Assembly (NCBI GenBank): GCA_003017855.1
Contig: PYER01000039.1
Coordinates: forward strand, 1-32,574
Reading direction: 5' to 3'
DNA from: a filamentous cyanobacterium CCT1
Lineage (GTDB): Bacteria; Cyanobacteriota; Cyanobacteriia; Phormidesmidales; Phormidesmidaceae
Length of the DNA stretch: 32,574 nucleotides
Position numbers and translations under genes: made by a program. Shown here piece after piece: positions 1 through 32,574 of the stretch. Each line of letters begins with the position of its first letter. Position 1 is the first letter of the stretch. The notes below the pieces were generated by a model that worked only from the letters and a program-made list of their open reading frames with translations, was not told the DNA's origin and ran no database searches.

Positions 1-922
1 CCTGCATGCCGTTGACCAACACTGGGCCTTCGGCAAAGTCGTTGCGGGTAATGGTGACAATCGGTAGGTTTAGGCGGCAGGCTTCGGAGAAGGTGCTAAA
101 CCCCGGCTTTGACACCACCCGACTGCACAGGGGCATCACATCCACGGGGCGAAACCCCTGCCGCGGCACCTTGAACAGGTTGGGCAATTCAGGCGCGTCG
201 TGGTCAAAGGTGAGAAACTGCCAGTCTGAAAACTGAGCCAGGTGATGGTAGGGAATGCTCTGCAAGCTCAGCCCACCAAAGGTGAGTAGAACGGTGCGCG
301 ATTGAGGGGTTTGGAGCTGCCACCGGGTTTTGAGATCGTCTGGCTCGTAGCGGGGGGTACCGCCCGTGAGGCCCACATCTTCGACCGTGGGGAAGGCGGC
401 CATGGGCTCGTGAAAGGGCAGCCGAAACAGGCGATCGCACTGGCGAAAGCAGTCTGCAATCCAGTCGGCGATCGCGGTGAACTCGGGGCCAAGGTCTCGG
501 TAGATGAAGTCCCAGCCAAAGTTGCTCATCATCCAGCAGGGGATATCGGCGGCATGGGCGATCGCGGTTGCCAGAGGCGGAATATCGGCCAGCACTAGAT
601 TTACTTCCCGCTGCCTCAGGTAGGCGGCCTCAGTAGCTACAGTCTCCTGCTGATGAGCCTGGATCGACCGCAGCTTAGCCAGGGTAGCCGCCAAATCCAT
701 CCTCAAACTGTCAGGTTGAATAATACCAATATCAAAGGCGACAGGCCGGTACTCGTACTTTGCCGGCAGGTATTCATTGAGCAGCCACTGGGGGGCTGTC
801 GTAGCCATGATCAGGTCTACCTCAGGCCACAGAGCTTTGACCGCAGCCGCGACAGAAGCAGCCCGAGTCGCATGGCCAAAGCCGTGGTTGGTAACGGCGA
901 CATAAAGGGTAGGACGGGACAT
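1..922 (-). CDS. GT-B-fold glycosyltransferase (partial, 3' end outside window)
   Basis: An ATG at 922 opens an uninterrupted minus-strand frame of 307 codons that runs off the left edge, so the C-terminus is missing. The N-terminus reads MSRPTLYVAVTNHGFGHATR, a glycine/histidine-rich first loop typical of MurG/UDP-glycosyltransferase-like GT-B proteins and of the sugar-binding half of arabinokinase-like proteins. Near residues 280-300 the segment VVSKPGFSTFSEACRLNLP matches the usual GT-B nucleotide-sugar loop (KPG, then an acidic residue in a short helix). The donor and acceptor cannot be told from the sequence. The start fits the ftsH terminator lying between this gene and ftsH, so it is probably transcribed on its own. 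The family call is fairly safe; the specific function is unknown. Confidence 0.75.
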   Translation of the reverse strand, partial: MSRPTLYVAVTNHGFGHATRAASVAAAVKALWPEVDLIMATTAPQWLLNEYLPAKYEYRPVAFDIGIIQPDSLRMDLAATLAKLRSIQAHQQETVATEAAYLRQREVNLVLADIPPLATAIAHAADIPCWMMSNFGWDFIYRDLGPEFTAIADWIADCFRQCDRLFRLPFHEPMAAFPTVEDVGLTGGTPRYEPDDLKTRWQLQTPQSRTVLLTFGGLSLQSIPYHHLAQFSDWQFLTFDHDAPELPNLFKVPRQGFRPVDVMPLCSRVVSKPGFSTFSEACRLNLPIVTITRNDFAEGPVLVNGMQ

Positions 923-944
923 AGCGTTTATTTTAAAAGTCAAA

Positions 945-971
945 AAGGCCCACCTTACTCAGGCGGGCCTT
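945..971 (-). terminator. Rho-independent terminator of ftsH
   Basis: On the minus strand, 20 bases after the ftsH stop, AAGGCCC and GGGCCTT arms (945-951 and 965-971), extended inward by two more pairs, form a hairpin followed by a T-rich tract. It separates ftsH from the downstream glycosyltransferase gene. Confidence 0.75.
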
Positions 972-991
972 AACATCATCAGGGCAAAACC

Positions 992-2878
992 CTACAGCTG
1001 GGGCACAAACTGCTGCTTGTCGGGCACCACGGTGTACTCCGATACGATTTGACGGAACTCGTCTCCATCGATGGTTTCGCGCTCGACCAGCAGATCGACG
1101 AGGCGATCGACCAGGGCCCGATTTTCCTCCATGATGCGCTTGGCGTTGGTGTAGCAGTGCTCGACGATGGTGCGCACTTGGCCATCAATGCGGGACGACA
1201 CCTCTTCAGAATATTCTGAGCGAGAGAGCCAGTCGCGCCCCAGGAAGACTTCACCCTGAGAGCTCTCCAGGGAAAGCGGACCCAGGTCAGACATGCCAAA
1301 CCGCGTCACCATCTGACGCGCCATGTTGCTGACCTGCTGCAGGTCGTTGCCGGCTCCGGTGGTCACTTCCGCATCGCCAAAGATCACGTCTTCGGCAGCG
1401 CGTCCACCCAGAGCACCGGTAATGCGGGCCAGAATCTGGGCGCGAGAGATAAGCATCTGCTCTTCGCTGGGGGTAAACCAGGTCAAGCCCTGGGCCTGCC
1501 CACGGGGGATCAGCGTCACCTTTTGCACCGGGTCGTGGTCTTTGACCAGGGTACCAATGATGGCGTGGCCAATTTCGTGGTAGGCAATCAGGCGCTTGCT
1601 CTTGCTGTCGACCAGCGGCGTACCTTCCATACCGGCGATCACGCGGTCTACGGCATCGTCGACCTCAGCCATGGTCATGGCGTCTTTGCGGCGACGAGCG
1701 GTAAGAATGGCGGCCTCGTTGAGCAGGTTAGCCAGATCAGCCCCGGTAAAGCCGGGGGTGCGACGGGCGATCGTCTCCAGAGAGATGTCTTCAGACAGCT
1801 TCTTGTTGCGAGCGTGAACGCCAAGGATTTCAATGCGGCCCTTGATATCGGGGGGATCGACCATCACCTGACGATCGAAGCGGCCGGGGCGTAGCAGCGC
1901 CGAGTCGAGCACGTCGGCCCGGTTGGTGGCCGCGATGATGATGATGCCGGTATTGCCTTCAAAGCCATCCATTTCAGTGAGCAGCTGGTTGAGGGTTTGC
2001 TCGCGCTCGTCGTTGCCGCCGCCAATGCCCGCACCCCGCTGCCGACCAACGGCGTCAATCTCGTCGATAAAGATGATGCAAGGGGCATTTTCTTTGGCTT
2101 TTTTGAACAGGTCGCGAACGCGGGAGGCCCCCACGCCAACGAACATTTCCACAAATTCAGAGCCGGAGATGCTGAAGAAGGGCACACCCGCTTCCCCTGC
2201 GATCGCCTTAGCCAGCAGGGTTTTACCCGTTCCTGGAGGCCCAACCAGCAGTACACCTTTGGGAATGCGCGCACCGATAGCCGTAAAGCGCTCGGGCTTT
2301 TTCAAGAAGGTGACAACTTCTTCGAGTTCTTCTTTAGCTTCGTCAATACCGGCTACATCGTCAAACATGATGCCGGTCTTGGCTTCCATCATGAAGCGAG
2401 CTTTGGACTTACCAAAGTTCATTGCCTGACCGGGACCACCCATGCCGCCGCTGGAGCGACGGAACAAAAAGAACAGACCCCCAATCAGCAGCAGCGGAAA
2501 CAGCAGGTTACCCAAAGCACCGACCAGAGCACCGTCATTGCGCGGCGGGTGGGAGTCGAGGCTGATGTTGGCGGTGCGCAGGCGGCTGACCAGGTCGGGA
2601 GAATTGCCCGGCAGGTCGACACGCCAGCGCATGACCCGATTGTCGAGCTCGGGGTCAACGGCTTCGACAATGGCGGTGCGGCCACCGTCGTAGAGGTCAA
2701 CCGCCGTCACCCGCCCGGCATCGAGATAGTCGAGAAAGCGACCATAGGTAAGGCGGGTGTTGGCCGCATTTAGCCCCATGTCAGCGGGGGCTGACGAAAA
2801 CGCTCCTTGCCACAAGAAAAACCCTATTACCAGCAGCGGCAGGGTCCACAGTAAGGCTACTCGCCACGAAAATTTCAT
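992..2878 (-). CDS. ftsH2: FtsH2-type ATP-dependent zinc metalloprotease
   Basis: A 628-aa membrane AAA+ protease. Visible parts are an N-terminal membrane helix (about residues 8-25), a lumenal/periplasmic domain, a second helix (about 122-140), Walker A GPPGTGKT (213-220), Walker B IIFIDEID (268-275), the second region of homology with ATNR and RPGRFDR, and the zinc site HEIGH (434-438). From memory of the family, the N-terminus (MKFSWRxALLW) and the ending (EFRQIVSEY...PQL) resemble Synechocystis Slr0228 (FtsH2) more than the other three cyanobacterial FtsH types. FtsH2 forms thylakoid hetero-oligomers with FtsH3 and removes damaged D1 during photosystem II repair; that role is inferred here from the family. 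The length is normal and no key residue is missing. The leader is about 150 nt and carries GTTAACG repeats. Confidence 0.95.
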
Positions 2879-2910
2879 ACCTATGGCCTCTATTGACTAA
2901 CGTGCACAGT

Positions 2911-2946
2911 GTTAACGGATCTTCGTTAACGAATCTTCAGTTAACG
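2911..2946 (-). repeat. Three GTTAACG repeats in the ftsH leader
   Basis: GTTAACG occurs at 2911-2917, 2925-2931 and 2940-2946, spaced 14 and 15 bp. Read on the minus strand the unit is CGTTAAC followed by GAAGATY. GTTAAC is itself a palindrome. The array lies between the likely ftsH promoter and the start codon, so it may bind a regulator or shape the mRNA leader; this is inference. Confidence 0.5.
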
Positions 2947-3035
2947 GTTTTTGACCGAGCTTGACCCTACGTCTATGGTGCCTGGAACAAGGTGTTACCG
3001 GGTGTGAATGAAGCAGAGCCAGAGATCAGCGGGAA

Positions 3036-3064
3036 ATTATGAGATAAATCTTTACTTAATGTAA
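3036..3064 (-). promoter_or_regulatory. Sigma-70-type promoter for ftsH
   Basis: On the minus strand, -35 TTACAT (3059-3064) and -10 CATAAT (3036-3041) are separated by exactly 17 bp. Transcription would start near 3029 and give a leader of roughly 150 nt before the ftsH ATG. No other promoter of this quality was noticed upstream of ftsH. Confidence 0.5.
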
Positions 3065-3120
3065 CGTAAGCGGTGGAACTCAAGCAAACCCAAGCTGGAA
3101 TTATCGGTACCTGAGGGCAC

Positions 3121-3180
3121 TAACCCGCAGGTAAGTAGCGCTTGCCCGACTTCTCCACTACTGTTTACTTTAGCGGGTTA
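3121..3180. other. Perfect 8-bp inverted repeat in the ftsH/MFS divergent spacer
   Basis: TAACCCGC (3121-3128) and GCGGGTTA (3173-3180) are exact complements. Inside them AGTAG (3134-3138) can pair with a CTACT near 3157, so a nested hairpin can form. It lies in the 437-bp spacer between the divergent ftsH and MFS genes, upstream of the ftsH promoter and about 135 bp before the MFS start. It could be an operator or part of a leader for the MFS gene. Nothing else gene-like was seen in this spacer. Confidence 0.35.
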
Positions 3181-3315
3181 TCCGGTTTAGCGTGCTGCCG
3201 CTAGAACCTGGCTGGGTTTTCACTGCGACTGGTCCACTGGGCTGGGTCAGCATTCTTGACCAAAACGTTTTTCCCGTGGAACCTTCCCAGGGCCTTGAAG
3301 CCCAGGAGCCCTTAG

Positions 3316-4518
3316 ATGCAATCTCGCCATCCTGAAACTGTCTGGGTAAAAGCGACTCTGCTGCTGGTCAGCACGCTGACTGTCATGGCCGGGGCCACGA
3401 TCGCACCCTCGCTGCCCGCCATGCGCCAGCACTTCACCGAGGTGCCCAACGCTGACTACTGGGTGAGGCTGGTGCTGACGGTGCCAGCCCTGTTTATTGC
3501 CCTGGGGGCACCGATCGCGGGCGCTATTATCGATCGCTTTGGGCGCAAGCGCTGGCTGGCGCTGTCGGTGTTTGCCTACGGTCTGGCCGGGAGTTCAGGC
3601 TTTTTTCTGAACGACATTGGCTGGATTTTGGTTGGGCGACTGGTGCTGGGCCTGAGCGTGGCTGGCATTATGACCACCGCGACCACCCTGGTGGCTGACT
3701 ACTATCTGGGGGCGGCCCGAGCCCAATTTTTGGGAGTACAGGCAGCGTTTATGGGGCTGGGCGGGGTGCTGTTTCTCACCCTGGGGGGCTACCTGGCCGA
3801 TATTAGCTGGCGCTTTCCGTTTTTGATCTACATGACAGCCTGGCTGCTGCTGCCGCTAGTGCTGGTGGTGCTGCCGGAGCCAGTACGGGTCAGCCGCGCT
3901 GAGGCCATGGCGATGGCCTCAGCTAACCCTGAACCCGTCCCGTGGGCCCTGCTGTGGGCGACGTTTGCGATCGCCCTGCTGACCCAAATTGTGTTTTACA
4001 TGATTCCGGTGCAGATTCCGTTTTATCTGCAGCAGCTGAGTGGTGCCACGGGGTCACAGAGCGGGCTGGCAATCGCCCTGGCCACCCTAGCCGCCGCCAG
4101 CAGCTCGCTCAGCTACCAAAAGCTCAAGGCGCGGTTCACCTTTACCGCCATCTACGCCCTGGCCTTTGGGCTGATGGGGGTGGGCTATGTGATCATCAGC
4201 CAGGCATCGAGCTATGGGGGAGTGCTGGTGGGGCTGGCGATCGCAGGCCTAGGTCTGGGCCTCTTTACCCCCAATATGACGGTTTGCCTCACGTCGGCTA
4301 CCCCAGCGGCTCTGCGAGGACGCATTTTGGGCGGCCTCACCACCAGCTTTTTCTTTGGCCAATTTATATCGCCGCTAGTGAGCCAACCCCTCAGCCAGCA
4401 GGTGGGTTTAGCCGCCACCTACGGTCTGGCCGGGGGGCTCATGCTGCTGCTGGGGACCATTACCCTGGCGGTGATGGCCCACTGGCGCAGGCTAGCTCAG
4501 CGCCAGCGCCTCCTTTAG
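3316..4518 (+). CDS. Major facilitator superfamily transporter
   Basis: A 400-aa, strongly hydrophobic protein with about twelve predicted membrane helices, the usual MFS size. The loop between helices 2 and 3 carries the MFS motif A ([11 protein letters not shown], about residues 71-81). The first half resembles drug:H+ antiporter-like members (an early TIAPSLPAM segment in helix 1), but the substrate cannot be assigned. AGGAG lies 7 nt before the ATG and supports this start. The gene ends inside the 3' end of gltX: the two convergent genes share 27 bp (4492-4518), and no terminator was seen between them. Confidence 0.85.
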
Positions 4519-5934
4519 GCGCGGTATATCAAACCCGCGCTGCCGCAAAATCAGCCACGACTCCATCAGGTCTGGCCCCTGCAGGGCACCCATCAGCGCC
4601 GCCCGCAGCGACTTCATCACCAGCCCTTTCTTAACGCCCTGGGCCTTGGTTACGTCATTCACCAGCGCCTTGAGGTCGTCGATTGTGGCTGGAGATTGTG
4701 CTGTCAGACCGCTCAGAACACCCTCAAGCACGGGGGGAACGCCTTCGAGCTGCACCTGGGCTTTGGCATCGTCGGTGAAGCCAACAGTTTCAGTGAAGAA
4801 AAATCGGCTTTGCTCGACCACATCGGTGAGCCGGGTAAGGCTGGGGGCGAGCATCGCCATCATGGGCAGCAGCCAGCTGTGGTCGGCCTCAGCGTCAACG
4901 GCGTAGCCCGCCTCTTGCAGGTAGGGCAGCGCTAGCTCTAGCAGGGCGGCAGGCTCCATCGCGTGCAGGTACTGGCTGTTGAGCCAGTCGAGCTTGTCCC
5001 AGTCGAACTTGGCCCCGGCTTTGTTGACGCGATCGAAGCTGAACTGTTTGGCGGCTTCTTCGAGGGTGAACTGCTCGGCGGCATCGGGGGCCGACCAGCC
5101 CAGCAGGGTCATGTAGTTGGCCAGAGCGGGGGCGACAAAGCCCATCTTCTGAAAGTCAGAAATGGAGGTGACACCATCGCGCTTGGAGAGCTTTTGGCCG
5201 GTTTGATTCAGGATCAGTGGCGTGTGGGCGAAGGCGGGCACTGCCGCACCCAGCGCCTCGTAGAGCAAGATTTGCTTGGCGGTGTTGGCAATGTGGTCTT
5301 CACCGCGAATAACGTGGGTGATGGCCATATCAATGTCGTCGACCACGACGGCCAGGTTGTAGAGGGGTTGGCCAATGGTGGTGCTGGAAGACGCCCGCGC
5401 TACTACCATGTCGCCGCCCAGGTCGCTGGCCTGCCAGGTGACGGGGCCGCGCACCATATCGTTCCACGTAATAGTGCGGCTGTCGTCAATCTTGAAGCGA
5501 ATGACGGCGGGGCGGCCCGCAGCCTCGAAGGCGACCTGCTGGTCGGGGGTCAAATCGCGATGGCGGTTGTCGTAGCGGGGGGCCTGGTTTTTAGCTTTTT
5601 GGGCCTCGCGCATGGCCTCAAGTTCTTCGGGGGTGTCGTAGGCGCGGTAGGCCAGGCCTTTGTCTAAAAGGGTTTGAATCGCCTGACTGTAGAGATCGAG
5701 CCGCTGCGACTGAAAGAACGGCCCTTCATCCCAATTCATACCGAGCCAGCGCAGGCCGGAGAGAATGTTATCGGTGAATTCTGACTTAGAGCGCTCTTCG
5801 TCGGTGTCTTCGATGCGGAGGATGAACGTTCCCCCTTTATGACGGGCAAAGAGCCAGTTGAACACACCCGTACGGGCGGTACCAATGTGCAGACTCCCGG
5901 TGGGGCTGGGGGCAAGGCGAACGCGAACGGTCAT
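4492..5934 (-). CDS. gltX: Glutamyl-tRNA synthetase
   Basis: A 480-aa class I aminoacyl-tRNA synthetase that loads glutamate onto tRNA-Glu; in cyanobacteria this also supplies tetrapyrrole synthesis and, by amidation, Gln-tRNA. Visible signatures are the HIGH-type motif [13 protein letters not shown] (8-20), the acidic helix IEDTDEERS (41-49), the [20 protein letters not shown] segment (211-230) and the KMSKS-type motif KLSKR (248-252). The C-terminal anticodon-binding region is complete. The length is normal for a bacterial GluRS. The stop codon lies within the coding sequence of the convergent MFS gene. Confidence 0.97.
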
Positions 5935-6002
5935 GGGGATTCCTGCACTCTCGACAAACTTACATTTTAGGGGGTGGGGGGTTGGCCCTCAAGGAGGGTC
6001 TT

Positions 6003-6030
6003 GGGCGATTTTGGATGGGCGATTTTGGAT
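6003..6030. repeat. Perfect 14-bp tandem duplication upstream of gltX
   Basis: GGGCGATTTTGGAT is repeated head to tail without a spacer (6003-6016 and 6017-6030) in a G-rich stretch in front of gltX. It looks like replication slippage in non-coding DNA. The rest of 5935-6216 shows no gene. Confidence 0.6.
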
Positions 6031-6216
6031 TGTGGTCGGCGATCGGTTGGCATTCGTGGGGAGGGTTAGGCGGCCAACTACCTGTGCCTATCGTAAGCCT
6101 CTCACCCCGACATAACTTACCGCCTATCCCACAACATCCGTTAGCTCTGGAAATCTGTAGTGCAGACAAATTCTAGAATGAGGCTGGAGCTGCGATTCCT
6201 TGGATACGCTTTGCCC

Positions 6217-6528
6217 ATGGCCGCCAAAGACCTGCTTCACGATGCCGTCAAAGGCGCCCTTGAAAAGGACGGCTGGACGATTACTCATGATCCCCTTTTC
6301 ATTAGCTTCGGCGGTGTCAAAATGTACGTTGACCTGGGAGCTGAACATGCTAAGCACCATACGGTAGGGAAGGCTAACACTCAGCGGATTGAGCGCAAGC
6401 ACTTGACCTTGCCGACGCGGATCAAACGCTTGGCTCGTAAAACCCTTGGCTTCTCCAAATCGGTTCTGAGGCATGACGCCGTGATTGGGCTATTTATCAA
6501 TCGCCATGACTTTGGGCAAGTGGTATGA
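6217..6528 (+). pseudogene. Truncated xisH fused in frame to an IS1-family transposase tail
   Basis: Translation from the ATG at 6217 starts MAAKDLLHDAVKGALEKDGW and continues through THDPLFISFGG to VDLGAE (residue 43, ending at 6345). This is the beginning of XisH, the fdxN-element excision controlling factor family of cyanobacteria, which is normally about 138 aa. After residue 43 the homology stops and the frame continues as GKANTQRIERKHL, then RIKRLARKT, FSKSV and DAVIGLFINRHDFG, which is the C-terminus of an IS1-family (InsB-type) transposase. The XisH part has lost the later E-x-K part of its nuclease-like core and no xisI follows, so XisH function is very unlikely. Whether the 103-aa fusion is made is unknown. 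Confidence 0.75.
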
Positions 6529-6557
6529 CAGGGCTTCAACAGGTCTAGAACAGTACC
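6346..6557 (+). mobile_element. IS1-family insertion sequence remnant (right end only)
   Basis: Only about the last 55 codons of an InsB-like transposase remain, ending with TGA at 6526-6528. About 30 bp further on, GGTCTAGAACAGTACC (6542-6557) ends in ...CC, so its reverse complement starts with GG as IS1-type terminal repeats do; it may be the right inverted repeat. That assignment is inference from position. The left half of the element and any target duplication are gone, which points to a deletion that joined xisH to the transposase. Confidence 0.55.
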
Positions 6558-6617
6558 TACGCTTGTACATACCGCCAGGACCAGGCTCGGCTTTACTCGC
6601 TGTAGGGTTGTCCCTAA

Positions 6618-8366
6618 CTAATCAGCTGGAATGTGGCTAGAGAAGACGTAGATACGCTGGCTTTCCAGGCTGCCGCAGAGGTCAGAGGGCTTGATGGTTT
6701 CAGCGGTGGGTAACCCGTTGCGCTGGAACACCTGGCGATCGAGTTTTACCTGCAAGCCGCTGAAGGGGTCGCTGCCGCCGGAGATTAGGAACGCGAGCTG
6801 GTCGATGTCGGGCCAGGCGGCGAGTTTGTCGAGCAGGGTAGCGATCGCTTTCATTTTCGGCTCATTGCAGTCGCGGTACCAGGCATCGGCCCCCGCATCC
6901 GTAATCCCTTCGAGACCCAGATTTATGATCACATCGGGCTGGCTGAACAGGGCCGCCGCCACCGGGCGGGCCTCCTCTTGCAGCATCAGCCCCAGCGACT
7001 GAGCCAGACCGCGCAGCTGCTCTAGCTTCTGGTAGCGATCCTGCACGGTCAGCCCGCTGCTGCGCCAGTGAATGGCCACTGTCACCAGGTAAGTGTGCAT
7101 CAGCAGGTGGCCCAGCTTTTCTGCCTTGGTAGCCAGGTAGCCCGAGTTGTAGGGAGTAGCCTCGATAATCAGCGGCACCCGGTTCACCATTTCCAGGCCA
7201 TAGCCCTTGATGCCCGCGATTTTGCGGGGGTTGTTGGTAATCAGGCAAAACTGCTTGACGCCAATGTCGTTGAGAATTTGCGCCCCCACGCCGTAGTTGC
7301 GCTGGTCGACGGGCAGGCCCAGCTTTTCGTTGGCTTCTACCGTGTCGAGGCCCATGTCTTGCAGCGAATAAGCCTTGAGCTTGTTGACCAGGCCAATGCC
7401 GCGCCCTTCCTGCCGTAGGTAGACCACGACGCCGCGCCCGGCCGCATCAATCATTTTGAGCGCCGCCTGAAGCTGCATGCGGCAGTCGCAGCGCAGCGAG
7501 CCAAAGGCATCACCGGTCAGGCATTCGGAGTGGACGCGCACCATCACCGGCTGGTCGGCAAAGGTGGCGGGGTCGCCTTTGACCATGGCCACGTGCTCGG
7601 AGCCGTCGAGCAGGTTGCGGTAGGCATAGATGGCAAAGTCGCCAAACTGAGTGGGCATGGTGGCGACAGCCTCGCGCTGCACAAAGCGCTCGTGCTGCAG
7701 GCGGTAGCTGATCAAATCGGCAATGCTAATTAGCTTGAGGCCAAAGGTTTTGGCGTAGTCGACCAGCTCGGGCAGCCGTGCCATCGAGCCGTCGGGGTTC
7801 TGAATTTCGCAGATTACCCCGGCAGGGTAGAGTCCAGCTAGTCGGGCTAGATCGACTCCGGCTTCGGTGTGGCCAGCGCGCTTGAGAATGCCGCCGTCTT
7901 TGGCTCGCAGCGGAAAAATGTGCCCCGGTCGGCGCAGGTCGGTGGGGCGAGCGTTGGGGTTGATAGCAACCTGAATGGTGCGGGCGCGATCGTCGGCGGA
8001 AATGCCGGTGGTGACGCCCCAGCTCAGGGCGGCGTCGATGCTGACGGTGAAGGCGGTCTGCTCGTTTTCGTCTTCAAAGGCACTGGGGCTGACCATCAGC
8101 GGCAGATCGAGCTCGTCGAGGCGATCGCCCGTCATGGCCAGGCAGATCAGCCCCCGTGCTTCTACCGCCATAAAGTTGATGATGTCGGGGGTGGCAAATT
8201 GAGCCGCGCAGATCACATCCCCTTCGTTCTCGCGGTTCTCGTCGTCGACAACGACAATTGATTTGCCTGCGGCCAGATCGTGGAGGGCCGACTCGATCGA
8301 GTCAAACTGAAATTCGGAGGCTGGCTGGCCTACGGCTTCGGGCATCTCCGAGGTTGAGTCAAGCAC
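6618..8366 (-). CDS. ribBA: Bifunctional DHBP synthase / GTP cyclohydrolase II
   Basis: A 582-aa riboflavin enzyme. The N-terminal half makes 3,4-dihydroxy-2-butanone 4-phosphate from ribulose 5-phosphate (DDENRENEGD near residue 41, then RRPGHIFPL and RAGHTEAGVDL). The middle part is GTP cyclohydrolase II, with the zinc-binding HSECLTGDAFGSLRCDC segment and the LRQEGRGIGL substrate loop. After about residue 415 there is an extra domain of some 165 residues, rich in aliphatic helices and containing LISGGSDPFSG, that E. coli RibA and RibB lack; other cyanobacterial RibBA proteins also carry such a tail. The start used is GTG at 8366; an ATG at 8345 (575 aa) is possible. The gene is divergent from argC. 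Confidence 0.95.
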   Translation of the reverse strand: MLDSTSEMPEAVGQPASEFQFDSIESALHDLAAGKSIVVVDDENRENEGDVICAAQFATPDIINFMAVEARGLICLAMTGDRLDELDLPLMVSPSAFEDENEQTAFTVSIDAALSWGVTTGISADDRARTIQVAINPNARPTDLRRPGHIFPLRAKDGGILKRAGHTEAGVDLARLAGLYPAGVICEIQNPDGSMARLPELVDYAKTFGLKLISIADLISYRLQHERFVQREAVATMPTQFGDFAIYAYRNLLDGSEHVAMVKGDPATFADQPVMVRVHSECLTGDAFGSLRCDCRMQLQAALKMIDAAGRGVVVYLRQEGRGIGLVNKLKAYSLQDMGLDTVEANEKLGLPVDQRNYGVGAQILNDIGVKQFCLITNNPRKIAGIKGYGLEMVNRVPLIIEATPYNSGYLATKAEKLGHLLMHTYLVTVAIHWRSSGLTVQDRYQKLEQLRGLAQSLGLMLQEEARPVAAALFSQPDVIINLGLEGITDAGADAWYRDCNEPKMKAIATLLDKLAAWPDIDQLAFLISGGSDPFSGLQVKLDRQVFQRNGLPTAETIKPSDLCGSLESQRIYVFSSHIPAD

Positions 8367-8477
8367 GGTGGGGCTAGCCTTTAATAAAGTACGTTCACTC
8401 TTAAAATTCTAGCTTTACCGCCTGCGCTTCACGGAAAGGCGATCGCACGCGGGGCCAAATTGGACGTTTACTGGGGC

Positions 8478-8597
8478 GATGGCCATCTGTCTCGACATCC
8501 TAAAGAACCATGTTGATCTAAGATTACTGGTTTACTATTACAGTGCTTATCTAAGGGAGGCCGCCGCGGTTAGTTGTCTCCTTCGCGATGGGCCATC
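8478..8597. promoter_or_regulatory. Pair of GATGG(G)CCATC palindromes before argC
   Basis: GATGGCCATC at 8478-8487 and GATGGGCCATC at 8587-8597 are both palindromic and share flanks (GC before, T after). They lie about 110 bp apart in the ribBA/argC divergent spacer. They could be a looping operator pair; chance is also possible. No Shine-Dalgarno sequence stands out in front of argC. Confidence 0.25.
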
Positions 8598-8631
8598 TCG
8601 TTTACCCGGCAAAATAGCCAGCCCTAGAACC

Positions 8632-9720
8632 ATGAGTGATTCATCAGCAGGAAAAATTACGGTTGGCATTGTCGGGGCATCGGGCTATGGAGGGGTGCAG
8701 CTGGTGCGGCTGCTGACCCAGCACCCTGAGGTTGAGCTGGTTTATCTTGGCGGCGACAGCAGCGCGGGGCAGCCCTATACCGATATTTATCCTCACCTGG
8801 CTGACTCGGTCAATTTGACGGTAGAGCCGGTAGACTTGAGCGCGATCGCCGAGCGCTGCCAGGCCGTATTTCTCTCGCTGCCCAACGGATTAGCCCACAC
8901 GATGGCCCCCACCCTGCTGGAGCGAGGCTGCAAGGTGCTCGATCTGTCTGCAGACTACCGCTTTGAAAATTTGAATACTTACCAGGCGTGGTACGGCGGC
9001 GATTCCGGGACGGATCGCTTTGCGAATCGCACCGACCAGGTCACCGCTGCCGAAGCGGTATACGGCCTGCCGGAATTGTTCCGCGATCGCATTCGAGATG
9101 CCCGCCTGGTGGGCTGCCCCGGCTGCTATCCCACCGCCAGCCTGCTGGGCATTGCGCCCCTGCTCAAGCAGGGACTGGCCCAGCCCGAAACATTAATTAT
9201 TGACGCCAAGTCGGGCACCTCCGGCGGCGGGCGAGTGGCAAAAACCAATATGCTGCTGGCTGAAGCCAGCAACTCCCTGGGGGCCTACGGCGTCGCCCGC
9301 CACCGCCACACCCCTGAAATCGAGCAAATTTGCACCCACCTGGCCCGTCACGATGTCACAGTGCAGTTCACCCCCCATTTGATCCCGATGGTACGGGGCA
9401 TTTTGGCCACCATCTACGCCACCCTGCGCGACCCCGGCCTGGTGCGGGACGATCTGCTTACCATCTACAGCGCCTTCTACCGCGCCTCCCCCTGGGTGAC
9501 GGTGCTGCCCAACGGCACGTACCCCCAAACCAAATGGGCCTGGGGCACCAACCGCTGTTACATCGGCCTCGAAACTGATCCCCGCACCGGGCGGGTAATT
9601 GTCATGTCTGCAATCGACAACCTGATGAAAGGCCAGGCCTCTCAGGCCGTACAGTGCTTCAACCTGATGATGGGCCTGGATGAAGACCTTGGGTTGCCCA
9701 CTACGACTTTCTATCCGTAG
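8632..9720 (+). CDS. argC: N-acetyl-gamma-glutamyl-phosphate reductase
   Basis: A 362-aa enzyme of arginine synthesis that reduces N-acetylglutamyl phosphate to the semialdehyde with NADPH. The nucleotide-binding loop [18 protein letters not shown] (11-28) and the active-site segment GCPGCYPTA with the nucleophile Cys165 are present, followed by the KSGTSGGGR loop and the histidine-rich [10 protein letters not shown] segment. The frame stays open upstream to 8479, but the extra 51 residues do not look like ArgC, whose conserved part begins just after the ATG at 8632; this start is therefore preferred. The length is close to the usual 345-355 aa. It is read divergently from ribBA. Confidence 0.95.
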
Positions 9721-9727
9721 CGGATTT

Positions 9728-9870
9728 GTAGGCGGGTGGATGGGTAGGCGGATAGGTGATGTAGGGCGATCGCTAGATGAGTCTGCGAACAATTCTCCTG
9801 AAAACCAAGGAACCACGTCTAAAGCCAGGCCTACTCATCCACTCATCTACTCATCTACTCGCCCACTCTC
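9728..9870. repeat. Imperfect inverted low-complexity repeat after argC
   Basis: A G-rich arm (about 9728-9765, with repeated GGGTGGATGGGTAGGCGGAT-like words) faces a C-rich arm (about 9832-9870, with ACTCATCC and ACTCATCTACTC words). The arms are roughly complementary, so a long imperfect hairpin can form between argC and the convergent FtsB-like gene. It may act as a two-way transcription stop or be a dispersed intergenic repeat; a genome search would decide. Confidence 0.45.
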
Positions 9871-9894
9871 CAACCCTCCCACTCCCCATTCCCC

Positions 9895-10272
9895 TCAGTC
9901 CGTCCAGACCACCTGCCGCTCCGACTTAGAGCGGTAGCCCGTTTGCTCTTGAATCACTCGACCCGCCTGGGCTGGGTCAAAATAACGGTCAAAATCTGCC
10001 CGCAGACGTGTATTAGCGGCTTCTGCCTCAGCGAGTTCGGCGCGGGCAACCTCAAGCTCCTGCACCTGGGTTTGCAGGTAAGGCAGCAGTCGCCCCAGCG
10101 ACAGGGCTGCCACCGAAATCAAAAATATATTGACCCCAAGCCGCGCGCTCAGCTCTAGGGCAACGGTATGACGAGCCAGCCGTCGCCAAGGGTCAGGCCG
10201 TCGCTGCCGCCGAACAGATTTGCGCTGAGGAGATGACATGGGCAGCGGACGGCGAGAAGGCGAACGACTCAT
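9895..10272 (-). CDS. FtsB/DivIC-like single-pass coiled-coil protein
   Basis: A 125-aa protein with a very basic N-terminus (RRQRRPDPWRRLARH), one membrane helix (about residues 43-65), a heptad-rich coiled coil (about 66-93, QTQVQELEVARAELAEAEA) and a short conserved-looking tail ending in ...SERQVVWTD. This layout (cytoplasmic basic tail, one helix, external coiled coil) is that of septum-formation initiator proteins (FtsB/DivIC/FtsL). A role in division is plausible but rests on architecture only. The ATG at 10272 is used; an internal ATG at 10239 is possible. It stands alone between convergent argC and the divergent phosphatase gene. Confidence 0.6.
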   Translation of the reverse strand: MSRSPSRRPLPMSSPQRKSVRRQRRPDPWRRLARHTVALELSARLGVNIFLISVAALSLGRLLPYLQTQVQELEVARAELAEAEAANTRLRADFDRYFDPAQAGRVIQEQTGYRSKSERQVVWTD

Positions 10273-10487
10273 GGGGTAGGTGCTCTAAGCTGGCCTTTAT
10301 TATGCCTGAGAATAATGAGAATAAACCCGATCTAATGCCCAATCTGAGCGGTTTTCCTGAGCTGCGGTCCAGTTTTCGATGGCCCTAAGATACATCTTTA
10401 GCTGACCTTCATCCACGTGAGCATTACGGAAACTTGATAGTTGAGTTTGGGGTTAAGGCATAATGAAAGCAACGGAGTCCCTGCCCC

Positions 10488-11249
10488 ATGCCCCGAAGAA
10501 TTTTTATCGGCGATATTCACGGTCACTACGACGGCCTGCAGCGGCTGTGGGATGCGATCGCTCCCGAGCCCGACGATGAAATTTACTGTGTTGGCGATTT
10601 AATCGATCGCGGCCCTAAGAGTGCCGATGTGGTTGACTTCATTCGCCGCCACGCTACCAACTGCGTGCGGGGCAACCACGAGCAGCTTATTCTCGACACC
10701 TTTGTTGACGGCAAAATTAATCCCCCCACCCTGCAGGGCTGGATTTTTAGCGGCGGCCAGGCCACCCTCACCAGCTACCACGGCTCTGCCTCCACCCTCG
10801 AAGACCACCTCGAATGGCTGCGCCAGCTGCCTCTCTATATTGATCTGGGCGACCTGTGGCTGGTGCATGCCGGGGTAAACCCCATGCTGCCGATCGCCGA
10901 GCAGAGCAGCTACGAAATGTGCTGGATTCGCGAAACCTTTCACAGCAGCCTGACGCCCTTTTTCTCCGACAAGCTGATCATCACCGGGCACACTATCACC
11001 TTCACATTCCCCGGTGTAGATCCCGGCCAGATTGTCGCGGGGCGCGGCTGGCTCGATATTGATACCGGCGTCTATCACCCCCGCAGCGGCTGGCTCACCG
11101 CCCTCGACTGGGATAACCAGATCGTCTACCAGGTGAATGTGTTTGAGCCGATCGAACGGGTGCGATCGTGCGCTGAGGCAATTACCTATCTCGATCCCAC
11201 GCTGATTAAAAAACGCCCCCGCGATATGGCCACCCGTGCGGTGTATTAA
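10488..11249 (+). CDS. PPP-family serine/threonine protein phosphatase (metallophosphoesterase)
   Basis: A 253-aa protein with the PPP metal-binding motifs in order: GDIHG (8-12), GDLIDRGPKS (about 36-45) and RGNHE (about 61-65), plus a later HAG and the GHT histidine motif. These bind the two metal ions used to hydrolyse phosphomonoesters. Bacterial relatives include protein phosphatases PrpA/PrpB and diadenosine tetraphosphatase ApaH; the short length and the motif spacing fit the bacterial PrpA/PrpE type better than ApaH. The protein substrates are unknown. GGAG about 10 nt before the ATG supports the start. It is followed after 86 bp by the MazEF-like pair, which has its own repeat-bearing upstream region. 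Confidence 0.85.
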   Translation: MPRRIFIGDIHGHYDGLQRLWDAIAPEPDDEIYCVGDLIDRGPKSADVVDFIRRHATNCVRGNHEQLILDTFVDGKINPPTLQGWIFSGGQATLTSYHGSASTLEDHLEWLRQLPLYIDLGDLWLVHAGVNPMLPIAEQSSYEMCWIRETFHSSLTPFFSDKLIITGHTITFTFPGVDPGQIVAGRGWLDIDTGVYHPRSGWLTALDWDNQIVYQVNVFEPIERVRSCAEAITYLDPTLIKKRPRDMATRAVY

Positions 11250-11281
11250 TCGTGGCTACTGCTCCATAGCACTTGGCCTTC

Positions 11282-11333
11282 TCTACACCAGGCTTGGCTA
11301 TACTTCAGGTACATGGTCTACACCTGGCTATAC
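11282..11333 (+). promoter_or_regulatory. Direct-repeat operator/promoter region of the MazEF-like operon
   Basis: TCTACACC followed by TGGCTATAC occurs twice: 11282-11289 with 11295-11303, and 11317-11324 with 11325-11333. The second copy ends 2 bp before the antitoxin ATG. Between them CAGGT and ACCTG half-sites form an inverted repeat. Toxin-antitoxin operons are usually repressed by their own antitoxin on such sites; that is inference here. A TATACT inside the first copy could be a -10 box. Confidence 0.4.
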
Positions 11334-11335
11334 CC

Positions 11336-11593
11336 ATGACCGAACCATCGGCTGGTCTACCCATTCAAACAGAGCTAGTAGACGATACCCAGGCGCTGGC
11401 CAAAGAGCTTGGGGTCTCTTGGGGGCAATTGATTACTCTCGCTCTGCAAGACTTTGTTCAGCGATATCGCGGGCAGAAGAACCTGGTAGAGCGCATTAAT
11501 GCAGCTTACTCCGATGAAATTGATTCAGAAGAAACAAGCCTTATGGCAGCCATGCGATCGACCCATCGCCGCGTTGTTGAAGGTGAATGGTGA
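11336..11593 (+). CDS. MazE-like antitoxin (ribbon-helix-helix type likely)
   Basis: An 85-aa acidic protein directly in front of a MazF-like toxin. Residues 10-45 (QTELVDDTQALAKELGVS, then a second helix) fit a short ribbon-helix-helix DNA-binding domain, and the acidic tail ending in RRVVEGEW is the usual toxin-neutralising end of cyanobacterial antitoxins of this kind. The frame is open upstream to a TTG at 11273, but the extra residues cross the operator repeats, so the ATG at 11336 is preferred; there is no clear ribosome binding site. The stop overlaps the toxin start, which suggests translational coupling and a shared mRNA. Confidence 0.75.
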   Translation: MTEPSAGLPIQTELVDDTQALAKELGVSWGQLITLALQDFVQRYRGQKNLVERINAAYSDEIDSEETSLMAAMRSTHRRVVEGEW

Positions 11594-11946
11594 TCAATCA
11601 AGGCGATGTTTACTGGGTCGATTTAGGTGATCCAATTGGGTCAGCGCCGGGCTTGCTTCATCCCCATGTTGTGATCCAGAACGATGCTTTTAATCGCAGC
11701 AATATTAGAACAGTAATTGTTTGTGCACTAACGTCAAACCTCAGACGGGCTTCTGCACCAGGGAACGTGCTGCTAGCGGTAGGGGAAGCTAACCTTCCGA
11801 AACAAAGCGTAGTAAATATCTCTCAAGTTTTCACTGTAGACAAAAGCCAGCTCGATGAAAAGATCGGCACGTTGTCTTCAACCCGAGTCCGACAGATTCT
11901 TGATGGTTTACAGCTTCTGCTCGACCCCTATGAGCTGGAAGTTTAG
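11587..11946 (+). CDS. mazF: MazF/PemK-like endoribonuclease toxin, possibly impaired
   Basis: A 119-aa MazF/PemK-fold protein (INQGDVYWVDLG start, VVIQND, VCALTSNLRRA, PKQSVVNISQVFTVDK), the family of ribosome-independent mRNA interferases. It starts within the antitoxin gene: ATG 11587 lies 7 bp inside it. One oddity is the loop after the first strand: it reads GSAPGLLHPHVVIQND. MazF proteins usually keep an acidic residue and an arginine here (GSE..., R-P or R-H-P); both are replaced. The Thr/Ser of CALTSN, the other catalytic position, is kept. The toxin may be weak or inactive, or use another residue. The family call is safe; activity is not. Confidence 0.85.
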   Translation: MVINQGDVYWVDLGDPIGSAPGLLHPHVVIQNDAFNRSNIRTVIVCALTSNLRRASAPGNVLLAVGEANLPKQSVVNISQVFTVDKSQLDEKIGTLSSTRVRQILDGLQLLLDPYELEV

Positions 11947-11967
11947 GGCGAGCCAGTGGCAATTGTT

Positions 11968-12108
11968 GAAAATGCAGTCTTTACCCAAGTGGGCGACCAG
12001 GCGATCGCGGCTGCGTCCGGCGATGTCTTCGCTATCGCTGCGGTGGTAGGAGATAAAGATTTGGGCACGACTCTTGGCGATCGCTGCTCCTATTAAAGCC
12101 TGAATCAC
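11968..12108 (-). pseudogene. TIR-domain protein remnant
   Basis: On the minus strand, from a GTG at 12108, residues 16-47 read QIFISYHRSDSEDIAGRSRD, then RLVAHLGKDCIF. This is the first strand and helix of a TIR domain (IFISYRRxDS...GRIYDRL...FG). After GKDCIF the TIR homology stops and the frame ends a few codons inside the convergent mazF gene. The catalytic glutamate of TIR NADases comes later in the fold and is therefore missing. Upstream the frame remains open only to a TAA near the minisatellite. It is best read as a decayed fragment of a signalling or defence protein. Confidence 0.6.
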
Positions 12109-12155
12109 CCGTGCTGGGTAGGCTTGGCGTTGCTTGGGGACGTGGCTCAGTTCCG

Positions 12156-12380
12156 CGATCGCAGCGCTTGATTATTCGATTGCATGGGGATGTCATGCAA
12201 TCGCAGCACCAGGTTTATCAATTGCAGCAGGGTGTTATGCAATTGCAGCGGGTGGTTAGTCCATTGCAGTGGGATGTTATGCGATCGCATCGAGCGGTTT
12301 ATCAATTGCAGCGCCTGGTTATGCGATTGCATGGGGATGTTATTCGATTGCAACGCCTGGTTATGCGATCGCACCGCGAT
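12156..12380. repeat. 21-bp minisatellite with HIP1-like core, 11 units in exact register
   Basis: An octamer of the form C(G/A/C)AT(T/C)GCA begins at 12156, 12177, 12198, 12219, 12240, 12261, 12282, 12303, 12324, 12345 and 12366, that is every 21 bp without any slip. The spacers vary around GCGGCTGGTTATG. Units 1, 7 and 11 contain the full HIP1 octamer GCGATCGC. Because 21 is divisible by 3 and stops are absent, three frames (two plus, one minus) stay open and give heptapeptide repeats such as RLHGDVM or MQSHNQA; none has a convincing start, so a protein is doubtful. Confidence 0.85.
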
Positions 12381-12426
12381 GCAATTGAATGTCGTCACTC
12401 AGATTAGCGAAAGCGATCGCGCCAAA

Positions 12427-12459
12427 AGACCTCTGGGTTTTTCAAAAACCCAGAGGTCT
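12427..12459 (-). terminator. Rho-independent terminator of gap1
   Basis: A 16-bp perfect stem (12427-12442 with 12444-12459; arm AGACCTCTGGGTTTTT) lies 19 bp after the gap1 stop and is followed on the minus strand by TTTT. It may work in both directions and isolates gap1 from the minisatellite side. Confidence 0.85.
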
Positions 12460-12477
12460 GGAGCTAGAGCCTTTTCA

Positions 12478-13542
<1,065 letters not shown>

Positions 13543-13831
13543 TTATTGGTAAGGTTTGCTGTGAACTAGGCTGTGATTGGCACAGCCCAACGTTTCTTCA
13601 AAAAGGGGGCATTGGATGACCACTGAGTTAGTCATGCCTGGCCCTGCAAATCTTCGTCACTCCCCACTGAAAAATGCTATGGGTAAACCCTGGGGCAGGG
13701 TCAAGATCTACGCTTTTATTTCAGAGTTGAGGTTTTCGTTCAATTCCTGGCTGAGCGAATTAAACTAAATCAAATTCAAGTTCAGCGGTGAGGTTTCGCC
13801 ATTGGGAAAACGCTAAACTCCAAGCTGGACT

Positions 13832-13899
13832 TGGTATACTCACCTGGATAGGTGATGGCCAAAAGCCTCTGTTGCTATACCTGTAGCCGATGGGTGAGT
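13832..13899 (+). promoter_or_regulatory. Extended -10 promoter and competing inverted repeats before the 56-aa gene
   Basis: TGGTATACT (13832-13840) is an extended -10 element; transcription from it would give a leader of about 113 nt. TCACC (13840-13844) can pair with GGTGA at 13851-13855 or at 13893-13897, the latter extending to a longer TACTCACC match. The rest of the gap1 upstream region (13531-13831) shows nothing gene-like; a 63-codon frame there is not supported. Confidence 0.35.
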
Positions 13900-13959
13900 G
13901 TAGTTACGGCGGTGACTCAATGACGCCTACAGTTTCGGTCGGCCACAGGAGAAAGCGCT

Positions 13960-14130
13960 ATGTTTACTGGCCTTGATCTGATTGTGATCCTGCTGGTGTT
14001 GTCTGCGTTTTTTTACGCAACGAGCACTCCCAGCAAAGATAAAGATGCAGGGTTTAAGTTTGAGCCGCTAACGCTGCTGGTGGTAGCCATTGTTGTCGGC
14101 ATGATCGCGGTATCTGTGGTCAATCGCTAG
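13960..14130 (+). CDS. Small two-helix membrane protein (56 aa)
   Basis: A short gene starting MFTGLDLIVILLVLSAFFYA. It has two hydrophobic helices (about residues 5-20 and 38-53) joined by a charged loop (TSTPSKDKDAGFKFEPL). AGGAG 8 nt before the ATG, the strong helix pattern and the good codon use support it as real. I do not recognise the family. Its size and layout resemble the small subunits and accessory peptides of thylakoid or plasma-membrane complexes, but nothing in the sequence fixes a partner. It stands between gap1 (divergent) and the DUF1400 gene (convergent). Confidence 0.65.
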   Translation: MFTGLDLIVILLVLSAFFYATSTPSKDKDAGFKFEPLTLLVVAIVVGMIAVSVVNR

Positions 14131-14231
14131 TGCGGTGCGCTGACGCGGCCGGTAACGAGGGTTGGCCAGCGCCAGTACGGCTTGGACAGACCAGAATTTC
14201 GGGAGCGATGGCTTCTGTCAGACAAGCGTTC

Positions 14232-14255
14232 AAACGTTCGAACGTTCGAACGTTT
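14232..14255. repeat. 24-bp perfect palindrome built of GTTCGAAC words
   Basis: From 14232 to 14255 the sequence equals its own reverse complement and consists of 8-bp AACGTTCG steps. It covers the last base of the DUF1400 stop codon. It lacks the U-tract of a terminator in either direction. Confidence 0.7.
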
Positions 14256-14776
14256 CAAAGAAAAATTGACAGGGGGCGTAGAAAGCTGGCCAGGCGGTTG
14301 TAGGCGGCCTGAATGTTGTCGCCCTCTAGCACCACTTCTTCGGTGGGGTAGTTTTGCAGTAGCTCCAGCAGGGTTATCTGCTGGTCATCGCTGGCCGACA
14401 GCACCAGCGCCGATCGCAGCGCCTGGCGGTCAGCTACGCCCGCCCCAGTGTGAATCGACTGACCAACGTAGTCGAGCACCCATTCGCCAGGGCGGCTGTT
14501 GAGGGAGCGATCGAGAATGACGGCGTCGGCGGCCAGGGGGCGGGTGAGCAGCGATCGCAGTTCGCCCGGATTTTGCCCCGCCTGGTTGAGCAGCCCGCCC
14601 AGCACGCCGGTGGCTTCGCCCGTATTGGCCAGCAATTCGAGCAGAACAACGGGTACGGTGCGGCTAAACCCCCGGTAGTTGAGCCGCACTCGCTCGGCAG
14701 CAAGCCCCGGGCTAATGGCCAGGGTAATTAGCCCCAGACTGGCCAGAGCAATGGCTGTAACGATTCGTCGCTGCAT
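14255..14776 (-). CDS. Exported DUF1400-domain protein
   Basis: A 173-aa protein with a signal peptide (basic MQRR, hydrophobic core, cleavage after GLAA near residue 27). The rest (AERVRLNYRGFSRTVPVVLL start; LLTRPLAADAVILDRSL; a helix with LRSALVLSASDDQQITLLELL; NYPTEEVVLEG) follows the pattern of DUF1400, a cyanobacterial domain usually found in front of an alpha/beta hydrolase. Here it is alone: no hydrolase follows. The likely location is periplasm or thylakoid lumen. Function unknown. The start follows a GGAGG sequence 8 nt upstream. The next gene upstream (GntR) is co-directional with a 90-bp gap. Confidence 0.75.
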   Translation of the reverse strand: MQRRIVTAIALASLGLITLAISPGLAAERVRLNYRGFSRTVPVVLLELLANTGEATGVLGGLLNQAGQNPGELRSLLTRPLAADAVILDRSLNSRPGEWVLDYVGQSIHTGAGVADRQALRSALVLSASDDQQITLLELLQNYPTEEVVLEGDNIQAAYNRLASFLRPLSIFL

Positions 14777-14866
14777 AGCGACCCTCCTCCCAACTGATCT
14801 TCTGACGAGCCGCTGCTGTCTAAGGTTGCGGCCGCCTGTGGTCAGTATAACGATGTCAAAAAGGTG

Positions 14867-15589
14867 TCAAGCGCTGGCCCCAGCCCGGGTGCTGAGGGAG
14901 TAGCAGAAGCGATCGGCCCGCGAAATGGTAGACCCGTACAGCACGGGCTGCTGATTGCTGCTGTAGGCCGTGTAGCGATAGACCATCAGGGCGTGGCCCA
15001 GGGGTACCTCTAAGTAGCCGCTGAGGTCATAGTCGGCGTGGGTGCACTCGATCACGGCATCAAGACAATCGATGGGAATACCGTGCTGGGCTAGGGTGGG
15101 AAAGGTCATCTGCTGTTCTAGCAGGGGCGCAAAGCGTTCGCCCAAATCGGCGATTAGGTAGGACACATCCACCGCCCCGGCGGCTCCGTCCATGCGGAAG
15201 AGTTTTTTTTGCAGGTAGACTGGCGACGCTTTGCCAATCTCCAGGGCCGCTGCCACATCTCTGGGGGCAGCAACTGGTTCAAACTCCAAGTTTTCAAAGG
15301 AAAAGGCAACCCCCTGGCGGGCCATGTCCTGCTCTAAAAATACCAGCGGGCTGGAGAGCGAGTAGGTCACTTTCTTTTGGGGCGTGACAAAGACGCCTTT
15401 GCCCCGGTAAGCGATCGCCAGCCCCTGGCTGACCAGGTTGGCCACCGCCTGCCGGGCCGTAATGCGGCTGACGCTGAAGGTTTCCATCAGCTGGTGCTCG
15501 CTGGGCAGGCGATCGCCCGACGCATAAACCCCCGCCTCGATCTGGTGGCGCAGCTTTTCAGAAATGCTGATGTGAAGAGGAGGAGACAT
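14867..15589 (-). CDS. GntR/HutC-family transcriptional regulator
   Basis: A 240-aa regulator. Residues 5-70 form the GntR winged helix (ISEKLRHQIEAGVYASGDRL, PSEHQLMETFSVSRITARQA, then the GKGVFVT wing), and residues about 80-235 form a UTRA ligand-binding domain (LEQDMARQG, then KLFRMDGAAGAVDVSYL), which marks the HutC subfamily. Such proteins usually repress and let go when a small metabolite binds. It is divergent from the desaturase/hydrolase operon, and the spacer between them carries a perfect 16-bp palindrome, so it most likely controls that operon. The ligand cannot be deduced. Confidence 0.9.
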   Translation of the reverse strand: MSPPLHISISEKLRHQIEAGVYASGDRLPSEHQLMETFSVSRITARQAVANLVSQGLAIAYRGKGVFVTPQKKVTYSLSSPLVFLEQDMARQGVAFSFENLEFEPVAAPRDVAAALEIGKASPVYLQKKLFRMDGAAGAVDVSYLIADLGERFAPLLEQQMTFPTLAQHGIPIDCLDAVIECTHADYDLSGYLEVPLGHALMVYRYTAYSSNQQPVLYGSTISRADRFCYSLSTRAGASA

Positions 15590-15633
15590 AGTCAGAGAAC
15601 CATCAACCGGCGGTGGGCATGCTCACATACAGC

Positions 15634-15678
15634 TTGACCAGCCAAAATAATGTGCTAAGCTCACTTGTTATAACAAGT
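15634..15678 (+). promoter_or_regulatory. Promoter with overlapping GntR-type palindromic operator
   Basis: TTGACC (15634-15639) and TAAGCT (15656-15661) are 16 bp apart and fit a plus-strand promoter. Two bases later, on the expected start site, lies the perfect palindrome ACTTGTTATAACAAGT (15663-15678). Its core GTTATAAC resembles the GT-n-TA-n-AC sites of HutC regulators with the central two bases swapped. A repressor bound there would block transcription of the desaturase operon. Confidence 0.5.
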
Positions 15679-15698
15679 TGACTGCAGTCCATGCAGAG

Positions 15699-15737
15699 GG
15701 TCGTTGTGCTGACTGCTCTAGTCAGCAGGTCGTTGTG
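15699..15737 (+). promoter_or_regulatory. Hairpin framed by 10-bp direct repeats in the desaturase leader
   Basis: GGTCGTTGTG occurs at 15699-15708 and 15728-15737. Between them GCTGACT (15708-15714) and AGTCAGC (15720-15726) form a 7-bp hairpin with a 5-nt loop. Just upstream is another palindrome, GACTGCAGTC (15680-15689). The block lies in the putative leader of the desaturase mRNA and may be an extra operator or an RNA control element. Confidence 0.4.
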
Positions 15738-15835
15738 GGAAAGGTGAACTGAGAGCTTGGGCGATCGCCCAGGCAGTCTACCTTTCATTCTCATTATCCG
15801 ATGTTGCCAAGGCATTTTCTACCCGAACGTTAACC

Positions 15836-16771
15836 ATGCTTACGAATACTACACCTGCTGCTAAACTCAGTCCGCTGCCGGTTCAACCGCGCCAGGTTTT
15901 ATCTGCCGAGGCGTTGAGCATTCTCAATCAGCGGTCGAACCGGGCCGGGGCGATTCAGCTTTTGGGCCATCTGGGGGTGATGGCGATTAGCGGCTACCTG
16001 TGGGCGATCGCCCCGCTGGTGGTCGCGCTGCCCGCCCTGGTCATCTGTGGGGCCAGCCTGGCGCTGATGTTTTGCCCCATGCATGAGTGCAGCCACCGCA
16101 CGGCCTTTGCTAACCCTCGCCTTAACGACGGTGCGGCCTGGCTGGCGGGGCTGCTGTCGTTCTATAACAGCACCTTTTACCGGCGTTACCACAAGTGGCA
16201 CCACCGTTACACCCAAATTCCGGGCAAAGACCCTGAGCTCGATGATCCCAAGCCCCATAGCCTGGCCAACTATTTTTGGCAGCTCAGCGGCATTCCCTGG
16301 TGGATTGGTAAAGTGCGCTGCCACAGCAAAGTGGCGCTGGGGCAACTGGAGAGCATGTACTATCTGCCTGAGAGCGGCCACAGTGAGGTGGTGCGATCGG
16401 TGCGCCTGCAACTGTTCACCTATGCTGCAGTAATTGTGGTCTCTACCCTGCTTGGCCACCCGTGGTTTTTGTTCACCTACTGGGTGCTGCCGCTGGCTGT
16501 GGGTCAGCCAGTGCTGCGGTTTGTGCTGCTGGCTGAGCACACCGGCTGCCCCAACGACGAAAATCCATTGATCAATACCCGCACCACGCTCACCCTCTGG
16601 CCCCTGCGTTGGCTAATGTGGAACATGCCGTACCACGCTGAGCACCACCTGTATCCGTCAATTCCGTTCCAGGCGCTGCCAGCGGCCCACGGGCAGCTCA
16701 AGCCCTACTTTGAGCACGTCGATGCGGGCTATGTGCGGGTAAATCGCAGTATTGTGGCCAAAGTTAGCTAA
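15836..16771 (+). CDS. Membrane fatty-acid-desaturase-family protein
   Basis: A 311-aa membrane di-iron protein. The three histidine boxes are HECSH (83-87), HKWHH (119-123) and HAEHH (267-271), with an extra AEHTGC (233-238). Hydrophobic segments before box 1 and between boxes 2 and 3 give the usual four membrane passes. The family includes acyl-lipid desaturases and related hydroxylases and ketolases; this member lacks a clear match to DesA/B/C/D wording, so the substrate is unknown. It begins 246 bp from the GntR gene and is followed after 8 bp by a MetX-like hydrolase, which suggests one mRNA and one pathway. Confidence 0.85.
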   Translation: MLTNTTPAAKLSPLPVQPRQVLSAEALSILNQRSNRAGAIQLLGHLGVMAISGYLWAIAPLVVALPALVICGASLALMFCPMHECSHRTAFANPRLNDGAAWLAGLLSFYNSTFYRRYHKWHHRYTQIPGKDPELDDPKPHSLANYFWQLSGIPWWIGKVRCHSKVALGQLESMYYLPESGHSEVVRSVRLQLFTYAAVIVVSTLLGHPWFLFTYWVLPLAVGQPVLRFVLLAEHTGCPNDENPLINTRTTLTLWPLRWLMWNMPYHAEHHLYPSIPFQALPAAHGQLKPYFEHVDAGYVRVNRSIVAKVS

Positions 16772-16779
16772 GGGCGGCG

Positions 16780-17784
16780 ATGGCAACACCAGAACAGTTT
16801 GTGCTGAAAGATTTTCCGCTGCAGTGCGGGGTGGTGCTCCCCAAGGCCAAGGTGGTGTACCAGGTCTATGGCGAGCTAAATAATGAGCGCACCAACGCCG
16901 TTCTCTACCCCACCTCCTACGGGGCACAGCACACCGATGTCGACTGGCTGGTGCGCCCCGACGGCATTCTCGACCCCAGCCGCTGGGCGGTGGTAATGGT
17001 GAATATGTTTGGCAACGGTCTCTCGACCTCGCCCAGCAACGACCCAGCCGTAGCCCGCCCCGACGTTTACTTCACCCAATACGACAACGTGCGGGCTCAG
17101 GTGGCGCTAATTGACGCACTGGGGATCGATCAGCTGGCTCTGGTCTACGGCTGGTCTATGGGGGCGCAGCAGGGCTACCACTGGGCCACGCTGTACCGCG
17201 ATCGCGTGCAGCGTCTGGCCGCCCTCTGCGGCACCGCTAAAACCACCGACCACAACAAACTCTTTCTCTACAGCCTGCGGGCCGCCCTTACCAGCGACCC
17301 GGCCTGGACCGGCGATCGCTTTACAGGCACACCCGATCGCGGCTTTCACACCTTTGCCCAGATCTACGCCAGCTGGGCGGCATCGCAGGCCTACTACCGG
17401 GCCAAGCCCTACCTGGCCTGGGGCTATGACTCGCTCGAAGACTATATTTTGCGCGGCTGGGAGGCGGGCTATCGAAAGCGCGATCCCCACAACCTGCTGG
17501 CCATGATCGATACCTGGCTGCGCTGCGATGTGGGCGACAACCCCGTTTATCAAAGCGACTATGCCAAAGCGATGGGATCGATCACCGCTAAAACTCTGGT
17601 CATGCCCGCCACCACCGACCTCTACTTCACCCCAGAAGACTGCGAGGCCGAAGCGGCTCTGATCCCCAACGCCCAGTATCGACCTATTCCATCGATTTGG
17701 GGGCACCGGGCGGGCAACCCCTACCAGAACCCTGAGGATGAGGCGTTTATTCGAGAGGCGATCGCCGAGCTGTTAAGCCAATAA
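16780..17784 (+). CDS. Alpha/beta hydrolase of the homoserine O-acetyltransferase (MetX-like) family
   Basis: A 334-aa alpha/beta-fold protein. The MetX-type opening (ALVYGWSMGAQQGYHWA) carries the nucleophile Ser126 in GWSMG; the acid is probably the Asp in MPATTDLYFTPED and the histidine the one in WGHRAGNP. True MetX proteins usually read GGSMGGMQ around the serine; the GWSMGAQQ form belongs to a MetX-like side branch whose members are often esterases. A methionine role is therefore not assumed. It starts 8 bp after the desaturase stop and is very likely co-transcribed with it. No terminator stands out before the intergenic repeats that follow. Confidence 0.8.
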   Translation: MATPEQFVLKDFPLQCGVVLPKAKVVYQVYGELNNERTNAVLYPTSYGAQHTDVDWLVRPDGILDPSRWAVVMVNMFGNGLSTSPSNDPAVARPDVYFTQYDNVRAQVALIDALGIDQLALVYGWSMGAQQGYHWATLYRDRVQRLAALCGTAKTTDHNKLFLYSLRAALTSDPAWTGDRFTGTPDRGFHTFAQIYASWAASQAYYRAKPYLAWGYDSLEDYILRGWEAGYRKRDPHNLLAMIDTWLRCDVGDNPVYQSDYAKAMGSITAKTLVMPATTDLYFTPEDCEAEAALIPNAQYRPIPSIWGHRAGNPYQNPEDEAFIREAIAELLSQ

Positions 17785-17830
17785 TCCGACGGAGTTTGAT
17801 ACCTAATCCGATTCCTAAAAGACCAGACCG

Positions 17831-17940
17831 TAGGGGCGCAGGGCATGCGCCCTGCCAATTTGGGGGTAACCAAGCAGGATTCAATATGAGTAGGGGCAGC
17901 GGCGGCTTTGCCTACTACCATGAGCGGCAGAGCCGCAAAA
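17831..17940. repeat. Two intergenic hairpin repeats
   Basis: GGGCGCA (17834-17840) pairs with TGCGCCC (17846-17852), inside a GTAGGGGCGCAGGGC-type motif that is common between cyanobacterial genes. A second hairpin joins GCGGCTTTGCC (17902-17912) and GGCAGAGCCGC (17926-17936) with one G-T mismatch. They lie between the convergent hydrolase and OsmC genes. Confidence 0.55.
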
Positions 17941-17987
17941 CCAGAATGCCCAAGCGGAGCTAGGGCACTAGGATAAAGATTGTCGTT

Positions 17988-18467
17988 CTAGGGTTCAAGC
18001 TGAATAGTTGACTCACACTGCACCGGGAAATTGACCGAATTGGCGACAAAGCACTTTTGATACGCCTGCTCGTGGAGCTGGGCAGCCAACTCGGCATTGC
18101 TCTGGGGCACCAGGGTGACTACCGGACGCAGCAAAACCTTAGAAAACCGCCCGCTGCCGTCCTCCGTTTCAATCATCGTGCCGATGGGATAGTCAACGTA
18201 GCCGGTGACCACGACCTGAGCCTCGGCGCATAGGTGCAGATACCAGAGCATGTGGCAGCTCGATAGCGACGCGACCAAAAGTTCTTCGGGGTTGTACTTG
18301 GTCTTATCACCGCGAAAGGCCGAGTCAGCCGAGGCTTCGATCGCGGGCTTGCCGTTGGCACTGATGCGGTGGGCGCGATCATAGGCGCGATAGCTCTCGG
18401 TGCCCTGGCCGTTATTGCCGGTCCATTGCACCTCAACCCGGTAGAGGTGGGTTTTAGCTTGACTCAT
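17988..18467 (-). CDS. OsmC/Ohr-family protein
   Basis: A 159-aa protein of the OsmC family, thiol peroxidases that reduce organic hydroperoxides. Residues 58-80 contain YNPEELLVASLSSCHMLWYL with the peroxidatic Cys71; the resolving cysteine is probably the one in AYQKCFVANSVNFPVQC near residue 140. The call rests on these motifs and the length. The ATG at 18467 is preferred over an upstream GTG at 18482 because GAGG lies 8 nt before it and because it overlaps the stop of the grpB-like gene as ATGA, a translational-coupling arrangement. Confidence 0.85.
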   Translation of the reverse strand: MSQAKTHLYRVEVQWTGNNGQGTESYRAYDRAHRISANGKPAIEASADSAFRGDKTKYNPEELLVASLSSCHMLWYLHLCAEAQVVVTGYVDYPIGTMIETEDGSGRFSKVLLRPVVTLVPQSNAELAAQLHEQAYQKCFVANSVNFPVQCESTIQLEP

Positions 18468-18985
18468 GCTCTTCCTCGCCACTGTAGCGCCCGCCGCTCC
18501 ATCGCTTTGACAAAGCTATCTTTGCCATCCATGTAGCCGTCGATGTCTTCAGCATACTCTGCCGCCAGGGCACGTTTGAGGTCGCTGTACTGCTGAGCGC
18601 AATTGGGGTGAGCAATCATAAAGTCGCGAAAGGTCAGGTGACGAATAATTTCGAAGGAACCCGTCTGGAAGGTGTGAACGTGGCGGGTGCGATCGCCCTC
18701 GGCATTGTCTTTACGAAAGTAGCGCCGCCCTGGTAGGCCAAACTCGCCCATCACCTCGTAGCCTAGGGACATCATTGCGGAGTTGCGGCCATCCATCTGG
18801 TCGATGTCGTTGACCTCCACCAGCAGATCGATCACGGGTTTGGCATAGATATTGGGAATGGCGGTACTGCCAATGTGGTAAATCTGCACCACGTTATCGC
18901 CTAGGGCCAGTGCGATTTGGGCTGCCTCAGCAGCAAAGTCTTTGCCCCATTGGGGGTTAGGAGGGTGAACCTGAACCTGTCTCAT
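18464..18985 (-). CDS. GrpB (UPF0157) nucleotidyltransferase-fold protein
   Basis: A 173-aa protein of the GrpB/UPF0157 family. The core segment HIGSTAIPNIYAKPVIDLLV (about residues 37-56) has the G-S and D-x-L pattern of the nucleotidyltransferase fold, followed by the RRYFRKD and RTRHVHTF segments typical of the family. The biochemical role of the family is not well established. Its stop codon overlaps the osmC-like start by ATGA. Upstream is the petE terminator, so grpB-osmC form a two-gene unit. Confidence 0.85.
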   Translation of the reverse strand: MRQVQVHPPNPQWGKDFAAEAAQIALALGDNVVQIYHIGSTAIPNIYAKPVIDLLVEVNDIDQMDGRNSAMMSLGYEVMGEFGLPGRRYFRKDNAEGDRTRHVHTFQTGSFEIIRHLTFRDFMIAHPNCAQQYSDLKRALAAEYAEDIDGYMDGKDSFVKAMERRALQWRGRA

Positions 18986-19034
18986 AGCGTAACCGTTCTG
19001 GCGATGGGTATGAAAAAGCGCCCTTTCCCAAACG

Positions 19035-19066
19035 AAAAAAGAGCGCCTCGAAAGACGCTCTTTTTG
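19035..19066 (-). terminator. Rho-independent terminator of petE
   Basis: AAAAAGAGCG (19036-19045) and CGCTCTTTTT (19056-19065) form a 10-bp stem with a 10-nt loop and T-runs on both sides. On the minus strand it follows petE by about 50 bp. Confidence 0.85.
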
Positions 19067-19112
19067 GCTAACTAATCTTGGTCTAGAAACCTAGGCTATT
19101 AAAGCCCAGAGT

Positions 19113-19529
19113 CTAGTTCTCCAATATCACCTTAGCTACCATGCCAGCTCCACGGTGGGGAGCACAGTAGTAGGTGTAGGTACCAGCAGGCATGTCGCTG
19201 GTGAAGGTGGTGGAGTAGTTTTCACCGGGGGCAAAGGTCAGCTGAGTGTGGGAAATGCTGTCGGCCAGGGCCTTATCGCCAGGCACGTTAGCAGCATCAA
19301 ACACGACGTTGTGGGGGGCCATTTTGTTGTTCACCCAGGTCACAGTGTCGCCAGCATGAACGGTGACGGTGCTAGGTTCAAACACGAGCAAACCCGCATC
19401 GGAACCCATTTTGACATCATAGTTGGTGGCCGCAGCGGGTGCAGAGGCCAGGGTGAGGGTACCCACCACCAGTAGAGCAGACAGAATAACCAGGCCCAAA
19501 CGCTGGGCGGCGCGAAATACACGTTGCAT
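19113..19529 (-). CDS. petE: Plastocyanin precursor
   Basis: A 138-aa precursor of the lumenal blue-copper protein that carries electrons from cytochrome b6f to photosystem I. The signal peptide ([20 protein letters not shown]..., cleavage after PAAA near residue 34) targets the thylakoid lumen. The copper ligands are His73 (APHNVVF) and Cys122, His125 and Met130 ([11 protein letters not shown]). The frame is open further upstream, but AGAGGTAG just before the ATG at 19529 and the signal-peptide start fix the start. It follows psbV on the same strand with a 217-bp gap and ends in a strong terminator. Confidence 0.97.
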
Positions 19530-19572
19530 AACTACCTCTAAAGCTCGTATCTCCAGTTCAATCAATCAGGGA

Positions 19573-19619
19573 GCTGTTAAACAGCCTTCCTATGGCATAT
19601 TACCTGCTTTACGCGGTAA
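19573..19619 (-). promoter_or_regulatory. Inverted repeats upstream of petE
   Basis: GCTGTT-A-AACAGC (19573-19585) is a perfect 13-bp palindrome. TTACC (19600-19604) and GGTAA (19615-19619) form a second inverted repeat around a possible TAATAT -10 box on the minus strand. petE is copper-regulated in cyanobacteria, so one of these may be the regulator site; that is inference. Confidence 0.35.
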
Positions 19620-19746
19620 CTTGGGGCGCTGGCGCTTGGGTAATTGCCGTCAGGGACGACCGGCGAAGGTCTATCAGCAGAACCTACAGCTGGCCCAGGA
19701 GCAATGTATCAAACCCTGGAACAGCCCTCAAGTTACCCAACTCTCC

Positions 19747-20253
19747 CTAGACCTGAGGAGCAGAGAAGCGGGTTTTACCGGCTCCCCACATGTCGCCAAT
19801 GACCTTGGGCTGAAGCAGAATGTGACCCGAGATTGCCACCAAATCTTCCTCGGTCAAACTACGCATTTTGGGATAAATGTCGGCGCTCTTCTTGCTGGGG
19901 TGCACCTGAGAAATATCGCTCAGACCATCGTAGGTCATTGGCTCTTTCAGGTAGGCCACCAGTGCTTCAAGGTTGTCGCGGGGGGGCAGAGCACCAGCCA
20001 GAGAATCTGGATCAAGGCCGACGGTGGGGTTGGTTTTGGTAATCCCCCCCACGTGGCAGGTGCCACAGGCGTAGTTAAACTGACGACGACCACGGGTGAT
20101 CTGCTCCAGCGACAGCACATAGTTATCGCCTTCGGCGTTGAGCGGCACCGTGCGGGTGGCCTCATCTAGCTCAGCCGCGACAGCGTCTCCCATGACCAGG
20201 TGGCTGACAAAGAAGAGTGCGACCGCAACTAGCCAAATGCATCTCTTCAACAT
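19747..20253 (-). CDS. psbV: Cytochrome c550, photosystem II extrinsic subunit
   Basis: A 168-aa precursor. After a lumenal signal peptide (MLKRCIWLVAVALFF, cleavage after AVA near residue 27) the mature start AELDEATRTVPLN and the heme site CGTCHVGGITKTNP (Cys63, Cys66, His67) follow. YDGLSDISQVHPSKKSADIY and LVAISGHIL, with the distal heme histidine, identify PsbV rather than cytochrome c6. It stabilises the oxygen-evolving complex. The protein ends GAGKTRFSAPQV; the better-known PsbV proteins end near GGGKVYY, so the tail is about five residues longer and lacks the final Tyr-Tyr. GAGGAG before the ATG at 20253 supports the start over an upstream in-frame one. Confidence 0.95.
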   Translation of the reverse strand: MLKRCIWLVAVALFFVSHLVMGDAVAAELDEATRTVPLNAEGDNYVLSLEQITRGRRQFNYACGTCHVGGITKTNPTVGLDPDSLAGALPPRDNLEALVAYLKEPMTYDGLSDISQVHPSKKSADIYPKMRSLTEEDLVAISGHILLQPKVIGDMWGAGKTRFSAPQV

Positions 20254-20365
20254 GGTTCTCCTCGAATGTATAGGGCTTGGGTATGAAATCAACACAGCTA
20301 CATCCAAGTCAAGTCGGAGTGTTGGGTTTCACCTTGGGCAAACCTCCCCGTCTAGCCTTGAATTA

Positions 20366-20393
20366 GAGTTAACTCAATGGGGCTTTCCCCCAT
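20366..20393 (-). promoter_or_regulatory. Palindrome and hairpin between accD and psbV
   Basis: GAGTTAACTC (20366-20375) is a perfect palindrome, and ATGGGG (20377-20382) with CCCCAT (20388-20393) forms a hairpin next to it. On the minus strand the hairpin could end accD transcripts, though there is no T-run, and the palindrome could be an operator for psbV. Confidence 0.3.
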
Positions 20394-20453
20394 CAAATCA
20401 TGCTTGTAATGTCTATCATGCCACCGAAGGGGGCCATTCCCAATGTTTTACCC

Positions 20454-21398
20454 CTATAAATCGGCGCCAATGTGGGTTGGGGCGATGGTTTCTAAGCCAT
20501 TGCTCCAGGGGGCGTGGCCATCTAAAGCGGCAGAGACCGCAGCAGGCTGATGCAGCCGAATCAGTTGAGCCAGGGTTTGTTTGAGCTGGGTGCGCGGCAC
20601 AATTAGATCGACAAAGCCGTGATCGCGCAGGTACTCAGCGGTTTGAAAGTCGTCGGGGAGTTTTTCGCGCAGGGTTTGCTCGACAACGCGGCGACCGGCA
20701 AAGCCGATGGTGGCTTTGGGCTCAGCCAGAATAATGTCGCCCAACATGGCAAAGCTGGCGGTGACGCCGCCTGTGGTGGGGTGAGTCAGCACCGGCAGGT
20801 AGAGCAGCTTAGCGGCCTGGTGCTGCTGCAGCGCCCCAGATATTTTGGCCATCTGCATCAGGCTGAGCATGCCCTCCTGCATGCGGGCGCCTCCGGAGGC
20901 GCAGACAATGATCACCGGACGGCCGGTCGCGGTGCCGCGCTCGATCATGCGAGTGAGTTTTTCGCCCACAACCGAGCCCATGCTGCCGCCCATAAAGCGA
21001 AAGTCCATAACGCCTAGGGCTACGGGCAGACCGTCGAGGTCACCTAGGCCGGTCTGCACGGCGTCGCTCAGTTTGGTTTTGGACTGGGTGTCGCGCAGGC
21101 GATCGCCGTAGCCCTTGCGGTCTTTAAACTTGAGCGGATCCTGGGGCTGTATGTGGGTGTCTAGTGCCTGCCAGGTGTTGGCATCGATCAGCTGACGGAT
21201 GCGCTCATCGCTAAAAATACGGTGGTGGTGGCCGCACTCGCCGCAGACCCACTGGTTGGTGCGCAGGTCTTTGGTGTAGGTGAGAACGTCGCAGTGCTCA
21301 CACTTAGTCCACAGGCCATCGGCAATTTCTCGCTCCTGGCGGTCTTCGCTAATGGGGCCTGACTTACGGCGATTGGCAAACCAGTCAAACAGTGACAT
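20454..21398 (-). CDS. accD: Acetyl-CoA carboxylase carboxyltransferase subunit beta
   Basis: A 314-aa subunit that, with AccA, moves the carboxyl group from biotin to acetyl-CoA to make malonyl-CoA. The N-terminal zinc ribbon is complete (Cys33, Cys36, Cys52, Cys55 in CEHC and CGEC). The crotonase-type core shows [50 protein letters not shown] and the GRRVVEQTL segment. The length is normal. It lies 75 bp downstream of the pentapeptide-protein gene on the same strand; no accA is in the window. Confidence 0.97.
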
Positions 21399-21473
21399 GC
21401 GCGTGCGTTAGCTCAACGGCGACAGAACAATCTATTGATAGTTGAAGTGTCCAAAATGAACACGACTCTCATC

Positions 21474-21845
21474 CTAGCGGGTTTGAGACCGCTGCGATAG
21501 ATAGGTCGGGCCGGGGCTAATGCAGTAGCCCTTCACGGCATCCGTCATGACGGCCTGGCAAAATTCGGTTCGGTAGACGGTTACCCCCTCCAGGCGAGCG
21601 TAGCGCAGGTTGGCCCCACTCAGGTCGGCCCCGTCTAGCCTGACATCCTCCAGCGTACTCCAGCGGAGGTCGGCATTCTTTAGATTGGCCTTACGCAAAT
21701 CCAGCCCTTTGAGGGTAACCCCTACAAGGTTGCAGCCGGGGCAGCGGTTGGTCACTTGCAAATACCATACGCGCCAGACAGTGCCGGTATGAAGTGCCAC
21801 CCAGAAGACAGACGTGGTGATTGTCAGCCAAAGGAATTTAGCCAT
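21474..21845 (-). CDS. Membrane-anchored pentapeptide-repeat protein
   Basis: A 123-aa protein. One hydrophobic helix (about residues 4-22) is followed by a CPGC motif (35-38) and about ten A(D/N)Lxx-type pentapeptides (LKGLDLRKANLKNADLRWST, then LDGADLSGANLRYARLEGV) that should build a short right-handed beta-helix, and then a Cys-containing tail. Such proteins are numerous in cyanobacteria and rarely have known roles; the leading helix suggests an exported or membrane-attached form. It lies between the adenylyl cyclase gene and accD on one strand. Confidence 0.8.
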   Translation of the reverse strand: MAKFLWLTITTSVFWVALHTGTVWRVWYLQVTNRCPGCNLVGVTLKGLDLRKANLKNADLRWSTLEDVRLDGADLSGANLRYARLEGVTVYRTEFCQAVMTDAVKGYCISPGPTYLSQRSQTR

Positions 21846-21927
21846 GACGGCAACCGAATCAGGGGGTTTAGGTCGTCATTGCTTATTTTGTAGCGGATGT
21901 TACCATATTACCGCTATCCTGCCGGAG

Positions 21928-24495
21928 TTACTTGGTCGTCATGATGAATACACCATCCCAATCTTGCGGAGGGGGGTGAAGTAGATACTGGCGGGCTCGA
22001 CTGAGGTGTACGGCCACCGCTTTATCGTCGGGGCGCATCTGGTGGGCCTGATCGAACAGCGTTAGCGCCTCGTCAAAGCGCATAGCGGTGTAGGCGCTGC
22101 GAGCTTGGGCATAGAGGTGTAAAAAAGTTTCGGTGCCGGGGGAAAGGGGGGCATCGCGCTTATCAATTAGTTCGTAGAGACCAACGGCCTGCTGCTTGCC
22201 CTTGACCTGGGTGCGATCGAGCTCGCGCACCCAAATTTTGTCGGCGCAAAGGGCGTAGGTATACTCGCTGATGACAATGTCGCAGCCGTACTCTTTGGTA
22301 ACGCCCTCCAGGCGAGAGCTGAGGTTGACCCCATCGCCAATTACGGTGTACTCCATCTTGCGCTGGGAGCCAATGTTGCCTGAGACCACCTCGCCCGAGC
22401 TAATGCCGATGCCAATGCGGATCTCAGGCTGGCCCAGGGCTCCTCGCTCGGTGTTAAACATGGCCAGCCGCCGCCGCATGTCGAGGGCGCTCTGCACCGC
22501 GGCCCAGGCATGGTTGCTGAGGGGCAGCGGGGCGCCAAACACGGCCATCAGCGCGTCACCAATAAATTTGTCGAGGGTACCCTCGAAGTGAAACACCGAC
22601 TCCACCATGGTTTCAAAGTAGGCGTTGAGCATTTCAACGACTTTGTCGGCTTCCAGATCTTCGGTGAGCGTGGTGTAGCCGCGAATGTCAGAAAAGAGCA
22701 CCGTGACGTCTTTGCGCTCGCCCTTCATCAGCAAATCGTCGCCCAGGGCCATGACCCGCTCGGCCACGCCGGGGGTCATGTAGCGGTAGAGGGTACTCTT
22801 CATCCGCTTTTCCTGGCTGATGTCTTCGAGCACCAGCAGACCGCCCAGCACGCCGCCCTCCGGGTTGTTGAGGGGGTTGACGGTCAGGTTGATGCTGCGC
22901 TCGATGCGCTGCACGAGATCGGCTGGCACGGGCGGCGCGGCCATATTGCCCCAGGCCCGATAGATTTCGGGATGGTTAGGGTCGGGCAGCGCCAGTTCCG
23001 AGACGGGGTCTAACCCGGTGCCAGGGCCTGGGGCGACAGCCACCCGCAGACTCTGCTCAGGAACATAGTGACGAGCCCCGTGTTTGAGGCTATCTTCGAG
23101 ACGAAAGCGCAGGCTCTCTATGGGGAGTGCGTCCCACACGGGACGGTGCAGCAGGGCCGCTTGCCAGCGATCGCGGATGGTGCGGCTGTGGTCGGTATCT
23201 TCGGGGCAGCCAATCAGCTCCAGCGCGGCATCATTGATGGTGACAATGCGGCCCTCCATATCGGTAGAGATGACGGCATCGGAAAGGCTTTGCAAAATGT
23301 CTTTTTGGTACTGCTTTTCGACCAGCACGCTCTCAAACAGCTTGGCATTTTCTAGCGCTACCCCGGCCTGAATGTTGAAGGCCCGCATAAAGGCCTCGTC
23401 GGAGGTGGTGAACGTGCCGTGGGCCTTGTTGATCAGCTGCGTGACGGCGATCAGCTTGCCGCCAGAGTCAAACACGGGCATGCAGAGAATGGTGCGCGTG
23501 GTGTAGCCGGTGCGCTTGTCGGCGTCAGGGTTAAAGCGGGGATCCTGGTAGGCGTCAGGAATGTTTAACACCTCGCCTGTGGTAGCCACGTGGCCCACAA
23601 TGCCGCTAGTAATGGGGCTGCGCAGCTCAACCAGCGACTTGCCGTCGCCCGACTTGACCTTCGACCACAGGTCGCCGCTCTCTTCGTCGATGAGCCACAG
23701 GGTGCTGCGATCGGCCTGCATCAGCTGGCGGGCCTCTTCCATCACCGATTGCAGAGTTTTTTCTAAATCTAAGCTTTGCTCCAGCGACGAGATGGCTTTC
23801 AGCAGGGCGGCGACGCCCTTCTGGTTGCGGGCGGCAATGTAAAAAGAATTACAGCTTTCTAAAATCACCCCCAGCGATTCGGCAAATTCTTTAAAGTGGC
23901 GCTCGTCTTGATCGTCAAAGGGGGCATTGTTGAGCTTGTTGAGCAGCTGCACCACCGCCACAATGCTGTCGCTCTTTTTGCTCAGCACCGGCATACAGAG
24001 AATGCTGCGGGTGCGGTAGCCGTGCTTTTGGTCGTAGGTGCTGTCAAATCGATCGTCGGCGTAGGCGTCGGGAATATTGAGCGGTGTCACGTTGGTCGCC
24101 ACGTAGCCCGAGATGCCCTTGCCCATGGGTACGCGAATTTCGAGCGATCGCTCCCCATCCCCCTGGGCAATTTTAGACCACAGCTCCTGCTTTTCGTGGT
24201 CCACCATAAAAATAGTGGTGCGCTCGGCCTGCAAAATTTGGCCAATCTTGAGGGTAAAGGCTTCTAAAATCTGCTCCAGCATGATCTCCAACGACTCGTT
24301 GTTGATCATGTCGATGGCGCGCAAAAAATGCTCAAATTCCGCCGTAATTTGGTCGAGCAGGTTAATGAACTGAGGCGTTGGGAGGTCGCGTACCCGGTGG
24401 GTCAAGGAACTGTGCTGGTTAGCCAGAGACAGCGTGGTGATCATGCTGCGATGTTCAAAGACCGGCCCTAAGGAGCCATTGATCTGAGTTGCCAT
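21928..24495 (-). CDS. Class III adenylyl cyclase with tandem GAF and PAS domains (CyaB type)
   Basis: An 855-aa sensor-cyclase that makes cAMP. Order: GAF-A (about 70-220), GAF-B (about 250-390), a PAS-like part (about 400-560), the catalytic domain (about 580-760) and a TPR-like helical tail (785-845). Both GAF domains keep the NKx(n)Fx3DE motif of cyclic-nucleotide-binding GAFs (NKLNNAPFDDQDE and NKAHGTFTTSDE). In the catalytic domain the metal-binding Asp (FSDIRGYT), the substrate Lys and second Asp (KFIGDALMAVFG) and the transition-state Asn/Arg (IGDGVNLSSRLEG) are kept. This is the layout of Anabaena CyaB1/CyaB2. ATG 24495 is preferred to a TTG at 24510. Confidence 0.93.
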   Translation of the reverse strand: MATQINGSLGPVFEHRSMITTLSLANQHSSLTHRVRDLPTPQFINLLDQITAEFEHFLRAIDMINNESLEIMLEQILEAFTLKIGQILQAERTTIFMVDHEKQELWSKIAQGDGERSLEIRVPMGKGISGYVATNVTPLNIPDAYADDRFDSTYDQKHGYRTRSILCMPVLSKKSDSIVAVVQLLNKLNNAPFDDQDERHFKEFAESLGVILESCNSFYIAARNQKGVAALLKAISSLEQSLDLEKTLQSVMEEARQLMQADRSTLWLIDEESGDLWSKVKSGDGKSLVELRSPITSGIVGHVATTGEVLNIPDAYQDPRFNPDADKRTGYTTRTILCMPVFDSGGKLIAVTQLINKAHGTFTTSDEAFMRAFNIQAGVALENAKLFESVLVEKQYQKDILQSLSDAVISTDMEGRIVTINDAALELIGCPEDTDHSRTIRDRWQAALLHRPVWDALPIESLRFRLEDSLKHGARHYVPEQSLRVAVAPGPGTGLDPVSELALPDPNHPEIYRAWGNMAAPPVPADLVQRIERSINLTVNPLNNPEGGVLGGLLVLEDISQEKRMKSTLYRYMTPGVAERVMALGDDLLMKGERKDVTVLFSDIRGYTTLTEDLEADKVVEMLNAYFETMVESVFHFEGTLDKFIGDALMAVFGAPLPLSNHAWAAVQSALDMRRRLAMFNTERGALGQPEIRIGIGISSGEVVSGNIGSQRKMEYTVIGDGVNLSSRLEGVTKEYGCDIVISEYTYALCADKIWVRELDRTQVKGKQQAVGLYELIDKRDAPLSPGTETFLHLYAQARSAYTAMRFDEALTLFDQAHQMRPDDKAVAVHLSRARQYLLHPPPQDWDGVFIMTTK

Positions 24496-24560
24496 AGGAA
24501 CCCTACTCAAGCGTGGCAGACGGGAACAAAAGCAATGGGCGCAGTCAGCCGCCCAGTAGT

Positions 24561-24597
24561 AAAAAAGCCTGTAGGCAATAGCCTAGCTGCGGCAGGC
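24561..24597 (-). terminator. Intrinsic terminator, possible attenuator before the cyclase gene
   Basis: On the minus strand GCCTG, TAGGC, a TATT loop, GCCTA and CAGGC form a 10-bp bulged stem followed by six T (24566-24561). It lies only 66 bp before the cyclase ATG and downstream of the TATAGAG box cluster. It may stop read-through from the hydrolase gene upstream, or act as an attenuator in the cyclase leader. Confidence 0.55.
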
Positions 24598-24603
24598 CAA
24601 ACA

Positions 24604-24647
24604 CCCTATATCTGCCCTATATCTCTATACCTATAGAGTCTATAGAG
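24604..24647 (-). promoter_or_regulatory. TATAGAG / CCCTATATCT repeat cluster upstream of the cyclase gene
   Basis: CCCTATATCT is repeated at 24604-24613 and 24615-24624. CTCTATA (24623-24629) faces TATAGAG (24632-24638), and a second TATAGAG follows at 24641-24647. The AT-rich cluster probably contains the cyclase promoter and a regulator site. A separate TTCCCCTG/CAGGGGAA inverted repeat lies at 24663-24693. The rest of 24496-24809 holds no gene. Confidence 0.4.
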
Positions 24648-24809
24648 CGGTAAACGAGCTACTTCCCCTGCGCCAATAGGTTAGCCAGGGGAAAAGCAAA
24701 TCTGCTACACACCTATCACTCTAACCGTATACCCCAGGTTAGGGCAGCAACGTCGCAATTTGAACAGAATGCCCTGCCCCTGGCCACCACCTAGCATACC
24801 CACCTACTT

Positions 24810-25574
24810 TTAAGAATGTGGGGGGTGCGCTACGGCGGCGTCAAAACTAGCCTGCAAAAAGGCGACTATTTCGGCCCAGGCGGCATCGGTAGCGGCGGGG
24901 TCGTAGCGGTAGCCGTCGTCGCGCATGAAGGTATGGTTGGCCGAGTACAGCAGGGTTTTAGGCTCAAGTCCTGCGGTTGCCAGGGTCTTGAGAATCGTGT
25001 CGCGCCCCTCGGCAGGCACGTGGGGGTCTTGATCCCCAAAGATGAGCAGCAGTCGGGCCGAAATCTCGCCTAAACGCTTCAGGGTGTCGGCTTTGTCTCG
25101 TCCTAGCTTGCCGCTGTGAATGCCGGTCGGGTAGCAGCACACGGCGGCCCTGACGATGGGGTTGAGGGCGGCGCGACAGGCCAGGTGCCCCCCGATGCAA
25201 AAGCCCAGGGTGCCAATCTGCCCAGAGGCGACGGCGGCATAGGTTTGCAGCCAGTCTAGGCTGGCGATGGCGTCGGCGTCGTATTGGGCGATCGCGGTGC
25301 GGCGGGCGGCATCGTTACCCCGCAGGCGGCCGATATCGTCGGGCTCGATCACTGTGCCAATGGGCTCTAGCCGGTGAAAAATCTCGGGGGCCGCGACCAC
25401 GTAGCCATAGCCAGCCAGGCGATCGGCCAGGCGCAGAATCGGCCCCCCCAGCTGGTAGATGTCGGAATAGAACACAATGCCGGGATACTGCCCAGCTTCA
25501 GCTGGTTCAGCCACGTAGAGGCGCATCAGGCTGTCGTCTACGATAAGAGCCTCGTTATGGCGCTGAATTTGCAC
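24810..25574 (-). CDS. Dienelactone-hydrolase-family protein
   Basis: A 254-aa alpha/beta hydrolase. The nucleophile is Cys126 in GTLGFCIGGH, as in dienelactone hydrolases; the acid is in LLIFGDQDPHVP and the histidine in SANHTFMRDD. The family splits dienelactones in aromatic breakdown, but many members act on other small esters, so the substrate is open. The GTG start is supported by GGAGG six bases upstream. It is divergent from the serine hydrolase gene and co-directional with the cyclase gene 314 bp further on. Confidence 0.87.
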   Translation of the reverse strand: MQIQRHNEALIVDDSLMRLYVAEPAEAGQYPGIVFYSDIYQLGGPILRLADRLAGYGYVVAAPEIFHRLEPIGTVIEPDDIGRLRGNDAARRTAIAQYDADAIASLDWLQTYAAVASGQIGTLGFCIGGHLACRAALNPIVRAAVCCYPTGIHSGKLGRDKADTLKRLGEISARLLLIFGDQDPHVPAEGRDTILKTLATAGLEPKTLLYSANHTFMRDDGYRYDPAATDAAWAEIVAFLQASFDAAVAHPPHS

Positions 25575-25752
25575 AGGTTAACCTCCAGGGTTCGCCGAAA
25601 AGATACAGGGAAATAGCAGCAGGGGTTGGGTTCAAACCCTGAACCGTATACCTTGGACCTGACACCTCTCCCCCGACGTCCTTAGCTATGTCGTACCGAT
25701 AGTGAAGGATGATTTGATCGACGAGCGGTTACCCAGGACACCAGCGCCGGCT

Positions 25753-26700
25753 ATGACACTATTCTTTACCTCCGATCCCGCCCTGCAAACGACCCTCGAT
25801 CGGGTGCTCGATCAGGTGCGGGCCGAGTTTGCCCTCACCCCCACGCAGATTGCCATCACCTGGGTGGTATACGACCCGCCCTACATCACCAATACGGGCG
25901 GAGCCCTCAGCGCCACCGACTTTTGGCAGCGCCAGCCGCGTGGGGCCAGCTATCGAGGGGTCGAGCTGATCTATCCGGCCAGCGTGGTAAAGCTGTTTTA
26001 CCTGGTGGCCGCCCACGAATGGCTGGAGCAGGGCATGATCCCCCCTTCGGCTGAGCTCGATCGGGCGCTCAAGGACATGATCGTAGACTCGAGCAATGAC
26101 GCGACTTCGCTGGTGGTCGATATGCTCAGCGGCACCACCAGCGGCCCGGAGCTGCCCCCTGGCCCCTTTGAAACCTGGTGTCACCAGCGCAACATCATCA
26201 ATCGTTTTTTTCAGTCGCTCCAGTGGCCTGAGCTGACCGGGGTAAACCTCAACCAAAAACCCTGGGGCGATGGCCCCTACGGTCGGGAGCGGGCCTTTGT
26301 GGGCGAGCACTACGAGAATCGTAACCGGTTCACCACCAACGCGGTGGCCCGACTCATTCACAGCATTGCCGGCGGGGTGGCGGTCTCGGCGGCGCGATCG
26401 CAGACCATGCTCAACCTGATGCAGCGTTCGGTGCCCTCCGGCCCGCCAGCCCCCGGCGAAGAAGACCAGGTGACCGGCTTTTTGGGGGCGGGCTTGCCCC
26501 CTGGCACCACTCTGTACTCCAAAGCGGGCTACACCAGCCAGGTCCGTCACGATGCTGTTTACTTTGAGTTACCCAGCGGCATTCCCGGCCTGCTAGTGGC
26601 TTTTACTGAAGGCCACGAGCACAGCAGAAACCGTGACATTTTGCCCAGATTGGCCAGCCTGATTACTCAGGCCATTGATAACCCTGAACCTCTGGCCTAG
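25753..26700 (+). CDS. Class A beta-lactamase-like serine hydrolase
   Basis: A 315-aa protein of the penicillin-interactive serine hydrolase group. The three active-site elements are SVVK (Ser77, Lys80), SSND (113-116, the SxN motif) and KAGYTS (the KTG-box position, with Ala for Thr). No signal peptide is visible, so it is probably cytoplasmic; this argues against a true beta-lactamase and for an esterase or peptidase-like enzyme. Close wording such as MIVDSSNDATSLVVDMLSGT occurs, as I recall, in a cyanobacterial family of unknown role. The ATG at 25753 is preferred; a GTG at 25702 would add 17 residues without similarity. Confidence 0.8.
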   Translation: MTLFFTSDPALQTTLDRVLDQVRAEFALTPTQIAITWVVYDPPYITNTGGALSATDFWQRQPRGASYRGVELIYPASVVKLFYLVAAHEWLEQGMIPPSAELDRALKDMIVDSSNDATSLVVDMLSGTTSGPELPPGPFETWCHQRNIINRFFQSLQWPELTGVNLNQKPWGDGPYGRERAFVGEHYENRNRFTTNAVARLIHSIAGGVAVSAARSQTMLNLMQRSVPSGPPAPGEEDQVTGFLGAGLPPGTTLYSKAGYTSQVRHDAVYFELPSGIPGLLVAFTEGHEHSRNRDILPRLASLITQAIDNPEPLA

Positions 26701-26791
26701 TGCTTAAGAAGCGGATTGATCCCCGGAGTGATCTGTCTTTCAGTAGAGTCGCATCTATCTTAGGTAGGTGCAAAATGTTGTCAATATAGCC

Positions 26792-26901
26792 TTGCCCCCA
26801 GGCCGAAGATGGTACAATTCAGCCAATTTCGCAGATAAATGTGGTGTGTAGACCCGTAGCGGCGGAAAACGTTCGGTTTCAGTTTTCCTAACTCTGGCTA
26901 C
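26792..26901 (+). promoter_or_regulatory. Promoter and structured leader of the outer-membrane protein gene
   Basis: TTGCCC (26792-26797) and TACAAT (26813-26818) are 15 bp apart and could form a promoter. In the leader GTAGC (26856-26860) pairs with GCTAC (26897-26901), enclosing GGAAAAC (26864-26870) paired with GTTTTCC (26882-26888). This two-part stem lies about 100 nt before the start codon. The rest of 26701-26999 holds no gene. Confidence 0.4.
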
Positions 26902-26999
26902 GGCAGTACGATTTCGAGCTTGATTGTTTCGAACGTGATCATTGTTGCCATTCGGCCAATGAGACCTGATTGTTAAAAATCTGAGGAGTGAACAGAATC

Positions 27000-27821
27000 A
27001 TGGCGTATCTCAAGCGAGTTTCTCTGGCGCTGAGCCTAGCTGCTGTGGCTGGTGTAGCCAGCCCTGCTCTGGCCCAGACCCAGCTGAGCGATCTAGAACT
27101 GACCGACAACGTTTTGGCCGAAGTAGACGTCGCCCCCGCAGCGGTGACTGAGCCCGCGCTAGAAGCCGTTGAGCCTCTGGACTCGGCGGAAACAGCGGAA
27201 ACAGTAGACGCCCCAACAGCACAGCTCGAGGCCGTTGAAATTGCTCCTGGTGAAGCCAGCCTGCTGGCGCTGCCTGAGGAAGCTCCTCTGGCTAACAACG
27301 ACATGTTTGCCGGTGGCGACATTGAATCGGCGCTGCTGGCCGCCACCGTTGAAGCAGCCCCCGAAGCCACCGACTCTGTTGACCTTGCCCAGGTCACCCC
27401 CACTACCGTTTCTGTCTCCCCAAATTACCTGGGCGTGGGCGGCAACATTGGTATTGGCAACCGCGGCAATAGCGCCCTGTCTAGCTTTGGCTTCAACATC
27501 ATCAGTAAAATCTCTTTGGGTCCCCGGTTCTCGGTGCGGCCTGGGGCAACTGCCACCAACGATCGCTGGGGCTTCACCATCCCTCTCACCTACAACTTTG
27601 ACACCATCTCCTACGGTGGTTTTCTCGCTCAGCCCTACGTTGGGGCTGGGGTTGAAATCCCGACCAGTGGTGATCTGGGGCTGTTGATCAATGCTGGCGC
27701 TGATGTGCCTATTTCTCGCAACTTCACCCTCAACGGCGTCGCAAATTTCCGTCTGACCGATGGGTTTGCCCTGGGCATTTCCCTCGGCGTCGGCTACAAC
27801 TTCCCCTTCTTCTTTGACTAA
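27000..27821 (+). CDS. Secreted outer-membrane beta-barrel-like protein
   Basis: A 273-aa protein with a clear signal peptide (MAYLKRVSLALSLAAVAGVA, cleavage after PALA near residue 26). Residues 27-130 are an acidic, Ala/Pro/Glu-rich linker. Residues about 135-273 are glycine- and aromatic-rich alternating strands (NYLGVGGNIGIGN, FSVRPGATATNDRWGF, YGGFLAQPYVGAGVE) ending in an aromatic residue near the C-terminus (GYNFPFFFD), the pattern of a small outer-membrane barrel. The family is not identified. GAGGAG precedes the ATG at 27000. Confidence 0.75.
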   Translation: MAYLKRVSLALSLAAVAGVASPALAQTQLSDLELTDNVLAEVDVAPAAVTEPALEAVEPLDSAETAETVDAPTAQLEAVEIAPGEASLLALPEEAPLANNDMFAGGDIESALLAATVEAAPEATDSVDLAQVTPTTVSVSPNYLGVGGNIGIGNRGNSALSSFGFNIISKISLGPRFSVRPGATATNDRWGFTIPLTYNFDTISYGGFLAQPYVGAGVEIPTSGDLGLLINAGADVPISRNFTLNGVANFRLTDGFALGISLGVGYNFPFFFD

Positions 27822-27891
27822 AGCTTGAAGGGAGCCGTGCTGGGTCGAACTAAAGCCAATTTGAACACCTGAGCGCTAGGCGCTTGGGCAA

Positions 27892-27921
27892 GAGGGGATC
27901 GCTGACAACAGTGGTCCCCTC
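27892..27921 (+). terminator. Probable terminator after the barrel gene
   Basis: GAGGGGA (27892-27898) and TCCCCTC (27915-27921) form a 7-bp stem about 70 bp after the stop, followed by a T-containing stretch. It also lies just before recQ. Confidence 0.5.
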
Positions 27922-27968
27922 TCATTGTCTGTTTGGGCACTCTGAAGGCACAGCTTGAGGGTGTTGCC

Positions 27969-29420
27969 ATGGCAGAACGTTCTGTGGCCTGGAGCGAGGT
28001 GCTTCAGGCCTTTCAGCGTATTTGGGGGTACAGCGATTTTCGTCCGCCTCAAGATGCGATCGTCAGAGCGCTGCTGGAGCATCGAGACGTGCTGGTGGTG
28101 TTGCCGACGGGCGGGGGAAAATCCATCTGTTTTCAGCTGCCGGCGCTGCTGCAGTCGGGCCTGACGCTGGTGGTGTCGCCCCTGGTGGCGCTAATGGAAA
28201 ACCAGGTGCAAGACCTGCACGACAAAGCGCTGCCAGCGGCCACCCTGCACAGTCAGCTGCCGCCGCCCCAGCGCCACAAAACCCTTCAGGCTCTAGAGCG
28301 ACAGACCCTCCGGCTGCTCTACGTATCACCAGAAACCCTGCTCAGCCCGCCCGTGTGGGAGCGGCTGTACCAGCCTGATCTGCGCCTCAACGGCCTGATC
28401 CTGGACGAAGCCCACTGCCTGGTCCAGTGGGGCGAAACGTTTCGCCCGGCCTACCGCCGCTTGGGAGCAGTACGGGCGGCGCTGTTGGCCTGTCGCCCGC
28501 CGGGCAGCACGCTGCCGATCGCGGCCTTTACCGCCACCGCTGACCTTATAGCCCAACAAACGCTGAAGGATGTCTTACAGCTCCAGTCGCCCCAGGTGGT
28601 GCGGCTCAACCCCCATCGTCCCAACCTCGACCTGCACGTTAAGGCGGTGGTCAGCGAGGGGCAGCGCAAGGGCGTGTTGCAGCGCTACCTCGATCAGCAT
28701 CGTGATCAGGCCGGGTTGGTGTATGTTCGCACCCGCAGAGACAGCGAAGCTTTGGCCGAACGGTTGGGCGATCGCTACCGGGTAGCGCCATACCATGCTG
28801 GGTTGAGCAGCCGCGATCGCCGCCAGATTGAGGCCGACTGGATGGCCGACAAGCTGCAGTTTGCGGTCTGCACCTCGGCTTTTGGCATGGGGATCAGCAA
28901 GTCCAATACCCGCTGGGTGGTGCACTACCAGGCCCCCTGCACCATTACCGAGTACGTACAGGAGGTGGGCAGGGCTGGTCGCGACGGCAAACTGGCTGAA
29001 GCGCTGACCCTGGTCAGCGAGCCGACGGGGTGGCTGGAGCCGGGCGATCGCCAGCGGGCCAAATTCTTTGAGGCCCAAACTCAGACGCTACAGCTAAAGG
29101 CTCAGCGATTGGTGAGCCAGATTCCGCCCAGCGGCGATGTGCGCGACATTGGCCAGCAGTTTGAACACGGGGCTATCTCCCTATCGTGGCTGCACAGCGT
29201 GGGGCAGCTGGAGTGGGTCAGCCCGTTTCACTATCAGCTCACCAAAACGGCTCAGCAGCCTTCCAGCTTGCAGGGCTCAGCCAGTCAGCAGATGCACCGG
29301 TTTCTGCACAGTCGCCAGTGTCGCTGGCAGGGGTTACTAGTCGCGTTTGGCTTTCGCACCGAGGCGCAGCGCATGGGCAGCTGCGGGCACTGCGATAACT
29401 GCGCCAGGCGCGATCGCTAG
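27969..29420 (+). CDS. recQ: RecQ-family ATP-dependent DNA helicase
   Basis: A 483-aa superfamily 2 helicase that unwinds DNA 3'-5' in recombination and fork repair. Helicase motifs in order: 0/I (GYSDFRPPQDAIV, then LPTGGGKSICFQLPALL, Walker A 47-52), II (DEAHC, 146-150), III (AFTATAD), IV-V (GLVYVRTRRDSE, CTSAFGMGISKSNTRWVVHY) and VI (QEVGRAGRDGK). The RecQ zinc-binding cysteines are near the end (RQCRWQ, CGHCDNC). There is no HRDC domain, so it is a short RecQ. The DEAH-box neighbour reads DEAHCLVQWGETFRP where most RecQ have S at the V position. The ATG at 27969 is preferred over one at 27933 because similarity begins soon after it. Confidence 0.92.
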   Translation: MAERSVAWSEVLQAFQRIWGYSDFRPPQDAIVRALLEHRDVLVVLPTGGGKSICFQLPALLQSGLTLVVSPLVALMENQVQDLHDKALPAATLHSQLPPPQRHKTLQALERQTLRLLYVSPETLLSPPVWERLYQPDLRLNGLILDEAHCLVQWGETFRPAYRRLGAVRAALLACRPPGSTLPIAAFTATADLIAQQTLKDVLQLQSPQVVRLNPHRPNLDLHVKAVVSEGQRKGVLQRYLDQHRDQAGLVYVRTRRDSEALAERLGDRYRVAPYHAGLSSRDRRQIEADWMADKLQFAVCTSAFGMGISKSNTRWVVHYQAPCTITEYVQEVGRAGRDGKLAEALTLVSEPTGWLEPGDRQRAKFFEAQTQTLQLKAQRLVSQIPPSGDVRDIGQQFEHGAISLSWLHSVGQLEWVSPFHYQLTKTAQQPSSLQGSASQQMHRFLHSRQCRWQGLLVAFGFRTEAQRMGSCGHCDNCARRDR

Positions 29421-29526
29421 GCGCTAGAGCGCCATTGAGGCTGCCACTGTGGACGATTCTCATTCTGAGATGCTTCGTGAACGCGTCGCAGATAATTGAA
29501 CAATTACCGCCATCCTCCGTCTAATC

Positions 29527-29705
29527 GCCAGGGCCGCAAAAGCTCCTAATCCCTGGCCACCAACGTTTCGTTCCGTCCGCTGATTTGAATTAGCAGGGAT
29601 GATGGTTTGAAGGCTGAGCTAGCAGTTTCTTGAATGGATTTCTACTGCCAAAGGTACAGATTTCAACGGTTTGCGTTTGATTATTTCAGATAACTCCCGT
29701 AGCAT
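29527..29705 (+). promoter_or_regulatory. Inverted repeat and promoter in the recQ/radical-SAM spacer
   Basis: GCCAGGG (29527-29533) and CCCTGGC (29551-29557) form a 7-bp hairpin, perhaps ending recQ transcripts. Further on, TTGATT (29677-29682) and TAGCAT (29700-29705), 17 bp apart, could be the promoter of the radical SAM gene. The rest of 29421-29729 holds no gene. Confidence 0.4.
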
Positions 29706-29729
29706 GGCGAGGATACCCATACGGTCTCT

Positions 29730-31343
29730 ATGAACATTCTTCTGGTCTATCCACGTTTTCCGAAAAGCTTTTGGTCTTTTGATAAAACTTTGGAGCTGGT
29801 TGGGTTGAAGGCTCAGCTCCCCCCATTAGGACTAGTGACCGTAGCGGCAATTCTACCCCAGAGCTGGAACTACAAGCTGGTCGATCGCAACGTGCGCGAG
29901 GTGCGCGAGGACGAGTGGCAGTGGGCCGATATCGTGGTGATATCGGCCATGATCGTCCACCGCACCGACTTTTATGACGCCGTGCAAACCGCCAAGCGCT
30001 ACGGCAAGCTGGTGGCGGTGGGTGGCCCTTACCCCACCGCCCTACCCCACGAGTCGGAGGAGGCTGGAGCCGACTTTTTAATCCTTGACGAAGGGGAAAT
30101 CACCCTGCCTATGTTTGTGGAGGCGGTAGAACGGGGCGACCAATGCGGTATCTTTCGCTCCGGCGGCGAAAAGCCCGACGTCACCGATACTCCCGTACCC
30201 CGCTACGACCTGCTTGAGATGGATGCCTACGCCGAGATGTCGGTGCAGTTTTCGCGGGGCTGCCCGTTCCAGTGCGAATTTTGCGACATCATTGTGCTCT
30301 ACGGCCGCAAACCCCGCACGAAAGCGCCCGAGCAGCTCTTGGCCGAGCTGCAGTGCCTCTACGACCTGGGCTGGCGGCGCAGCATCTTTATGGTTGACGA
30401 CAATTTCATTGGCAACAAGCGCAACGTCAAACTGCTGCTCAAGGCGATGAAGCCCTGGATGGAGGAGCATGGCTATCCCTTTTCCTTTGCCACTGAGGCC
30501 TCGGTAGACCTGGCTCAGGATCCGGAACTGATGCAGATGATGGTCGACTGCAACTTCGGCACCGTCTTTTTGGGCATTGAAACCCCGGACGACGATAGCC
30601 TGAACATGACTAAGAAGTTTCAAAATATGCGCGACCCCCTTGCCGAGTCGGTGGTTGCGATCGCCAATGCGGGGCTGCGGGTGATGGCGGGGCTGATTGT
30701 CGGTTTTGACGGCGAAAAGTCGGGGGCCGGTCGGCGCATCTACGACTTTGTTGAGCAGACCGCCATTCCTACCGCGCTGGTGAGCATGCTGCAGGCCCTG
30801 CCCGACACCGCCCTCTGGCACCGCCTGGAAAAAGAGGGTCGCCTGCTGGGCAAGAGCGCCGACATCAACCAGACCACCCTGATGAACTTTGTGCCCACTC
30901 GACCTATTGAAGAAATCACCGAAGAGTACATTCAGGTGTTCTGGAATCTCTATGACCCGCTGACGGTGCTCAACCGCACCTTCCGCCACTTTCTCATGCT
31001 GGGGGAGGCTCAGAAGCGTAACTACAAAAACCGCACCACCTCGGCGGGTGCGCCCGATATCAACTGGGTCACGATTCGCGCCTTTTTGATCGTGGTGTGG
31101 CGACAGGGCCTGCTGCGCAAGACTCGCCTGCGGTTTTGGATTAACCTGGCGGTTATGCTGTGGCGCTACCCGGCGGTAGCGGCCAACTACGTTTCGGTAT
31201 GCGCCCAGGCCGAGCACTTCCTCGACTTCCGCCAGATTGTGCGGCAGAACATTGAGGAGCAGCTGGCGGCCTACCTGGAGGCGAAGCGGCAAACCGACAG
31301 GGCAGCGGCGATCGCGGAGTCTGTAGCTGTGCCAGCGGCCTAG
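29730..31343 (+). CDS. B12-binding-domain radical SAM protein (DUF4070 type)
   Basis: A 537-aa enzyme. Residues 1-140 form a cobalamin-binding-type Rossmann domain (NILLVYPRFPKSFWSF, LPPLGLVTVAAILP, VAVGGPYPTALP). The radical SAM core has the cluster motif CPFQCEFC (Cys178, Cys182, Cys185) and GRKPRTK, FMVDDNFIGNKRN, FATEASVDLA. The C-terminal part (MNFVPTRPIEEITEEYIQVF...) is the DUF4070-type extension. Such class B enzymes methylate unreactive carbons; the hopanoid methylases HpnP and HpnR belong to this group. Whether this protein is HpnP or one of the many similar cyanobacterial paralogues cannot be decided here. Its stop TAG shares the palindrome CTAG with the stop of the convergent 45-aa gene. 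Confidence 0.85.
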   Translation: MNILLVYPRFPKSFWSFDKTLELVGLKAQLPPLGLVTVAAILPQSWNYKLVDRNVREVREDEWQWADIVVISAMIVHRTDFYDAVQTAKRYGKLVAVGGPYPTALPHESEEAGADFLILDEGEITLPMFVEAVERGDQCGIFRSGGEKPDVTDTPVPRYDLLEMDAYAEMSVQFSRGCPFQCEFCDIIVLYGRKPRTKAPEQLLAELQCLYDLGWRRSIFMVDDNFIGNKRNVKLLLKAMKPWMEEHGYPFSFATEASVDLAQDPELMQMMVDCNFGTVFLGIETPDDDSLNMTKKFQNMRDPLAESVVAIANAGLRVMAGLIVGFDGEKSGAGRRIYDFVEQTAIPTALVSMLQALPDTALWHRLEKEGRLLGKSADINQTTLMNFVPTRPIEEITEEYIQVFWNLYDPLTVLNRTFRHFLMLGEAQKRNYKNRTTSAGAPDINWVTIRAFLIVVWRQGLLRKTRLRFWINLAVMLWRYPAVAANYVSVCAQAEHFLDFRQIVRQNIEEQLAAYLEAKRQTDRAAAIAESVAVPAA

Positions 31344-31477
31344 GTCTGCTCCAGCTGAGTAGTGGTCAGCTTTTCCTGCCGCCACCGCTGGTAGGCCCGC
31401 TGATACTCAGCCCAAGCTTTGAGCTGATTATGGGATCCATACTTGTGTTTAAAGTCTTCCCAACAAACGCGTTCCAT
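31340..31477 (-). CDS. 45-aa Trp/Tyr-rich small protein
   Basis: Starts MERVCWEDFKHKYGSHNQLK and continues AWAEYQRAYQRWRQEKL; highly charged and aromatic, probably helical, no signal or membrane segment. GGAGAT lies 8 nt before the ATG, a good ribosome site. It is too short for standard ORF calls. The function is unknown; a nucleic-acid- or partner-binding peptide is possible. Its stop overlaps the radical SAM stop tail to tail. Confidence 0.6.
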   Translation of the reverse strand: MERVCWEDFKHKYGSHNQLKAWAEYQRAYQRWRQEKLTTTQLEQT

Positions 31478-31591
31478 GGGTAATCTCCTGGTTGCTAAAC
31501 AGGGGAGAGAACTGGACTATTGAAGAACGTGTTGCAGACATTGGGCTTTTGAGCTGACTTCGGCCCAAAGGTTCAGTTTTTCTGCGCGATA

Positions 31592-31771
31592 CTACCGAGT
31601 ATAGCGATGCCCCCGGTAGGTGAATGCTTCGGGCGATCGCGACTGAGTTGCCGTACTCAACTGCCGACCGGGGTAAGACACCCCCAGGAATATAAGCGTA
31701 TCGAGGCTAGGGATGGCCTCAATGGTAGGCGGTGATGTGGCGTAGGACTGGCCCAAGAAAGACAGGCGCAT
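31592..31771 (-). CDS. DUF4278-like small protein
   Basis: 59 aa, MRLSFLGQSYATSPPTIEAI ... FTYRGHRYTR. The MxLxxxGxSY start and the YRGxxY ending are the marks of DUF4278, a cyanobacterial family of unknown function; members are often larger, so this is a minimal copy. AGGAG lies 8 nt before the ATG. It follows on the same strand as the 45-aa gene with a 114-bp gap, and the two may form a unit. Confidence 0.75.
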   Translation of the reverse strand: MRLSFLGQSYATSPPTIEAIPSLDTLIFLGVSYPGRQLSTATQSRSPEAFTYRGHRYTR

Positions 31772-31938
31772 AGTGAGGTCTCCTCAAACAATTTACGCAG
31801 GTATCAACTGATTGATGCCTGTGGCTATCTTCTGCCGCCTTCCTAAACGCATTCTGACGGTCGCCTGAGGAGGTATTAAGGGCTAGCTGAGAAAACTGAG
31901 AGGAGCCTGTCTGTCTAGGCTAACGGCGTCGGCCTGCC

Positions 31939-31986
31939 AGATGTAGCGCTCGATCTAGGGAAAGTTAGTTTTTTAGCGCTACATCT
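31939..31986. other. 12-bp perfect inverted repeat with 24-bp loop
   Basis: AGATGTAGCGCT (31939-31950) and AGCGCTACATCT (31975-31986) are exact complements around a 24-bp loop containing a T-run. The stem is strong but lacks a tail like that of a terminator. It may belong to the candidate RNA that follows. Confidence 0.55.
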
Positions 31987-31999
31987 AAGAGGATCGGCT

Positions 32000-32086
32000 A
32001 TGATGCGTCTGTACTTAAGGCATAAAGACTTTCTAAGCGAAAAGGGCACTGGAGAGCCTAACCTCCAACGCCCTTTTGGAAAGTGA
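32000..32086 (+). ncRNA. Candidate small RNA or 28-aa peptide gene with internal hairpin
   Basis: A possible -10 box TATGAT lies at 31999-32004. The region then has a GTCT/AGAC mini-stem and a strong hairpin (AAAAGGGC 32040-32047 and GCCCTTTT 32070-32077, with an inner GGAG/CTCC stem) that looks like a terminator. This fits a small RNA of about 65 nt. Alternatively, an ATG at 32000 after AAGAGGA opens a 28-codon frame (MMRLYLRHKDFLSEK...) running through the hairpin to TGA at 32086. The two readings exclude each other; neither is certain. Confidence 0.3.
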
Positions 32087-32574
32087 ACTTAATTACAGAG
32101 GGTTAAGACTTCTGCATTAAGTAAAAGCCCGCAGTCACAAGGGTGCAGCGCGAGTTCCGTAATTAACTAGCAGTCAATCAACATTACTAACTTACACCAA
32201 TCCCATAAAATCGAGGCAACTAGTTTAGGGTTCTTAGCCAAGTCAACTTATGGTGACTCTAGGGAAGGACAGCCGGAGGAACTGCACCCAGCGGTCTTCG
32301 TAGATCCCTTCTTTTCCCCACCAGTAGTAAGCACAAGCCTTTCTATCGGTGTCATTTTTGCCCTTACTTACTTCGTCAAGGCACTAGGCGAACTAGTCAA
32401 TCCACGCAAGTAAGACTCCCTAGGCCTCTGGGTTGCGTGCCTCAATGATGAGATTTTAGGGCTAGTTGGGTAAGCAAGTTAAAAAAAGCTTACTCGGCTA
32501 GTGCAGCGTCAAGACTAAAAATTAGGGTTAGGGGAAAGACTGAGATAACCTGTTCTGCATGGAGCTAGCCCAAC

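Follow-up and report, generated by a model that had tools for sequence, protein, structure and literature searches.

The desaturase-like gene and the hydrolase gene that follows it in this filamentous cyanobacterium, here DES and HYD, belong together, in the explanation towards which we lean, as a single unit within a GntR regulon whose task would be to obtain nitrogen from small organic amines or amides. Since DES and HYD appear to share a DNA switch with genes of amine-nitrogen capture, this organism probably draws on organic nitrogen by a route that has yet to be described. The candidate function of the regulon is read here from genes, motifs and residues. The protein families are already known, and no account of their combination was found in the open-licence PMC papers searched.

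The window, that is, the whole stretch of 32,574 nucleotides analysed, carries a 240-residue GntR/UTRA (HutC-type) transcription regulator on the minus strand at 14867–15589. Its GntR (62.9 bits) and UTRA (65.7 bits) domains both exceed the Pfam cut-offs. Divergent from it, on the plus strand, lies DES (15836–16771, 311 residues), a membrane diiron oxygenase of the desaturase superfamily with MocD-type histidine boxes. The DES stop is separated by 8 bp from the start of HYD (16780–17784, plus strand, 334 residues), a MetX-like serine hydrolase of the PRK07581/MekB branch. The open reading frames and domains thus bear out the layout given in an earlier note on this DNA, a regulator gene facing a two-gene operon with 8-bp spacing. 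GntR scores under the cut-off of every named NCBIfam equivalog. Because the best of these models was PhnF (101 bits, cut-off 156.8), control by phosphonate was considered; it was set aside, given the score and with no phosphonate genes identified among the neighbours examined.

The spacer between GntR and DES contains a perfect 16-bp palindrome, ACTTGTTATAACAAGT, at 15663–15678, exactly as previously noted and at the expected transcription start. In the window it is the single match at two or fewer mismatches, against 0.01 expected from shuffles. The region 5′ of it, with consensus TGTGCTAAGCT, is mostly kept in 13 genus members. The accompanying promoter claim stands in part: a candidate −35/−10 pair, TTGACC (15634–15639) and TAAGCT (15656–15661) with 16 bp between them, can be read on the plus strand at 15634–15661, but its −10 is weak and it is absent from the list of a consensus scan, which gave a different plus-strand match at 15622–15651. 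On the DES side of the palindrome, two 15-bp direct repeats (15694–15708 and 15723–15737, 87% alike) do frame a short candidate hairpin; the segment 15691–15745 has a predicted fold of −14.4 kcal/mol, and this region is part-conserved among the 13 genus members.

Conservation was followed in 81 loci, comprising the window and the best 80 of 127. The trio, whose joint conservation had been named beforehand as a check, is kept together: a divergent GntR adjoins DES in 34 of the 81, and HYD is adjacent in 26 of those 34. Over the whole set HYD lies directly 3′ of DES in 60 of the 79 loci with enough sequence; one more, in which the two open frames overlap, would be the 61st. Among 57 genomes searched, 34 of the 36 that have either DES or HYD have both. 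The palindrome, ACTTGTYATRACAAGT, occurs 5′ of DES with at most one mismatch in all 34 loci with GntR, but in only 3 of the 47 without it (same 81 loci), and across the 57 genomes our hand sum gives 88 forward sites at this threshold versus 6 in the reversed control. One genome has a GntR relative and no operator was found in it. Judged by these distributions, the palindrome behaves as the operator of GntR. Because operator and GntR are co-conserved, we propose that a GntR dimer occupies this start-site palindrome and that a metabolite of the pathway would release it.

In the window's genome there are four operator sites at one mismatch or fewer and none in the reversed control. They lie 5′ of the DES-HYD operon, of GS499, a glutamine-synthetase-like ligase (by 47 bp), of SBP3/PhyH, a binding-protein/PhyH-oxygenase pair, and of GATase, a glutamine-amidotransferase (by 99 bp). 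Among the genomes searched, all 14 exact sites away from DES that one scan gave were examined, and 13 precede GS499; of 20 further sites with one mismatch, 6 are at unassigned genes. One relative has operators positioned in line with its genes for PhyH, a primary-amine oxidase (997 bits) and an Amt-family protein, and in three genomes with GntR, DES and HYD no GS499 was found. GS499 itself is about 30% identical to the ligase GlnT discussed below and reaches 297 bits with TIGR03105, under the cut-off of 469.6. GATase and the alcohol and aldehyde dehydrogenases mentioned below are likewise under their equivalog cut-offs. A ligase, a glutamine-amidotransferase and an oxygenase thus stand under one predicted operator, as in the amine pathways that proceed by γ-glutamylation. 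Such routes, for aniline (Atd/Tdn), isopropylamine (Ipu) and putrescine (Puu), consist of a glutamine-synthetase-like ligase, a glutamine-amidotransferase and an oxidising enzyme. By analogy, the regulon would resemble them in these three components, and differs in its desaturase-fold oxygenase, its GntR control and its cyanobacterial host.

The linked ligase points the same way. In 21 of the 81 loci (window and best 80 of 127) a GlnT gene is present no more than 3.5 kb 3′ of DES, and all 35 genomes with DES carry one of two GlnT types. These exceed the TIGR03105 cut-off (type III glutamate–ammonia ligase) with 693 and 583 bits. Against 7cql, which an excerpt of PMC7948447 describes as GmaS, a solved γ-glutamylmethylamide synthetase, they score 630 and 532 bits. 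The methylamine-site residues Tyr147, Gln175, Asp177, Glu179, Glu186 and Asn188, numbered as in 7cql and transferred through alignment, are kept in the three GlnT70, one GlnT50 and one GS499 sequences aligned. Part of this set is missing from GS457, GS_M382 and GS_Leis, which are encoded near HYD or in the GATase operon. GlnT is therefore GmaS-like in score and in its six site residues, in a setting unlike that of GmaS, being linked to an oxygenase and a hydrolase. Because of this site, methylamine-sized amines are our best guess for the substrate.

The GmaS-like character of GlnT would also suit the same regulon with an N-methylated or quaternary amine, of the choline, betaine or carnitine type, as substrate, DES acting as demethylase and GlnT capturing the freed methylamine. 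At L210, L215, L216, L217 and L220 a GntR paralog (36–42% to the window's GntR) is accompanied by genes for Rieske oxygenase, BCCT transporter and sarcosine-oxidase-like proteins, and L210 also has an exact operator; in Ruegeria, genes of the sarcosine oxidase, PhyH and Rieske types are found in the vicinity of a DES relative. However, this paralog is a different gene from the window's GntR, and at L215 and L216 the operator is absent even with two mismatches allowed. Against demethylation, too, no stand-alone N-methylglutamate-synthase-like frame was seen in the window's genome with the one query used, a Leisingera protein of the FMN-glutamate-synthase family, which gave only a 1569-residue frame (33%) plus a partial match; the N-methylglutamate pathway was accordingly set aside. 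We regard the demethylase reading as fairly unlikely.

A second indication of nitrogen control comes from NtcA. Strict NtcA promoters, defined as GTAN8TAC with TAN3T at 20–24 bp, precede DES in 8 of the 47 GntR-less loci, compared with a shuffle mean of 0.25 and 2 of 327 control regions, and in 1 of the 34 GntR loci (window and best 80 of 127); the other 39 GntR-less loci have no strict site. At L135, a box consisting of the common GCGATCGC repeat was left out of the count. For the window's own operon NtcA control was rejected, as no strict site was found. As a parallel only, excerpts of PMC4222082 report that nitrogen starvation raises glnT, cytosine permease and formamidases in M. smegmatis.

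DES exceeds the Pfam FA_desaturase cut-off (147 bits), and membership of this superfamily, together with its membrane fold, would suit the lipid, carotenoid or ester pathway of the earlier note, as would the closeness of HYD to acetyl esterases. Yet the DesA (34.5 bits), DesB (33.1) and CrtR (27.7) models lie far below NCBIfam cut-offs of 500, 500 and 475, so DES is neither a carotene hydroxylase nor, as that note had recognised, a standard acyl-lipid desaturase. No homologue of ordinary desaturase function, the result set beforehand as refuting, was found. Moreover, DES carries the three boxes of the separate MocD class, HECXHRTAFA, FYRRYHXWHHRXT and MWNMPYHXEHHL, as tabulated in the available part of PMC2593844, and its ten histidines are invariant across 35 sequences. 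The genes that share the operator, the linked GlnT, the NtcA promoters of part of the GntR-less loci and many neighbours of relatives indicate amine or amide nitrogen; a lipid, carotenoid or ester product is therefore unsupported and very unlikely. Arginine hydroxylation was also rejected: GntB, although the highest of the named models, reached 55.2 bits, far under its cut-off of 380. The structure model of DES (pLDDT 88) gives Z 12.9–13.4 against FtAlkB, of the AlkB-type alkane monooxygenases, a level that helical bundles can reach through arrangement alone. FtAlkB and two FtsHi-complex chains rank above the rest in the Foldseek and VIA lists, which include no other desaturases, an absence that carries no weight.

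According to the same part of PMC2593844, MocD-type "hydrocarbon oxygenases" occur in cyanobacteria, and DES matches this class in its three boxes. In excerpts of PMC10107442, MocD is a proposed demethylase of rhizopine catabolism, with the ferredoxin and reductase genes mocE and mocF beside mocD. Unlike those systems, DES is coupled to HYD and glutamine-synthetase-like genes; in the window no mocE- or mocF-like genes lie beside it and no rhizopine genes were seen. Relatives of DES adjoin rubredoxin or ferredoxin genes. In seven loci of Pseudanabaena type, DES adjoins creatininase-family genes, and three loci have ThiM; both were treated as local synteny. A Phyllobacterium relative lies near biotin genes.

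HYD is an Abhydrolase_1 protein by Pfam and passes the PRK07581 model (450 bits, cut-off 332). The MetX homoserine acyltransferase models stay under their cut-offs (110/500, 103/331 and 82/560 bits), which upholds the view that HYD is not MetX. Its triad, Ser126, Asp280 and His309, is invariant in 25 of 25 sequences. HYD shares the triad, 31–36% identity and the fold (TM 0.89–0.90) with the acetyl esterases MekB and CgHle (PDB 5e4y, 5efz, 5d6o), and differs from them in its nitrogen-metabolism setting. Amidase, formamidase, NCS1 permease or urea-type genes are nearby in 8 of the 13 annotated HYD records viewed. With GS499 followed by an FmdA-type gene in 6 of the 14 loci, and a Cupriavidus HYD-DES locus with a 4-hydroxybutyrate dehydrogenase over its cut-off, this would agree with another scheme: HYD, together with the FmdA-type protein, degrades simple amides or formamides, the glutamine-synthetase-like proteins do no more than assimilate the ammonia set free, and DES acts on the carbon part, with no γ-glutamylation of an amine. 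The methylamine-site residues in GlnT and GS499, and the fact that an amine oxidase and GATase share the operator, argue against this scheme, which we consider unlikely. In other bacteria HYD lies beside amidases without DES, and its role may therefore be separate; its part in the pathway, which we infer, is the weakest point of the amine-nitrogen regulon that we favour.

Alongside the observed gene content, operator, co-occurrence and active-site residues, we infer the following substrates and order of steps for that regulon. Amine and glutamate would be joined by the glutamine-synthetase-like ligases, GS499 here and GlnT in a linked operon elsewhere. DES would be an amine oxidiser, hydroxylating the alkyl group of the amine or of the γ-glutamyl amide, and the same role may fall to PhyH and, in one relative, to a copper amine oxidase. 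HYD, the glutamine-amidotransferase and, in some relatives, an FmdA-type amidase would free nitrogen and glutamate, and the alcohol and aldehyde dehydrogenases encoded beside GlnT may take the carbon part. A bolder, fairly unlikely version has the desaturase-fold oxygenase act on a γ-glutamyl N-alkylamide: the glutamine-synthetase-type ligases would make this amide from methylamine or a similar amine, and DES would hydroxylate the carbon next to nitrogen, after which the product would break up into glutamine and an aldehyde. If true, this would be a direct route from alkylamine to glutamine without N-methylglutamate synthase.

Under the proposed regulon, one group of cyanobacterial "fatty acid desaturases" would belong to nitrogen metabolism instead of lipid metabolism, and it would bring with it a defined operator, partner ligases and substrates of a testable kind. 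The same operon would also be a natural example of local control by GntR in some lineages and of global control by NtcA, judged by motif, in others, and the regulon would suggest how some cyanobacteria take dissolved organic amines as nitrogen.

The GntR/UTRA (HutC-type) regulator gene (14867–15589, −) faces a two-gene operon, as the earlier note had claimed, and all three open reading frames were confirmed at the claimed positions. DES, a membrane diiron oxygenase of the desaturase superfamily (15836–16771, +), is followed after 8 bp by HYD, a MetX-like serine hydrolase (16780–17784, +). Among the cyanobacteria, the host belongs near Nodosilinea; by DES, its closest named loci (90–92%) are those of 'Filamentous cyanobacterium CCP3' and of two LEGE strains of Nodosilinea, in a set from which the window's own genome may be absent. 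A DUF1400 gene (14255–14776, −) and an OsmC-family gene (17988–18482, −) flank the set. Since their clusters were found again in 14 and 11 of 81 loci, respectively, these flanks look like local synteny.

The 81 DES loci comprise the best 80 of 127 plus the window, a sample that leans toward close relatives. The trio recurs in this neighbourhood search, with GntR divergent from DES in 34 of the 81 loci and HYD directly 3′ of DES in 60 of the 79 that extend far enough to show it (L083, where the frames overlap, would be a 61st). DES and HYD overlap by 4 bp in 29 loci. At the level of 57 whole genomes (E up to 1e-60), DES is found in 35, HYD in 35, both in 34, and neither in 21, the exceptions being G029, with DES only, and G035, with HYD only. 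Among the 31 genomes outside the genus, 13 have both, one each has either alone, and 16 have neither (Fisher p = 9e-7, kinship not corrected). The genes are both present but apart in G032, G036, and G052, the HYD match of G052 being below the family cut-off.

Neither enzyme had been thought standard, and profile searches bear this out. DES belongs to Pfam FA_desaturase; the DesA, DesB, and CrtR models score it at 28–35 bits against cut-offs of 475–500. Ten DES histidines are invariant in an alignment of 35 proteins, two of them from proteobacteria. DES has all three of the histidine boxes listed for the cyanobacterial 'hydrocarbon oxygenases (MocD)' in the tabulated part of a 2008 survey (PMC2593844). 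The AlphaFold model of DES (pLDDT 88) matches two chains of chloroplast FtsHi complexes at Z 22–24 and the alkane monooxygenase FtAlkB at Z ~13, a value near the level that helical bundles attain from arrangement alone. HYD exceeds the PRK07581 cut-off and falls below those of the MetX models. The structures closest to its model (pLDDT 87) are the esterases MekB (TM 0.89–0.90, 34–36% identity) and CgHle (31% identity), and Ser126, Asp280, and His309 are kept in 25 of 25 sequences.

The predicted operator is a 16-bp palindrome, ACTTGTYATRACAAGT, at 15663–15678 between GntR and DES. It is exact in 31 of the 34 GntR loci and has one mismatch in the other three; of the 47 loci without GntR, three have it with at most one mismatch and 44 show at least four. 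The exact palindrome occurs in 22 of the 57 genomes and the reversed pattern in none; at up to one mismatch, 88 sites stand against 6 control sites (hand-summed). One genome, G056, has two sites of this kind before DES, its GntR relative being located elsewhere. Direct repeats around a hairpin (15694–15737) lie between operator and DES and are partly conserved within the genus.

In the window's genome, the operator precedes not only the DES-HYD operon. A site at C361:3940 lies 47 bp before GS499, a glutamine synthetase (GS)-family gene of 499 aa; another, at C361:1120, has a gene for a PhyH dioxygenase on one side and one for a family-3 solute-binding protein on the other; and a third, at C301:38425, stands 99 bp ahead of the gene for a glutamine-amidotransferase of 242 aa. 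All 14 exact sites not at DES were fetched, this genome's included: 13 precede GS499 and one (L210) lies by a Rieske/BCCT module. Twenty further one-mismatch loci place it at solute-binding protein/PhyH genes (10), glutamine-amidotransferase genes (2), GS499 (1), a Rieske gene (1, L248), and genes without assignment (6). The genes that come after GS499 in six of the 14 GS499-site loci belong to a single cluster, whose scanned member is of the acetamidase/formamidase family and looks, by eye, exported. Genes for a primary-amine oxidase (997 bits, above cut-off) and an Amt-family protein come after PhyH in G027. In G028, a genome with neither DES nor HYD, a GntR relative precedes an Amt-family gene, with no operator found there at up to three mismatches.

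The regulon's substrates may instead be methylated or quaternary amines. In their favour, a GntR paralog accompanies Rieske oxygenase, BCCT transporter, and sarcosine-oxidase-like genes in L210, L215 (G000:C24), L216, L217, and L220, a cluster that by its gene families would be a betaine-type module. The operator is exact in L210 and has two mismatches in L217 and L220; none was found at up to two mismatches in L215 and L216.

A partner of DES is GlnT, a type III glutamate-ammonia ligase (693 bits for the single protein scanned, cut-off 469.6), whose gene lies within 3.5 kb after DES in 21 of 81 loci. By identity to the L064 protein, GlnTs fall into a 70-type (70–79%) and a 50-type (49–53%). 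One type is present in every DES genome (35/35) and in four of the 22 genomes without DES; both together occur in 0 of 57. Against 7cql, the gamma-glutamylmethylamide synthetase described in PMC7948447, GlnT scores 630 bits (70-type) and 532 bits (50-type of the window's genome). Of the methylamine-site residues assigned in that paper, Tyr147, Gln175, Asp177, Glu179, Glu186, and Asn188 are kept, by alignment and with Lys30' left aside, in three 70-type proteins, one 50-type, and one GS499. Two archaeal/bacterial glutamine synthetases have Ala, His, and Asp at the positions of Gln175, Asp177, and Asn188. Part of this set is missing from the GS-family proteins GS457, GS_M382, and GS_Leis. Past the glutamine-amidotransferase gene that follows an operator, L164, L168, L170, L171, and L174 carry a further type III GS gene; GS457 of L164 passes TIGR03105 at 555 bits and lacks two of the site residues.

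In the window's genome, the 50-type GlnT gene is divergent from the glutamine-amidotransferase gene at C301 and accompanied by genes for an iron alcohol dehydrogenase and an aldehyde dehydrogenase, whose best models, 4-hydroxybutyrate and succinic-semialdehyde dehydrogenases, are below cut-off. An alcohol dehydrogenase gene is next in 14 of 21 50-type loci and both dehydrogenases in 11, contig ends not being allowed for. A HYD-glnT pair without DES lies by an SDR gene, amid transposases, on a Nostoc sp. UHCC 0302 plasmid (L120).

HYD adjoins DES in three of six plasmid records viewed. The order is HYD-DES-4-hydroxybutyrate dehydrogenase (over cut-off), with FAD reductase and rubredoxin, in Cupriavidus, Fe-ADH-HYD-DES in Paroceanicella, and DES-HYD-glnT in Leptolyngbya BL0902; DES is found with ferredoxin, PhyH, Rieske, and sarcosine oxidase genes in Ruegeria, beside biotin genes in Phyllobacterium, and with no telling neighbours in Nostoc C052. 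Of 14 HYD records surveyed, 13 were annotated: eight have amidase, formamidase, NCS1 permease, or urea-type genes, three a GS-family gene, and two neither. Three of four GS499 records include a gene for a type-1 glutamine-amidotransferase or for a protein of the gamma-glutamyl-GABA-hydrolase family; in the fourth (L254), a GS499-like stretch (39.6%) lies between P450 and FAD-oxidoreductase genes on plasmid pGKT2 of Gordonia sp. KTR9, which we take to carry explosive (RDX) degradation genes.

Nitrogen-control sites before DES are predicted from motif matches. The NtcA-type pair GTAN8TAC + TAN3T at 20–24 bp occurs in eight of the 47 DES loci without GntR (shuffle mean 0.25, largest 2; control upstream regions 2/327), the other 39 having no such site, and in one of the 34 GntR loci. 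Two of nine further DES upstream regions (G026, G033) have it. A candidate GTAN8TAC box without the canonical TAN3T lies 57–72 bp before GlnT in 15 of the 21 50-type loci, mostly of one genus. In six Nostoc-type loci where HYD does not adjoin DES (L063, L066, L073, L074, L076, and L078), a near-NtcA motif, CTA N8 TAC + TAAATT, lies ~150 bp upstream.

Aniline, isopropylamine, and putrescine have known gamma-glutamylation routes, which combine a GS-like ligase, a glutamine-amidotransferase, and an oxygenase. The GS-like ligases, glutamine-amidotransferase, and oxygenase described here match that logic, and the gene content, operator, co-occurrence, and residues on which the match is built are observed; we infer the binding of GntR and its ligand, the substrates, the sequence of reactions, and what HYD contributes to the regulon. 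GS genes that lack part of the methylamine-site set, and the DES relative by biotin genes in Phyllobacterium, count slightly against this amine-pathway reading and against the more speculative one in which DES would act on a gamma-glutamyl N-alkylamide. The families are already known, MocD-like proteins having been catalogued in 2008; for the operator, the regulon, and the nitrogen role, we found no account in the open-licence literature. In our reading, DES and HYD would together supply the oxygenase and the hydrolase of a regulon that scavenges nitrogen from amines.
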